A stretch of 64,000 bases of DNA from an uncultured Pirellulaceae bacterium. Lineage in GTDB: Bacteria; Planctomycetota; Planctomycetia; Pirellulales; Pirellulaceae. Shown one piece after another: positions 1 to 64,000 of this stretch. Position 1 is the first letter of the stretch. Every line of letters begins with the position of its first letter. Where the stretch lies: assembly GCA_937944405.1 (NCBI GenBank), contig CALDYR010000023.1, positions 1 through 64,000 on the forward strand, given 5' to 3'. Made by a program: the position numbers and the translations under genes. The notes under the pieces were generated by a model. That model had not been told where the DNA came from. It did no database searches and saw only the letters and a list, made by a program, of their open reading frames with translations.

Positions 1-2201
1 CGAAAGATTTCGTTGGGGACGACCCCTTTCTCCGCTTGGTCAGTGATCACGTTTATCTCAGCCGATCCGAAGCCGGTTGCGCCAGACAGGTTGTCTAATT
101 GGCCCACCAGCAAGACTGCGCGGTGTCGGCGGTGCAGTCGACGCGCGAACATTTGTTGACCTGTTTCGGTGCTGTCGGCGGGCAACGAGAGAGCAACCGG
201 AACGATCTTTATCGAATAACATCGGTGATTGAAAACCGATGCCGACCGGTGCTGGACAGGATTTGATCGTTGCAGGGCTACAGGCCAGTCATTGTCTGTG
301 TCTTTCGGGCGTGCATGTGCTGACTCCAACGATCATGAAATTGCTTGCCGATGAATTGCAAAACACGTCAACAGGCCAAAGTATCCATCTTTCATCAGCG
401 CTCAATACATTGGCCGGCGGAACAATGCCAATCCGAATACGGCGATCACTTCTGGGGGGGCTGGATGCTGGGTGGGATGGCCGGCGGCATGGGGGGCTTT
501 TTGATCCGGCGGTGAAACCCGAAGCCCAGTTGTGGTTGCAACCGACGATGTTGGACACCAAAAAATCAATGGAACTGCGTCTGCCGTTTGCGATGGAGCC
601 AGTTGTTTACGAATTTGAGATCAATGACCGCGGTACTTGGGGAACGTTTGCTTCGGATCAATCGCAACGAATGTCCAATGATTATTATGCCATGATGGTC
701 CCGGCATGGTTGCAACTGTCGCCACACGAAATCCTCAAATCGGTTCGATTTGAGATGGAACAGTTGGGCAGTGATTATCGAAACCTTGGCCACTTCGATG
801 CGTTCAAGCGGATCATCGAAGGCATCCGCGCGGGCGGCAAGGCGACCCGCGAGAAGGTCGAAACGATGTTGAAATGCTGAAACGGTTGGGGTTCGATCAC
901 GAACAGCACGAATCGATTCGCGTTGATTTGAAGTTGGGGCGGTTCCGATTGGCACAAAACCGTTTGCCCGCCAACACCAGTATCGAAGACGTTGAACCTA
1001 GCGACTTCGTCGATACCCGCGGGCTGGTTTCTCAGGATTTGATCGCGGCCGGTCAGGCTGTCATAAACGCCAGTGAAATCGCGGTTATGACTTTAGCGGC
1101 CGGAGTGGGCAGTCGTTGGACTGGAGGCGCGGGGGGCGTAAAAGGGCTTCATCCATTTGCTCAATTCGAATCGAAGCATCGCAGCTTCATCGAAGTCCAC
1201 TTGGCCAAAAGCAAGAAGGCTTCGCCCACTGATGGACCCGCGATTCCGCACGTTATTACTACCGGATATATGACGCATCTGCCAATCGAAAACGACTTGA
1301 AGAAGCACAATAACTACGACTATGCCGGTCGTGTCTATCTGTCGCCTGGCCGTTGTGTGGGATTGAGGATGATCCCGATGCTGCGGGATCTCAGGTTCTT
1401 CTGGGAAGAGATGCCGCAACAGGTGCTCGATCAGCAGCAGCAAAAGATGCGTGAAAGTGTGCGGACGGCGTTAACGCGTTGGGCACAGGGTTCCGGTGAG
1501 GGTTCGGATTATCGGGAAAACATGCCGATGCAATGTTTGCATCCGGTGGGCCATTGGTACGAAATTCCGAATTTGCTGCGTAACGGAGTATTGCATCAAA
1601 TGTTGAGGGATCGTCCACCGTTGAAGCATGTTTTGCTACACAACGTTGATACGTTGGGAGCGAGTGTCGATCCGGGCCTGTTGGGAGCTCACATTGAAAG
1701 TGGTAAAACACTCTCCTATGAGGTAATTTCCCGTCGTTTAGAAGATCGTGGCGGCGGTTTGGCTCCTGTCAACGGCTAGGTGCGGTTGGGCGAAGGGTTC
1801 TCTATGCCGCACGAAAGCGATGAATTCAAACTCTCGTTCTACAATTTGATGACTACATGGGTCGACATCGATCAATTGTTAAGAGTTTTCGATCTATCGC
1901 GCGCAGATTTGGACGATCAAGTGAAAGTCGATGGTGGCGTTCGGAAGTTGAGTTCCAGGATGCCAACCTACATCACGCTCAAAGACGTCAAAAAACGTTG
2001 GGCAACGCTCAAGAAGACGTCCTCCCGGTTTCACAGTTCGAAAAACTATGGGGCGACATGTCGGGATTACTGGACGTTTCCACGAACTTCTTTGTTGTTC
2101 CATTGCAGCGCGGCAAGCAACTCAAAGAGCAAGCCCAATTAGACGGTTGGTTGCGTGACGGCACCGCCGATTACGTGAACCGGTTTTGCCAGTGGAGCTA
2201 A
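1..2201 (+). pseudogene. Decayed two-domain nucleotidyltransferase: GalU-like N-terminal domain plus UDPGP-type UTP-glucose-1-phosphate uridylyltransferase; truncated by window start
   Basis: Homologous peptides are spread over several frames: KDFVGDDPFLRLVSDHVYLSRSEAGCARQVV* (before 110), [43 protein letters not shown] (ORF 239..880), AVMTLAAGVGSRWTGGAGGVKGLHPF...SPGRCVGLRMIPMLRDLRF...LHPVGHWYEIPNLL (ORF 874..1779), in-frame TAG at 1777-1779 with homology continuing in the same frame, then a shift to [54 protein letters not shown]. Confidence 0.8.
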
Positions 2202-2295
2202 GACAGCGGAACAAACTGCGGAACAAGGTCCGTAGGATTGGGGCTGTTGGACGAATCCAAGAGCACGAAAGTCGGGGTGCCTTCATCTGCCGCCG

Positions 2296-2823
2296 CTAGT
2301 ATTGCAGAACGCTAAACAGCGGGTACTTCCCCAGTTTTTGTTTACCGTCTAAGAAGCCTAATTCGATCAGGAAAGCACAACCGGCAACGGTGGCGTCACA
2401 GTCTTCGACCATCTTGCAACAGGCTTCCACGGTACCGCCGGTGGCCAGTAGATCGTCGACGACCAGAACCCGTTGGCCTTTTTTTACACCATCGACGTGC
2501 ATCTCAAGCGTGTCCGACCCGTACTCTAGGTCGTAGGTGTAGGAATGTCGTTGGTAGGGCAGTTTGCCAGGTTTACGGATCGGGACCATGCCAATGTTCA
2601 ATCTCTGAGCCAAAGATGGGGCGAAGAGAAAACCCCGCGCTTCCGCGGCGGCGATGACGTCGATCTCCTCATTCGCCACTAACAACGCAAGCTGATCGAT
2701 TGCGGTGCTGAATGCAGCGGCGTCAAGCAACAGCGGAGTGATGTCCTTGAACGTGATGCCAGGTTTAGGGAAATCAGCAACGTCACGGATGTAATCGCGC
2801 AGGTTAATCGTGGCTTCGCTCAT
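2296..2823 (-). CDS. apt: Adenine phosphoribosyltransferase
   Basis: RDYIRDVADFPKPGITFKDITPLL; PRPP motif VLVVDDLLATGGT; AAEARGFLFAPSLA. Confidence 0.95.
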   Translation of the reverse strand: MSEATINLRDYIRDVADFPKPGITFKDITPLLLDAAAFSTAIDQLALLVANEEIDVIAAAEARGFLFAPSLAQRLNIGMVPIRKPGKLPYQRHSYTYDLEYGSDTLEMHVDGVKKGQRVLVVDDLLATGGTVEACCKMVEDCDATVAGCAFLIELGFLDGKQKLGKYPLFSVLQY

Positions 2824-3333
2824 CAATCGGTTCTCCAAGGCGTGGTTGATTTAAGATTAAAATATAACGTCGCCACTTCACTAATTAAAGGTGCCGTCGT
2901 TGGTGGTAGGTCGAACGTTTTGCGTTTGCTATCGGGGCGCAGGTTCGTCTGTCGATGCCCCGGAATCTGGTGACGGGGTTGACGAAAGGACTTAGGCTGT
3001 CGGGGGAAAACGGACGCTGGTACGATCGTTTCCCCAGGGTGGTTCTGCTGGGAGCATTATCCTTCACCGATGGTGCGGTGACCGATTGCGACGCCCCGCG
3101 CCGACGCCCCTTGGTCGTCAATGCGGGTATGTTTTGGCTCTTCCCGGATTTTACTGGCACGTTTGGAGGTCGTAGCGGGATTCGCCAAAATTCTCGTCGC
3201 CTGTGTTTATAGGAACTTGGGCGGAAGCGTCACGAAAAAATGTTATAAGTTGAAAATTGGTCTCCTGAAGGGGACACTGTCGCCCTGCGCGTTTTCAATT
3301 TGAACGTCGGTTGACGGCGACGGGGAGACCAAC

Positions 3334-4046
3334 ATGGACGACCCTAGTATTTTTGAAGCGCTTGGGCAAGTTTCTTCTGGTGAAGCTGGCGTAATCTTTC
3401 TCAGTTTCCTTCGCGGCAGCGTTCGCAGATGATTAGTGAGGTGATGGCGGAGGAAGTCAATGCGCTTTGTAGCCCTAAGCTTTGTGGCCCTAAGCATCGG
3501 CCCAATGAAAGCGACTACACCCGAGCAGGCTCGAGTCCCGGACGTGTGCTTGTCGACGGAGGACACGAACAAGTGGTTCGGCCACGTGTGCATCAGACAG
3601 CCCAATTGGCCAAACCGCGTGAAGTGCGACTGGCCAGCTATCGGGCCGCGTGCGATCCAGAGCAGTTGACCGGCGCGATGATCCAAGCCTTGGCTAGTGA
3701 CGTCAGCACGCGGGAAGTGAAGAAAGTCAAATCTTACTCGCCGGGAGTCAGTAAATCTAACGTTTCGATGCACTGGCAACATGTCGGCCAGAACTTCGTT
3801 AATTAGTTTCGCAGCAAAGATCTATCAAAGCCAAACTGGGTGGCATTGCTGCTTGACGGTATTCGCTTGAGCAAAGACCAACTGGCGGTCGTGGCTTTGG
3901 GCATCACCGCCGAAGGCTTGAAAGTGGTGTTGGATTTCGAACTCGGCAGCAGCGAAAGTGCCGAGGTTAGCAAGGATTTGACGCGTCGATTGAGCAAGCA
4001 AGGGTTCTCTTATGTCACCGGATTCTTCAGTAGATTGCGTGAATGA
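3334..4046 (+). pseudogene. Degenerate IS256/Mutator-type transposase remnant
   Basis: Frame 1: MDDPSIFEALGQVSSGEAGVIFLSFLRGSVRR; then frame 0: MISEVMAEEVNALC...DYTRAGSSPGRVLVDGGHEQVVRPRV...SPGVSKSNVSMHWQHVGQNFVN; in-frame TAG near 3804; same frame resumes FRSKDLSKPNWVALLLDGIRLSKDQLAVVALGITAEGLKVVLDFELGSSESAEVSKDLTRRL. One frameshift, one nonsense codon, one 15-bp duplication. Confidence 0.75.
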
Positions 4047-4162
4047 GTTTAAGCCAACAGAATTTGGGTTTAACAAATTTAAAAAGGGTGTAAAACCTGT
4101 TGACTCCGATACCGGTATTGCTGATTGGAATTTAACAGTTCTCTCTTTTTCAACAAGCACAG

Positions 4163-5284
4163 ATGATTTCTTTAATCGGTCAAGATCGAATTCAACTTGC
4201 TCAAACACTGGCAACCGTTGGCGTGCCGTCAACCCAGTTGAAAATGCGTGCCCAACAAATTTGGCATTGGGTTTACGTGCGCGGCGTAACTTCGTTCGAT
4301 GAGATGCTGAACTTGAGCAAGGCATTGCGAATTGAATTGTCGAAAACGTGTTCCGTCGCGCTGCCTGAGATCGTTAAAGAACAGGTGTCGGTCGACGGGA
4401 CACGTAAGTGGCTGCTGAGATTTCCGGCAGACGGACCCGATCGGCCTACACCGGTAGAGGTTGAAACGGTCTATATCCCCGAAATTGAACGCGGAACGCT
4501 GTGCGTTTCCAGCCAAGTCGGCTGTTCGCTGACGTGTACTTTCTGCCACACCGGCACTCAGAAGATGGTGCGTAATCTCGACGCCGGTGAAATCTTATCG
4601 CAGGTGCTCCTGGCGCGGCGCCGGTTGGGGGATTACCCCGATGCCGAGGAGGATTTAGAGATCATTGCCCCGCTTTCAGGACGCAAGGTTTCTAATGTGG
4701 TGATGATGGGAATGGGAGAACCGCTGTTTAATTTCGAAAACGTCAAACAGGCGCTGTTGATCGCACTTGACGATGAAGCCTGTGGTTTTTCGCGTCGTCG
4801 GGTGACCCTTTCGACATCCGGCGTGCTGCCGGCGATTGATCGTACCGCCGAAGAGATCCGTTGCATGTTGGCGATTTCGCTTCACGCGGTCAACGATGAA
4901 CTGAGAGACGAACTGGTGCCGATCAATCGAAAGTATCCAATCGCTGAACTATTGGACGCCTGTCGCAGGTATCCCGAAACCGCTAACTGTCGGCGGATCA
5001 CGTTTGAGTACGTGATGCTCAAGGATGTCAACGATAGTTTGGAAGAAGCCCGTGCTTTGGTCAACCTGCTACAGGGCATCCCAGCGAAAGTGAACTTGAT
5101 CCCATTCAACCCATGGCCGGAATCTAAGTACGAATGCTCGTCGAAGAAGCAAATCGTTCGGTTTGCTAACTATTTAATGGAGCAGGGGTTTGAATCGCCA
5201 GTGCGGACGCCGCGCGGAAGGGACATCTTTGCGGCCTGTGGCCAATTGAAAAGCGTTAGCGAGAAAACGGTAACGCTGAAATAA
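4163..5284 (+). CDS. rlmN: 23S rRNA (adenine(2503)-C(2))-methyltransferase, radical SAM
   Basis: [11 protein letters not shown] radical SAM motif; [52 protein letters not shown]. Confidence 0.95.
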
Positions 5285-5460
5285 GACAACCATTTACGGA
5301 ACAATTTGCGACTGGTGGAGCGTAGAAAATTCAGCCGTACAGCACCACGGTTTTTCGCCAATCACCAAGCTTCTCGAGATCGTTTCAAAAATCGCAAAAT
5401 CTAACTTCTATCTTCTATCGACCTCGGTATCCTATCGGCGAACATTGTTCTAGGGAACGT

Positions 5461-5982
5461 TTATCCGGCCAAACGTCTGGCGATGCGATTGGTCGGGACT
5501 TCGACTTCGGTGGGCTGATGAAAGTGGTACTGCATCACGTACGCGTCTTCGACGGTGTCGTCGTAATAGTCACGTAGAACTGAGATTGCTTGGAAGCCAA
5601 GATTGCGGAAAAACAATTGGGCGGCGAGATTGGTTTCGCGAATCTCAAGCGAAATTCGGTTGCGACGTTGTTGAGATAATTTACCCAGCAACTTGGTCAC
5701 CATCTGTTGACCGACGCCGCGCCGTCGAACGTCAGCGCCGACCGAGAAATTGAGCACGTGAAGTTGATCGCGATGCAATTCGTAGATCATAAACCCGACG
5801 ACTTTTTCGTCGTATTCGGCTACCATTCCGATACAGTTCCGTTGTCGCAGGCAGCGAATGAAATCCTCTTCAGACCACGGGAATTCGAAGCTGTTCTGCT
5901 CAATTTCCAGCACTTCGGGCATGTCTCGCCGAATCATCCAGCGAATATGAACATTCATATCGAAATCCCGTTTAGCATCCAT
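5461..5982 (-). CDS. rimI: Ribosomal protein alanine N-acetyltransferase (GNAT)
   Basis: DMPEVLEIEQNSFEFPWSEEDF; VGADVRRRGVGQQMVTKLL; LEIRETNLAAQLFFRNLGF. Confidence 0.85.
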   Translation of the reverse strand: MDAKRDFDMNVHIRWMIRRDMPEVLEIEQNSFEFPWSEEDFIRCLRQRNCIGMVAEYDEKVVGFMIYELHRDQLHVLNFSVGADVRRRGVGQQMVTKLLGKLSQQRRNRISLEIRETNLAAQLFFRNLGFQAISVLRDYYDDTVEDAYVMQYHFHQPTEVEVPTNRIARRLAG

Positions 5983-6592
5983 CTATGACATCCTTTGTCA
6001 AATATGAGTCGAGGTACAACTCGTTGTTAGGAATCCATTCCATCAGTCACCACCCCCACCTTGAGGATTCAAACGCTCTGTCGATGGGCGTCCGTTGTCG
6101 CAACCGTTTGCCGTCAGCATAGTTAAGTGATTCAATGAACGTTTTCACCGCTGCAGCAACTACGCGAAGATTATCAGAAGGGCGTGTTGGTGCCAACATG
6201 GAACGGAGAAATTTTGGCTGGTAAAAGCAAAGCTGAGCGTGTGTTTTTTTCTGTCTTTTTTCGGAAGAGACTCAGGGTATGCAGAGGGCGTGATGATTGC
6301 AGTTATGTTCCAGCATTCCCCGTCCTGCCCTTGATTCGTTTTCTTAATTGCAGCGGCGGCGATGATAAGTCCACAACTGCTGTCACTACGGAGCGTTGAA
6401 CAAACTTTGCTATTCCAACTAAACCATTTGTGGGTGAAAATCGTTATAAGCGCTAAAGCTTAACGCGGCATGGTATCGATAACCTACCGAGAGCGCGTTT
6501 TGGATGCGCTAAATGTATTTGGCGTCCCAGGTAAATAGAGTTTTTCATAGAACGCGCCACGGGCGTATTTTCAAGCTTGGGAAAAAGTTTTA

Positions 6593-7993
6593 ATGTTACT
6601 GAACTCATTTATGATTTTAGCCGTGGCGTGCTTGATCTGCAGTTGGATTTACTCAATTGCGTTTTTGACGCTGGTTGCGGAGAATTATCGGTTTTGGCGA
6701 GTGCACCAGAAGAAAGCAGTTCCCAGCACCCACACATACGCACGGGCAAACGTAATCATTCCGTGCAAAGGCATGGAGCACCAGCTGCGTGAGAATTTGA
6801 CTGCGTTTCTGCATCAAGATCATCCGAATTACGAAGTTACCTTCGTCGTGGAAAGGGCTACCGATCCAGCGGTCCAATTGATTCGCAACCTACAGAAGGA
6901 AAACCGTTGTATTAAGACTCGATTGGTGATTGCCGGTCGAACCGAAGATTGTGGGCAGAAGGTTCACAATCTACGTCGTGCTACTGAGGATCTTCCAATC
7001 GATGTGGATGTATTGGTTTTTGCTGATTCCGACGCCAATCCTAAAAGCACTTGGCTGCGTTGGATAGTTAATCGTATTGGACGCGAAAAACTTGGAGCGC
7101 GGACCGGTTACCGTTGGATGATTCCCAAAGATAAAAAAGTGCCGACGTTGCTGGGGTGTACGATTAACAACGCGTTGGCCTCTTTCTTGGGACGTGGCAA
7201 ACACTATTTGGTGTGGGGCGGATCTTGGGCGATTCACCGTCGAATTTTCGACGCCGTCGGAGTTCGGGAAGCTTGGTCGGGCGTGCTTAGTGATGATCTT
7301 GTCGCCAGCCGCGCACTGCAAACCGCAAATTTAGAAATCGAATTTGAACCTCAGTGCGTATGTACAACGGTTGTGCAGTTCGATTGGGCAACGTTAACTG
7401 AATTCATGCGGCGGCAATTGTTGATTTGTCGACGTTATTCGCCGATGTATTGGACGGCTTCTTTGGCGATTGTCGTGACGTCACAAATCGGATTTTGGGG
7501 TGGTTTGATCGGTGGAGTGCTCGCGATTTCGGCTGGATTTTCGATCGGGTATTGGGCGTTGTTATCGACTGCCGGATTGTATTTAGTTGGCGTCGCGCGG
7601 GCCGGAATTCGCCAAAACATCGGTCGCAGTAACGATCACACCTGGCGTAGCTACCGGCGAGCGCGTAAGTTTGACATGTTCTGTGGACCTTTTACCGGTT
7701 TAGTTACTGCTGTGATGATGCTGATGTCAACCTTTGGGAATACGATCTCATGGCGCGGCGTTAAGTACTTCGTTGGACGCGGCGGTAGAGTGCTGTTAGT
7801 GGGACGCAAGCTTGAAACCAAACAATGGCTCGTTAACACCAAGGAAGGTCCAGTGCCACCGGGGTTCAAGGGGCACCCGCACTACAAAACGATTACGGCC
7901 AACGCGACCGTGACACGCGAATCGGCGAAGGCTGATTCGATCAGAGAAGGATCGACGCAAAGCCAGTCAGCGTCCGATTCCCGAGTTGCGTAA
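6593..7993 (+). CDS. Family 2/21-like membrane glycosyltransferase (ceramide glucosyltransferase / HpnI-like)
   Basis: N-terminal TM; ANVIIPCKGMEHQLRENLTAFLHQDHPNYEVTFVVE; DVLVFADSDANPKSTWL; SGVLSDDLVASRAL; QLLICRRY (R/QxxRW-like) and C-terminal TMs. Confidence 0.8.
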   Translation: MLLNSFMILAVACLICSWIYSIAFLTLVAENYRFWRVHQKKAVPSTHTYARANVIIPCKGMEHQLRENLTAFLHQDHPNYEVTFVVERATDPAVQLIRNLQKENRCIKTRLVIAGRTEDCGQKVHNLRRATEDLPIDVDVLVFADSDANPKSTWLRWIVNRIGREKLGARTGYRWMIPKDKKVPTLLGCTINNALASFLGRGKHYLVWGGSWAIHRRIFDAVGVREAWSGVLSDDLVASRALQTANLEIEFEPQCVCTTVVQFDWATLTEFMRRQLLICRRYSPMYWTASLAIVVTSQIGFWGGLIGGVLAISAGFSIGYWALLSTAGLYLVGVARAGIRQNIGRSNDHTWRSYRRARKFDMFCGPFTGLVTAVMMLMSTFGNTISWRGVKYFVGRGGRVLLVGRKLETKQWLVNTKEGPVPPGFKGHPHYKTITANATVTRESAKADSIREGSTQSQSASDSRVA

Positions 7994-8065
7994 CCGGGCG
8001 TTTGATCGCAAGAGCATTTCTTTTCCAATGCGTCTGGTGACAGCGACCGAATCCTGCGTTTTCAT

Positions 8066-8124
8066 CCTTCCTCTTTGCCCTTCCTCTTTGCCCTTCCTCT
8101 TTATCCTTCCTCTTTATCCTTCCA
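8066..8124. repeat. 13-bp direct tandem repeat, 4 full copies plus a partial copy (CCTTCCTCTTTGC/AT)
   Basis: Units at 8066-8078, 8079-8091, 8092-8104, 8105-8117, partial at 8118-8124; sits in the GT to radical-SAM intergenic gap. Confidence 0.95.
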
Positions 8125-8167
8125 TCGCTTGTCGTTCAACGACAGCTTAAATTTGAGAAAACGTACT

Positions 8168-9538
8168 ATGAAAGTATGCCTGTGGGACACGCGCAAAAAC
8201 GATGTTCAGAAAGACTTTGCCGGCGGGATGGGGGTAGGAATGCCCACCGGTGTCGGTGGCAAACGCAGCAAATTCATCCGCCACATGTACAAACGTGACT
8301 TCCGGCCCACGGCATTGAATTTTGCATATTTGGCCGCTGTGTTGAAGCAACTTGGGCAACAGGTGCAATATAGCTTAGACGAAATTGTGCCGGCTGATGT
8401 GTACATTTTCAATCCTGCGTTGCTGACTTTGGATTTGGAGATGCAGACCGTTGAAACGATTTCACAGCGTTACCCCAATTCGAGAATTTTGATCGTTGGC
8501 CAGGTGGCGTACGCGATGGCCGATACGATCGCCGAAGTTCAGGCCCAAAACGTGACGGTCATCAAAGGGGAACCGGAACAATTGCTGTTCAAATGGGATG
8601 ATGTTTTGCAATCCATCGATCGTATTATCGATGTCGGCGTAGTCGCCAATTTGGACACACTGCCGATGCCTGATTGGTCGTTGTTTCAATATAAAAACTT
8701 TCGTATCCACTATGATTTTTGGCGATTCCCATCCACGTTCATTCAACAAAGTCGTGGTTGCACTTTCAAGTGTAACTATTGTCCCTACATCATGATCGAA
8801 AGCAAAACACGCTTTCGCAGCCCTGACCTGGTTGCCGCTGAAATGCAGCACGGAATAGACCGTTACGGATTTGAATCGTTTAAATTCCGCGACCCCTTGT
8901 TTGGATTGAATCGTAAGCAGACGCTGCAGTTGGCGGACGCGATCGGTCGACTGAGTAAGCGGGTGCAGTTTTCAGTTGAAACGCGCGTCGATTTGATGAA
9001 AAAGGAAACCTTGCAGGCGCTCAAATCGGTAGGCCTGACCAGTATCACGATCGGCATCGAAACGCCCGATGAAGAGACGTTGAAGAAGTACGACCGCGTG
9101 GCGATCAACGATGATCGACAACGCTCATTTGTTAGTATGTGTCGTTCGATGGGAATTCGGACGGTCGCAGGTTTTATGGTTGGATTTCCAGAGGATACCA
9201 CGGCGAGTATTTACGGGGTTTTGAATTACGCGCGAAAGGTAAACCCTACCTATGCGAACTTCAACATCGTCACTCCTTATCCCGGCACTCAATTTTTCAA
9301 CGAGGTCAAAGATGAGGTCGCCGATTTTGACTACCGGAAGTATTCGGTGTACCAACCGGTCATGAAGTATAAACATCTCACCGCCGACGAAGTCAAAGAA
9401 CTGCACGGAAAATGTTTCTCAAAGTTCTATTTCCGTTCGCGCTATTTCACAGAGAACGGAAGATTGCTTTGGCCGCAGTTGAATCGTTTCTTGCCAAAGC
9501 TCAAAGTCGGTACCAACTTCTCACCGGTACAGAATTAA
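8168..9538 (+). CDS. B12-binding domain radical SAM protein
   Basis: QQSRGCTFKCNYCPY (CxxxCxxC); FNIVTPYPGTQFF; ITIGIETPDEETLKKYDR. Start chosen at ATG 8168 (MKVCLWDTRKND), not the longer ORF-track start. Confidence 0.85.
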   Translation: MKVCLWDTRKNDVQKDFAGGMGVGMPTGVGGKRSKFIRHMYKRDFRPTALNFAYLAAVLKQLGQQVQYSLDEIVPADVYIFNPALLTLDLEMQTVETISQRYPNSRILIVGQVAYAMADTIAEVQAQNVTVIKGEPEQLLFKWDDVLQSIDRIIDVGVVANLDTLPMPDWSLFQYKNFRIHYDFWRFPSTFIQQSRGCTFKCNYCPYIMIESKTRFRSPDLVAAEMQHGIDRYGFESFKFRDPLFGLNRKQTLQLADAIGRLSKRVQFSVETRVDLMKKETLQALKSVGLTSITIGIETPDEETLKKYDRVAINDDRQRSFVSMCRSMGIRTVAGFMVGFPEDTTASIYGVLNYARKVNPTYANFNIVTPYPGTQFFNEVKDEVADFDYRKYSVYQPVMKYKHLTADEVKELHGKCFSKFYFRSRYFTENGRLLWPQLNRFLPKLKVGTNFSPVQN

Positions 9539-9797
9539 CGCAAGATAGTCGCTTAGACGCATCGGTCGGTGGGGGCTGTTGGATCGGTGACTGTGGTTAA
9601 ACCCATAACGCTGGTTGCTGAAATTGAGTGGAGTCTCTGATAGCGATTACGAAATTTACCCGCGTTCCCTTTTGCGGTTGCTCCGTTTGCCGTGATCGTG
9701 CATTCCAGCAAAATCTATTGGCAGCGGAGGCAGCGGTGGAGACACGAGGGCAAGGCAGGGGGGGCCAAGCGTGCGGTAGGTTTCCGGCGATCATGAT

Positions 9798-11207
9798 TTA
9801 CGGTTGGGACATACGTTTGACGATTCCGTCTCCATCCAGCGTAATCGCGTAGGGCACTCGGTTAACGCCACTAATTTCCAGCCACCGTTTAGACGTTGAG
9901 TTGTCGATGAAACGGAAGGTAGGGAACTTCTTCTTCAGAACGATGATTTCGTCAGGCAGAAGTTCCGCGATCGGTACTAACAACAGCTCGGTCGACCATC
10001 GATCGTAGAGACGGGAGTCTTGGACGCGCACTAGCGCATCGATCGATGATTTTTCGTCGGGATTCCAAAATATGACTACGGTTCGTTCTTTTTTTAGCGG
10101 TTCGATGGGTGTGCCTCTGACGTCCAATCCCGCAAGCGGGAAAGGATTGCCAACCAAACCGATACGAGTTGATACTTTCTGAATTTTGGCCAACACGTAC
10201 TGGCGAATGACTTCATTTACATCGCCCGCAGCGGCATTGATTTGCTGAAGAACTCTACCTGCGACTATGGTGTTGCCAGCTTGGAGGTACTGTTCAGGAA
10301 GGTCCAACAACACGTTGTAGGTTTCTATTGATTGGGGCGGCGTTTTTTGGATTTGCTTCAATAGTTCGATCGTTTTTGGTAAATAATCGTCGCTTTCGGT
10401 GCGCCCCAAAGAGCTGTCCTCGTAGTAGGTGAAAAAGTTGGGGTGGTCCAACAATTCCAATCCAATATCTTTAATCTTCTGTTCTTTGGCCAGCAGCATC
10501 TTCATGCCTAGCGCCTTGAGGATTTTCCCTGCCGCAGCTTTGTCGGTGCTGTTGGCAAAGTAAATCCGCGCCGCTCTAGCACAACCGGCGGCTTGGGCAG
10601 GGGGGACCAAGCTTGTTTCACGGATCGCGTTGATCGATGCCATTGCCATGTCATACAACTGGTCATCGCGACGGTTGGCCAGCGTCGCCATATCGACGTA
10701 GGCCAGCAGATAGTGGTATTCGTCTTGTTGTGCTTCGGTTTCGGCTGATTGAGCGGCTTGATTTTTTAGCCGTCGGATTTCGGCAGTTGGATCGATCCCA
10801 TTTTCGGCCAACAGCACGCATTTGAGCGCATGCAACGCGATCAGTTTCTCTTTAAGTTTGTCCGCGTATTGATTGTTTTGGGTTAGTAGATGGCGGCAAT
10901 TTTTAATCATCGCGTCCAGTTTTTCGATACGTTCCGGATAAGTGAATTTTGAAAAATCTTTGGGGACGGTTACCGCATCTACAAAGTTTCCGAAGTCCGA
11001 TTTTCCGGAGTCGAACTGAGTCACTGGCGCATCAACCGCCGTTCCCACGGAACCGTTTCCGTCTTTCACGACGTAGTAAATCAGTCCACCGACCAACGCA
11101 ATTACCAATGAAATCGACAGCAATCGCGACAGCGGTATGCCCGTTTTGGCAAACACGGCATCAGACATTCTTCTGTATCGGCTTCGACTTCGACGATGTT
11201 TGCCCAT
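9798..11207 (-). CDS. Membrane-anchored protein with C-terminal thioredoxin-like (TlpA-like) domain lacking CxxC
   Basis: Basic N-terminus, TM (LLSISLVIALVGGLIYYVV), helical-repeat-like middle, C-terminal NPFPLAGLDVRGTPIEPLKKERTVVIFWNPDEKSSIDALV...FRFIDNSTSKRWLEISGVNRVPYAITLDGDG. Confidence 0.6.
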   Translation of the reverse strand: MGKHRRSRSRYRRMSDAVFAKTGIPLSRLLSISLVIALVGGLIYYVVKDGNGSVGTAVDAPVTQFDSGKSDFGNFVDAVTVPKDFSKFTYPERIEKLDAMIKNCRHLLTQNNQYADKLKEKLIALHALKCVLLAENGIDPTAEIRRLKNQAAQSAETEAQQDEYHYLLAYVDMATLANRRDDQLYDMAMASINAIRETSLVPPAQAAGCARAARIYFANSTDKAAAGKILKALGMKMLLAKEQKIKDIGLELLDHPNFFTYYEDSSLGRTESDDYLPKTIELLKQIQKTPPQSIETYNVLLDLPEQYLQAGNTIVAGRVLQQINAAAGDVNEVIRQYVLAKIQKVSTRIGLVGNPFPLAGLDVRGTPIEPLKKERTVVIFWNPDEKSSIDALVRVQDSRLYDRWSTELLLVPIAELLPDEIIVLKKKFPTFRFIDNSTSKRWLEISGVNRVPYAITLDGDGIVKRMSQP

Positions 11208-11381
11208 ACGCTGCTGCTCTGATCTGATGAAAGATTTTCTTAAACGTACTATACTGGAAATCACAGCACTTTTTGCATCAGTCTATCAAGGGCCGCCACC
11301 GTTTTCTACGGACAAACATCGACTTCTTGAATTTACTGAATCTGTTACTTTTGCGCCAGCGGCGCCGATTCGAGAACCAAA

Positions 11382-13172
11382 TTGAGTTTCATCAAAGTTG
11401 CAAAATTCCGAAGTCCAATCGCATGGGCCTTGATTGCCGTTTGGTCCCTGTTGACCAATGTTGGGTGTGATGAATCAGCTTCCCCCGTTGCCACGGTTCG
11501 ATCATCAACGAAGGACGCGTCATTTGCGGGCGCTGGTTCGGCCGACGTTGGTTCGGCCGACGTCAGTCGCGATGCTGAAGACGAAGAAAAAACGACAACG
11601 CTGCGCCGTCGGAATCGAGTTTTAGACTATTCCTTTTTGCACCCGGACCATTTCGCAGTGACCTTGATTGACGTTGTGCAGATTTTTGAAAACCCTGACC
11701 TACAAGATTTTCAGTGGGCTCGTTTTTCAAGCCTGCTACAACCTTACGTCGGTCGAAAGAACGCTCATCCAAGCCGTCTTTCGGCGGTTTGGATTTTGTG
11801 CGATCGAGAGATTGTCGACGCGGATAAAGCGGAAGAGGCCAAAGAGTCGGATTTCGTAATCTTCGTCATCGATTTCTTGGAACCCTACGACCAAAACGTG
11901 TTAGCCAAAACGATCAACAATCGTAACCAATCACAATCGCAAGCCAACGACGCACCTTGGCGATCCCAGATCGTATCCCGTTCGGATCGGCAAATTGCCA
12001 TCGGCATCCCGGCGATGTTGGCGAAACTGTCGGAGGCAGACGGGGGCGGCGATGTTGCCGCCGCGATCTCGAAAGTCGCTCCTGATGTTGACGTGGCCTT
12101 AACTTTAACCTTTGAACCTGTGCGCGGCGCTTTGAAGGGCGTGATGGCGATGGCGACTCAGTTTTTGGGGGCCGATATGAAACCGCTGCTGCAACTTCCG
12201 AATTCGGCGCGGCATTTCGACGCGACGCTGTCGCTTTCCTCGGATCAGCTACTAATGACGGATTTAAAGATGAGTTCAGGGGATTCAGCCGAACAGGTGA
12301 CTGATGTCTGGTCCAAGCTACTGGGGTCAGGGAACATCGGCCAGTTGCTGACCTTGTTTAGTTTTCAGTTCAGCACTCAAAAACGCATGTTCGAATTTCG
12401 TAGTTTGCCGATGTTGAATAAGGTCAGTCGGCAGATTGAAACGTCTAGCCTGTATCAGGTTCGCAACGATGGACCGGTTATCAAATCCGAATTTACCCGG
12501 CCTCGGGATTTTGGCAAATTTTTAGAAACCGCCGTTGATGACGTTGAGCGGACTTTGGCGTTGCGGGCGCGGATGAAGCGCATGCAGGAAACTGCTAAGG
12601 CCTTGAAAAATTACGAAGAGGTACACGGGCATCTTCCAGCCCCAAATTTTCAACGCCCAGACATTGCCGACGGCCCTGATTTTAGTTGGCGATGCGAGTT
12701 GCTGCCGTTGCTGGGCTGGCAGCGTATCTTCGACAAAGTGGACTTTGAATCGGCTTGGGACAGCGCCGCGAACAAACCAGCGCGGCCCTACATCGTTCCA
12801 GCGTTACATGATCGACGTGACCTACAACCGATGGCGGTGATGTTGCCTGTGAATCCGAACTGGATGTTTCCCGATCGAACGTCGCGGGCCGAACGGGGGT
12901 CGATCACGGATCGCCCCGAACACACCGCGATTGCGCTGGAGGTCCGTGTTTCCCCTGATTTCCATAGCTTTCAGCCCGCCGATTTAACAGCCGATGATCT
13001 GTCGCTTTGGGGGCGCGCCGATGAAGCAGGGGCGATTTTCATAGATGCGAACTTTGACGTGCGTGTGGTCGCTAAAAGCGCGGAAAACATGAAGGCCGTG
13101 TTGTCGGTCAGCGGCGGGGAAAGGCTTAGGAAGTCAGACTTTATTGAAGCGCTGGGGTACTCCAACGACTGA
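11382..13172 (+). CDS. Predicted lipoprotein with DUF1559-like C-terminal region
   Basis: Lipobox-like LLTNVGCDES; C-terminal LKNYEEVHGHLPAPNF...FSWRCELLPLLGWQRIFDKVDFESAWDSAANKPA and NHTAIALEV-type region, as in planctomycete DUF1559-related proteins. Confidence 0.6.
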   Translation: MSFIKVAKFRSPIAWALIAVWSLLTNVGCDESASPVATVRSSTKDASFAGAGSADVGSADVSRDAEDEEKTTTLRRRNRVLDYSFLHPDHFAVTLIDVVQIFENPDLQDFQWARFSSLLQPYVGRKNAHPSRLSAVWILCDREIVDADKAEEAKESDFVIFVIDFLEPYDQNVLAKTINNRNQSQSQANDAPWRSQIVSRSDRQIAIGIPAMLAKLSEADGGGDVAAAISKVAPDVDVALTLTFEPVRGALKGVMAMATQFLGADMKPLLQLPNSARHFDATLSLSSDQLLMTDLKMSSGDSAEQVTDVWSKLLGSGNIGQLLTLFSFQFSTQKRMFEFRSLPMLNKVSRQIETSSLYQVRNDGPVIKSEFTRPRDFGKFLETAVDDVERTLALRARMKRMQETAKALKNYEEVHGHLPAPNFQRPDIADGPDFSWRCELLPLLGWQRIFDKVDFESAWDSAANKPARPYIVPALHDRRDLQPMAVMLPVNPNWMFPDRTSRAERGSITDRPEHTAIALEVRVSPDFHSFQPADLTADDLSLWGRADEAGAIFIDANFDVRVVAKSAENMKAVLSVSGGERLRKSDFIEALGYSND

Positions 13173-13391
13173 GATTCAATGACGGGAACGAAGAAGCTTT
13201 TGAGAAGACTTCGGAATTGGAGCCATGGCTTGAGGGGGCGCGTGGGGAATTAGCCAAGAAACGATCCCCCCGACGCAGTCGAATTTACCCGCGCGTCATC
13301 GAAACAAAGGTGTCAAAGATGGGCCAAAGCACAGCCGCATCACCGAAAACAAAAAACTCAAAAAAACATCCCAACAGACAGTGGGCATGCT

Positions 13392-14732
13392 TCATTGAGC
13401 GGCGAAATGCGACGCGAAGCGCCGTAGCAGTATCACCGCAGCAACTCCCAGTCCGATGGTCAAACCGTACCACAGGCCGATTCCACCCCAACCCAATCCG
13501 AAAGCACAGAAGGCGCCGGACGTCACACCGAACCCCCAATAGGCCAACAACGTCAACAGCATCGCGGCGCGCGTGTCTTTCATCCCGCGCAGCGCCATTG
13601 ATCCGCCGACTTGAATACCGTCGAAGACCCCGAAAGCGGACGCGACCAACAAAAATGAAGTTGCTTGCGCAATTACGACTGCGTTCTGTGGCTCATTGAG
13701 GTCCAGATACAATCCGATAATCCGACTCGGGATAAAAATGAAGCACAGGCCAGAAACCAACATGATCGCGCCTGAAACTGCGATTCCTAAATAACCAACA
13801 ATCTTTGCGCGGGTGACTTGATTAGCCCCGATGGCTTGGCCGACACGCACCGAGGTCCCGATCGAAATTCCTAACGGGACCATAAAGGCGATCGAAGCAG
13901 TTTGCAACGCGATCTGATGGGCGGCTAACGCTTCTTTGCCAAACCAACCCATCGCAAACGCGGACGCCGAAAACATACTGGTTTCAAATCCGATCGTCAT
14001 CCCGATGGGCACACCAACTTTGATTAACTCCCACATCTGCCGCCGGCTTTCTGGGCTGAAGATTCGATCGAATTTAAAAATCGACAGATGTCTGTACTTC
14101 CATCTCATATAAGAAATGGACGATAAACAGGCACACCACATCACAAACGCGCTGGCGTAGCCGGTTCCCACCAACCCCATCTTGGGAAATCCGAACCGTC
14201 CGAACATAAAAATTTCGTTGGCCACGATGTTCACCAACACATTTAATAGACTGATGATCAGTATCGGCCGCGTGTCGGCCAAAGACTCAAGCGCCGAACG
14301 GATCGACAGGAAAATAAACGCAGGAAACAGCCCCCATGAAATGGCTTTTAAATAATCGCCGCTTTGTTTTGCCACGTCGGCAGGTTGTTCCATCCACCGA
14401 AACAGGTGTTCCGCGTTGTACAACAACAACCAACTGGGGATGACCAACCAAAACGAAAGCAAAAACGCCTGCCTTAGCACGCAACTAATTTTAGCTTCGT
14501 TATTGGCGCCTTGGGCTTGTGCGACGATCGGGCTGACCCCGAAAAGGACTCCCGAAATCACGAAGATGACCAAATAAAACGTCGTGCTGCCCAACGCGAT
14601 TCCTGCAATCGCATCGTTGCCCAGCCTACCGGCCATCAAAGTATCGACGAAGGATATCGTGTTTTGAGCCAAATGAGCCAGCACCAAAGGCAAGGCTAAC
14701 TTTATCAGCCCGGATAATTCTTGTCGGTACAC
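13392..14732 (-). CDS. MATE family efflux transporter
   Basis: 12-TM protein: LIKLALPLVLAHLAQNTISFVDTLMAGRLGNDAIAGIALG; VPLGISIGTSVRVGQAIGAN. Confidence 0.92.
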   Translation of the reverse strand: MYRQELSGLIKLALPLVLAHLAQNTISFVDTLMAGRLGNDAIAGIALGSTTFYLVIFVISGVLFGVSPIVAQAQGANNEAKISCVLRQAFLLSFWLVIPSWLLLYNAEHLFRWMEQPADVAKQSGDYLKAISWGLFPAFIFLSIRSALESLADTRPILIISLLNVLVNIVANEIFMFGRFGFPKMGLVGTGYASAFVMWCACLSSISYMRWKYRHLSIFKFDRIFSPESRRQMWELIKVGVPIGMTIGFETSMFSASAFAMGWFGKEALAAHQIALQTASIAFMVPLGISIGTSVRVGQAIGANQVTRAKIVGYLGIAVSGAIMLVSGLCFIFIPSRIIGLYLDLNEPQNAVVIAQATSFLLVASAFGVFDGIQVGGSMALRGMKDTRAAMLLTLLAYWGFGVTSGAFCAFGLGWGGIGLWYGLTIGLGVAAVILLRRFASHFAAQ

Positions 14733-14809
14733 GTCGTTGGTTGCTTCGAGGTAAAAAAATTACGGCAAAAGTGCTCGTGGAACGCGAAAACCAAATCGGG
14801 AAACGGGAA

Positions 14810-16039
14810 TCACCGATCGACGGCTGTTAGCGTAAAAAAACCAACCTCAGGCAAACAATTGATACGAATACACTTATCCCCCGCGATTCCTCGGCTGACG
14901 TGCATCAACATTTTTTCCATCATGAATGTTCCCGACGCATACTTAACGCCATAGCGACTGGGGGCGACGATCGGACCGACCAAGGGAATCTGTATCTGAC
15001 CTCCGTGAGTGTGTCCGGCCAACATCAAATCGAATTCAAAACCTTGCGCCCACTTTAACTGATCCGGTGCATGGCTGAGCAAAATCTTGAAAGGCCGGGA
15101 ATGATTTGGAACCGCAGGCTCCGTCCCACCACCCGATTCTAACTCAATGTCAACATCATCAACGGATTTACTATAGGGCTGTAACTTTTCAGCTCCGCCA
15201 AACCAAGGAAGTTCGTTGCCCGCGATCGCGACGTCGACGCCATTGATACCCTGAGTGACCCATCTTCCGTTGACCGCGATCAATCCGCTATCAGAGAGCA
15301 TCTTCCGTAAAAGAGGTTCGTTTTTAATACGTTTATCGTGGTTCCCCAATACATAAAACACGCCATGTTTGGATTGCAGTCCCCCAAAAACTTTGTCAAT
15401 CCAGTTTAAGCATTCGTGTTCGTCGATCAGATCACCGGTGATCAAAACCAAATCAGCATCAAACTGATTTACTTCTTCTACGATCCTTGTGTAGTAACCA
15501 ATATCAAGTTGACCGGTAAGATGAAAATCCGAAAGATGACAAATTTTCAAACCGCTTAACGATTCGCAAACCCCCGGCAACGCTAACGTTTTGCGTTCAA
15601 TCGCGACCAAATGCGATTGGTTGCCGGGAACTAATTCCAAGGCCTTGGCGAGAGGTCCAACGTAGATAGGATTATCGTTTAATTGCCGCACATCGATCAC
15701 TTCAGTTGCCGACGCCGATAATTCGGCCGGACGTTCTGCAATAAACTTTCGGTAGCCCCATCGCAAGGCGAAGTAAACACCAGCCAATAAATTGGTCGAT
15801 AGGTAAACGCCGCTGAAAAAAAAACGATTGACAATGGTCTCAACAGAGATCGTGCCGTTGAAAAACATCAAATAGGCAAACCACACAAATCCAATCAGCA
15901 CCGCAACAACAATTAACTTCTCAGTCAGCTTTCGAAACCACCGCGGCAATGCGGTGGCATGAATGCGGTTGAAAATAACGCACCAGATTGCTAAGTGGCC
16001 AACAAACATCAGGGCCCATAACATGTAGTCCATCATCAA
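14810..16039 (-). CDS. Membrane-associated metallophosphoesterase (YkuE/YaeI-like)
   Basis: KICHLSDFHLTG, LVLITGDLID, VFYVLGNHD, ILLSHAPD, LMLAGHTHGGQIQIPLVG; N-terminal TMs. Confidence 0.9.
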   Translation of the reverse strand: MMMDYMLWALMFVGHLAIWCVIFNRIHATALPRWFRKLTEKLIVVAVLIGFVWFAYLMFFNGTISVETIVNRFFFSGVYLSTNLLAGVYFALRWGYRKFIAERPAELSASATEVIDVRQLNDNPIYVGPLAKALELVPGNQSHLVAIERKTLALPGVCESLSGLKICHLSDFHLTGQLDIGYYTRIVEEVNQFDADLVLITGDLIDEHECLNWIDKVFGGLQSKHGVFYVLGNHDKRIKNEPLLRKMLSDSGLIAVNGRWVTQGINGVDVAIAGNELPWFGGAEKLQPYSKSVDDVDIELESGGGTEPAVPNHSRPFKILLSHAPDQLKWAQGFEFDLMLAGHTHGGQIQIPLVGPIVAPSRYGVKYASGTFMMEKMLMHVSRGIAGDKCIRINCLPEVGFFTLTAVDR

Positions 16040-16429
16040 AACTCGTTCGCTCTAAATCTTAAAACAGAAGTGGAACACATGGTCAAACGAGTACACAATT
16101 TTTGGGAAGCGTTACGGGGCGGCCCGTTGTCAGGTGAAAACACACCGCGACTGGGGCCGAAACACTTTAAAACGATTATGTAACACGATAAAGACCGCGG
16201 CGGCAACCAATTCGCACAAAACATTGACCCCGAAGGCGGGCACAGCAAAAGTGCTGCGACACCCTCCGAGGTCAACGGTTGAATTCATTGCTTTGCTGAT
16301 TCAGCTCAGGGGCATAATCTATTGGGAACGGCCCAACCTGTCGCAAGATGGTGCCCAAATGGGGATAGCTAGATCAGAGGGGCGTAAAAACACCTTTCAG
16401 AGACACCATTGCCTCTTTCAGGAGAGGGG

Positions 16430-17182
16430 TTACGCTGCGACCTTCACCATTGGAATGACCGACGGTTCGCGGATCAAGTCTAAGAATTCTTCGAAGATGC
16501 GGCTGTCGAGTGCGGAAGCGGCTTCGTTTTCAGGATGAAACTGGGTTCCAATTGCAATCCATTGGTCGCTGGTGCTTTCGATCGCTTCGATCACACCGTC
16601 AGGGCAAGTCGCGGTCACGCGGAAACCGGGCGCCACTTCGTCAATCGCCATGTGATGTCGACTGCTGACGCGAATTTCGCCGTCTCCGTATACGCGTTCC
16701 ATTAATGAATCAGCGACAATTTCTAAACTATGGCGATGGCTTTTGTCTTGTGAATCACGATGTGGAATCGCCGACGGTACGTCTTCAGGCAGATGGAGAA
16801 ACAGGTTTCCACCCATCGTCAAATTTAACAATTGGATACCAACACCGATCGCCAATACGGGAAGTTTTTCATCGGCAATGGCGTGCATTAGTTTGCGATC
16901 GAAACGCTCACGGCGCTGATCCATAGGTCTCACCGAAGGGTGCAACATGAAACCGTCACGACGAGGATCTAAATCACCGCCGCCGACCAGCACAAAACCG
17001 TCCAGTGTCTTGAGCAACGCTTGGATGTCATCTTCGCACTCCAGTGGCGGAACTACAATCGGAATACCGCCCGAACGCACGATACTGTCGTAGTATCCAG
17101 ATGTGATGACCGAAAGTGCAGGCTGATTTCCCTGAGCGGCACGATAGTCTGCATTGATTCCGATAAGTGGCTTGCGTTGCAT
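16430..17182 (-). CDS. Gamma-glutamyl-gamma-aminobutyrate hydrolase family (class-I GATase, peptidase C26) protein, nucleophile Cys replaced by Gly
   Basis: PLIGINADYR, YYDSIVRSGGIPIVVPP, DGFVLVGGGDLDPRR, LPVLAIGVGIQLLNLTMGGNLFLHLP, SRHHMAIDEVAPGF, GTQFHPENEA. Confidence 0.88.
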   Translation of the reverse strand: MQRKPLIGINADYRAAQGNQPALSVITSGYYDSIVRSGGIPIVVPPLECEDDIQALLKTLDGFVLVGGGDLDPRRDGFMLHPSVRPMDQRRERFDRKLMHAIADEKLPVLAIGVGIQLLNLTMGGNLFLHLPEDVPSAIPHRDSQDKSHRHSLEIVADSLMERVYGDGEIRVSSRHHMAIDEVAPGFRVTATCPDGVIEAIESTSDQWIAIGTQFHPENEAASALDSRIFEEFLDLIREPSVIPMVKVAA

Positions 17183-17752
17183 ATCAAAACTCCTTGTTTC
17201 TTTCTTGATCCGTCTTGGATCGCTGTCAGCAAGTGAAACGACTGAAAGGCAAGTAGCGGCCGAACGTTCGTTTCAGAAATTGTGGAGGAACAATCTCCGT
17301 CTACCATCGACTGACATTCAACGCGCGTTAATCAACCAGTTGCAGAAACAAAAACGTTATTGCGAGTGTATCGCTGTTTTGGTATCAAATGCTGAAGGTA
17401 TTAACTGCACCGAAAGATTTTGGGCCATACATGAACGTAGGGAAACATTCCCAACGCATCCTTGCATTGTCCGAAATCACCGCTGGTAACCTCGAATTGT
17501 TCCATATAAAGTTGAATCGTTGCAATCATTTGCAATCGATGACAGTCATTCTGATGATGGATTCCGCTTCGTCAAGAATTTTCTGTATGTTTGTGGCGGC
17601 CGAGTGTTTGCGCGCTAGATGTTGTGCAAGCACAGGTGGTTTGCTAGCGGGGTTGGTGTTTTCTCTTCATGCTGCGGCGCAAATTGGGCCTCCTTATTTG
17701 CTCGTTCTGCGTCGCTGTTTCTGTTTCTATCTTTATTAGTTCGGTTTAATCC

Positions 17753-18826
17753 ATGGATTTTCAGCGCGTCTGCATCGAATCGCTCGGCTACACGTTGCCT
17801 GCGGAGGTTTGGACCACGGATCTGGTTGAAGAAAAATTAGACCCGCTTTACCGCCGTTTGAAGTTGCCAGCAGGACGTCTGGAATTGATGACGGGCATCG
17901 AAAAACGAGGGTTTTGGCCGGTCGCAACGCCCCCCAGCGCGATCAGCGTCAACAGCGCACGACTAGCGCTCGATGCCGCCGAAAATCTTTCCGTAAACGT
18001 TGAGTGTTTGATACACGGGTCGGTGTGTCGTGATTTTTTAGAGCCGGCCACCGCTTGTACCGTTCATCATCAGTTGGGGCTGCGGGAGGACTGTTTGATT
18101 TACGATGTTTCCAACGCCTGTTTGGGGATTATCAGCGGCATGATTCAAGCGGCCTGCATGATTGAATCAGGCCAAATAAAATCGGCGATTGTTGTCGGTA
18201 GCGAAGGCGGCCGGCAATTGGTCGAAGCCACCATCTCCGCGCTAAACAGCGATAAAACCCTGACCCGAAAATCGATCAAGAACGCGATCGCGAGCCTGAC
18301 GATTGGCTCGGCCAGCGCCGCGGTCGTTCTCACTCACGAATCGATCAGCAAAACCAAGAACCGGCTCACAACGGCGACTTCGCTGGCCAACACGAAGCAT
18401 CATGACCTGTGCCAAAGCGACCAAGACCAAGCCGGTGCCGCGATGCAGCCTTTAATGCAAACCGATTCCGAAGTCCTGATGCGCGAGGGTGTCGAGACTG
18501 GAAAGCGAAACTTTAAGAATTTCCTGAATCAATCGGGGTGGCGAATCGAGGACATCGATCGCACGGTCTGCCACCAAGTAGGAACGGCGCACCGCAAATT
18601 GATGCTTCAATCACTGGAGCTTGATCCTCAGCACGACTTTCCTACGTTTCAGTTTTTAGGCAACACGGGCGCTGCGGCGTTGCCTTCCGCTTTTGCGATC
18701 GGGTGCGAGCAGAACTTTTTTAAACCCGGTCAAAACATCGCGTGGCTGGGTATCGGATCTGGTATCAACTGCACGATGATGGGAATCGAGTGGAATGAAA
18801 GCCGAATTGGATCGGGGAAGATGTAG
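17753..18826 (+). CDS. 3-oxoacyl-ACP synthase III-like / OleA-like thiolase-fold condensing enzyme
   Basis: ESLGYTLPAEVWTT, TGIEKRGFWP, DVSNACLGIISGM (active Cys), VCHQVGTAHRKLMLQSLELDP, FLGNTGAAALPSAFAI, LGIGSGINCTMMGIEW. Confidence 0.8.
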   Translation: MDFQRVCIESLGYTLPAEVWTTDLVEEKLDPLYRRLKLPAGRLELMTGIEKRGFWPVATPPSAISVNSARLALDAAENLSVNVECLIHGSVCRDFLEPATACTVHHQLGLREDCLIYDVSNACLGIISGMIQAACMIESGQIKSAIVVGSEGGRQLVEATISALNSDKTLTRKSIKNAIASLTIGSASAAVVLTHESISKTKNRLTTATSLANTKHHDLCQSDQDQAGAAMQPLMQTDSEVLMREGVETGKRNFKNFLNQSGWRIEDIDRTVCHQVGTAHRKLMLQSLELDPQHDFPTFQFLGNTGAAALPSAFAIGCEQNFFKPGQNIAWLGIGSGINCTMMGIEWNESRIGSGKM

Positions 18827-19523
18827 CCGCCCTACACGTCCCGATTTTTTTAAAGCGGCACCAATAAATCATCGTCGGTGAATTCTTCTGCGAACCGAAA
18901 GCGGGAAGTCCGAAGGATAATAGCGGTATAGGACAGGATCATCTGCGCTTCAAACATTGGGATGACACACATCAGCCACGACGTTCCCAAGCTCGTCGCC
19001 GCGTTGAAGGTCGTCAATGAAGCTTCAGCGTTGGTCAAGTAGACAAGGTTTGGGAAAATTGAGATTGAAAACTGTGCAACCAGACAAACGGTACGGAAGC
19101 ACAAATGAACAAACGCTTCTCCTTATTTTTCTGCAGAATCCGAACGGAAAATGTTGAAGACACAAACCGGAATGGAAACGACTACGGCAATGCCCCAACG
19201 CATTCTTCGATGTTGGCTACGAAGCATGGGGGGCTCAATCGAGAAGCGTCCTAGTGGCCGATTCAGCTGATCTTTTCAACACCTCTGTCAATCTTGTTTG
19301 TTTACGAGATTGACGTGCTTCTCTGTGGGTGATTCTTCCCAAATCTTAGCGGTAAGCTTCGGAATCTCATTACATCCACTGGAAAAGGCATCCCGTCCGC
19401 ACACCGGGGGGCCAGCAAAGTTCCGGCAAGAACCATAAAAAAAATCAGCATTTGAGTGCTCGGTCGAAGAACGCAACTACTGGTAAATATTGTCGAGTCT
19501 GCTACTCACCATGCGGGCAAGTT

Positions 19524-20168
19524 CTATCGCCGTCTTCGCCGTCCCAGCAGTCCCAGAGTAATAAATCCGCAAACCACACAGCAGTTGGGTTCGGGCACTG
19601 CGACCGCGGTCAAAGAAATGTTGTGAAAGTCCGTCTGCAACGTCGATACAGCACTATTACCAATAAAGTCGATGAATTGAACATTGGTTGCGTTCGCCAA
19701 GTTGTCAATCGAAACAGTCCCAGCAGCACCAGAACCCGGAATGGCAAAATCGTTCGTGATCAGGTCACCGTTGTCATTGAGGATATCAAAGGCATTACCA
19801 AAGCCGAAGGACGCAAAATCAATTTGATTCAAACTAAAGTTCGTCGCGGCCCCGTCTTGGGTCAGTGAAAGACGGAAACCGGTAACTCCGGCGCCGAGCG
19901 ATGTATCTGAAGAAAAGAACGCCTGATCCCCACCGCCAAGATCAAACAGCGCTGCCCCTGCGCCAGAAAAGTAGGACGCGGTCAACTGAAAATCGGTTCC
20001 GCCAACACTGACCGTTTGTATCACGTCGCCGCCAGAAACGGTTGCATCGTCAATGCTAAACAAGACTTGACCGTACGAATTTTGAGATGTTAATACTGCT
20101 ACTGCTGTGCAAATTGCCAATAAAACCGTGGTTGTTTTGGCGAGCGAAGTCTTCGTGTTACTTTTCAT
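19524..20168 (-). CDS. PEP-CTERM sorting domain-containing secreted protein
   Basis: Signal peptide; C-terminal VPEPNCCVVCGFITLGLLGRRRRR (VPEP, hydrophobic stretch, Arg tail). Confidence 0.85.
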   Translation of the reverse strand: MKSNTKTSLAKTTTVLLAICTAVAVLTSQNSYGQVLFSIDDATVSGGDVIQTVSVGGTDFQLTASYFSGAGAALFDLGGGDQAFFSSDTSLGAGVTGFRLSLTQDGAATNFSLNQIDFASFGFGNAFDILNDNGDLITNDFAIPGSGAAGTVSIDNLANATNVQFIDFIGNSAVSTLQTDFHNISLTAVAVPEPNCCVVCGFITLGLLGRRRRR

Positions 20169-21074
20169 TTTTAAATTTCCATTAAAGATCTTAAGAAACG
20201 TATCCAGCGGGAAAGACCGATCTCAACTTTGTTGGCCAGTTTTTTATTGCTGGCAAACGCAGTTCTGGAAGTCAACATGTCAGCGACTTGGTTTTATCGT
20301 TTGTGCACAGCACCAACCGGGCCAACAGAGATTGAATCCACGACAGGAGATTTTCGACATCCCAGATTGTTTAATATATTATGACTCGAATCAGTCATTA
20401 GTCGACAGCGGCAACGCGCTATTTGGCAGTTGAGCGGTAAATATAATTGCGGTTTGATGTGCAGAAACTGACAATTAATCGTCTTTGGCGATGGAATTAC
20501 CGGCGACGCAGATCACGATCGCTTTACCAATTCGCGATAGTTTGTCGAGCAACCTAAGCCCCGCCCGGTATCGTTAGACGCGGTCGGTCTCGATATCATG
20601 GGTAGTGTCCATTAAAAAAACAAGTTTCTTTTGTAACTCATTTTACAAACCCCTTGTCGTCAACTTGACCGCCTCGGGCGTGGATGCGTTTTCAAAGTGT
20701 TTGTCAAAGCGCACCTTCGCAATCACCATACGTGCTCGCCATACGAGAAAAGAGTTCTTTGAACGCCTTGGTCATCAGGCCAAACCGGCCAACGGCGACC
20801 GCAGAATTAGCAGTGAACGCCTTCATTCGATTCCCGTTTCATTCTTTGCGATCGATTTCACCGGTTTTGTGAATTTTGATCAGCCACCTGTCAGTAGGTT
20901 TTTGATATCGCACCGCTTATTTGCGATTTAAACAGCACCAGTACCTTCCTTGCTTAAAATTGGTGACTGAAGTTGTTCTAACCCTCTAGCAACGCTTGGT
21001 AAGTTTCGAAACTTCTAAGAGCGGGCTTAAAAGCGCTGCCTTAGAGCGCTTCACCGTTGGCGAGGAAGCGGTCC

Positions 21075-21103
21075 AAGACCGTCGACGGTCTGTGTGTAGA
21101 CCG
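21075..21103. promoter_or_regulatory. 16-bp perfect palindrome plus third arm able to form an alternative hairpin
   Basis: AGACCGTCGACGGTCT (21075-21090) then GTGTGT then AGACCGT (21097-21103), which can pair with the ACGGTCT half of the palindrome. Confidence 0.6.
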
Positions 21104-21166
21104 TCCATCATCTGAGGCAAAGTTGCGCCGTGGTGGAGTAATGCGTCGCTGCGACGTTAAAACGTT

Positions 21167-21202
21167 AATGCGGTCCGCAACCAAGAGATTGCGGACCGCA
21201 TT
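21167..21202. terminator. Strong hairpin, terminator-like, downstream of the metalloprotease gene
   Basis: AATGCGGTCCGCAA-CCAAGAGA-TTGCGGACCGCATT: perfect 14-bp stem, 8-nt loop; only a short T-run on either strand. Confidence 0.6.
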
Positions 21203-21403
21203 TTAAACGGTGGCAAGGGTTCGATCTGCTCGATTTACCGAAGAGACGAAACTTGCATGCAAGTCATCTCACGATTTATTGAGAGACTGAGAGTCTTTAA
21301 TTGTGAAACAGCGCGCTGACGACGCGTTGGCCCCTTTAAATCAGTTCCTCAGGATCACCCCACGCCTCTGCACGATTTCACTCAAATCGTCGTTACGGTG
21401 ACG

Positions 21404-24379
21404 CTACGGCGCCTCTTTTCCCAATATAAAGAATCCGCCCATTCCACCCGAACCGGCATCGTTGTTAATCACGTAGGTCGAATCAACCCATTTTTTAACG
21501 CGATGGAAAGAGTCCTCAATGTGAGCTTTCGTGTAAGGGTCGTAGCTATCATTGTCCTTTGCGGTTTCCAGTTTTCCCATCAAATCCCGCAGTGTCATCG
21601 AGGCTAAATTCGCGATCGGTTTCATGGCCGCGGTCGCGCTTTCGCTTACTGTGGCAAGGTCGAACAGACGTTCGATGTGTTCAGTCTGAAGATTGCGGCG
21701 GAGACTGCTGATTGCCGGTTTTCGTTCGGTAAAATTGCCCTCTGGGACGTTTTCGACTTCCTTCCAGATTGTGGCGTTCACTTTCTTAAACAATTCGTTC
21801 AAAGTAAACGCGTCTTCGCTGGCTGGCACGCGGAATTCGTTGTCGTAAATCTGTCGCAGCGTCCACGGTTCCAAAAGATTCGACAGCAACGATGCTTGAA
21901 TTCCCATCACGCGATCGTGAATCGGCCACGAGGGACTGGAGGGGCGCGAGTGGTTTTTCAACGGTTCGTTGGTCATGTACGCCAATAGTTCCGGTGTCAG
22001 GCCATAAGCAGCGTCGAAGAAAACGTTTTTCAAAATGAATTCCAATGCGGCCCGTTGCTGATCGGCGGGCACAACGACGATTGGTTTGCGATCTCCGGGA
22101 TCCCCTTTTTTGTCACGGTTTACAAAGGTGCCACCCAACCAGTTCGACATCATCGCTGCGGATCGTGTTTGTAGACCCAGGGTCATCAGATATCCCTTGC
22201 GAGCCTTTCCCCAAGATTCGCCGTCTTCGACAAACTTATCTAGGATCGTTTCCCGGTGTTTGTTCGCCATCGCAATTTGATCCTGAGCGTAGTCAAGCGG
22301 GTTTTTGCCAAAATCGTATCGGCGGGCAAGTGGATCGGGGCCCCAAGTGTCTTCATCAGTTGCGTAAGCGAGTTCTGGTTCGGAGACCCGTTTGAGAATC
22401 TTCGGCAGTTTCTTTTTGTCTAAAGTGTAACCGTATTCAATCGCCCACATATCATATGGACCGACACCAATCATCGCATAATCGCCCTGAATTTCCCCGT
22501 TTTCGACTTTGAAATTGGTAGGTAGGTAATCCATCACCGAACCGGCGATCGGCTTTTTACCTTTCATTTCGGCGCTGTTGACGGCGTTTACGTCGTAGAC
22601 GCTGGAGGCTTTGAAGTTGTGACGCAAACCTAAGGTGTGACCGACTTCGTGGGAGACCAAATCTGACAGCAGCGGGCCGATGAAGGATTCTGGCATGCCG
22701 TCTAGCATTTGTTCTTCATCTTCATCTTCATCTTCATCGGATTCGTCGTCGTCCTCGTCGGCGTCTTCACCATCTGAATCGTCGTCCTCGTCGGCGTCTT
22801 CACCATCTGAATCGTCGTCATCTTTGTTGTCTGATGATTTGTTCTTCTTCTTCTTCTTCTTATACTGCATTTCCGATCGCATAATCGCCATCGACATACG
22901 CATCAGTGCGACATCGAAACCACGTCCTTCGGCAGCCATACAACCGCCGTTGATCTGGCTGGTACGGTTGACCAACCCATCCGATGGTTCGTCTCCCATC
23001 AATTTCGTTTTTTGAACACGTGATGGATGGTCGCCGAAAGGCTGACTGGCTTGATAAGCGAACTGTTGCCGTAAAAAGTTCCGTTGAGACGGTTCGGCAA
23101 GTCGCAGGCGCGGATCCCAGTTAGGATGTTTTGCGTACCAAGCGAGCGTCTCTGGTGATTTTCCTTCCATGACAATTTTAGGCATCATGTCATTGAATTG
23201 GTCTTGGAAATGTCGAATCCAACCGTCGGTTAGAACAATGTCGGCGTCGAGAATTTCGCCCGTTTTTGGGTTAACGCGACTGGGGCCGATCGCGGTGCTG
23301 ACGTTGTTGTTTAACCATCGGACGAAGTTATATCGCACGTCCTCAGGCGAAATGTTCATGTGTTCGCCAGTTTGTTTGTCCTGTTGTCGAACTTCGATTG
23401 CGCTTGAAATTCCGATTTGCTCGAACGCTTTGTTCCAATTAAGAATTCCGCGCCGAACCCAACGCCGGTAGCGCACCGGAGTCGTGTGTTCAATGTAAAA
23501 CACAATCGGTTTTTTAGGAGGGCTGAGCTTCAGGCTTTCGTCGCGTTTTTCAAGATGCCAACGATTGATGTACTGCACGCTCGTTTCGTCAGATTCGTAT
23601 TTTCCGTAATCAAAATACGAGGTTAGGAAGTATCCGATCCGTTGGTCGGCGGCACGCGGCTTAAATCCTTTGCTGCCTTTGATTTTGCTGATGGAGTAAT
23701 GAATTGTTTTCAGGTTTCCTGAGCGCATCGGAACTTCGTACGCGATCTCGATGTTATTGGGGTACGCCTTAGCTTTGCTGATGGATACAAGTTTACTTTG
23801 CGGCGTGACGCTGCGTCCAAAAAACACGTTGGCGTTGCTGACCAAAAGCGTGTTGAGATCGATGACGGGTGAATCTTTGTCCATCGTCAAAATCGGCACG
23901 TCCAACAACACTCGATCGGTGAACAGCCTTTCAACGGACGACTTAGATTCTTCATCGGAGCCTTTAATTTTAAGGTTCTCTTGCATGAGAGCCAGCCGTT
24001 TTCCGTAACGACGCCAGTAAACATAAAAGTCATCGGACTGAAGACCTGCGAAAATCTCGCCGCCAGATACGGTTGGTGCGATGAACTGGCGAGCCGATTG
24101 GGAGGCGTAGTCTTTTGGCAGCCGCGCTAAAATGCGACCTGTGTCATCATTCTTCCACAGCTTGAAGAAGGTTCTTTTTCCGTCTTCAGATTTGATTTCT
24201 TCGTAACCCTTGGTCACAGCATCCAAAGGCGGAAAATCGTCTTCCTCTTTGCTGGCCGACGATTTCGACGAGTCATCTTTACTGTCCCAAGCTGCCGCCG
24301 AATGCGGTGTCCCCAACGACAGTGTTGAAGTCGCAACCGCAGATAAAATCAAAATGCGAAAAGTTGAAGCGATACTCAT
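21404..24379 (-). CDS. Zinc-dependent metalloprotease (planctomycete DUF5117/DUF4953-type)
   Basis: HEVGHTLGLRHNFKAS (HExxHxxGxxH); signal peptide; KPIVFYIEHTTPVRYRRWVRRGILNWNKAFEQIGI; GSVMDYLPTNF. Confidence 0.85.
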   Translation of the reverse strand: MSIASTFRILILSAVATSTLSLGTPHSAAAWDSKDDSSKSSASKEEDDFPPLDAVTKGYEEIKSEDGKRTFFKLWKNDDTGRILARLPKDYASQSARQFIAPTVSGGEIFAGLQSDDFYVYWRRYGKRLALMQENLKIKGSDEESKSSVERLFTDRVLLDVPILTMDKDSPVIDLNTLLVSNANVFFGRSVTPQSKLVSISKAKAYPNNIEIAYEVPMRSGNLKTIHYSISKIKGSKGFKPRAADQRIGYFLTSYFDYGKYESDETSVQYINRWHLEKRDESLKLSPPKKPIVFYIEHTTPVRYRRWVRRGILNWNKAFEQIGISSAIEVRQQDKQTGEHMNISPEDVRYNFVRWLNNNVSTAIGPSRVNPKTGEILDADIVLTDGWIRHFQDQFNDMMPKIVMEGKSPETLAWYAKHPNWDPRLRLAEPSQRNFLRQQFAYQASQPFGDHPSRVQKTKLMGDEPSDGLVNRTSQINGGCMAAEGRGFDVALMRMSMAIMRSEMQYKKKKKKNKSSDNKDDDDSDGEDADEDDDSDGEDADEDDDESDEDEDEDEEQMLDGMPESFIGPLLSDLVSHEVGHTLGLRHNFKASSVYDVNAVNSAEMKGKKPIAGSVMDYLPTNFKVENGEIQGDYAMIGVGPYDMWAIEYGYTLDKKKLPKILKRVSEPELAYATDEDTWGPDPLARRYDFGKNPLDYAQDQIAMANKHRETILDKFVEDGESWGKARKGYLMTLGLQTRSAAMMSNWLGGTFVNRDKKGDPGDRKPIVVVPADQQRAALEFILKNVFFDAAYGLTPELLAYMTNEPLKNHSRPSSPSWPIHDRVMGIQASLLSNLLEPWTLRQIYDNEFRVPASEDAFTLNELFKKVNATIWKEVENVPEGNFTERKPAISSLRRNLQTEHIERLFDLATVSESATAAMKPIANLASMTLRDLMGKLETAKDNDSYDPYTKAHIEDSFHRVKKWVDSTYVINNDAGSGGMGGFFILGKEAP
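22748..22813. repeat. 33-bp tandem duplication encoding DSDGEDADEDD inside the metalloprotease
   Basis: GTCGTCCTCGTCGGCGTCTTCACCATCTGAATC at 22748-22780 and 22781-22813. Confidence 0.95.
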
Positions 24380-24988
24380 CCAATGAACTCCTGACAATGT
24401 TGGCCGACGTAGTTACGTCGGACTTGAAATCTAGTTGTGGGGATTACTGGGCCAGCAGAACGAATTGAAAACGCTTCGATCCGCCTACCTAAGTTAGACT
24501 TTTTCCAAGTCTAGCTCACCGTCGGTGAAAGCTTGAGCAAACTAGTTTTTTGCGGTCGAATAACGGCAAATCACTGATCACCAGAAGTTCCCTCCGACGG
24601 CTAACCCGCATTATAGCTACTTCCCGACTAAAGAAACCGATAAGCGGTACGAAAAGTTCTGCAAAACATCACCTGAAGTTGTGAATTATGCCCGTGTGCG
24701 GTTTTCCCACGGTAATCGTAGATCGAGTATGGCCGCAAAGCTGGAGGGAAGGCCATCTCAAAGGAGGGGGGCGGTTTTGTATCGCGCCGACAAACTGTGA
24801 AACCAGTGACCAAAAACTCTTGCCGGTGGAAGATGCCGGGGAAATTTTCCGCAGTACAAAGAGTCAGTCGAGGAAAGTTCAAACGTGCGGCGAACCGATG
24901 GGGAATGAAAACTTCCCGGCATTGCCGTGTCAACGGAGTCCAACATTTCTCCGTATTGAAAACGAAAACGCTGCCGATGCAAACGGAC

Positions 24989-25357
24989 TTAAACTTCGGC
25001 GTCGACCGGAGCATCAATGTGCGGAAATTGGGTTTCGCGCTCCATCGCTTCGGCAATGGCTTCGGAAACACTTTTGGCTTGTAATCGCTTCACGCGCTCT
25101 TCCATAATCTTTCCGGGTTTGAAGTTCACAACAAATCGCTCGGGAACGATCAGCTGGTCGCCGGTACGTGGATTACGTCCCGGCCGCGCCGCTCTTTTTT
25201 TCACTTCAAAGATGCCAAAATTTCGAAGTTCAATGCGTCCCTCGGAAACAAGCGTATCAATAATTGCGTCAAACGTTTTTTGCACAATTTCGCGGGTCTT
25301 GGATTTCGGCAAACCGAGTTCCTGCGAGATCGATTGTACGATTTCCTTCTTAGTCAT
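24989..25357 (-). CDS. HU/IHF family DNA-binding protein
   Basis: MTKKEIVQSISQELGLPKSKTREIVQKTFDAIIDTLVSEGRIELRNFGIFEVKKRAARPGRNPRTGDQLIVPERFVVNFKPGK. Confidence 0.95.
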   Translation of the reverse strand: MTKKEIVQSISQELGLPKSKTREIVQKTFDAIIDTLVSEGRIELRNFGIFEVKKRAARPGRNPRTGDQLIVPERFVVNFKPGKIMEERVKRLQAKSVSEAIAEAMERETQFPHIDAPVDAEV

Positions 25358-25626
25358 GAATAGCTCCGCTATGTTTTGAAGATTGGGGAAAGGCGATGAG
25401 GAGAAGGGTCGCAAACTTTATGCTGAGTTTCGGATTCCGTCAACTGTCGCATTTGAGTCGCCGGAAAGGCAAAACAGATCGTCGCGCTACTGGCGACCTA
25501 GGCGGTATCCTGCGCGGATTTGATAGATAAAAACATTTGAAAAAAATTCTTTGAAAGTCCTGTACACTTGGACGATCCAAGGACGATCGAAGATACGCAA
25601 TCGAATCTTTCATGGTTCATCCGGAT

Positions 25627-26046
25627 TTAGATCTTTTTTTCCAAACGCTGTTGTTCAATCGATTCCAAGGAATAAAGTTTCCCGGTCCCACTTCCGGGGC
25701 ATTCTTCACAAGTCCGGTTCCAATCTTCTGGCGTCCTGAGGTTGCTGTCCCAGAATGGCCACGTTTTGCACTGTGTTGGTCGGGCGTCGTAAAGTTCACA
25801 CTTTCGGGATCGTTCGTTGAGGAAAACGCAGTCGTAATTTGGTAATTCCTTCAGCGACTTTCTAACGCCGATTTTTCTTACATAGATCTTTTCGAATTCA
25901 TCGGCTGATACGTTAAGTGATTTCGCCATCACCGCGATCTCATCAGCGGTCACCCACACGAATCCCGGGCTGCCCGAACAGCAATCGCCGCATCCTGAGC
26001 AGGTGAAGTTCAGCCCGTCTTGGTACCAAGGTTTCTTTGACAGCAT
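25627..26046 (-). CDS. YkgJ family cysteine cluster protein
   Basis: FTCSGCGDCCSGSPGFVWV...CVFLNERSRKCELYDARPTQCKTWPFW. Confidence 0.88.
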   Translation of the reverse strand: MLSKKPWYQDGLNFTCSGCGDCCSGSPGFVWVTADEIAVMAKSLNVSADEFEKIYVRKIGVRKSLKELPNYDCVFLNERSRKCELYDARPTQCKTWPFWDSNLRTPEDWNRTCEECPGSGTGKLYSLESIEQQRLEKKI

Positions 26047-26059
26047 AGTGATGATTCCA

Positions 26060-27073
26060 TTAACCGCCGATTTGATACATCGCGCGGTGGGGACGTTGGA
26101 ACTGAACATCGTCAGTTCCATGCCCCGCTTTTTTTTTCGAAATTCCCAAGCGAATAGATTCAAGCAAACTCTGATCAGAGCAACCGTTTCGCATGGGGTT
26201 AATAAGGTTCCATTCTTCGGTCCCAAACAAACAATTACGCAAACGACCGTCAGCAGTGATCCGCAACCGATCACAGGCCGCACAAAACGGCGAAGTCACC
26301 GAATTGATAAAACCAACGATGCCGCGTCCGTCGGCATAGTGAAAGTCGACTGAGGGTTGGCTGCGGTGCGCGGTTTCGTTGGGTAGAAGCGCGCCGACCT
26401 GCGACGCAATCACGCGCCGAATGTTTTCGCCGTTAATCACCTGATCCCCCTCCCATGCCTGGTCACCGTCCAGAGGCATGAATTCGATGAATCGTAATGT
26501 CAGATTTTTTTCACGCGCAAAGTGGGCTAATGGGACGATCTCCGAGTCCGTAATTCCCGCTAACGCCACGGTGTTAATACGAATGTCTTTGAAGCCGACC
26601 TCCTGAGCCCGGTCGATTCCACGCAAGACCTTTTCGAGGCCTTTTCTTCGCGCGATTTGTTGGAAACGTTTGGGGTCGAGCGTGTCGAGACTGATGTTCA
26701 GACGATCTAAACCCGCATCCTTTAATTGCTGGGCTTGGTCCTGTAAAAGAATGGCATTGGTCGTAATTGCGATGTCCACAATCCCGTCGATCTCACGAAT
26801 CATTTCAATCAAGCGGTGGATCTGAGAACGAACCAATGGTTCGCCGCCGGTGATCCGAATTCGGTCGACTCCTGCAGCAGCAACCACACGCACGATCTTT
26901 GAAATTTCCTCAAAGGTTAAAATCTCTTGGTGCGGTAAAAACTCAACCGATTCAGGCATGCAATAGAAACAACGTATGTTGCATCGGTCTGTTACACTGA
27001 TTCGTAAGTTTTTGTGAACGCGGCCAAAGGAGTCGGTTAACGGAGTAATGCCGTTATCGGGTCGAAAGATCAT
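26060..27073 (-). CDS. moaA: GTP 3',8-cyclase (radical SAM)
   Basis: ISVTDRCNIRCFYCMP; RITGGEPLVR; FCAACDRLRITADGRLRNCLF; C-terminal HRAMYQIGG. Confidence 0.95.
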   Translation of the reverse strand: MIFRPDNGITPLTDSFGRVHKNLRISVTDRCNIRCFYCMPESVEFLPHQEILTFEEISKIVRVVAAAGVDRIRITGGEPLVRSQIHRLIEMIREIDGIVDIAITTNAILLQDQAQQLKDAGLDRLNISLDTLDPKRFQQIARRKGLEKVLRGIDRAQEVGFKDIRINTVALAGITDSEIVPLAHFAREKNLTLRFIEFMPLDGDQAWEGDQVINGENIRRVIASQVGALLPNETAHRSQPSVDFHYADGRGIVGFINSVTSPFCAACDRLRITADGRLRNCLFGTEEWNLINPMRNGCSDQSLLESIRLGISKKKAGHGTDDVQFQRPHRAMYQIGG

Positions 27074-27529
27074 CTAAGGATTCACCTCGGGCGAAATACG
27101 ATTGGGCTGCGCGGCATCCGATTGAGGGTGGACCCATTGAGTTTCGCCATCGGCCCAGTGTTCCTGTTTCCAGATTGGGACGACTTTTTTCAGTTGGTCC
27201 ATAATCCAGTTCGCGGCTTCGAAGCTGGCGACCCGATGAGGAGAACTGACCGCCACCGCGACACTGGCGGATTCGACTTCGACGACTCCAATACGATGTA
27301 CAATTGAACAATTTTCAATTTCCCACCGATCGAAAGCCGCGTCTCTTAGTTCTTTCATTTTCTCAATCGCCATCGGTTGGTAACACTCGTATGCCAACTG
27401 CATCGTTTCGCGCGTTTGGGTGAATTGCCGAGTCGTCCCCACGAACAAAACGGCCGCCCCACAGGTCGGCGACGTGACCGAACGCAACACCGCATTGGTG
27501 TCGATCGTTTTGGAGGTAATTTCAATCAT
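27074..27529 (-). CDS. moaE: Molybdopterin synthase catalytic subunit
   Basis: AAVLFVGTTRQFT; LAYECYQPMAIEKM; IVHRIGVVEVESASVAVAVSSPHR; PIWKQEHW. Confidence 0.93.
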   Translation of the reverse strand: MIEITSKTIDTNAVLRSVTSPTCGAAVLFVGTTRQFTQTRETMQLAYECYQPMAIEKMKELRDAAFDRWEIENCSIVHRIGVVEVESASVAVAVSSPHRVASFEAANWIMDQLKKVVPIWKQEHWADGETQWVHPQSDAAQPNRISPEVNP

Positions 27530-27598
27530 TCTAAGTTCAAATTGGAATCGACTGGCGCAGAAGCATTTTGTCAGAAGCACATGCTGTCCAACGGTCGG

Positions 27599-27844
27599 CT
27601 ATCCGCCGCTGACCGGCGGAATCAACGCGACTTCAGATCCTGAAGCGATTCTGGTTTGTTCCGTTGCGTAGGATTGGTCAACTGAAAATGCAGACCGTTT
27701 GGTAAGTTCTTCGAGTTCGGGGCAATGGGCAATCAACGCCGTTTTCAGTTGTTTGACATTGCAAGGTTCGTGTACCTCTAACGCCAACGATTCGGTTCCC
27801 GCGATTTCTTTGGCGGCGGCAAAAAGAAGTAGGTTTACATTCAT
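27599..27844 (-). CDS. moaD: Molybdopterin synthase sulfur carrier subunit
   Basis: Ubiquitin-like small protein ending VALIPPVSGG; adjacent to moaE. Confidence 0.92.
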   Translation of the reverse strand: MNVNLLLFAAAKEIAGTESLALEVHEPCNVKQLKTALIAHCPELEELTKRSAFSVDQSYATEQTRIASGSEVALIPPVSGG

Positions 27845-30800
27845 GATATCGTGAGTTCACCACTGCGTCGATCAAACAAATCATCCAGCTCCGGCATCAG
27901 CCCGTAAGCCAGTGCCAAAATTTTAATGGGGTGGATCGTTGGTTTGGTTGTTCCTTGTTCCATTTGTACTTTGCAGGCGCTACATTCAGTTGTGCCGGCC
28001 ACGATCGTCGGCGACCTCATCGCTTGGATCAATTGTAATCCCATCCGCAATGAACGGTTGTAGTTTTTGCGTTTGAGGCCGTAAGTCCCAGCCATCCCGC
28101 TACAACCCTTTTGCATCAATTCCACTTGCAGCCCCGGAATTAAACTCAACAACTTCATTCCGGGTATTTCAGTGTCACAGTCGGCTTCGATCAGGGCGCG
28201 TTGGTGGCACGGTAGATGATAACCGATTGTGGCGTTAACGGGTTTGAAGTCGAGTTCTAATTCGCCACTGCGATGCAGGCTGAGCAAGTAGGAGCTTGAG
28301 TCGGTGGTGTTTTTTGACACCATTATCGCGTCTTCGTCGTCCATTAAATTCAAATACTCGTGTTTGATGGCCAATGCGGCCGAAGGTTCGGTGGTCACAA
28401 TTTGGTAGCCCTGCCGAACCCAATCGGCCAACATTTCGACGTTGCGAGATGCAATTTTTCTGGCACGCGGAATTACGCCTTCAGATATTAGTGACATGCC
28501 GGAGACGTCCTGTCGGCTGGGAACCAGCACGTCGATGTTGTTATGTTTAAGAACGTTGCAAAACGCGATACCCAGTTCAACGTCATTCCAATTGGCGAAC
28601 ACATCAACAAAGAAAACAACTTTGCGCGAAGATTGTTTGGACGCGACATTCAATTTTGCCCGTTGGGCCCAACGTAAAAATGTCCCTGTCGCAAAAGTTG
28701 GCAGCTTCCTCCCCTGGGCAATTCCCAGCAAACGGTCTAACAACCATCGTGTGGATCGTGTTTTGAGCATGTGATTGACCAGCCAAGGGAAACTCCCAGC
28801 AAAACCATACAGCCAATCCAACCGCGTCAGCAGCGAATCTGAAAGCTTCATACCGTTGACCGAAATATATTGTGCTTTGGCTTCGACCATCAACTGTGGA
28901 ATATCGACTTGAGCCGGACATTCAAAACGGCACTGATGGCAGTTGACGCACAGATCGGCAATCTCTTTAAAGCTCTCTTTGGTGATTGTTTCGGCAGGCA
29001 GTTGGCCGGTTAAGACTCCCCGCATTAAATTCGCTTTTGCCCGTGGAGAGGCTTCTTCGCGTGGCGCTAAGCGAAACACTGGACACATGCGTTCGATTTT
29101 CACGCCGGTTCGACAACGGCCGCAGCCATTGCAATTTTGGGCTGCTGCGGCCATCGATTCAAGCGACCAATTCAGTTCCGGAGTGATCACGGGCAAAGCC
29201 GTCGAAGGTTGGCTTAAAGGTTGCGCTGAGGACGCCGTTCGACCCTTGGCCCGGTTTTTTTTCGACGTTGATGACGGCGGGGGCAATTCAGAAAGTTGCT
29301 CGGTGGACCCGAAGTCGACGTCCGCGTTGTCGGAGGTGATCGCAGGTTGGTTGTCGGCCGATGCGCGTGGACCGACATTGATTTCAAAGTGTCTTAGATT
29401 GTCGGTTAAAGCGCTGAAACGATGGCTGGCGACTTTGCCGCTGTTGAATATATCGCCTGGATCGAAGAGGTCCTTGATCTCCGAAAACACTCCGTTCAGC
29501 TTTCCGTACTGCCGTCTCAGAAACCAAGAACGGCTCAACCCATCACCGCGCGTTGCCGATACGGTGCCGTCGTACTGCAATACTTTTTCGAAAAGGTCGG
29601 TGGCGACCTTTTGCATTTTGTCGATTTGGTCGTTGCTGGCGACCTCTAAAAAAGGCCTTACATGAACGGTGCCTTGAGGCGCGTGACAAAACACCGACGC
29701 CGTCAATTCGTGCCGATTTAGGACCGCATGGACCTCTTTTAAAAATTCGGCTAATCGTTCAGGCGGGATTCCAATGTCTTCTACAAACGGGATCGCGCGT
29801 CGGTTACCCTGCATTCGATAAAGCGTCGGCACACTACGACGAGCAATCCGCCAGAATGCGTTTCTTACATCGCGCTGCGTTGTCGTTTGCGAATTGAAGG
29901 CCCACTTTTTTTTTCGAACAACCCGTTGGACAAGCTGTTCAGTTTTGTCTCTTAAACCGGCATCGTCCGCACTTTCGAATTCGACTAACAGCATCGCTTC
30001 GGCATCAACGGGAATCAGCCTACGATTCTGCGAGTTCGATTCCCTTGCCAAGGACAGCAATCGCCTATCTAAAAGGTCGCACGCAACGACACCCGATTTT
30101 GAAATCTCAACCGCCGCGCGAGCCGCCGTGTCCAAGGAGTGAAAAAATAACGCCACGACTCCCCGATGTCGAGGAACCGGAATGGTGCGCAGCTTCGCCT
30201 CCGTGATGATTCCTAACGTCCCTTCTGAACCAACAAACAATCGCGTCAGGTCGATCGCGTTAGCGTTTCGTAAATCGAAAACGTTGTATCCAGCTTGGTT
30301 AACTTTAGACGCTGGTTTTTCTTTTTGGATAAGGGAATGGTGGCGTTCCAATAGGTTCAGTATTCGCAATTGGTATGGCTTCGATTTTTTGTTAGCTGTT
30401 CTCGGTTCGCCGCCGGCGGTTTGGCATAGCGCCGATTCCACCTCGATCACGGTGCCGTCGGACAGCACGATCTGGAGACTGATCACGTGATCGCGCGGCG
30501 TTCCCGTTTTCTGCCAATGACTGCCCGATGTGTTTAAGGACAGCATTCCTCCGATGGTCGATACGTTTCGATTGGAAGGGTCCGGTCCGAACATCCGGCC
30601 GTGCGATGCAAGGTGATCGTTTAGGTCTCCTAACACTAAACCCGGTTGAACGGTGACGCTTTCTCGATCCACCGAAAGGATCTGTCGCATCGAATAAGAA
30701 AAATCTAAAATCAACCCGTTGCCCAGCGTCGCACCCAAGACGTTGGATCCTGCCCCACGCGGGATGATGGTTAAATCGTTTTCTCGAGCGTAATTGACGC

Positions 30801-30966
30801 ATGCAACCACGTCGGCGGTGTGTAGCGGGCGGACGACTCCGATCGGTTTGATCTCATATAGGCTGGCATCGCTGGCGTAGAGATGCAAAAAGGTTTCGTC
30901 GCAACGGACTTGCCCTTCGAGCAGACCTTTGAGGTCATCTTCGATTCGTGCGCGATCTGGATCCAT
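27841..30966 (-). CDS. FAD-binding oxidoreductase fused to 4Fe-4S and CCG domains (GlcD/GlpC-like, D-2-hydroxyacid dehydrogenase type)
   Basis: IIPRGAGSNVLGATLGNGLILDFSY; GSEGTLGIITEAKL; CNGCGRCRTGVKIERMCPVFR; CVNCHQCRFECP; GYHLPCHQRAL; QKGCSGMAGTYGLKRKNY. Confidence 0.88.
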   Translation of the reverse strand: MDPDRARIEDDLKGLLEGQVRCDETFLHLYASDASLYEIKPIGVVRPLHTADVVACVNYARENDLTIIPRGAGSNVLGATLGNGLILDFSYSMRQILSVDRESVTVQPGLVLGDLNDHLASHGRMFGPDPSNRNVSTIGGMLSLNTSGSHWQKTGTPRDHVISLQIVLSDGTVIEVESALCQTAGGEPRTANKKSKPYQLRILNLLERHHSLIQKEKPASKVNQAGYNVFDLRNANAIDLTRLFVGSEGTLGIITEAKLRTIPVPRHRGVVALFFHSLDTAARAAVEISKSGVVACDLLDRRLLSLARESNSQNRRLIPVDAEAMLLVEFESADDAGLRDKTEQLVQRVVRKKKWAFNSQTTTQRDVRNAFWRIARRSVPTLYRMQGNRRAIPFVEDIGIPPERLAEFLKEVHAVLNRHELTASVFCHAPQGTVHVRPFLEVASNDQIDKMQKVATDLFEKVLQYDGTVSATRGDGLSRSWFLRRQYGKLNGVFSEIKDLFDPGDIFNSGKVASHRFSALTDNLRHFEINVGPRASADNQPAITSDNADVDFGSTEQLSELPPPSSTSKKNRAKGRTASSAQPLSQPSTALPVITPELNWSLESMAAAAQNCNGCGRCRTGVKIERMCPVFRLAPREEASPRAKANLMRGVLTGQLPAETITKESFKEIADLCVNCHQCRFECPAQVDIPQLMVEAKAQYISVNGMKLSDSLLTRLDWLYGFAGSFPWLVNHMLKTRSTRWLLDRLLGIAQGRKLPTFATGTFLRWAQRAKLNVASKQSSRKVVFFVDVFANWNDVELGIAFCNVLKHNNIDVLVPSRQDVSGMSLISEGVIPRARKIASRNVEMLADWVRQGYQIVTTEPSAALAIKHEYLNLMDDEDAIMVSKNTTDSSSYLLSLHRSGELELDFKPVNATIGYHLPCHQRALIEADCDTEIPGMKLLSLIPGLQVELMQKGCSGMAGTYGLKRKNYNRSLRMGLQLIQAMRSPTIVAGTTECSACKVQMEQGTTKPTIHPIKILALAYGLMPELDDLFDRRSGELTIS

Positions 30967-31025
30967 TAGGCGAATCTAATTCAGAAAATTTGAACAATGT
31001 GTGTTAATGGTGAACGAACGCTGGT

Positions 31026-31424
31026 TTACTCCAGCGATTCACCTTTTCCCATCGCGGTAGCAAACGCGGTGGCGAACAAACGGCAATGGGATATCGTGAT
31101 CAAGATCTCTTCAATGCCGCGATCGGCACAGACGTCGACGGCCTTACCATTGAGCTTCACATAGGGTTTTCCGCCCATTTGATTGATCACTTCGATGTCG
31201 GTCCACTTAATTCCCTTGGACCAACCGGTCCCGATGGCTTTGAGGATCGCTTCTTTGGCCGCCCATCTTCCGGCGTAGTGTTGGACCGCGGATTTGCGGG
31301 GCCCGCAATACGTGATTTCGCCGCTTGTGAATACTTTTTCGATGAACGTGTCATCGTGTTTCTCGATCATGTCGCCAATCCGAGCGCATTCGACGATGTC
31401 GGTACCGATGCCAATAACATTCAT
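31026..31424 (-). CDS. acpS: Holo-[acyl-carrier-protein] synthase
   Basis: VIGIGTDIVECARIGDMI; FTSGEITYC; AGRWAAKEAILKAIGTG. Confidence 0.95.
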   Translation of the reverse strand: MNVIGIGTDIVECARIGDMIEKHDDTFIEKVFTSGEITYCGPRKSAVQHYAGRWAAKEAILKAIGTGWSKGIKWTDIEVINQMGGKPYVKLNGKAVDVCADRGIEEILITISHCRLFATAFATAMGKGESLE

Positions 31425-31442
31425 GGTTAACTCCGGTGAGTT

Positions 31443-32405
31443 CTATTTGAGACCGCAGGCTTGTTGCGCTCTTAGTAAAACTTCGCCGGCTTTCTTTCGC
31501 GCCGCTGCGGCTCCGTCGCCAAGAATTTGTTTAACCTCTTCTGGTTTTGCGGCAAGCGCCGCCCGTCGTTCAAACGCCGGTGCGAAGAAGGTTTCGGCTG
31601 CGCTGGCCAATTGTTTTTTGATGTCGCCGTAGCCAAAACCACCGGCCTGATACTGCGCCGCCATTGCCTCGACATCGCTCTGATCACCAAAGAGGGAGAA
31701 TAGTTGGAACAAGTGATCGGTTTGCGGATCCTTGGCTTGGTGCATTTCGCGTGAATCCGTCGAAATTCTCATCACCTTCTTCTTCATCGATTTAGGCGTT
31801 TCGAAAATCTCGATGAAGTTGTCGTAGCTTTTCGACATTTTATCTCCGTCGGTACCTGGCACCTTCGCCGACGAATCAAGAATTTTTGCTTCGGGAATCA
31901 CGAAAACTTCACCGTACTGGTGATTGAAAGCTTTCGCGATATCGCGGCACACTTCGATGTGTTGTTTTTGGTCCTCGCCAACAGGGACAATGTTGGCATC
32001 GTAAGCCAAAATATCGGCGGCCTGCAAAACCGGGTACGCAAACAGGCCCGCAACAACGGGTAATCCTTTGGAGATTTTATCTTTGTAGGAAACGCAGCGT
32101 TCCAGCAATCCCATCGGGGTCCCTGCCAACAATAGCCAACAAAGTTCTGAAACTTCGGGGACGTCTGATTGGATGAATAAGTTCGCCTGGTCGGGGTCGA
32201 GCCCCAGCGCCAATAAATCCAACGCCGCATCCCATGAATACTGTTTCAGCATTTCCTTATCGCGCACCGTATTTAGTGCATGTAGGTTGGCGACAAAATA
32301 ATACGCTTCATCGGCTGATTGCAAATCAATATACTGCTTGATCGCGCCGAAGTAGTTTCCCCAATGGGGCCGACCGGTGGGCTGGATGCCCGAAAGAACA
32401 CGCAT
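31443..32405 (-). CDS. trpS: Tryptophan-tRNA ligase
   Basis: LSGIQPTGRPHWGNYFGAI; PVGEDQKQHIEVCRDIA; KMSKS. Confidence 0.96.
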   Translation of the reverse strand: MRVLSGIQPTGRPHWGNYFGAIKQYIDLQSADEAYYFVANLHALNTVRDKEMLKQYSWDAALDLLALGLDPDQANLFIQSDVPEVSELCWLLLAGTPMGLLERCVSYKDKISKGLPVVAGLFAYPVLQAADILAYDANIVPVGEDQKQHIEVCRDIAKAFNHQYGEVFVIPEAKILDSSAKVPGTDGDKMSKSYDNFIEIFETPKSMKKKVMRISTDSREMHQAKDPQTDHLFQLFSLFGDQSDVEAMAAQYQAGGFGYGDIKKQLASAAETFFAPAFERRAALAAKPEEVKQILGDGAAAARKKAGEVLLRAQQACGLK

Positions 32406-32834
32406 GGATGTCTCGTGGATGTCTCGGTAAGTGAAGATGATACCCCATCGATTTTAACCGATTTTCACGAATTCAAGAATGACCAACCCCCCCAGATTGA
32501 ACAACGATGGAAATCCAAGTTGCGGGATGCGGTCGAACGGTGGGGTTGTTACATTAGTAGCGGCAAACCAGTAGCTGGTAGCTTTTGCTTGGTACTGTTC
32601 TTCCGTAGGCTCCGTTAGTTTAATCAGAAAACGCTTGAACAGTGTTCGAGAGATGCCGGTTCAACACCGGTACGGGGCGCCTTTTACCGCTGTCAGCTTT
32701 CATTTCGGTTCGGTAGCGGTTGAGCATCGCTTGGGCAACGGGTGTTTTTTTTCCGGCTCCGCTGGATTGGATATCACGGCTTTCCATTTATGTTCGTCTC
32801 CCACGTTCATCAATCATATTTCCGTAGAGTGACC

Positions 32835-33656
32835 ATGAGCAATTTTGAAATCGCGGTTCCCCACACCGTCAAACCAGGGGCCAAGGTTAAACTCAAATCG
32901 ATCGCGACGTTGCCACCGGACGCGATCAAGTTCAACAAAAAATCAGCGCGAGCTCAAATCGCGGCCAATGCGTTGGAGATGGCGGAGCTGGCGAAACGGC
33001 TCTACGCGGAAGACAAACGCAGTATCCTGCTGGTGCTGCAAGGGATGGACACCGCAGGGAAAGACGGCACGATTCGCTGGGTGATGCGGGGCATGAACCC
33101 GACCAGTTGCCAAGTCCACTCTTTTAAAGTTCCGTCTGCCGAAGAAGCCGATCACGATTTTCTTTGGCGGAACCATATCGCGGCGCCTCGACGGGGCAAT
33201 ATCGGAATTTTCAACCGGTCTCACTACGAAGAGGTTTTAGTTGTCCGCGTTCACAATCTCAAACCCGAATCGCGTTGGCAGAAACACTACGGGTTAATCA
33301 ATGATTTTGAAAACCTATTGTCGCAATGCGATACGAAAATCGTAAAGTGCTTTCTACACATCAGCAAAGACCGCCAACGGGAGCGACTGCAAGCGCGATT
33401 GGACGACCCGACAAAGCACTGGAAGTTCAGCTTGGGCGACCTCGAAGAAAGAAAGTTGTGGGACGACTACCAAGCAGCCTATCAAGACGCGCTGGAAAAG
33501 TGCAGCACACCCTTTGCACCATGGCATGTGATTCCGTCGGACAAGAAGTGGTATCGCAATCTGGTCATCAGCGCGCTTTTGAAAAAAACGCTTCTCGAGA
33601 TGGACCCGCAATACCCTCAACCCGAAAGCGACTATGCCGGGGTCGTGGTGAAATAG
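32835..33656 (+). CDS. Polyphosphate kinase 2 family protein (PPK2)
   Basis: LVLQGMDTAGKDGTIRWVMRGMNPTSCQVHSFKVPS; NIGIFNRSHYEEVLVVRVHNL; HISKDRQRERLQARLDDPTKHWKFSLGDLEERKLWDDY. Start taken at ATG 32835. Confidence 0.93.
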   Translation: MSNFEIAVPHTVKPGAKVKLKSIATLPPDAIKFNKKSARAQIAANALEMAELAKRLYAEDKRSILLVLQGMDTAGKDGTIRWVMRGMNPTSCQVHSFKVPSAEEADHDFLWRNHIAAPRRGNIGIFNRSHYEEVLVVRVHNLKPESRWQKHYGLINDFENLLSQCDTKIVKCFLHISKDRQRERLQARLDDPTKHWKFSLGDLEERKLWDDYQAAYQDALEKCSTPFAPWHVIPSDKKWYRNLVISALLKKTLLEMDPQYPQPESDYAGVVVK

Positions 33657-33904
33657 AAACCTAGATCTTGAGGTTCGATCCCGGCAGCTTACGATCTGGT
33701 GCTGCGATGAAATTCGTGGGGCCTAACCGCCTACCGGGGGGTATAGCGGGGCAGTTCCGTCGTCGTTATGCCCATTCGCCGTAATTCCCCCTGCAATGAA
33801 TCGACTTGAGATTTTGGAGGATCCGACATCGCCGACGAATTTCCCATTAAGCTCCCTGAAGCAACTGCGATTTTTCGTGCGATCAAAAGATGAAGCCCGC
33901 AGCG

Positions 33905-33930
33905 CCGATCTATAGAGCCGATCTATAGAG
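33905..33930. repeat. 13-bp tandem duplication (CCGATCTATAGAG x2) spanning a stop codon
   Basis: 33905-33917 and 33918-33930; the stop of the cryptochrome-like gene (33923-33925) lies in the second copy. Confidence 0.95.
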
Positions 33931-35417
33931 CCGCCAAAAACGATTCTGCGTTTTTCAAATGTGTATCAAGTTTGGATTGATCCATTTTTTTGGCCATGCT
34001 GCACATCATCGCCCATCGCGGATTTTTTGCCAGCGCATCGCTGTGCCGCCAAATCCAACGCCAATAAAGCCCATCCCAAACCTCGCACCACGGCCCCGGT
34101 TTGTAGTGGCTCATTTTCCTCACATACGACGAACCCGAAAAATATGGCTTGGTCGTAATCAATCCGCCATCGGCATGTTGGCTCATGGAGTATGCGTTAG
34201 GAACCATCACCCAATCGTAGCTATCGATGAACATTTCCATAAACCAGCGATAGATTTCGTCCGGATCAAATTCGCATAGAAACATGAACCCGCCCAACAC
34301 CATCAAACGTTCGATGTGATGGCAGTATCCAGTTTCCAGCACACGTTCAATGGTGTCGTCCAAAGGCAGAATCCCGGTTGTCGCGTCATAAAAAGACTTA
34401 GGAATTTTGCGGCGGTGATTCCAGTGATTGGTCGTCCGCATCGTAACGCCCAAATCTTGATAGGTCGCGCGAATGAACTCTCGCCAGCCGATGATTTGAC
34501 GCACGAATCCTTCGACCGAATTGATCGGCACGTCATGCTTTTCTACAAACGCCATGGTCTCCTTAATGACCTGATTGGGCGTCAGCAAACCGGTATTCAG
34601 CATCGGGGTCAGCACACTGTGCCACAGCCAAGACTCTCCTTGGAGTATCGCGTCTTCGTAGACGCCGAAGTTCTCAAACCGATTTTTCAAAAACTCCACC
34701 AGCCACCGTTGGGCCGCGGCGTGGTCGGTTGGGTAGTACATCGTTTCCGCATTGCCGTAATTGTCGCCAAACCTTTTCAGCACATACTGCCGCGCTTCAC
34801 TGTCGATCGCGTCGGTTTTTACCGAAGGTATGGTGGGGATGTCCCGTAGCAGCGTCTTGGGGATCTTTTTCCGATTGTCATCGTCAAAACTCCACTTGCC
34901 GCCGACCGGTTGGTCGTCCACCATCAACAGATCCAACCGGCGGCGTTGGAATTTGTAAAAATCGGCCATGAACCACCGTTTTTTTCCCTTACGATAATCT
35001 GTGTTCTCGTGCGGGAGATTGATAAACCCAGGACTGTCTAGGTACTCGATCGGCAGCTTTAATTGCTTACAGAATCGGGCAATCCGTTTCTCCAACATGT
35101 AATCGGTTGGTTGTGTCGTTATCAGTTTTTTCGGGGATGACTTGAGACCCTGCTTAATTCTCTTGAGATGACGCAGCAGCGCGTCCTGTTTTGGGTCGTA
35201 GTCCAAATACAGTGTTTCAATTCCTTTTTCGTTCAGGCGATTTTCGAAACGCTTCATCGTTGAACGGTGAAACCATAGCTTTTGCTTGTGGAACGTCGCC
35301 GGGTATTGGCTGTCACCGAAGAAAAGGCTGTCTTCAATTAACACCACGCGCGAAGGACGAAGTTTTAACCCCGGATGATCAGCGAACAACTGATGCGGAA
35401 AAATTAGTAGATTCAAA
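33923..35417 (-). CDS. Cryptochrome/photolyase family protein (PhrB / FeS-BCP-like lineage)
   Basis: LNLLIFPHQLFADH...RVVLIEDSLFFGDSQYPATFHKQKLWFHRSTMKRF; GGKWSFDDDNRKKIP; GWREFIRATY; YCHHIERLMVLGGFMFLCEFDPDEIYRWFMEMFIDSYDWVMVPNAYSMSQHADGGLITTKPYFSGSSYVRKM. Start uncertain; TTG at 35415-35417 gives MNLLIFPHQLF. Confidence 0.85.
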
Positions 35418-35430
35418 TGAGCTCGACTTA

Positions 35431-35442
35431 CGTTATAACGTG
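35431..35442. promoter_or_regulatory. 12-bp perfect palindrome ACGTTATAACGT in the divergent photolyase intergenic region
   Basis: Lies between the proposed TTG start (35417, minus) and the ATG (35481, plus) of the two photolyase-family genes. Confidence 0.5.
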
Positions 35443-35480
35443 ATAGATTTGCGTGAACGAATGAAGGAAAACACAATACG

Positions 35481-36896
35481 ATGAGAAATTTGGTTTGGTT
35501 CCGTCGCGACCTACGTCTCCACGACAATACGGCGCTGTTCAATGCCTGTAAAGACGCAGAAGACGGCGTGGTGGCGGTATACTACCTGACGCCCCAGCAA
35601 TGGAGTTCGCACGACGATGCTTCTTTGAAGGTAAATTTCTGGTTGGAGAATCTGACCCTGCTTTCGAAGGCATTAGAAAAAATCAACATCCCGTTGCTGA
35701 TTGAAACCTGCCATCAATTTTCCGATGTGCCCGAGGCGATGATTGCATTGGCCAAAAAACACCAATGCAACGATATTTTCTTCAACCGAGAATACGAATT
35801 CAACGAACAACGTCGCGACGAATCTGTCCTGCGTGCCGCCGAGAGCCCTAAAATTGGCGTGCACCGATTCCACGATCGCGTCATCGTTCCGCCGCACGAA
35901 ATCAAAACCAAGGAAGACAAATTCTACTCTGTTTTCACTCCCTATCGCAAACAGTGGGACAAAATCGCAGCCGAGTGCGCCACCGTTTTACCGGAACCGA
36001 CGAAACAGAAATCGATTAACATTTCGCCAGACGACATCCCCAAACGCGTCCAAGGATTTCATTTGGAAGGTTTGCCAAACGCGCTCTGGCCTGCCGGGGA
36101 AGTCGAAGCCCATCGGCGTTTGGAAACATTCCTAGAAAAGATCAACGGTTATGGCAACGCGCGCGATATCCCGGCGGTTGATGGTACCAGTCAGCTTTCG
36201 CCGTATTTGGCCGCTGGAGTCATTTCGCCTCGCCAGTGCCTTGTACCTGCGATCGAGGCTAACGGCGGTTGCGTTGGCGGGGACTGCGGTGCCGCGACGT
36301 GGATTTCCGAACTGACGTGGCGTGACTTTTACACACATGTGATGGTCGGGTTTCCGCGCGTTTGCAAAACTCAACCCTTCAAACAACAAACGGAAAAACT
36401 GAAGTGGCGTCGGTCCGAACAAGACTTTGAGGCGTGGAAAGCGGGCCGCACCGGTTATCCGATCGTAGACGCCGGAATGCGGCAGTTAAATGCAACAGGT
36501 TGGATGCACAATCGTTTGCGGATGGTGACTGCGATGTTTCTGACAAAGAATTTGCTGATCGATTGGCGATTGGGAGAACGATACTTCATGGAAAAGCTCG
36601 TCGACGGTGATCTTGCCGCCAATAATGGCGGCTGGCAATGGTCGGCCTCTACGGGCACCGACGCGGTCCCTTACTTTCGCATCTTCAGTCCCTTCAGCCA
36701 AAGTAAACGATTTGATCCCGACGCAATTTTCATCAAAAATCTATGTCCGGAATTAGCTGACGTGCCGGCCAAAGCGATCCACGATCTCGCTAAACTGCCG
36801 ATTGCGTTACGGAATGCAGGTTCGGATTACCCCGGCTATATTGTCGATTACAAATCCAGCCGAGCCCGTGCGTTATCCGCGTTTAAGGCTCTGTGA
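35481..36896 (+). CDS. Deoxyribodipyrimidine photolyase (class I CPD type)
   Basis: RNLVWFRRDLRLHDNTAL; LSPYLAAGVISPRQCL; ELTWRDFYTHVM; GRTGYPIVDAGMRQLNATGWMHNRLRMVTAMFLTKNLLIDWRLGERYFMEKLVDGDLAANNGGWQWSASTGTDA. Confidence 0.95.
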   Translation: MRNLVWFRRDLRLHDNTALFNACKDAEDGVVAVYYLTPQQWSSHDDASLKVNFWLENLTLLSKALEKINIPLLIETCHQFSDVPEAMIALAKKHQCNDIFFNREYEFNEQRRDESVLRAAESPKIGVHRFHDRVIVPPHEIKTKEDKFYSVFTPYRKQWDKIAAECATVLPEPTKQKSINISPDDIPKRVQGFHLEGLPNALWPAGEVEAHRRLETFLEKINGYGNARDIPAVDGTSQLSPYLAAGVISPRQCLVPAIEANGGCVGGDCGAATWISELTWRDFYTHVMVGFPRVCKTQPFKQQTEKLKWRRSEQDFEAWKAGRTGYPIVDAGMRQLNATGWMHNRLRMVTAMFLTKNLLIDWRLGERYFMEKLVDGDLAANNGGWQWSASTGTDAVPYFRIFSPFSQSKRFDPDAIFIKNLCPELADVPAKAIHDLAKLPIALRNAGSDYPGYIVDYKSSRARALSAFKAL

Positions 36897-37054
36897 CGTG
36901 GCGTTGAATTGGAGAAGTTTTACCTGACGTGCCGTGATATGATAAGGTTTGAAACGGCGTCTTTGATCCTGTTGATCGCGTTGGATCCGTTTTTAGCCCC
37001 CGTTGATTCCATTACCATACTTAATTCATCACATTCGAACCCCAGAAAAATACC

Positions 37055-37717
37055 ATGGCGTCTGAAAGCTCAACACGAAGATCAAATGTCCCGCCCATTG
37101 ATTTAGCGGTCCCAGTCAATCTTGAGACCGCGACTTTTGCGTTAGGCTGATTCTGGGGGCCTGACGCCCAGTTTGGGGTCATCAAAGGAATCTACCGGAC
37201 GCGCGTTGGTTACACCGGCGGCAAAAAAGCGAATCCAACCTATCATAGTCTTGGCGGTCACACCGAAGCGATTCAAGTTGACTTCGCACCTCAAGAAATT
37301 ACATTTGATCAGGTTTTGGACATGTTTTGGAAGTCACACAATCCGATCGGCGCCGCTCGGAGCAGCCAATATAAATCTGCCATTTGGTTCGCAAACGAGG
37401 CACAGCGCGAAGCAATCGCAAGTTCTGTCATTCAACTGGAACAGCATTACCAGCGCGATCTTACGACCGAAATTTTACCTCTGACGACATTTTTTAACGC
37501 CGAAGACTATCATCAGAAGTACGTGCTCCAACGCCACGACGCCGTCATGCAACAGTTGAAGTTGGCCTATCCAGATTTTAATGGCCTCGTTGATTCAACC
37601 GCTGCGGCGCGGTTAAACGGTTTTGCTTATGGTGCGGGGCCGAAAAATCTTTTCGAAGCAGAGAAGTTAGAATATGGGGTGGACGAAGATTTACTTGCGC
37701 CGTTGATGAAACGCTGA
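37055..37717 (+). CDS. msrA: Peptide-methionine (S)-S-oxide reductase, candidate selenoprotein with in-frame TGA at 37148-37150 (Sec32)
   Basis: MASESSTRRSNVPPIDLAVPVNLETATFALG-[TGA]-FWGPDAQFGVIKGIYRTRVGYTGGKKANPTYHSLGGHTEAIQVDFAPQEITFDQVLDMFWKSHNP...FFNAEDYHQKYVLQ. One continuous frame from ATG 37055 to TGA 37715-37717 except the TGA at the GCFWG cysteine. Confidence 0.88.
37162..37181 (+). promoter_or_regulatory. Candidate bacterial SECIS element (bSECIS)
   Basis: UGAC-[G bulge]-CCC-AGUUU-GGG-GUCA: 4 bp, 5'-side bulge, 3 bp, 5-nt loop containing GU; apical loop starts 19 nt after the UGA. Confidence 0.6.
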
Positions 37718-38151
37718 GGCAAATCATTCACCAACCGCGCGAACCAATTTCCTCAACTCGACCCAATGGAGTATCCGCCGACGGAATCGAAGTCAGCCCA
37801 ACTCAAAGCAACTCAGCGCAGATCGCACGTGATAAAGCGTCTGTAGCGGCGTGCGATGATCCAATTTGGTGGTTTGTCAGGGAAACATCGAGGGCTGATT
37901 TCTGCTGGCCTTGATTCTGCTGAATCCAGCGAATCTGAGGTTGAGTTGTGGCGAGCCACGAGGTTTTCAAAACAGGCTCTTTTCGGATTCGTATGGCCAG
38001 TTTGGAAATCGTGGGAGGATCGGCCCGAACTCCCGTCGGCCGTGTTTACGGCAATTCAGGCCAGTCCTACTATCGCTGACTGGAAACGGCAGGCGTGGTG
38101 CGTGTCCGATGCCAAAAAACACTGGGAAGAACCTTAAAACAAATCGTGGAA

Positions 38152-38646
38152 TTAGTCTATGTTTGGATAATGATTGAATCCTGTATCGGTCGATTCATCG
38201 CGGTCGACGACTTCGCCATCGATGATGTTTGGATCGTAAGGTCGATCGGCGGGGGGGCCCTGGTTAGGCGTTAGGATCTGAAAGTTGAAACTACCTTTGA
38301 ACTGTTTGGCGAAGAAACTTTTGTAACGAGTCCGACAGGCCGGTAACAGGAGGCTGAAGCCAAACAGATCGGTTAACAGTCCCGGTGTCAGCAGCAACCC
38401 CGCAGCGAACATGATCATGGCACCGTCGCCAATTAAGTCTGTCGGAATTTGACGCTGGTCGAGCCGGTTTTTGATTTGGCCTCGCACGAAAGTACCTTGT
38501 TGCTTCGCAAGCCACGCGCCAATGAAGCCGGTTAAAATCACAAGCCCGATCGTCGCGAGGGCCCCCGTAAATTTCGCGATCCACATCAGCAGATACAGAT
38601 CAACCAGTGGCACAATGATAAACAGCAATAGTAAACGGGTGAACAA
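38152..38646 (-). CDS. fxsA: FxsA family membrane protein
   Basis: MFTRLLLLFIIVPLVDLYLLMWIAKFTGALATIGLVILTGFIGAWLAKQQG...AAGLLLTPGLLTDLFGFSLLLPACR. Confidence 0.88.
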   Translation of the reverse strand: MFTRLLLLFIIVPLVDLYLLMWIAKFTGALATIGLVILTGFIGAWLAKQQGTFVRGQIKNRLDQRQIPTDLIGDGAMIMFAAGLLLTPGLLTDLFGFSLLLPACRTRYKSFFAKQFKGSFNFQILTPNQGPPADRPYDPNIIDGEVVDRDESTDTGFNHYPNID

Positions 38647-38885
38647 CGTGATCCCTTAAAAAAGGTTCTTCCGACAGCAGTATAATATCTTTAAACCAGC
38701 CTATCGTTTGCCCGCATCTATAGAGTTAGGAGCGACGACTGATTTCTTTTCGATGAAAGGTGTGGGAATTATTGCCGATCTCGATACGCTCTTTAAGCCT
38801 GCCACTAAAGTTTGGGAGCCTTTAAAGAAAGAAATGGTGCCGATGATTGTAGACCGTCGATTGCCTTCGGCGGCTAAAATGGAAT

Positions 38886-39902
38886 TTACTTACCAATTTG
38901 AAACTTCATTTCTACGAACTCGCTTCCACGTTGAACCGTCATTTCCACGGTACTGTCGCGGTCGATACTTTGGAATTGGTTTTTTACGTCTTTGATGCTG
39001 GCGGTCATCCGACCGTTGACCTCGATAATTAAATCGTCTGGCTCAAGGCCCCCACGGGCGGATGCAGACCCGGTCGCGACCCGGTCCACGTACGGCGGCG
39101 TTTTTTGGACAATGTCAGCCACAAGTGCAAACCCCAACAGTTTCGCTGAAATCGGTTCGGTAGGTCGATCCAAGATCGGGCTCGAAGCGATCGGCTTGCC
39201 TGACAAAATACGCTCGATGGAATCAGCTAATTTTTCAATCGGCAGCGCGAAGTTCAACCAGTCTCCGGTGCGGCTGTCCTTGAGTTCTTTACCAATCATG
39301 GCCACCAATTGGCCTTTGCGATCGGTCAACGCACCTCCCGCAGCACCAGGGTTGTTGGTGATGGCGTCAAGTAAATAAGCATCATCGCGGTATGGGGATT
39401 CAAAGGTGCCGCGTTTGGCGGACAATTGAACCTTCGCCGCGACGAAACCGCGCTGGACGCTGACCGGTTCATTCCCGGTTGCCACGCCATAGAGGTTGCT
39501 GAATGCTAAGACTCGGTCTCCAGTACCGACCGTCGCGCTGGCCGCCAAATTAAAATGGGGTGTGTCGACAACATCGATTTTCAGGATCGCGATCTCTAGC
39601 CGAGGGTCGAAGCCGACCAATTGTGCGTCGCGTTTCAGGCCATCGTCCATCGTCAAAGAAACGACGTCACTGTCTAGAACGTAGCTCCAGGCTGTTAGTA
39701 CGTGGCCGTTGTTGGAGATCAAGAAACCACTCTGATAGGCTTCTAGACCTTGAAAACCTCCGCTGCCGATGATCTTCACGATCTTGGGCAGTGTCCGTGA
39801 AATGGTCTGGCTCAATTCGGATTGCCGTGTCTGCCCGTATGAGGGACTGTTGGGCACTATCAGCAAAATTACGCCAAACGCAAAAGCAAGAAAACGCATC
39901 AT
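38886..39902 (-). CDS. Trypsin-like serine protease homologue with PDZ domain, catalytic triad lost
   Basis: Trypsin_2-like fold (SGFLISNNGHVLTAWSYVLD, FDPRLEIAILKID, ITNNPGAAGGALTDRKGQLVAM) plus C-terminal PDZ (ARGGLEPDDLIIEVNGRMTASIKDV). Confidence 0.82.
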   Translation of the reverse strand: MMRFLAFAFGVILLIVPNSPSYGQTRQSELSQTISRTLPKIVKIIGSGGFQGLEAYQSGFLISNNGHVLTAWSYVLDSDVVSLTMDDGLKRDAQLVGFDPRLEIAILKIDVVDTPHFNLAASATVGTGDRVLAFSNLYGVATGNEPVSVQRGFVAAKVQLSAKRGTFESPYRDDAYLLDAITNNPGAAGGALTDRKGQLVAMIGKELKDSRTGDWLNFALPIEKLADSIERILSGKPIASSPILDRPTEPISAKLLGFALVADIVQKTPPYVDRVATGSASARGGLEPDDLIIEVNGRMTASIKDVKNQFQSIDRDSTVEMTVQRGSEFVEMKFQIGK

Positions 39903-41842
39903 GGTTGGTTCCCATCGGTTCGTTTTTCCATGAATTCAATACGTTCGATCACCATCGTTTTTGCGGGTGAACTAAATCCAGCGTCAAATTTAATCTGACG
40001 TGGCACTAACAGGTCACCATCGCGCTGGTAATCAGAAAACGTCAACCGGCAAGGGTCTGAATTGATTTCGGGAAACATTTCGACGCCTCGTAGCAGCGAC
40101 TTTTTTCGACCAAACAGAAAATGAGTTTCCGTAATACCGCGCGCCCCGATCAGAACGTCGTTGTTTTCCTGCTGAGGTGATCGTTCAACGGTGCCGGTGG
40201 GGAGGCTGCCGAAGTAATAGACATCGCCAAATTTCTCCGGCCCAGTTATCAACATCAACCGCCACACATGCAACGCAACCAGCAATCCGCCGGAACCAGG
40301 AGGGAAAAGCTGCTGCGACAGGTCCTCTTGGAGATCCAATACAAAAGACGAATCGCCAATCTTCAAACCCGATTTGTCATCGCCCAATAGCAACTGAAAC
40401 GGCACTTCGTCGGCTAAGGCTGGATCGTTTACCGTTCCGATGATTCTCCAGCGCCCCGGTTGTTGTTGCCATTGTCCGCCGACGGCGGTGAACTGTTTCC
40501 AAATGCGATCACGGATCTGCCGATTGAAATAGTAATTGATAAACCCGGGCCGTTTTATGTACAAATGGTTGAACGCGTGGTTTTCCTCAGCGTCGCGGTC
40601 TTCGAACTCATCTTCATCGCCGGACTGAGGCGGTTGAGGTTTGTCCGGTCCGGGGGCGTCGGGAGCAGGTGGTTGACCCGGGGGGGCGGATTCGGGAGGC
40701 TGGCCTTCGATGATCGCTTGTAGTTGTCCGGTCGCATGGACACCCGATAGACGAACCAAAATTTCGGACCGTTTGTTTTCGCGCTCATAAACGACTCGCG
40801 CTGGGAAACCTTTGGGCAAAATCCCAAGCACGTTTTTGAACTGGTTGACCGTTGAGATGGGCCGTCCGGCGAAAGAAACGATCACGTCATCGTATCTCAA
40901 CCCGCGCCGAAAGGCGTCAGAGGCAGGCAAAACATCGCTGACCCGCACGACGCCTTTATCATCCGATTCCACCGTTGCCCCTAAAGTCGCGTGGTCAACC
41001 AGACGCCCGCTTTTCAGATGGTCTAGAAAATAATTAATTTGATTGATGGTGATGGCGTAACCGACACCCACGTTGATGCGGCCTCGTTTTTCAAAGCTGC
41101 CGCGACCGTTGATGCCGATTAGGTTGCCGTCACTGTTGAACAACGCACCGCCAGAATTGCCGGGGTTGATCGACGCGTCTGTCTGCAAACAGTCGGCGTA
41201 CTCCAATAACGTTCCTGTGGGATATTGATAACGGTTTTTGCCAGAGATAATTCCCATGGAAACCGTCGGCTGAAAATTGGTGGCCAATAGGAAAGGATTC
41301 CCAATTGCAAAACACCATTGGCCGACGTTTACTTGGTCGCTATCGACGATCGTGGCCGTCGGGAAATCGTCTCTGCCCAACAGTTTTATCAGCGCGACGT
41401 CTCCGGTAGGATCAATGCCCACGATCACCGCGTCGTACAAAATGCCATCAGGCATGCTGCATTTCATAAACGCTCCGTTGCCTTCGACGACGTGAAAGTT
41501 GGTCAGTGCGTAACCATCGGGGGAAATCACAACACCGCTGCCGCCGCCTTGTCCCTTGGGAGCGAAAACTGCCACCGTCGCTTGCGTGGCTTTCGCGATC
41601 GCCGCAACGCGCTTCTTTTGAGCCTGTAACAGAGCATCGGGAACATCGACCCCAGCGGTCACAGAACCAGACTTCAGCGATTCCTCCAAAGGGCCCGCTG
41701 GGGGGAGATCCGAAGGTGTGCCCAATGCTTCAACCGAGGTGTCGTCTTCGCTGGCGGGCGTTTGAACGAAACAGAGGCCGAAGCTGGAATTGCAAAAAAG
41801 CAATATCAGAGTAATGGAAAGTACTTTCAACACGACGGTCAT
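39899..41842 (-). CDS. Trypsin-like serine protease with PDZ domain (DegP/HtrA-like), extended C-terminus
   Basis: GSGVVISPDGYALTNFHVVEG (His), GIDPTGDVALIKLLG (Asp), DASINPGNSGGALFNSDGNLIGING (Ser); PDZ FRRGLRYDDVIVSFAGRPISTVNQFKNVLG. Confidence 0.9.
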   Translation of the reverse strand: MTVVLKVLSITLILLFCNSSFGLCFVQTPASEDDTSVEALGTPSDLPPAGPLEESLKSGSVTAGVDVPDALLQAQKKRVAAIAKATQATVAVFAPKGQGGGSGVVISPDGYALTNFHVVEGNGAFMKCSMPDGILYDAVIVGIDPTGDVALIKLLGRDDFPTATIVDSDQVNVGQWCFAIGNPFLLATNFQPTVSMGIISGKNRYQYPTGTLLEYADCLQTDASINPGNSGGALFNSDGNLIGINGRGSFEKRGRINVGVGYAITINQINYFLDHLKSGRLVDHATLGATVESDDKGVVRVSDVLPASDAFRRGLRYDDVIVSFAGRPISTVNQFKNVLGILPKGFPARVVYERENKRSEILVRLSGVHATGQLQAIIEGQPPESAPPGQPPAPDAPGPDKPQPPQSGDEDEFEDRDAEENHAFNHLYIKRPGFINYYFNRQIRDRIWKQFTAVGGQWQQQPGRWRIIGTVNDPALADEVPFQLLLGDDKSGLKIGDSSFVLDLQEDLSQQLFPPGSGGLLVALHVWRLMLITGPEKFGDVYYFGSLPTGTVERSPQQENNDVLIGARGITETHFLFGRKKSLLRGVEMFPEINSDPCRLTFSDYQRDGDLLVPRQIKFDAGFSSPAKTMVIERIEFMEKRTDGNQP

Positions 41843-42004
41843 GCTATGGTCCGCTGGCTTCTTTGTGATGAGCTGGATGGAACCATCATAGCAAGCCTAC
41901 CGGGCAATGACGAGCCAGTGCTGGGGTTGTTTTTATCTGATCGCTGATTTCGATGGTATTGGCGGAAACGAAACTGCGAGTTTCGCGCCCCGTGGTGAAA
42001 GAGA

Positions 42005-42301
42005 CTACCGACAGTCAACCTTCGGCGTAATAATCGAAAGATCATGCCGTCGAGCGATCTCTTCGATCAGCGGGCCGAGCTTATTGGATTCAAGGAAACG
42101 AGAGCGTAACAAATCAAAGCTCTTGTTGGACCGCACCTGCATGCGCTTCGCGACCGTCCTCCATCGCAAGTCTAATAGACTGACCTCTAGCGGCCGAACA
42201 TCGAAAATGCTCAATGTGTCCGATTCAATCGCGTATTCCACCGAGTACTTAATCAGCCGACTGGTTGCTGAGTCGTCCCATAATAATAGCAGGGTCTGCA
42301 T
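42005..42301 (-). CDS. Small conserved-looking hypothetical protein
   Basis: ORF from ATG 42301: MQTLLLLWDDSATSRLIKYSVEYAIESDTLSIFDVRPLEVSLLDLRWRTVAKRMQVRSNKSFDLLRSRFLESNKLGPLIEEIARRHDLSI; no family recognised. Confidence 0.45.
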   Translation of the reverse strand: MQTLLLLWDDSATSRLIKYSVEYAIESDTLSIFDVRPLEVSLLDLRWRTVAKRMQVRSNKSFDLLRSRFLESNKLGPLIEEIARRHDLSIITPKVDCR

Positions 42302-42780
42302 TTTCGCGGCCTTATGTTTGGTTTGAGGGAGCATGGAACAATTGCCAACCGGGTTCGAGAAAAGAGCCCTCATTATTGGAGCCGAGATTGGGCATTCAAT
42401 GTTTTTTTAGCCCAAATCTCCAAAAAGTTAGAAGTATAATCAGGGTGGAATTGCCCTGCCATTGCACCGTCCTGTGGGTGCGGTGGTTTACTTAAGGGTC
42501 GTTTGGGTGCGTGTTTTGAATTGGTGATATCATTTTACAGCCCGGTTATCTTTGAGTGCGGTGCGACACTTCGGACGTTTAACACATCCACTGCGATCAG
42601 CGGAACCAATGGGGTTGTGGCGATTCGGCGTCCATTTACGGATTGAACTACCATCCTTTGGTATCTAAACTCCTTGCTTCGATGACGATGCAGATTGCGG
42701 CGGTTCAACAAATTCGAGGCCGCACACTTTTGAACAGACCTTTAAACAGACCTACCGACTGACTCGAAGGCCCAGAACTG

Positions 42781-44052
42781 ATGGCAGACATTTTCGACAA
42801 GTGCGATGAATTTTGGGACCGGATTAAAAAACTAACGGGTGAACATTTCGAGGACGGTGTAAACACTTTTTTTCGTGAATTCCCGATCATCAATTGTTTG
42901 CCTGAGGTGACCGTCAACGGCAAGCAATACATGCAGGTGGCCACCAACGATTACCTCGGACTGGCCACTCATCCAGATGTGGTCGCCGCCGCGACGGAAG
43001 TTTGCGAGACGTCTGGCGTCGGCACCCCACTGGGGGCTCGGCCTCTAACTGGCAACACGTCGTTGCATTTAGAACTGGAATCGAAACTGGCGGCGTTTCG
43101 AAAAACTGAAGGCGCGTTGGTCTTCAATCTTGGTTTAGGCGCTATGACCGGCACCGTCGCGTGCATGGTGGGACGAAAAGAGCGCGTCTTTGTCGACGCC
43201 TACGCTCACGGTTGCATTTCCGATGGTGCAAAATTGTGCAAGGGCGAAGCGACTTGGTTTGGCCACAACGATCTTGATGAACTTGAGCACTATTTAGAAC
43301 AGTGTCCAATCGATCAACCGAAAATGATCGCCGTCGATGGTGTCTACGGCATGACCGGAGATCTGGCGCCGCTGCCAGAACTGGTGGAACTGAAGAAAAA
43401 ATACAACGCGCGTTTGTTCGTCGATGATGCCCATGGGACTGGAGTGTTGGGCGATAACGGACGCGGCACGCCCGAGTTTTTTGGCGTAGAAGATGAAATC
43501 GATTTGCACGGTGGGACGTTCGCCAAAGCGTTCGGGACTTTTGGGGGGTATCTTTGCGGACCGCAGCACGTTTTGGATTTTATTAAATTTGTTTCGCCTG
43601 GGTTCGTCCTGACCAAAGCGCTGCCGGGCTGTATTACAAACGCGACGATAAAATCGTTGGCATTAATGCAGTCGATGCCCGAACGCCGGGAGCAGTTATG
43701 GGATAACTTGAATGTGCTCAGGAGTGGACTGCGCGAAGCTGGTTTCAATATCGGCAATCCCCAAGGAGCGGTGACGTCGATCTTCACCCGCGGGATGACG
43801 GCATTGGCGGCGGTAAAGCTGTTGGAGAATCAACACGGTATCATCGTCAACAACGTGATGTACCCGGCGGTTCCTTATGGAACTTCGATCATCCGAATCA
43901 CCGCCAGCGCCCTGCACACGACCGATCAGATGCAGACGTTGGTCGACGCCATCGTGGCGGTGTCCAAGGAAATACCGCTGCATCAAAGCAATGAGGCCGC
44001 GGCCCACATGGCCGCGTCAGCCGACAGCGCGTCAACGAACGGACAGGCGTGA
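42781..44052 (+). CDS. PLP-dependent alpha-oxoamine synthase (serine palmitoyltransferase / AONS / KBL family)
   Basis: NDYLGLATHPDVVAAATEVCETSGVGTPLGARPLTGNTSLHLELESKLAAF; LFVDDAHGTGVLGDNGRGTPEFFG; GGTFAKAFGTFGGYLCG (PLP Lys). Confidence 0.9.
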   Translation: MADIFDKCDEFWDRIKKLTGEHFEDGVNTFFREFPIINCLPEVTVNGKQYMQVATNDYLGLATHPDVVAAATEVCETSGVGTPLGARPLTGNTSLHLELESKLAAFRKTEGALVFNLGLGAMTGTVACMVGRKERVFVDAYAHGCISDGAKLCKGEATWFGHNDLDELEHYLEQCPIDQPKMIAVDGVYGMTGDLAPLPELVELKKKYNARLFVDDAHGTGVLGDNGRGTPEFFGVEDEIDLHGGTFAKAFGTFGGYLCGPQHVLDFIKFVSPGFVLTKALPGCITNATIKSLALMQSMPERREQLWDNLNVLRSGLREAGFNIGNPQGAVTSIFTRGMTALAAVKLLENQHGIIVNNVMYPAVPYGTSIIRITASALHTTDQMQTLVDAIVAVSKEIPLHQSNEAAAHMAASADSASTNGQA

Positions 44053-45215
44053 TGACCGATGAAACTGTTGGCATGGTCCAAAAGACATCCGAAAATCTCC
44101 GCATTGAGAAGGTTGAATCGGTTCAGCAGTGGCACAACTTCCATCGGTTAAAGATCGACCTCTACAAAAACGATCCAGCTGCTGCGATCCCGCTTCAATC
44201 GATGGAGCGCGATAAACTGGACCCTCAATCGGCTTTTTTCGAGCATGCTCAACGGGAGGCTTGGATATGTTTTTCCGGCCCACGCTGCGTCGGTCGTGTT
44301 GTGGCGATTTTAGATTCGCTGCACAACCAATACAACGAAGACACGTTAGGCTTCTTTGGTTTTTTTGAGTGTGTCGATGATGCCGACGCGGCCCAGTTGT
44401 TGCTGCAACAGGCTCAAACGTGGTTGAGGGGACGCGGATGTTCTTCGATGCGCGGACCGATGAGCCCGTCGATGAAGGGAGAAATGGGGGTGCTGGTCGA
44501 TGGATTCGAACACCCGCCGTCGATCATGATGGCCCATTCGTTGCCGTACTACGACGCGCTGTTGCAGAAGATAGGTTTCGACGTTGTGAAATCGTTTTAC
44601 GCGTTTCGCTTCATCAGCGACGATCCCCAGCACGCTGATAAAATTCGGAAGATGGATGAATTTGAAGCCAACGTTCTTAAACGATTTCCGAACCTGCGTT
44701 TCGAACAAATTAGCAAACAGGAGTTTGCTCAAACCGTTCACGCGGTCAATACGCTTGGCAACGAAGTCCGCAAACTGGGCTGGGGGTTCGTACCATCAAC
44801 GACCGCTGAAATTGACACGATGATTAAAAATCTCGGCCCTATCATTCGGCGTGAAGCCTTTCACGTGGCCTATTATGGAGATGAATTGGTCGGTTATGTG
44901 ATCGCAATTCCGGATATCAATTGGGCAATGCGGCGAACGTTCGGGAGATGGGATTGGTTCCGGAAGATTCAGTTGATGTTTTTACTCTCTCGAATCCCCA
45001 AATCGCGTATCATTGCGTTGGGGGCCGATGCTAAATTTCGCAACAAGGGAATCGCGATGCTGCTGATTAAGCGTTTGATTGATCGTCGGCAAGTCTTTCA
45101 GGAATGGGAGATGTCGTGGGTGCTTGAAGACAATGTCCGATCGCTAAGAGCGATCGAACGCGCGGTGAACTTAGATCGCTATAAAACGTGGCGGCTGTAT
45201 CAGAAGTCTCTCTAA
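44049..45215 (+). CDS. GNAT-fold acyltransferase family protein, overlapping the oxoamine synthase
   Basis: VGRVVAILDSLHNQYNEDTLGFFGFFECVDDADAAQLLLQQAQTWLRGRGCSSMRGPMSPSMKGEMGVLVDGFEHPPSIMMAHSLPYYDALLQKIGFDVVKSFYAF; C-terminal GNAT-like ADAKFRNKGIAMLLIKRLI. Overlaps the upstream gene by 4 bp. Confidence 0.78.
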   Translation: MMTDETVGMVQKTSENLRIEKVESVQQWHNFHRLKIDLYKNDPAAAIPLQSMERDKLDPQSAFFEHAQREAWICFSGPRCVGRVVAILDSLHNQYNEDTLGFFGFFECVDDADAAQLLLQQAQTWLRGRGCSSMRGPMSPSMKGEMGVLVDGFEHPPSIMMAHSLPYYDALLQKIGFDVVKSFYAFRFISDDPQHADKIRKMDEFEANVLKRFPNLRFEQISKQEFAQTVHAVNTLGNEVRKLGWGFVPSTTAEIDTMIKNLGPIIRREAFHVAYYGDELVGYVIAIPDINWAMRRTFGRWDWFRKIQLMFLLSRIPKSRIIALGADAKFRNKGIAMLLIKRLIDRRQVFQEWEMSWVLEDNVRSLRAIERAVNLDRYKTWRLYQKSL

Positions 45216-45415
45216 CCCTTCGCCGAAGTCCGATTTTTTAAACACCAAAGGCGTTAAAGCGTTAGCGCGTCGATCGGGGTGGTTTAAAGCCTAGGGCAAC
45301 CTTGAGCTAAACGTAGTTTTTTAAACGTAGTTTATGGCGTGGGATTAGTACCGAGCCGTCGCCTCAATGGAAGATTTCGGAACCGATGAACACGGCGCTT
45401 ACCTTGGGTTGATCA

Positions 45416-46609
45416 ATGATTATTCACATCGACATGGATGCCTTTTACGCGTCCATCGAAATACGCGACAACCCAAATCTGGTCGGCAAGCCGGTTGTGG
45501 TGGGGGGATCGGTGAAGGGGCGCGGTGTCGTTGCGGCCGCCAGTTACGAGGCCCGTAAGTATGGCGTTTATAGTGCGATGTCGTCGCAGGTCGCGTTGCG
45601 AAAATGCCCTCAACTGGTGTTTGTAAAAGGTCGCATGGAGCATTACGCGTCTGTTTCCCGGCAAATTCGAGACATTTTCTTCCACTATACTTCGTTGGTA
45701 GAACCGTTGTCATTGGACGAAGCTTTCTTGGATGTCACCGGGTGTCAAAGACTATTGGGCGACGCGCTGACGATCGCACAGTCCATCAAAAAACAGATCC
45801 GCGATGAAACCGGTCTGGTTGCTTCGGCCGGCGTGGCTCCTAATAAATTTTTAGCGAAAATCGCCAGCGATTGTGATAAACCGGATGGGTTGACCTTCGT
45901 CGATCCGCAAAACGTTCAGGATTTTCTTGATCCCTTACCGATCTCCAGAGTTTGGGGCATCGGGCCAGTCACGGAGAAAAAGTTCGCCCGGCACGGCGTC
46001 ACCCACGTTCAGCAATTGCGAGCGCTGTCGATGGAAGTGCTTCAGCGCGATTTTGGGATCAACGGCGATCATTTTTACAAATTGGCCCGTGGTATCGATG
46101 ACCGCGCTGTGGTGCCTGATCGGGTGGCAAAATCGGTTTCCCACGAGAAAACATTTCCGTTGGACATCTTCGACAGCGAAGTCCTAGCGGCATGGTTATT
46201 CGAGTTGACCGATCAGGTGGGCCGCAGGCTGCGCCGCCACGACCTTTTCGCAAAGACGGTGAAACTGAAGTTTCGTTATGATGACTTTGAAACGCTGGTC
46301 AGAAGCCGATCCATCGCTGCGACTAATACGACGCAAGTGTTGTTTGATACCGCCGCCGATTTGATGTCCGAAATCAATTGGCGGCAGCAACGCGGGGTCC
46401 GTTTGCTTGGAATGGGAGTCAGCAATTTAGCGGCTCAGGCGCCGGTCCAACTGACGCTGTTCGATCAGCCAGAAAAAACGAAACAAGCGCGCATCGACGA
46501 TCTGGCCGATGCGATTCGCGATAAATTCGGTTCGTCCAAACTCCATCGCGGTAGCAATTTAGAACATGATATTCGGTTGCAGCCTGACCCCACAATAGGC
46601 AACCAGTAA
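45416..46609 (+). CDS. dinB: DNA polymerase IV (Y family)
   Basis: IIHIDMDAFYASIEIRDNP; GRGVVAAASYEARKYGVYSAMS; PLSLDEAFLDVTG; ASAGVAPNKFLAKIASDCDKPDGL. Confidence 0.96.
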   Translation: MIIHIDMDAFYASIEIRDNPNLVGKPVVVGGSVKGRGVVAAASYEARKYGVYSAMSSQVALRKCPQLVFVKGRMEHYASVSRQIRDIFFHYTSLVEPLSLDEAFLDVTGCQRLLGDALTIAQSIKKQIRDETGLVASAGVAPNKFLAKIASDCDKPDGLTFVDPQNVQDFLDPLPISRVWGIGPVTEKKFARHGVTHVQQLRALSMEVLQRDFGINGDHFYKLARGIDDRAVVPDRVAKSVSHEKTFPLDIFDSEVLAAWLFELTDQVGRRLRRHDLFAKTVKLKFRYDDFETLVRSRSIAATNTTQVLFDTAADLMSEINWRQQRGVRLLGMGVSNLAAQAPVQLTLFDQPEKTKQARIDDLADAIRDKFGSSKLHRGSNLEHDIRLQPDPTIGNQ

Positions 46610-46696
46610 CCGCTCCGTTGCACTGGCCGGCATGCTGGGGGAACCGTGACCGGTGCGAGTCGCGGTCCGGTGTTGTGCTCCATTTCCATCTTGTGC

Positions 46697-49117
46697 CTAA
46701 CTTCCACCAAACAAAATCAGTCGTTGTTTGGTTCGTAGCTGCGGAGTGGTTTGCGGGTTGGGGGCTCCGGTTAATACGGCGGCCCCGGTTGGCAAATTTT
46801 GCATTTTCTCTTCGTAAAAAGTTTCGAAGTTTGGCCCCGACAAAAGCTTCCGATTCCGGTTAGAAACAGGCGTCAGAAACTCGACTCTCGGGAATTCGTC
46901 GGTGTTTAAGTTTTGCGTCGAATTCGCAATCCAATCACCCGCGTAGTGCTGCCAGAGCCGAGTTACCGAACTCACATGAGGATCAACGGCCTGGCGATTG
47001 AGGTTGACCGATTCAATGCGTTGCGACAGTTGATCAGCGTTTAGTTCGATAGAGGTTTGGCTGCCGACCAAGGCCAAGACGGGCTTACGGTTGCTCATTT
47101 GCCCCCACCAAATTGACGTGTGCGGAAAAACACTGGCAAAGCTATTGGCAATGGATTCAAATTCCTCGGCCCCAATCTGATACAGGGGTAACCACTGGCA
47201 GAAAACTCCGTTCTTGTTTAATCGCTGTGATGAAACGCGGTAGTGTTCGACAGTGTATAGGTATCCCGACTGGCTTTCCCATGGCACGAACAGGTCCGAT
47301 ACGATCACGTCATATTTTTTGGGGTGGGCTAAGAGAAAATGCCGAGCGTCGTCGACGTGGATTCTTGTTTTTGGATTCTCGATGATGTTGTAGTTGAACT
47401 TCGACAGCATTCGCACCGCGTCAACCACTTCGGGGATCAGTTCGACCGCTTCGATCGATTTCAATTCCTGGTGAGGGACTGCGCCACCGGCGGTCATGCC
47501 GGTGCCCAATCCTAAGAACAACACAGAGCTTGGGTGGGGGTGCAAAAACAATGGAATGTGAGCTTGCCTGAACTCGCGTACGTTGCTTCCGGTGCGGCCG
47601 AAGCGGTAGTGCAGATTTTGCCTAATTTTATAAACGGGTGACTCTTTGAGCTTCACCACGTCGATCCATCCATAGGGCGACCGGAAACGTTTGATTACTT
47701 CTTCGCCCAATTTTACCCTGCCGTATTCCGCATCGTTTGGGCTTTGCAAACTGACCACGGCGCAGAAGAGAAAACAAGCCGCCGAAAGCAATGCCGTCAA
47801 TCGATTTTTCGTTTTTAGCAGCAAGTACAACGCACACAATAAAAACAGCGTCGCGATCACGGCGACCGACTGCCATAAGCCGACATGCACAAGCATGAAA
47901 TAGCTGGCAAATAGTGCTCCTGAAGCGGCGCCCAACGTATTGAACGAGGTCAACGTTCCGACCGTATGCCCGTGAGACTTTGAGGTGCCCGCCATCGACC
48001 AAATCAAAGGCAACAACATCCCCAGACAAAGGACGCTCGGTCCGATCGTGGCGGACACCAGCAGAAAAGCGCCAGTGATATAGCCAGAAAATGAAGTCCC
48101 CGCTGAAAAGTATTTCAGTTCGGTAAAGTGAACGAAACCGATGACCGCCCAGAGTGTAAAAATGGCGCCCAACGCAGTCGCGCAGCCCGCCAGCCTGTTG
48201 GCTCCGACGAACCGCTGTAGCGCGCTGGCCATTCCCGCGCCCGCTGATAATGCCGCTAAAAAAACGGCGACCACGACGCCAAAGGTGTAGGTGCTGTTAT
48301 GAAAGACCAACGCAAACATGCGGGTAAATAGAACCTGGAGTGCCAGCGTTCCAAACCCATAAACAAACGAAAGTATCCAAAAAACAACAGGAAGCAGGGG
48401 AGCGCTTTGATGTGTTTGTTGGCGGGCGTCAGCGGGTAGGGCAGGGGGGGCCAAAGAAGCGCAGTGTAACGGGGAGGGAGGTAAATTAGTCGCGGTTTTT
48501 GCGGTTCTTAGCGCCAACACCGCGCACAACAGCGATAGCCCCACCCCGAGGTAACTGCTGCCCTGTACGCCAAGGTTGATGATTAACCAAAAAGTCGTCA
48601 ATACCGTTCCGGCTAAGGCCCCGAACGTATTGAGTGCGTAGGCGTAGGTGATTTGCCGAACTGATTTGGAAACGGCGCAATCGTCTGATAAAAGTTCGGC
48701 CATCAGTGGCAACGTCATGCCCATTGAAACGGTGGCCGGCAACAGCAATAAAAAACTAAAAGCGCTTCTCATGAACGTCTGCCACGCCCAATTTGAATCC
48801 GACAACAGCGGGGAAAACATCGGCGATTCTGATGCGGCGATCAGCATGGGGACCGCAACTGCCCACATCGCGATCACAAATTCGGCTATTGCGTATCCCA
48901 ATAGCGGTTGAATTCGTTTTGCGGTTCGCGCCCCCAACCAATACCCAAGTCCCATGCCGGCGAAGTAACTGGCCAACACTGTTGACGCCGCTCCAACGGT
49001 GTGGCCAAACAGGAGCCCGATCTGTCGGGACCACGAAATCTCATAGATCAAACCCGCCATTCCCGACAGAAAGAAGATCCAATAAACCGACAAAGTGGTG
49101 CGCGTCTGTAGTTTCAT
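46697..49117 (-). CDS. Fused multi-TM / spermidine synthase-like protein
   Basis: About 12-14 TM segments, then spermidine synthase-like domain: VLFLGLGTGMTAGGAVPHQELKSIEAVELIPEVVDAVRML, IHVDDARHFLLAHPKKYDVIVSDLFVPWESQSGYLYTVEHYR. Confidence 0.85.
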   Translation of the reverse strand: MKLQTRTTLSVYWIFFLSGMAGLIYEISWSRQIGLLFGHTVGAASTVLASYFAGMGLGYWLGARTAKRIQPLLGYAIAEFVIAMWAVAVPMLIAASESPMFSPLLSDSNWAWQTFMRSAFSFLLLLPATVSMGMTLPLMAELLSDDCAVSKSVRQITYAYALNTFGALAGTVLTTFWLIINLGVQGSSYLGVGLSLLCAVLALRTAKTATNLPPSPLHCASLAPPALPADARQQTHQSAPLLPVVFWILSFVYGFGTLALQVLFTRMFALVFHNSTYTFGVVVAVFLAALSAGAGMASALQRFVGANRLAGCATALGAIFTLWAVIGFVHFTELKYFSAGTSFSGYITGAFLLVSATIGPSVLCLGMLLPLIWSMAGTSKSHGHTVGTLTSFNTLGAASGALFASYFMLVHVGLWQSVAVIATLFLLCALYLLLKTKNRLTALLSAACFLFCAVVSLQSPNDAEYGRVKLGEEVIKRFRSPYGWIDVVKLKESPVYKIRQNLHYRFGRTGSNVREFRQAHIPLFLHPHPSSVLFLGLGTGMTAGGAVPHQELKSIEAVELIPEVVDAVRMLSKFNYNIIENPKTRIHVDDARHFLLAHPKKYDVIVSDLFVPWESQSGYLYTVEHYRVSSQRLNKNGVFCQWLPLYQIGAEEFESIANSFASVFPHTSIWWGQMSNRKPVLALVGSQTSIELNADQLSQRIESVNLNRQAVDPHVSSVTRLWQHYAGDWIANSTQNLNTDEFPRVEFLTPVSNRNRKLLSGPNFETFYEEKMQNLPTGAAVLTGAPNPQTTPQLRTKQRLILFGGS

Positions 49118-49755
49118 TTACGGTAGGGTGGACGCTGAGGAAACTGGAGTTGGATATGGGCAGTAGGAAACAGCGATCCCTGTGCTTTCCGCGAAGGCAT
49201 GCACAACGCTGCGGGGTGGGCTGAATTGCTCACCGATGCCTTGAACGGAGCGTTACCGATGCCACAGCATCCAACGGTCGTGCCGCTTTATTGGCCGATC
49301 GATGTCGATTAGCTTTTACGAACAACCGATAAATCAACCAACAAATGGGATTGTCCCGTTGCCGATTTTATCGGATTTAAAAAAATCCGTACAGTCGGCA
49401 CGAGCGTTGTACTTTCGCGATGGTCGCTGCGTTGGGGATGGCACGGTGTTAAAATTTGCTGGGAAGTTACAATAAACAGCCTTTTCGTGCGTTGCGTGTC
49501 ACGTCATGAGTCGTTTCTCGTCGATATCTTTGTAATGGCGGGGCTTGGGATCTGGCGAGGCGCCCGATCGTTAGACCGGCGTTGTGCTAAAATTTCTAAA
49601 GAACCTTTTACTGGGGCGGTGAATGGTAAGCAGATATCCGATTTAGAACTTTCGATTCCCACGGCCATTTTTTTACATGGTCACGCTTCGGTTTTTACGT
49701 ACAAAGCGTTTTTTCAGCGCCCTAAAATTCGATTTATATATCGGAGCCTTCAACA

Positions 49756-51227
49756 ATGACAACAGACACCACCCATCGGCGGCGAATCGATCGGCAAGCG
49801 ATCGGGATATTGGTTGTGATGCTGTTGGCGGCGGCAGCATATGGAACGCGCAGCACTTGGACCGGCACTTTCTACAAGGCCGTCGCGTATTTAAAGAACC
49901 AGCCCTCCGCGACGACCGGCAACCTCTTTTCCGACCAACATGACATGCCGGCCACGATAGCTATGAAGACGACAACAGTAGCCGCGGGCATGCCAGTCAT
50001 GATGACGATATAGCATTAGGTGAGAGCGTAGATTCAATTAGGCTAACGCAAGACGCATGGGCCAATTTGGGGCTGGTGACGGGCGTCGTTAAAACGTCTA
50101 ACTATGCTCGGTCAGTGCGGGTTGCTGCCACAGTGGTCGAACGGTCGGGGCGGTCTCTGGTTCAAATTCCAGCTCCGGTGACGGGAGTGGTTACAGAGGT
50201 TTACGCAGTAGAACGGGACTTAATTTCTCCGCAACAACCACTGTTTGAGATTCAGTTGACTCATGAGGATGTCGTGACCGCGCAGACGGATTTTCTCGAA
50301 CACCTTCATCACAAAGCAGCAAGATTGGCGGAACTTAAACGATTGCGAAAGATCGGGTCGGAAATTATCGCGGGCAAAAGAATCATCGAACAGCAGTACA
50401 AGTACGATGAAGCGGTGGAAAAAGTTGAAGGCTTGCGACAGGGCCTGTTGCTGCACGGTTTGTCCAAAACGCAGATTGCGACGATTGAGTCTTCTCGTGA
50501 ATTGCTGCGGAAGGTCACCGTTGTTGCTCCGCCGTTTGCGGATTTGACAAACAGCGATCAAAGATTTTACCACCTTCAAAAATTGGAAGTGCGTCGAGGT
50601 GCAATTGTTGAAGCCGGAAGCCCGCTTGCGGTTTTGGCGGATCACAGTTTACTGTTCGTCGAAGGCCAAGCCTTCGAAGGTGATGCGCAGTGGCTGTTTC
50701 GATCGGTCGCTGAAGGGGCAAAGGTCGAAGTCGTCCCGACCAGCACCAGCGCGGTTTCAAACGACCCGCTTCGATTGGAAATTCAGTCCGTTGCCGATCG
50801 TTTCGACCCGATGTCCAGAGCGCTGAAGTTCTATCTGCTGTTGCCTAACGAGAAACTAACAAGGAGCGAATCGGGGCAGTCGGGGGAGAAGGGCTTTGGT
50901 GGCGATTTCATTGGCTGGAAGTATCGTCCGGGCCAACCCATGGAGGCTTTGCTCAGAACCGAAGACACTTATGAAAACCATTTTGTGCTACCCGCTGATG
51001 CGGTGGTGATTGACGGGCCCAATGCTTTTGTTTTTGAACAGAATGGGGATAATTTCGATCGTGTCGATGTACGTGTTTTGTATCGTGACAAAGATACCGT
51101 GGTCGTGAAACGAAACAGCCGACTGATCGGGAGTGTGATCGCGATGACCGCAGCTTTCGATATGCATCTGGCATTAAAGAATGCGGCCGGTGGTCCTATT
51201 GATCCCCACGCGGGACACACCCACTAA
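49756..51227 (+). pseudogene. RND efflux periplasmic adaptor (CusB-like), frame-disrupted near 49944
   Basis: N-terminal piece 49756..~49944 (MTTDTTHRRRIDRQAIGILVVMLLAAAAYG...NLFSDQHD) and body in another frame (HAGHDSYEDDNSSRGHASHDDDIALGESVDSIRLTQDAWANLGLVTGVVKTSNYARSVRVAATVVERSGRSLVQIPAPVTGVVTEVYAVERDLISPQQPLFEIQ...). C-terminus DPHAGHTH. Confidence 0.72.
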
Positions 51228-51239
51228 TGAGAGTTACGT

Positions 51240-51264
51240 GTTGGCCGACAATTTGCCGGCCAAC
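51240..51264. promoter_or_regulatory. Intercistronic hairpin between adaptor and RND pump genes
   Basis: GTTGGCCG-ACAATTTGC-CGGCCAAC, perfect 8-bp stem immediately after the adaptor stop. Confidence 0.55.
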
Positions 51265-51323
51265 GGATTCACTTGCTGACAATTCTCCGCTTCCGTTTTT
51301 CGACTAAAACCAACGCACCCTTC

Positions 51324-54300
51324 ATGCTCTCTTCATTGCTCAACGGAATCATCCGCTTCGCGCTGCATAACCGAATGCTGGTCGCCGCGATCGCGACGTT
51401 CCTGTTGTTGTATGGTGGTTGGCAAATGTCACAACTGCCTATCGACGTATTTCCGGATCTCAACCGACCGCGCGTCGTGATCATGACCGAAGCCCACGGA
51501 CTGGCACCCGAGGAAGTTGAAACCTTGGTTTCGTTTCCAATCGAATCGGCGCTCAATGGTGCTGCGGGGGTGCAAACGGTACGTTCGACCTCCGGCGTCG
51601 GATTGTCGGTCATCCAAGTCGAATTTGATTGGGGGACAGACATTTACAATGATCGCCAGATCGTCGCCGAACGATTGGCCGTCGTGGCGGAGCAATTGCC
51701 AACGGGCGTGCGGCCCCAGTTAGCCCCTATCTCTTCGATCATGGGCCAAATCGCAATGGTTGCCATGGTCAGCGAAACCCGCCCGGAAAATTGGCTGTTT
51801 GAAGTGGGAGTCAACGATTCGACAGATTTTAATACGCTTAATAACGGCAAACTTCCTGATTGTGTGCGCGATGCTTTTAAAGACAACGGCTACCAACGCG
51901 CAGGCGATTTCGATGTGAGAGTTGAATCAAGAAACCAGAAATGGATGGTAGAGAATCAGCGAACCAAAGATTGCTTTGCGCTCGTCCCCGTTGAAGGATC
52001 GACCAGCCTCATTTCCGTCCACCGCCGCACGTCACCAATGGTGATGCGGACAATCGCCGATTGGACGATTCGCCAACGTCTGCTGACCATCGAGGGGATT
52101 TCTCAAGTGTTCGTCATGGGGGGCGATCGAAAGCAATTTCAGGTTTTGATAACGCCCGATAGATTGACCAAGTTCGGTGTGACGCTCAAGGACGTCCAAA
52201 ACGCATTGGAGATGAGCAACGCCAATGCGACTGGTGGCTATTTAGATCAGCAGGGGCCGAACGAAATTTTAGTGCGTGCTTTGGGACGCATTGATTCGAT
52301 TGAGGAACTCAATGACGTCGTGGTTAAGCGTATTGCCGGTCAAACGATAACGCTCGATCAGGTCGCCAGAATCGTTGAAGCGGCGACGGTCAAGCGCGGT
52401 GATAGTTCTGTTTATGTCCGAACCCAAAACGCGTCGGCGAGCGGTGTTGGTAAATTCAATGGCGGGCCGGGGATCATATTTACGATCACTAAGCAACCCG
52501 ATGCCGACACCCGGAAAGTAACCGATCGTGTCGAATTGGCACTAGCGGATTTAGCGTCCGGTATGCCCGGTGATGTTCGTATGGAAAAGGACGTCTATCA
52601 ACAAAAACAGTTCATTGATCTGGCGATAGAGAATGTGATCGACGCGCTGCGCGATGGTGGCGTTTTGGTCGTGATCGTTCTTTTTCTGTTTCTGTTAAAC
52701 TTTCGCACCACCTTTATTACCCTGACCGCGATCCCGTTGTCGATCGTGATGACGGCGTTGGTGTTTTGGGGGTTCGGTTTAACGATCAATACGATGACAC
52801 TGGGCGGTTTAGCGGTTGCGATTGGCGAATTGGTTGACGATGCCATTGTGGACGTTGAGAACGTTTTTCGGCGACTGAAAGAGAATCGCAACGCGGGGGG
52901 GCCGAAAAATCCGCTATTGGTGGTCTATCAAGCCAGCGTCGAGATTCGAAATTCGATTGTCTTTGGCACCGTGATTGTGATATTGGTGTTCCTTCCGTTG
53001 TTCGCGTTGGATGGGATGGAGGGGTTGCTCTTTGCGCCTTTAGGCGTTGCGTACATTGTTTCTATTTTAGCTTCTCTGGTGGTTTCGTTGACCGTCACGC
53101 CGGTTTTGTCGTATTGGTTGTTGGCCGGCCCGCGTTCCAATAATGACCGGCCGGAAAGGGACTCCTTCGTGCTGTGGGGCCTCAAATGGATCGCTGGAAA
53201 ATTGATCACCACGAGCACTAGGTTGTCGTATCCGATTCTTGTCAGCGCCGCGGTGATGGTGGCGATCGCAGGTTTTACCGCTTGGCATCTTGAGCGTGAC
53301 TTTCTGCCGCCGTTCAATGAAGGGGCGATGCAGATCAATGTGCTGATGCCGCCGGGAACTTCGATGGCGAAATCGATCGAAGTTGCTGAAATCGCCGGGC
53401 AACGTATCCGTGAAGTGCCGGAAGTCAAAACTTTAGCGCGACGGACGGGCCGAGCGGAACTTGACGAACATGCGATGGGCGTCAACGTTTCTGAGTATAT
53501 CGCCACGATGAGCGAATCGAGTCGATCGCGCGAAACGGTAATCAATGATATTCGCGATTCCCTACAAACGGTGCCGGGTATTATTTACGGTGTTGAACAA
53601 CCGCTGACTCATTTGATGTCTCACATGATCTCGGGGGTGAAGGCGCAGGTTGGAATTAAGCTTTACGGGGACGATTTGAGCGTGCTTCGCAAGAAGGCCA
53701 AAGAGATAGAAACCGTGATCAAGACCGTCGACGGCGTTAAAGACGCTCAAATTGAACAACAAATGGAGATCCCACAGCTCCAAATCAAAGTTCGTGGTGA
53801 CAGGTTGAAGCAATACGGTCTGCGGCGTTCGGATGTGACCGAGTTCGTTGAAACGGCGATGAACGGCCACGTTGTTTCGGAGATCATCGACGGCCAAAAA
53901 AAATACGATCTGTTGATTCGGTTAGAAGAAAATGTACGTGAGGATCTCAACGCGGTGGGGCGTTTGGTGCTGCACCGGCCCGACGGTGGCACCGTAAAAC
54001 TGGAAGATGTTGCCGACGTTCGGCAGTCTTTGGGACCTAATGTTATTAACCGTGAACAGGTGCGCCGGCGCATCATCATTCAGTGCAACGTCAGCGGCCG
54101 AGGGTTAGTAGATGTGGTTAACGACATCAAACGCCAATTGACGCCGATTCGAAAGTCATTGCCGTTGGGGTACGTGATGGAATTCGGTGGGCAGTTTGAA
54201 AGCCAGCAATCGGCATCGCGGATGATCGCGGTGTTGTTCAGCGTCGCGTTGATCGGAATGCTGTTGGTCCTGTACACGATGTTTAAGAGTTTTAATTTGG

Positions 54301-54782
54301 CACTGCAAGTGATGGTGGCACTGCCGATGGCATTTATCGGCAGCGTCGCGGCGTTACGACTGACCGAACAGACGCTCACGATCGCGGCGATGGTAGGTTT
54401 TATTTCGCTATGTGGAATCGCGACCCGCAATGGAATTCTGTTAATCAATCACTACCTGCATTTGGTGAAACACGAAGGTGAAGGTTGGACACGTGAGATG
54501 ATCGCAAGAGCCGGAAAGGAGCGTTTGGCGCCGGTGCTGATGACATGTTTGACGACAGGAATTGGATTGGTCCCGCTGGCAATGGCGGCGGGGGAAACGG
54601 GAAAAGAAATTCTGTATCCGGTTGCCACGGTGATCATTGGCGGTCTAATAACTAGCACTATCCTTGAATTTTTGGTGCGCCCTGCACTGTTTTGGCAATT
54701 CGGATTGAAAGCGGCTCGAAGGTCTTTGTACGAGACTGAGGAAGCGGTAGCACTGGTCCATGAGTCGCTTGATGACCATTAA
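51324..54782 (+). CDS. Heavy-metal efflux RND permease (CusA/CzcA family)
   Basis: SSLLNGIIRFALHNRMLVAAIATFLLLYGGWQMSQLPIDVFPDLNRPRVVIMTEAHGLAPEEVETLVSFPIESALNG; GELVDDAIVDVENVFRRLKENR; LCGIATRNGILLINHYLHL. Confidence 0.95.
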   Translation: MLSSLLNGIIRFALHNRMLVAAIATFLLLYGGWQMSQLPIDVFPDLNRPRVVIMTEAHGLAPEEVETLVSFPIESALNGAAGVQTVRSTSGVGLSVIQVEFDWGTDIYNDRQIVAERLAVVAEQLPTGVRPQLAPISSIMGQIAMVAMVSETRPENWLFEVGVNDSTDFNTLNNGKLPDCVRDAFKDNGYQRAGDFDVRVESRNQKWMVENQRTKDCFALVPVEGSTSLISVHRRTSPMVMRTIADWTIRQRLLTIEGISQVFVMGGDRKQFQVLITPDRLTKFGVTLKDVQNALEMSNANATGGYLDQQGPNEILVRALGRIDSIEELNDVVVKRIAGQTITLDQVARIVEAATVKRGDSSVYVRTQNASASGVGKFNGGPGIIFTITKQPDADTRKVTDRVELALADLASGMPGDVRMEKDVYQQKQFIDLAIENVIDALRDGGVLVVIVLFLFLLNFRTTFITLTAIPLSIVMTALVFWGFGLTINTMTLGGLAVAIGELVDDAIVDVENVFRRLKENRNAGGPKNPLLVVYQASVEIRNSIVFGTVIVILVFLPLFALDGMEGLLFAPLGVAYIVSILASLVVSLTVTPVLSYWLLAGPRSNNDRPERDSFVLWGLKWIAGKLITTSTRLSYPILVSAAVMVAIAGFTAWHLERDFLPPFNEGAMQINVLMPPGTSMAKSIEVAEIAGQRIREVPEVKTLARRTGRAELDEHAMGVNVSEYIATMSESSRSRETVINDIRDSLQTVPGIIYGVEQPLTHLMSHMISGVKAQVGIKLYGDDLSVLRKKAKEIETVIKTVDGVKDAQIEQQMEIPQLQIKVRGDRLKQYGLRRSDVTEFVETAMNGHVVSEIIDGQKKYDLLIRLEENVREDLNAVGRLVLHRPDGGTVKLEDVADVRQSLGPNVINREQVRRRIIIQCNVSGRGLVDVVNDIKRQLTPIRKSLPLGYVMEFGGQFESQQSASRMIAVLFSVALIGMLLVLYTMFKSFNLALQVMVALPMAFIGSVAALRLTEQTLTIAAMVGFISLCGIATRNGILLINHYLHLVKHEGEGWTREMIARAGKERLAPVLMTCLTTGIGLVPLAMAAGETGKEILYPVATVIIGGLITSTILEFLVRPALFWQFGLKAARRSLYETEEAVALVHESLDDH

Positions 54783-54801
54783 CTCCACTGGATGTCCCAA
54801 G

Positions 54802-55350
54802 ATGAATCCCACTTTTTCAATCGTTGCAACTGTTGCTATTGCCTGTCTTTGTTTTCTAACGGTTGGTTGCGACGAACCGTCGACGCCACAAACATCGACC
54901 CAATCGACCTCTGATTCGAGCGATCATGGCCATGGTCACGAACACGGCGATGAGGATCACCAAAGTCATCAAAGCCACGACGATCATGGCCACGGCAGTC
55001 ACGTGTCTCCGCGCGGCGGGCAGATTATCGAACTGGGGCGCTCACACAAGTACCATGCCGAAATGATCGACAACCATGACGACAATTCGATCACCGTTTT
55101 TATACTCGACGGAGAATTGAAGAATTTGAAAATTGACGCCCCAACGATCAGTTTGACCTTAATCTCCGGTGACCAGTCAAAAACCTTTGAGCTCGAATCG
55201 GCCGGCAAACCCAATGACCAAGGGGCTTCATTCACCGTCAAAGATCACGCGGCTTTTGAGATGATTGAAACCGAAGGTACTGAGGGCAAGTTAAGAGTCA
55301 GCATTGATGGTAAGCCATACACCGGCACGTTCATGCATCGCGACCATTGA
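54802..55350 (+). CDS. His-rich predicted lipoprotein, putative metal-binding partner of the RND pump
   Basis: Lipobox-like CFLTVGCDEPS; DHGHGHEHGDEDHQSHQSHDDHGHGSHVSPRGGQIIELGRSHKYHAEMI. Confidence 0.8.
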   Translation: MNPTFSIVATVAIACLCFLTVGCDEPSTPQTSTQSTSDSSDHGHGHEHGDEDHQSHQSHDDHGHGSHVSPRGGQIIELGRSHKYHAEMIDNHDDNSITVFILDGELKNLKIDAPTISLTLISGDQSKTFELESAGKPNDQGASFTVKDHAAFEMIETEGTEGKLRVSIDGKPYTGTFMHRDH

Positions 55351-55631
55351 GGAACGCGCGAAGAACAGCATCGCGATTGGGTGACGTCCCGCTTGTGCCC
55401 GTGTTTTAAGCGTCCTCAAACCCGGATGTCTGTCGGCTAACGGCTAACGGTGAAACGAAAGAGAAACGCTGGCTCCGAAAATCCGGACTTTATAAATCCC
55501 GCAATCTTATGCCGGGACGATTGGTGAAGGGAAAGTCCACGGGGCGAAGACGTCAACACATTTGGAATTCGGCGTCCTTCCTGTTCCAAGCGTTTTGGCA
55601 CCCCACAAAACAAAGCACGGCATTCTGCGCG

Positions 55632-56963
55632 TTATCGCTTCATTACTCTGTAAAGCAGTAGGCCGCTGGAAATTGCTGCAGCGAAACCGATCAGCTGTGC
55701 AGGTCGATGGATGACCGACACCGCCGCCAGAGCCAATGTTGAGAAGACATAAACAGCCGCGATCAACAACACCTGCGTGCAGTAAGGTCGCGAACCTTGT
55801 ATTTTACCGGTCCAGAAAACGGACGCGACAGTACACGCTGCGGTCACCGACAACGTAAAACCTAAATGGTCCAGCAACGATCTTAAAGATGCGAAGTACA
55901 AAACCACCGATGCGAGAATCGCTTGCATCCATAGCGCTGCGTGGGGAGGGGGGGACGATCGGGAATTCGCCTGGCCCAGCAGGACAGGGAATAAACCGTC
56001 CTCCGCCATCTTTGCATAGACGCGCGGTCCCGCCATCACCATCGACGACACCGAACTTAAAAGTGATACGCAAACGATGATTCGAACCAGCATCGCCAAT
56101 GACGGCCCTCCGATCGCGTTGGCCGCTGCGGCGGCGATGTTCGGCACGCCGTCGATCGCAGACCGATCGGGGCCAAACAGAAAAATGTAATTCAAAATCA
56201 AATACAATGTTGAAACGGTTAGGGTGCCTATCAGCAACGCCAGTGGCACGTTTCTTTCTGGCTGTTTTACTTCACCGGCAACGTAAATCGCAGCATTAAA
56301 TCCGCTGAAGCTGAGTGAGATCCACACCAGCGTTGAAGCAAACGTGAAAATCGAAAACGGGGTTGTTGAAGGATTCGGTTTAGGGGCCATGCGAAGACCA
56401 TCCCAACCCGCCGGGAAGTAAGCGACCGCAAACCCGATAAACCCAATCAACAAAAACAATTTTGCTGTCACCACCCAGTTTTGAGCAGCGATTCCCACCT
56501 TCACGACAGCCCAGTGAAGCCCGGCGCAAGCCATGATGACCCCAATCCCAACCGCCCCTTCTGCAAGCCAGTCTGGTCGAAGGGAAGCGGGTATCGCATA
56601 CGATTCTAGTGCCGCGGCGGCAAACGCGATTGCACCGGTGAACCCCGCCAGCAACGAAACCCAACCGGCAAGAAACCCTGCCACGGGATGGACGAAGCGA
56701 CTGAGAAACAGATACTCGCCACCGGATTGGGTCAGCTGCCGAGCCAGTTGGCCGTAGCTGATCGCGCCGCACAAGGCAACGACAGCGCCAACCGCCCACG
56801 CTGCCATTACCATCCATCGGTCGCCGAGCGCGTTGAGCGAAAAACCGCTGGTTGTGAAAATTCCAGCACCAACCATGTTGGCAACGACCAAAAAAATGGC
56901 TGATCCAAGACCAAACGGTTTGTTGAAGCTTCGGTCTTGTGCGGTCAAGTTATCGTTGGACAA
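55632..56963 (-). CDS. APC family amino acid permease
   Basis: FGLGSAIFLVVANMVGAGIFTTSGF; GGEYLFLSRFVHPVAGFLAGWVSLLAGFTGAIAFAAAALESY; ISLSFSGFNAAIYVAGEVKQPERNVPLALLIG. Confidence 0.93.
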   Translation of the reverse strand: MSNDNLTAQDRSFNKPFGLGSAIFLVVANMVGAGIFTTSGFSLNALGDRWMVMAAWAVGAVVALCGAISYGQLARQLTQSGGEYLFLSRFVHPVAGFLAGWVSLLAGFTGAIAFAAAALESYAIPASLRPDWLAEGAVGIGVIMACAGLHWAVVKVGIAAQNWVVTAKLFLLIGFIGFAVAYFPAGWDGLRMAPKPNPSTTPFSIFTFASTLVWISLSFSGFNAAIYVAGEVKQPERNVPLALLIGTLTVSTLYLILNYIFLFGPDRSAIDGVPNIAAAAANAIGGPSLAMLVRIIVCVSLLSSVSSMVMAGPRVYAKMAEDGLFPVLLGQANSRSSPPPHAALWMQAILASVVLYFASLRSLLDHLGFTLSVTAACTVASVFWTGKIQGSRPYCTQVLLIAAVYVFSTLALAAVSVIHRPAQLIGFAAAISSGLLLYRVMKR

Positions 56964-57130
56964 AACGTTGTTGCGCTGCCGCCCCTATTTACGTAGCGGA
57001 TACAACGCCGGCAGGAATTCAAAACACTTACAACACTCTAAGTGCTTTCAAAATATCGGGGTAGGGCGAAACGGGCGAAATCCAGGCCGATTGAAAAATT
57101 CACCAACGCGAACTTGAGTTTGTCTATTGT

Positions 57131-58072
57131 TCAAAACGCCAACAAAACGGCTCGATCCACGCGCCCTTTTTTCGTGAATGGGATCGCAACAACACCCTTG
57201 AAGCCACCACATAGCGCCTCTTCATCGATCAAACAACAGCTTCCGCATGCGGCCATCTGGTCCACCGCCGTCTGTTGCCAGTCGATGTCGTCGTCTTCTT
57301 GAGAACTATTTTCGATCGAAGTGACGGTGATTGGGGGAAAGGGAGCGTCGTCTTCAGGAAGTGCGGCATCGACCTTCAACACCGCAGCATAGTTTGCAAG
57401 CGGGATCGACTGCGATGACATCAGCAACAAAATCGATTCCGGATACCCGTAGGAACGGCTGATCGGAAGCCCCACAACCGACGTCAGCGCCGCCCGGTCG
57501 CGGTCAAAGGAGCGAATGAAATTCGGATTGGTTCCGGGATCGCTGAGCATCTTAGGTACGCCAAATTTCCAGCAATATCCGGGCAGTCCGGCCCCCTTGG
57601 GAAACCTCACGTGCTGGCTCATGTACTCAAATGAATCCAAACCTCGATAGATGGAACCGCTGACCGACAGTTCATCACGATCGTCTCGAGTCCAAATTTC
57701 TGCCGCACCGTCCCCGTCAACCAGTCCTACGGCGATTACGTTAATCAGACGGTCTTCCAAGTAGACTGGAAAGGCCAGCATCGCGGTGACCGGCACGCCT
57801 GATTGGTCACGCACGCGCTGCAAATCGGTCGAAGGTAAGTCTTGAAAGATCACTGGCGACCGTTGTTTGACAGCGCTTCCGATCAACCCCTCTCCAAGTT
57901 GGAAGGTTGTGATCTGGGGAGTCAGTGCGCGTAGGCAATCCGCGTCAACCACTCTGGCGGATTCAAGAACAACGCTTCCGTCGTTCCCGGGCACCCAAAT
58001 TTCAATGTAACGAATGAGGCAGTTGGTTGTGGCGGTCATCGATGGAGGATGGTCCTGTGTGGCGGTGGTCAT
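57131..58072 (-). CDS. GAF-domain-like sensor protein with Cys-rich C-terminal segment
   Basis: GEGLIGSAVKQRSPVIFQDLPSTDLQRVRDQSGVPVTAMLAFPVYLEDRLINVIAVGL (GAF-like); second GAF-like KGAGLPGYCWKFGVPKMLSDPGTNPNFIRSFDRDRAALTSVVGLPI; C-terminal MAACGSCCLIDEEALCGG. Confidence 0.7.
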   Translation of the reverse strand: MTTATQDHPPSMTATTNCLIRYIEIWVPGNDGSVVLESARVVDADCLRALTPQITTFQLGEGLIGSAVKQRSPVIFQDLPSTDLQRVRDQSGVPVTAMLAFPVYLEDRLINVIAVGLVDGDGAAEIWTRDDRDELSVSGSIYRGLDSFEYMSQHVRFPKGAGLPGYCWKFGVPKMLSDPGTNPNFIRSFDRDRAALTSVVGLPISRSYGYPESILLLMSSQSIPLANYAAVLKVDAALPEDDAPFPPITVTSIENSSQEDDDIDWQQTAVDQMAACGSCCLIDEEALCGGFKGVVAIPFTKKGRVDRAVLLAF

Positions 58073-58177
58073 CGTTTTAATTTTCGATCGGTAATGAAAT
58101 GGAAAGCACTACGTTTTGATCTCCGTGAAAAACGGGTTGAGCTTTTTTGGTGCAAACGATTGACGCAGTTTTCTGGT

Positions 58178-59050
58178 TTAAACACGAGTCACTTGTTGAT
58201 CAGTCGCAGAGTCGGCAGCGTTGAGTCGCTGTTTGACCTCTGCGACGTGCGAGTCCTTGGCACGCTCTTGTTTTTCCAGGAACGATATCAGTGCGAATCG
58301 AAAGTCGTAGTAATGTGGGTCATCCAAAACGTCTTGCCGAAGTCGAGGCCTTTGGAAGGGCACGTCTAAAATTTGCCCGACGGTGGCTTCGGGACCGTTT
58401 GTCATCATGCAGATTCGGTCCGACATGTAAATCGCTTCGTCTACATCGTGAGTAATGACCATGGTGGTGATACGTTCGCGATCGAGAATGTCCAAGATCA
58501 CGTCTTGGAGATCCATTCTTGTCAGCGAATCCAGTCGTCCGAAAGGTTCGTCCAGTAACAGCACTTGCGGTTTCAGCGCGATCGCGCGGGCGATTCCAAC
58601 GCGCTGTTGCATACCGCCGGACATCTCGCGCGGGAATCGCTTCATGGAATCCGCGAGACCTACTAAATTCAAATAGTACTCACATATTTCCTTGCGTTGT
58701 TGTTTTGATCCGTGCGGATAACACTGTTTCACCCCCAGCATCACATTGTCATACGTTGACATCCACGGTAACAAACAGGGTGACTGAAACACAACGGCTC
58801 TATCGGGACCGGGGCCAGATACCTCACGTCCTTGAACCGCCAGCGACCCCGAACTGATCGGGTTAAGCCCCGCAACCATCGTCAGGACAGTTGATTTACC
58901 GCAACCTGAATGACCGATGACTGAAACAATTTCTCCTTTCCTTAAAATCATATTGAAGTCTTTAACGACCTCAATGTCGTGTCCAAAAGGATTAGGATAC
59001 GCTTTGGTCAGATTTGCAATTTCCACATAGCGCGAGTCATGCCTATTCAT
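58178..59050 (-). CDS. nrtD: ABC transporter ATP-binding protein (NrtD/SsuB/TauB type)
   Basis: [55 protein letters not shown]. Confidence 0.85.
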
Positions 59051-60008
59051 TGCCTGCTCCTGCGGATATGAGCTTTGATGATTCTTCACTGTCCTCCAAC
59101 GTGCCAGGGAGGTTGGCTACCGGTTCCGACACCAGCAGTTCCTTCCGGGGTTGGTTGCCAAGTGAAAGAAAGTCGACCGGTTGCAGAGCAGGCAGGGGGA
59201 GGTTAGCGCCGGTTCGGAGTTTCTTTGCTTCCGCGTTAATGCCGACCATGTATTTCGTCACGGTGTTCCGTAGTCGAATAAAATCGGGATTGAAATTCAA
59301 CGTCGTTCGGTCGCGCGGTCGATCGAGTTTGACTTCAAACGATTCCCCCAACGTCGCGTTAGGGCCGGGCGTCAGAGCGACGATTCGATCCGCCATCAAA
59401 ACGGCTTCGTCTACGTCGTTGGTGATCATGACAACGGTGCGTCGGTCGACCTCCCAGATGCGAATGATTTCATCTTGAAGATTGGCCCGTGTCAGTGCGT
59501 CAAGAGCGCTGAGGGGTTCATCCAATAGTAACACCTCCGGTTTCATCGAAAGCGTTCGGGCTAGAGAGAGCCGTTGGCGCATGCCCCCGGACAACTCTTG
59601 TGGCTTCTTCCATTCCGACCCTGATAGCGAAACCATATCAATGTATCCCTCGATGTAGTCCTTGCGCTGGCTAGCGGACATTTCGGGAAAGACTCTTTTG
59701 ACTGCCAGTTCGATGTTGCCGTAAACCGATAACCACGGCAACAACGAGTAATTTTGGAACAGGATGCCGCGTGCAGGTCCCGGTTCAGTGACAATTTCGC
59801 CGTTCATGTAAACGGCCCCTTGGGAGGCCGGTTGAATACCCGCCAGCAGATTCATCAAGGTTGATTTTCCGCTGCCCGAGAATCCAATGATGGCCACAAA
59901 TTCATTGGGTTTGACTTTTAAATTGATCTTTGACAATACTTCGACGCGCTGGCTTGGTGGTCCAAACCCCACGTCGACGTTGTCGATCTCCATTGCAAAT
60001 TCACTCAT
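59043..60008 (-). CDS. nrtC: ABC transporter ATP-binding protein (NrtC/NrtD type)
   Basis: [91 protein letters not shown]. Confidence 0.85.
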
Positions 60009-60074
60009 TGATTCTTCCAAAAAAGGTGGTCTGTTTTTTCAGCATGGCTACCGCGACAATCGGTCTTATGTGAC

Positions 60075-61709
60075 CTACACAACGGCGGTTCCATCATCGA
60101 ATGAAACGGATCGCTGTAATATGATCATCATGCGGTCGAGAAAGAAACCGATGATTCCAACCACAAAGCAAGCGAAAATAATGTTTGCAAAAGATGTGGA
60201 GGCTCCGTTTTGATACTGGTCCCAAACGTACTTGCCCAATCCCTCAGAACCGGAAAGAGCTTCGGCGGCGATCAGGACCATCCAGCCAACTCCCAATGAA
60301 ATCCGCAGTCCAGCAAACACCAACGGCAACGACGAAGGGATAATGATTTTCGTCAGTCGTTGCCACAGACCGAGCTTCAAAACCTTGGCGACGTTAAGAT
60401 GATCTTGTTCGATTGAAGAAACACCTAGGGCGGTGTTCACCAGCGCTGGCCAGAGGGCGCACATGGCGACCGTGCAAGCCGAATAGACCATCGCAGGGTT
60501 CACCTTCAGTCCGCAGATCCACGGGATTTGCCCCATCATAACGAAAAAGGGATGGCTCTCAGGATTTGGAAAGAACGCTCCGACAACGATCTGAAAAATC
60601 AGCAGCCAAACGACTGGCGAAACCGGTTTGAAGATCGAAATGATCGGAGTCAGGCAAGCCATAACGACGCGATTCAACCCACACATGATACCGATAGGAA
60701 TCGCGACAACAGCCGCCATGATGAAACCAACGAACACCGTGAATAGACTTCGCCAAACCTGGAACCAAATCGTTGTGCCGCGCGGGTAAGATTGCTCGCT
60801 AATACGTTGAACTTTTTCTTTGGCTCGAACGATGGACTTCGCGGCGGCTAAAAGAGTTGCTGGTTTCTCCGCTGATTTCAGTTTCTCTTCTTTTTCAGCC
60901 AGCGCTGCTTCGGCGGCGGCAACTTTCGCGCTACGATTGCTGGTGCGGAGATAATCCAACCGCTTATTTAAATGAGCAATTTCGATTGATAACGCGCTGT
61001 ATTGCGTTTGAGTACGTTTGAGGGCTTTGGGAGGATTGCTTTGGACGTCCGAGATCAGTTCCTTGATCACTTTTTCTTCCGATTTCGCTTCGTCATTAAG
61101 CACTGCGTCTTTCTGGAGCAGTTCAGTCAATTGTGCTTCGGTGGCTTCCCCGGCAACAATTTTCTCCGATAGTGTTTTGATTTCTTCTTTGCGAAGTTTC
61201 GCGGCCTGTCGGTTGGCTGATTTCAATTCTGCCATGCGTTGATTGAGCGGTGCTAGATTTTGATCGATTTCAGATTTGACGGCAGATTGAACTTCGGCCA
61301 ATTTGTTCTTCAGTCCGATCTCTTGGGCCTGTTTGTCCTTGAGTAATGCTTCCACGGCAGCAATTCGACGTTCGCGATTTTCTCCGGTGGCCTCAAAGTC
61401 ACCTTCCTTTTCGTTTTCACGATCGTGCAGCGTATCGTTAATGGTGTAAGCATTAAAAACTTGGATAGGATCTGGCACACGTCCGGCTTTCGTTTTGTGG
61501 CGCGGCGCGATCACGGCCCAAGCGGTAATACAACAGGCCACAAAAATGATGGGTACAACCATGTATCGCATGATCTCGCCGACTTGTTTCTGTGGCTCTT
61601 CACCAAATAATAGACGCACAACCGGATCAAAAACTTTGAATCCCGATAAGTCAATCGCTTTGAGCAAACGATACTTGAACGAATCCAATTTAGAATTTTC
61701 GTCTGGCAT
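60075..61709 (-). CDS. nrtB: Nitrate/bicarbonate-type ABC transporter permease with large coiled-coil insertion
   Basis: C-terminal BPD permease (VWRSLFTVFVGFIMAAVVAIPIGIMCG...VAKVLKLGLWQRLTKIIIPSSLPLVFAGLRISLGVGWMVLIAAEAL) after a TM and about 200 residues of charged coiled coil. Confidence 0.85.
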   Translation of the reverse strand: MPDENSKLDSFKYRLLKAIDLSGFKVFDPVVRLLFGEEPQKQVGEIMRYMVVPIIFVACCITAWAVIAPRHKTKAGRVPDPIQVFNAYTINDTLHDRENEKEGDFEATGENRERRIAAVEALLKDKQAQEIGLKNKLAEVQSAVKSEIDQNLAPLNQRMAELKSANRQAAKLRKEEIKTLSEKIVAGEATEAQLTELLQKDAVLNDEAKSEEKVIKELISDVQSNPPKALKRTQTQYSALSIEIAHLNKRLDYLRTSNRSAKVAAAEAALAEKEEKLKSAEKPATLLAAAKSIVRAKEKVQRISEQSYPRGTTIWFQVWRSLFTVFVGFIMAAVVAIPIGIMCGLNRVVMACLTPIISIFKPVSPVVWLLIFQIVVGAFFPNPESHPFFVMMGQIPWICGLKVNPAMVYSACTVAMCALWPALVNTALGVSSIEQDHLNVAKVLKLGLWQRLTKIIIPSSLPLVFAGLRISLGVGWMVLIAAEALSGSEGLGKYVWDQYQNGASTSFANIIFACFVVGIIGFFLDRMMIILQRSVSFDDGTAVV

Positions 61710-61804
61710 TTTCTATTTCTATTTGTAATGGTGGTTTAAAAGAGGAAAGTCCGGTCGCGATGGTCATAAAAAGCGCGCGATCGGCTGTCTTTGAATTCAA
61801 TGAA

Positions 61805-63184
61805 TCAGTCTTTGTTTCCAATCGCGTGGCTGTTGATGTATTCGATAGGCTTCTTGCCATCGTACTTAATTCCATCAATGAAATCGGTGCTTGGAGGACG
61901 GTACCCATCGGTATCCCAAGGAACGTCTTTTTCAGCGATCAGGCCGTCAGACAGCAAGCGTTTGGCAGCGTCCAGATAGACCGTTGGAAGGTAAACGCTT
62001 TTTGCGGTATCGTCGTACCATTTTGCCGGTTTAGCGTCCGGGATTTGTCCCCAACGACGCATCTGAGTGAGGAACCAAACGCCGTCGCTGTACCATGGAT
62101 AGGTACATTGATATTTAAAGAACACATTGAAGTCCGGCATCTCACGTTTGTCGGATTTTTGAAACATAAAGAATCCAGTCATCGAGTTGCGAATCACTTC
62201 GAAGTCGGCGCCGACATAGTTGGGTTGGGAGAGGATACGACAGGCTTCTTCACGGTTGATCAGTTTTCCCGATTCGTCGGTTTCGTCCAGCCACTTACCC
62301 GCCCTGATGAGGGCTTTAATGACTGCGATGTGCGTGTTAGGGTTTTCGTCGGCCCACGCTTTGGTAACGCCAAAAACCTTTTCTGGATTGTTCTTCCAGA
62401 TGTCATAATTAGTTGTTACCGGAACGCCGATGTCTTTGATGACCGCCTGCTGGTTCCACGGTTCGCCAACGCAGTATCCAGAAATGATGCCGGCTTCTAA
62501 AGTGGACGGCATTTGCGGCGGTGGAGTAACAGAGAGTTCTACCTGAGCGTTAGTGATTCCCTTGATGTCTTCTGGGGTGTACATGCCGGGATGGATGCCG
62601 GAACTGGCCAACCAATAGCGGATTTCGTAGTTGTGGGTTGACACTGGAAAAACCATTCCCATTTGCAGTTTCTCGCCACCGTCGAGTTTATCTTGAACGA
62701 CGTTGACGAGCGATTTAGCGGAAATGGGATGCTTCGGCTTAGGCGTGTCCAATTCGGGATCGTTTTCCACCATCTGTTCCCAGACATCATTACTAACGGT
62801 GATGCCGTTACCGTTGAGATCCATCGTGAACGCTGTCACGACATGTGCCTTTGTGCCGAACCCGATCGTCGCGGCCAACGGTTGGCCTGAAAGCATGTGG
62901 GCTCCGTCGAGTTCGCCGTTGATAACGTTGTCGAGCAGCTGTTTCCAGTTAGGCTGAGCGGTAAGTTCGACTTGCAGACCTTCGTCGTCGAAATAGCCTT
63001 TCTCCTTTGCAATCACCAACGGTGCGCAATCGGTTAATTTGATGAACCCAAATTTTAAGGCGTCCTTTTCGACTTCGAGTTCTGGTAAATCGTCTGGCTC
63101 AATCGCCTTGGTTGTATTTACCAAGGCCGTTGAACACAGCGTCAAGAGCATGAGAAAAAACAGCGATCTGATCGAGGCTAACAA
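61805..63184 (-). CDS. nrtA: CmpA/NrtA family ABC substrate-binding protein
   Basis: [101 protein letters not shown]. Confidence 0.9.
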
Positions 63185-63729
63185 TGTGTATCTCCAAATT
63201 TTTGAGCGGGAGTGCGGTAAAATTCAACAACAAGAACCTGTTAAATTTGAAAGCAACGTCCGTACCAACCTAAAAATCTTCGGGGGAAACACCGGGATGA
63301 TCGACTGCCTTCCCCTAGCGCTGCGATAATGGCAAAACGAATGTTAAGACAAAGAGAAGGGTGCGTTTATCTTGGCGTACTGCACAAATTTTTGGCAATC
63401 ACTTAGCTTGCACGCACGACTTGCACCCACGAAAGCACGCAATCCCAGTGCTTAACGTCCAGAGGACAAACTTCCATCCATCGCTTAGTAACCGAAGGGC
63501 TGCGTGAGAGCGGGCGCGCCTTATCGAATGGCCGGCGGTTTTTAATTAACCGTTGGATACGAAACAGACCGCCTCCAGCATCGCCCATTCGATCGAAGGC
63601 CAGTAAAGTTTTGTGCCCGAGACGATTTCCGCTTTGGTGTTTGGGAGACGGGGAGCCGTTGCGGAATTTTCGATCGCCACTCAAACTAAAGGATTAGATT
63701 ACATTGATCCCTTTTCGTTGTTTGGCCCC

Positions 63730-64000
63730 ATGGCGCCTATTGAAATTTCCATTTGGTATGTGCTGGTCGTATCGGGCCTAACCGCCGTTTGCACGGGATT
63801 TGGGATTGTGCCGTTCCTGTTCGTGGAAAAAATCAGCGCGCGTTTCCTTGGCGTGGGCAATTCTATCGCTGCGGGGCTGATGATGGGGGCCAGCATTGGC
63901 TTGGTTGCGGAGTCTTATCAGATCAGTGCCTCGAAGCTGGTGATTGGCTTGCTGCTGGGCGGGGTCTGATCATCGTGACGCGATTTGTGCTTCCGGCTTG
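63730..64000 (+). CDS. ZIP family metal transporter, N-terminal part; frame disrupted near 63968 and truncated by window end
   Basis: MAPIEISIWYVLVVSGLTAVCTGFGIVPFLFVEKISARFLGVGNSIAAGLMMGASIGLVAESYQISASKLVIGLLLGGV*; the next frame reads LIIVTRFVLPA. Confidence 0.65.

Follow-up and report, generated by a model that had tools for sequence, protein, structure and literature searches.

An open reading frame in an uncultured Pirellulaceae planctomycete, apparently broken by an internal stop codon, almost certainly encodes an intact selenium-containing methionine-repair enzyme, as judged from its sequence. The gene, henceforth referred to as msrA-Sec, is a real gene that annotation missed, and it lies on the forward strand of the window (the whole stretch of DNA analysed, 64,000 nucleotides). 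With high confidence, it is assigned as a selenocysteine (Sec)-containing peptide-methionine (S)-S-oxide reductase of the Clostridium oremlandii 1-Cys type, in which Sec would be inserted at a UGA codon by way of SelB and a hairpin. The features of the locus are as follows.

37055..37717, forward strand: msrA-Sec coding sequence, 220 residues, with Sec as codon 32 and its own TGA stop at 37715-37717; the same layout is found in nine genus orthologues
37148..37150, forward strand: UGA read as Sec32, the predicted catalytic residue of GUFWG
37055..37534, forward strand: catalytic region with the predicted active-site residues Sec32, Phe33, Trp34, Tyr63, Glu71, Gln105, Tyr106, His153 and Tyr156, placed by a gapless alignment
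37535..37714, forward strand: predicted C-terminal helical domain, residues 161-220, with a profile match up to residue 203 of 4LWJ/7C13
37162..37181 (+12 to +31), forward strand: candidate bSECIS hairpin UGAC(G)CCCA-GUU-UGGGGUCA, -8.5 kcal/mol alone

A single in-frame TGA at the catalytic codon

From the ATG at 37055 to the TGA stop at 37715-37717, the frame is interrupted only by the TGA at 37148-37150 (codon 32), and reading of the sequence confirmed this claim of the earlier note. In the predicted product the Sec32 context is ETATFALG-U-FWGPDAQFG, which places the TGA on the catalytic residue of GCFWG as previously claimed, and a count over all 220 residues likewise agreed with the claim that the protein contains zero Cys. 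The ORF caller output for the locus is indeed limited to TTG 37316..37717. The read-through product matched PF01625 in a profile search with 142 bits (2e-41, cut-off 23.7) and the NCBIfam msrA model TIGR00401 with 132.5 bits against a cut-off of 108.1, and both matches span the TGA. These scores bear out the earlier description of the remainder of the protein as MsrA-like; reduction of methionine-S-sulfoxide is its predicted activity. The placement of the TGA is more than chance, since the one TGA in 220 codons falls on the catalytic codon and recurs there in orthologues.

Relationship to the selenoprotein MsrA of C. oremlandii

The closest solved structures are those of the selenoprotein MsrA of Clostridium/Alkaliphilus oremlandii OhILAs (CoMsrA; PDB 4LWJ, 4LWK, 4LWL, 4LWM, 4U66 and 7C13), with an E-value of 4e-49 using the single sequence and 5e-70 using a nine-sequence profile. 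CoMsrA and the msrA-Sec product both have Sec at the GUFWG position, both lack Cys throughout, and they align without gaps over residues 23-193. The active site of CoMsrA comprises Cys/Sec16, Tyr47, Glu55, Gln89, Tyr90, His137 and Tyr140 (PMC4333827). At an offset of 16, the active-site residues listed above are CoMsrA residues 16, 17, 18, 47, 55, 89, 90, 137 and 140, and the UGA aligns with catalytic residue 16. The helical domain of CoMsrA is formed by residues 145-209 of 4LWJ/7C13, of which the profile alignment covers 145-203, pointing to an equivalent domain in msrA-Sec. Without this domain, the activity of CoMsrA is nearly abolished (PMC4333827). CoMsrA natively contains Sec and no Cys, its activity is about 20 times that of its Cys form, and it is reduced by glutaredoxin, not thioredoxin, with a possible passage through a dimer (PMC4479559). 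MsrA, with the motif GUFWG/H, is among the experimentally known prokaryotic selenoproteins (2026 review, PMC13188914).

Canonical Cys MsrA (PF01625/TIGR00401; E. coli 1FF3, bovine 1FVA) shares the catalytic fold and the GxFW motif with msrA-Sec but has Cys in place of Sec, usually a resolving Cys, a longer loop before QYRS and no C-terminal helical domain. In the tree, canonical Cys MsrA is a clade separate from the Sec-MsrA family. The protein is not a canonical MsrA with Sec swapped in; the match is to the Cys-free CoMsrA type with its helical domain. The predicted product combines the sequence features of the C. oremlandii type, namely UGA at G-U-F-W, no resolving Cys (1-Cys type), the helical domain and the active-site residues. 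By sequence it joins the established, crystallised CoMsrA family, and the family, mechanism and structure are already known. The earlier note had likened the protein to known Sec-containing MsrAs free of a resolving Cys; that such a kind is established holds, while the relative is corrected to the C. oremlandii type with a C-terminal helical domain. The host differs from that of CoMsrA, being a planctomycete here. Planctomycete selenoproteins have been reported earlier, and MsrA is absent from the main text of that report (PMC4807772).

Conservation of the UGA codon and selection downstream

Orthologues are carried by 9 of 28 genus genomes (source included), at 41-69% identity, and in every one the sole in-frame TGA occupies this codon; T25-A-T-F28 and G31-U-F-W-G-P36 are invariant in all nine. 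Profile searching across the class (398 genomes) added six genomes outside the genus, all with TGA. The catalytic column was then readable in 95 homologue loci (genus and class loci plus genome-collection loci, with some genes counted twice via different collections), where the codon is TGA in 91, TGC in 3, TGT in 1 and no other. The loci represent 90 distinct DNA segments, 86 with TGA and 4 with Cys. Cys was included in one of the two DNA patterns of the genome-collection search, so the sampling, if anything, tilts toward Cys forms. The hosts belong to Planctomycetota, Desulfobacterota, Bacillota, Chloroflexota, Nitrospirota, Actinomycetota, Synergistota and others.

Alternation between Cys and Sec codons at this column, which the earlier note had proposed looking for in homologues, is seen in the wider family. 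The four Cys forms (L129, L128, L150 and L148) sit among Sec forms in the tree and need three changes, with deep branches poorly supported, and they are probable Sec-to-Cys changes. Among their genomes, tRNA-Sec is present in two and none is shown in two. L129 retains a strong hairpin after its TGC, in a genome still containing tRNA-Sec. L148 (PUNG01000071.1) is on a contig labelled as a Thermoplasmata archaeon, a label that may reflect misbinning or transfer. Within the genus, one divergent copy (L028, genome G008; 41% identity) has a signal-peptide-like N-terminus and does not group with the remaining genus copies in the tree; its product is possibly exported.

Over the 188 codons after the UGA, pS was 0.73-0.89 (near saturation) versus a pN of 0.18-0.35 in seven genus pairs. 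With pS near saturation and pN low, the sequence behind the apparent stop is under protein-level constraint.

These data bear on two other explanations of the locus. A nonsense mutation or sequencing error may have broken an ordinary Cys msrA, as TGC or TGT is one base apart from TGA and the assembly is a MAG. This is very improbable, given that the same TGA occurs in independent assemblies of other species across that range of protein identity with downstream selection kept, that 91 of the 95 homologue loci have TGA and none TAA or TAG, and that the protein fits the selenoprotein subfamily and not the canonical Cys MsrAs. Less likely again is a start downstream at TTG 37316, yielding a truncated MsrA-like protein with another function. 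The mechanical ORF list does give this frame, but its product would have neither the GUFWG motif nor the central strands of the fold, and the N-terminal part upstream of it includes the two segments invariant in the nine orthologues.

Selenocysteine machinery

The earlier note had named the absence of selB, selC or selD as grounds for rejecting a selenoprotein, and a search of the source MAG (3.95 Mb, 161 contigs, 93% complete) found all of them. tRNA-Sec was detected with an Rfam score of 66 bits and an ARAGORN anticodon of TCA (UCA), together with selA (580 bits), selB (344 bits, with the SelB winged-helix domain) and selD (254 bits), all on different contigs. The gene set by which bacterial selenoprotein synthesis is recognised (SelA, SelB, SelD and tRNA-Sec) is thus present in the MAG. 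The selD protein (L018:1387-3594, minus strand) has 735 residues, with SelD fused behind a Pyr_redox_2 (pyridine nucleotide-disulphide oxidoreductase) domain.

A second UGA selenoprotein gene of the VPGUxxT thioredoxin-like type 2 was identified in the same genome (L169; G000:C133:26914-27777). It scored 325 bits against NF041383 (cut-off 275) and has one in-frame TGA, and the ORF caller splits the gene. Type 2 proteins have a thioredoxin-like N-terminus with Sec in the VPGUxxT motif, whereas msrA-Sec has Sec in the MsrA active site; the similarity between the two is weak (32 bits) and runs via an MsrA-like segment. Of the 28 genus genomes, 24 have a tRNA-Sec that exceeds the gathering score. 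It was not found above the cut-off in G021 and G027, both of which have a UGA msrA, probably owing to incomplete genomes.

A variant code in which UGA is generally sense, so that UGA 32 would be read as, for example, Trp, has a negligible probability: a lone read-through TGA cannot by itself exclude recoding, but UGA terminates both msrA-Sec and the adjoining photolyase gene in the window, a dedicated tRNA-Sec (UCA) is present with SelA, SelB and SelD, and where the column does not hold UGA it codes for Cys, the catalytic residue.

Candidate bSECIS hairpin

The GUU loop of the candidate hairpin (37171-37173) starts at +21 after the UGA, with 20 nt between them. The bSECIS model specifies a loop of 3-9 nt, an upper stem of 4-16 bp, a G within the first two loop positions, a distance of 16-37 nt from the UGA and an MFE at or below -7.5 (PMC13188914). 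The candidate conforms to this model with its GUU loop, 4 bp plus 4 bp past the bulge and -8.5 kcal/mol for the 20-mer, with other folds competing in longer context. In a longer stretch of RNA from the window sequence, from the TGA to +39, several folds compete and the hairpin has a pair probability of about 0.2, and the stability of the 56-nt fold is not unusual (z = -1.0). From the nine genus sequences RNAalifold chose another fold, weakly supported and lacking two-sided changes, which was not adopted; the case for the hairpin is built on the larger sequence set and codon-level controls.

Comparison of the 86 distinct TGA sequences showed that the C-G pairs +17/+27, +18/+26 and +19/+25 are almost invariant and that G21-U22-U23 is conserved. 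The base at +20 is either A or G, within a CAG or CGG codon, and +24 falls on the silent third position of a Phe codon. The loop-closing pair +20/+24 is A-T in 26, G-C in 44, A-C in 16 and G-T in 0 (Fisher 2e-11, relatedness ignored), and a control Phe codon at +3, directly after the UGA, has no link to +20 (p = 0.23, relatedness ignored). TTT accounts for 38% of the other Phe codons in the G20 genes (relatedness ignored), so the zero G-T pairs are not explained by G+C bias. Covariation of the loop-closing pair via an otherwise silent Phe codon is evidence for a candidate SECIS core shared family-wide. This common core is restricted to the upper stem, since conservation across the family does not extend to the lower pairs (+12 to +15 with +28 to +31). 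The +20/+24 pair is formed in 0 of 4 Cys homologues; the L129 stem is strong but its loop is wider. The selenoprotein MsrA reading put forward in the earlier note is supported by the Sec machinery, the UGA conservation, this SECIS-like hairpin and the purifying selection downstream.

Proposed mechanism and reductant

By analogy with CoMsrA, we infer that Sec is inserted in vivo, how the reaction proceeds and what the helical domain does in msrA-Sec; for the Sec32 insertion step, the decoding gene set and the hairpin also serve as grounds. SelB and Sec-tRNA-Sec would recognise the hairpin just past the UGA at 37148-37150 and place Sec at position 32. Attack by Sec32 on the sulfoxide group of methionine-S-sulfoxide would then yield methionine together with a selenenic acid. 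Lacking a resolving Cys, the protein would depend on an external thiol for reduction of the selenenic acid, or on transient formation of a diselenide dimer, as is reported of CoMsrA. Keeping the active site together would be the role of the C-terminal helical domain.

A full-length Cys MsrA was not found in the 93% complete MAG, and Sec-MsrA is the only full-length MsrA of the assembly; the genome has two MsrB genes. Glutaredoxin recycles CoMsrA, whereas a true glutaredoxin was not found in this 93% complete MAG. The sole PF00462 match was rejected as a glutaredoxin because it is a Thioredoxin_9 protein (75 bits versus 23). If the MAG is complete for MsrA and glutaredoxin, the enzyme would use another reductant than CoMsrA does. 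We tentatively raise the possibility, which we consider rather unlikely at present, that this planctomycete has no full-length MsrA other than the Sec enzyme, and that a different reductant, a thioredoxin-like protein that may itself be a selenoprotein, recycles it in place of glutaredoxin.

Neighbourhood and significance

Two divergent genes lie just upstream of msrA in the window (33923-36896), with the photolyase-related protein DPRP encoded on the minus strand and a DNA photolyase on the plus strand. Among the genus members checked, this order next to msrA is shared by the closest species (L021/L081) and by none of the others. A functional link of msrA to the photolyase genes was therefore rejected, and no operon is claimed.

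Ordinary annotation truncates or omits this gene, and the Sec reading of msrA-Sec puts that right. As a new member in an uncultured Pirellulaceae planctomycete, it is useful, well supported and unsurprising to selenoprotein specialists. In the loci sampled, the Sec-MsrA type with a helical domain, whose characterised member comes from a single clostridium, is a mostly UGA-encoded family over many phyla. The absent glutaredoxin raises a testable question about the recycling of a Cys-free MsrA in planctomycetes. If the Sec enzyme is indeed the sole MsrA and its recycling is glutaredoxin-free, all methionine-S-sulfoxide repair would depend on selenium.
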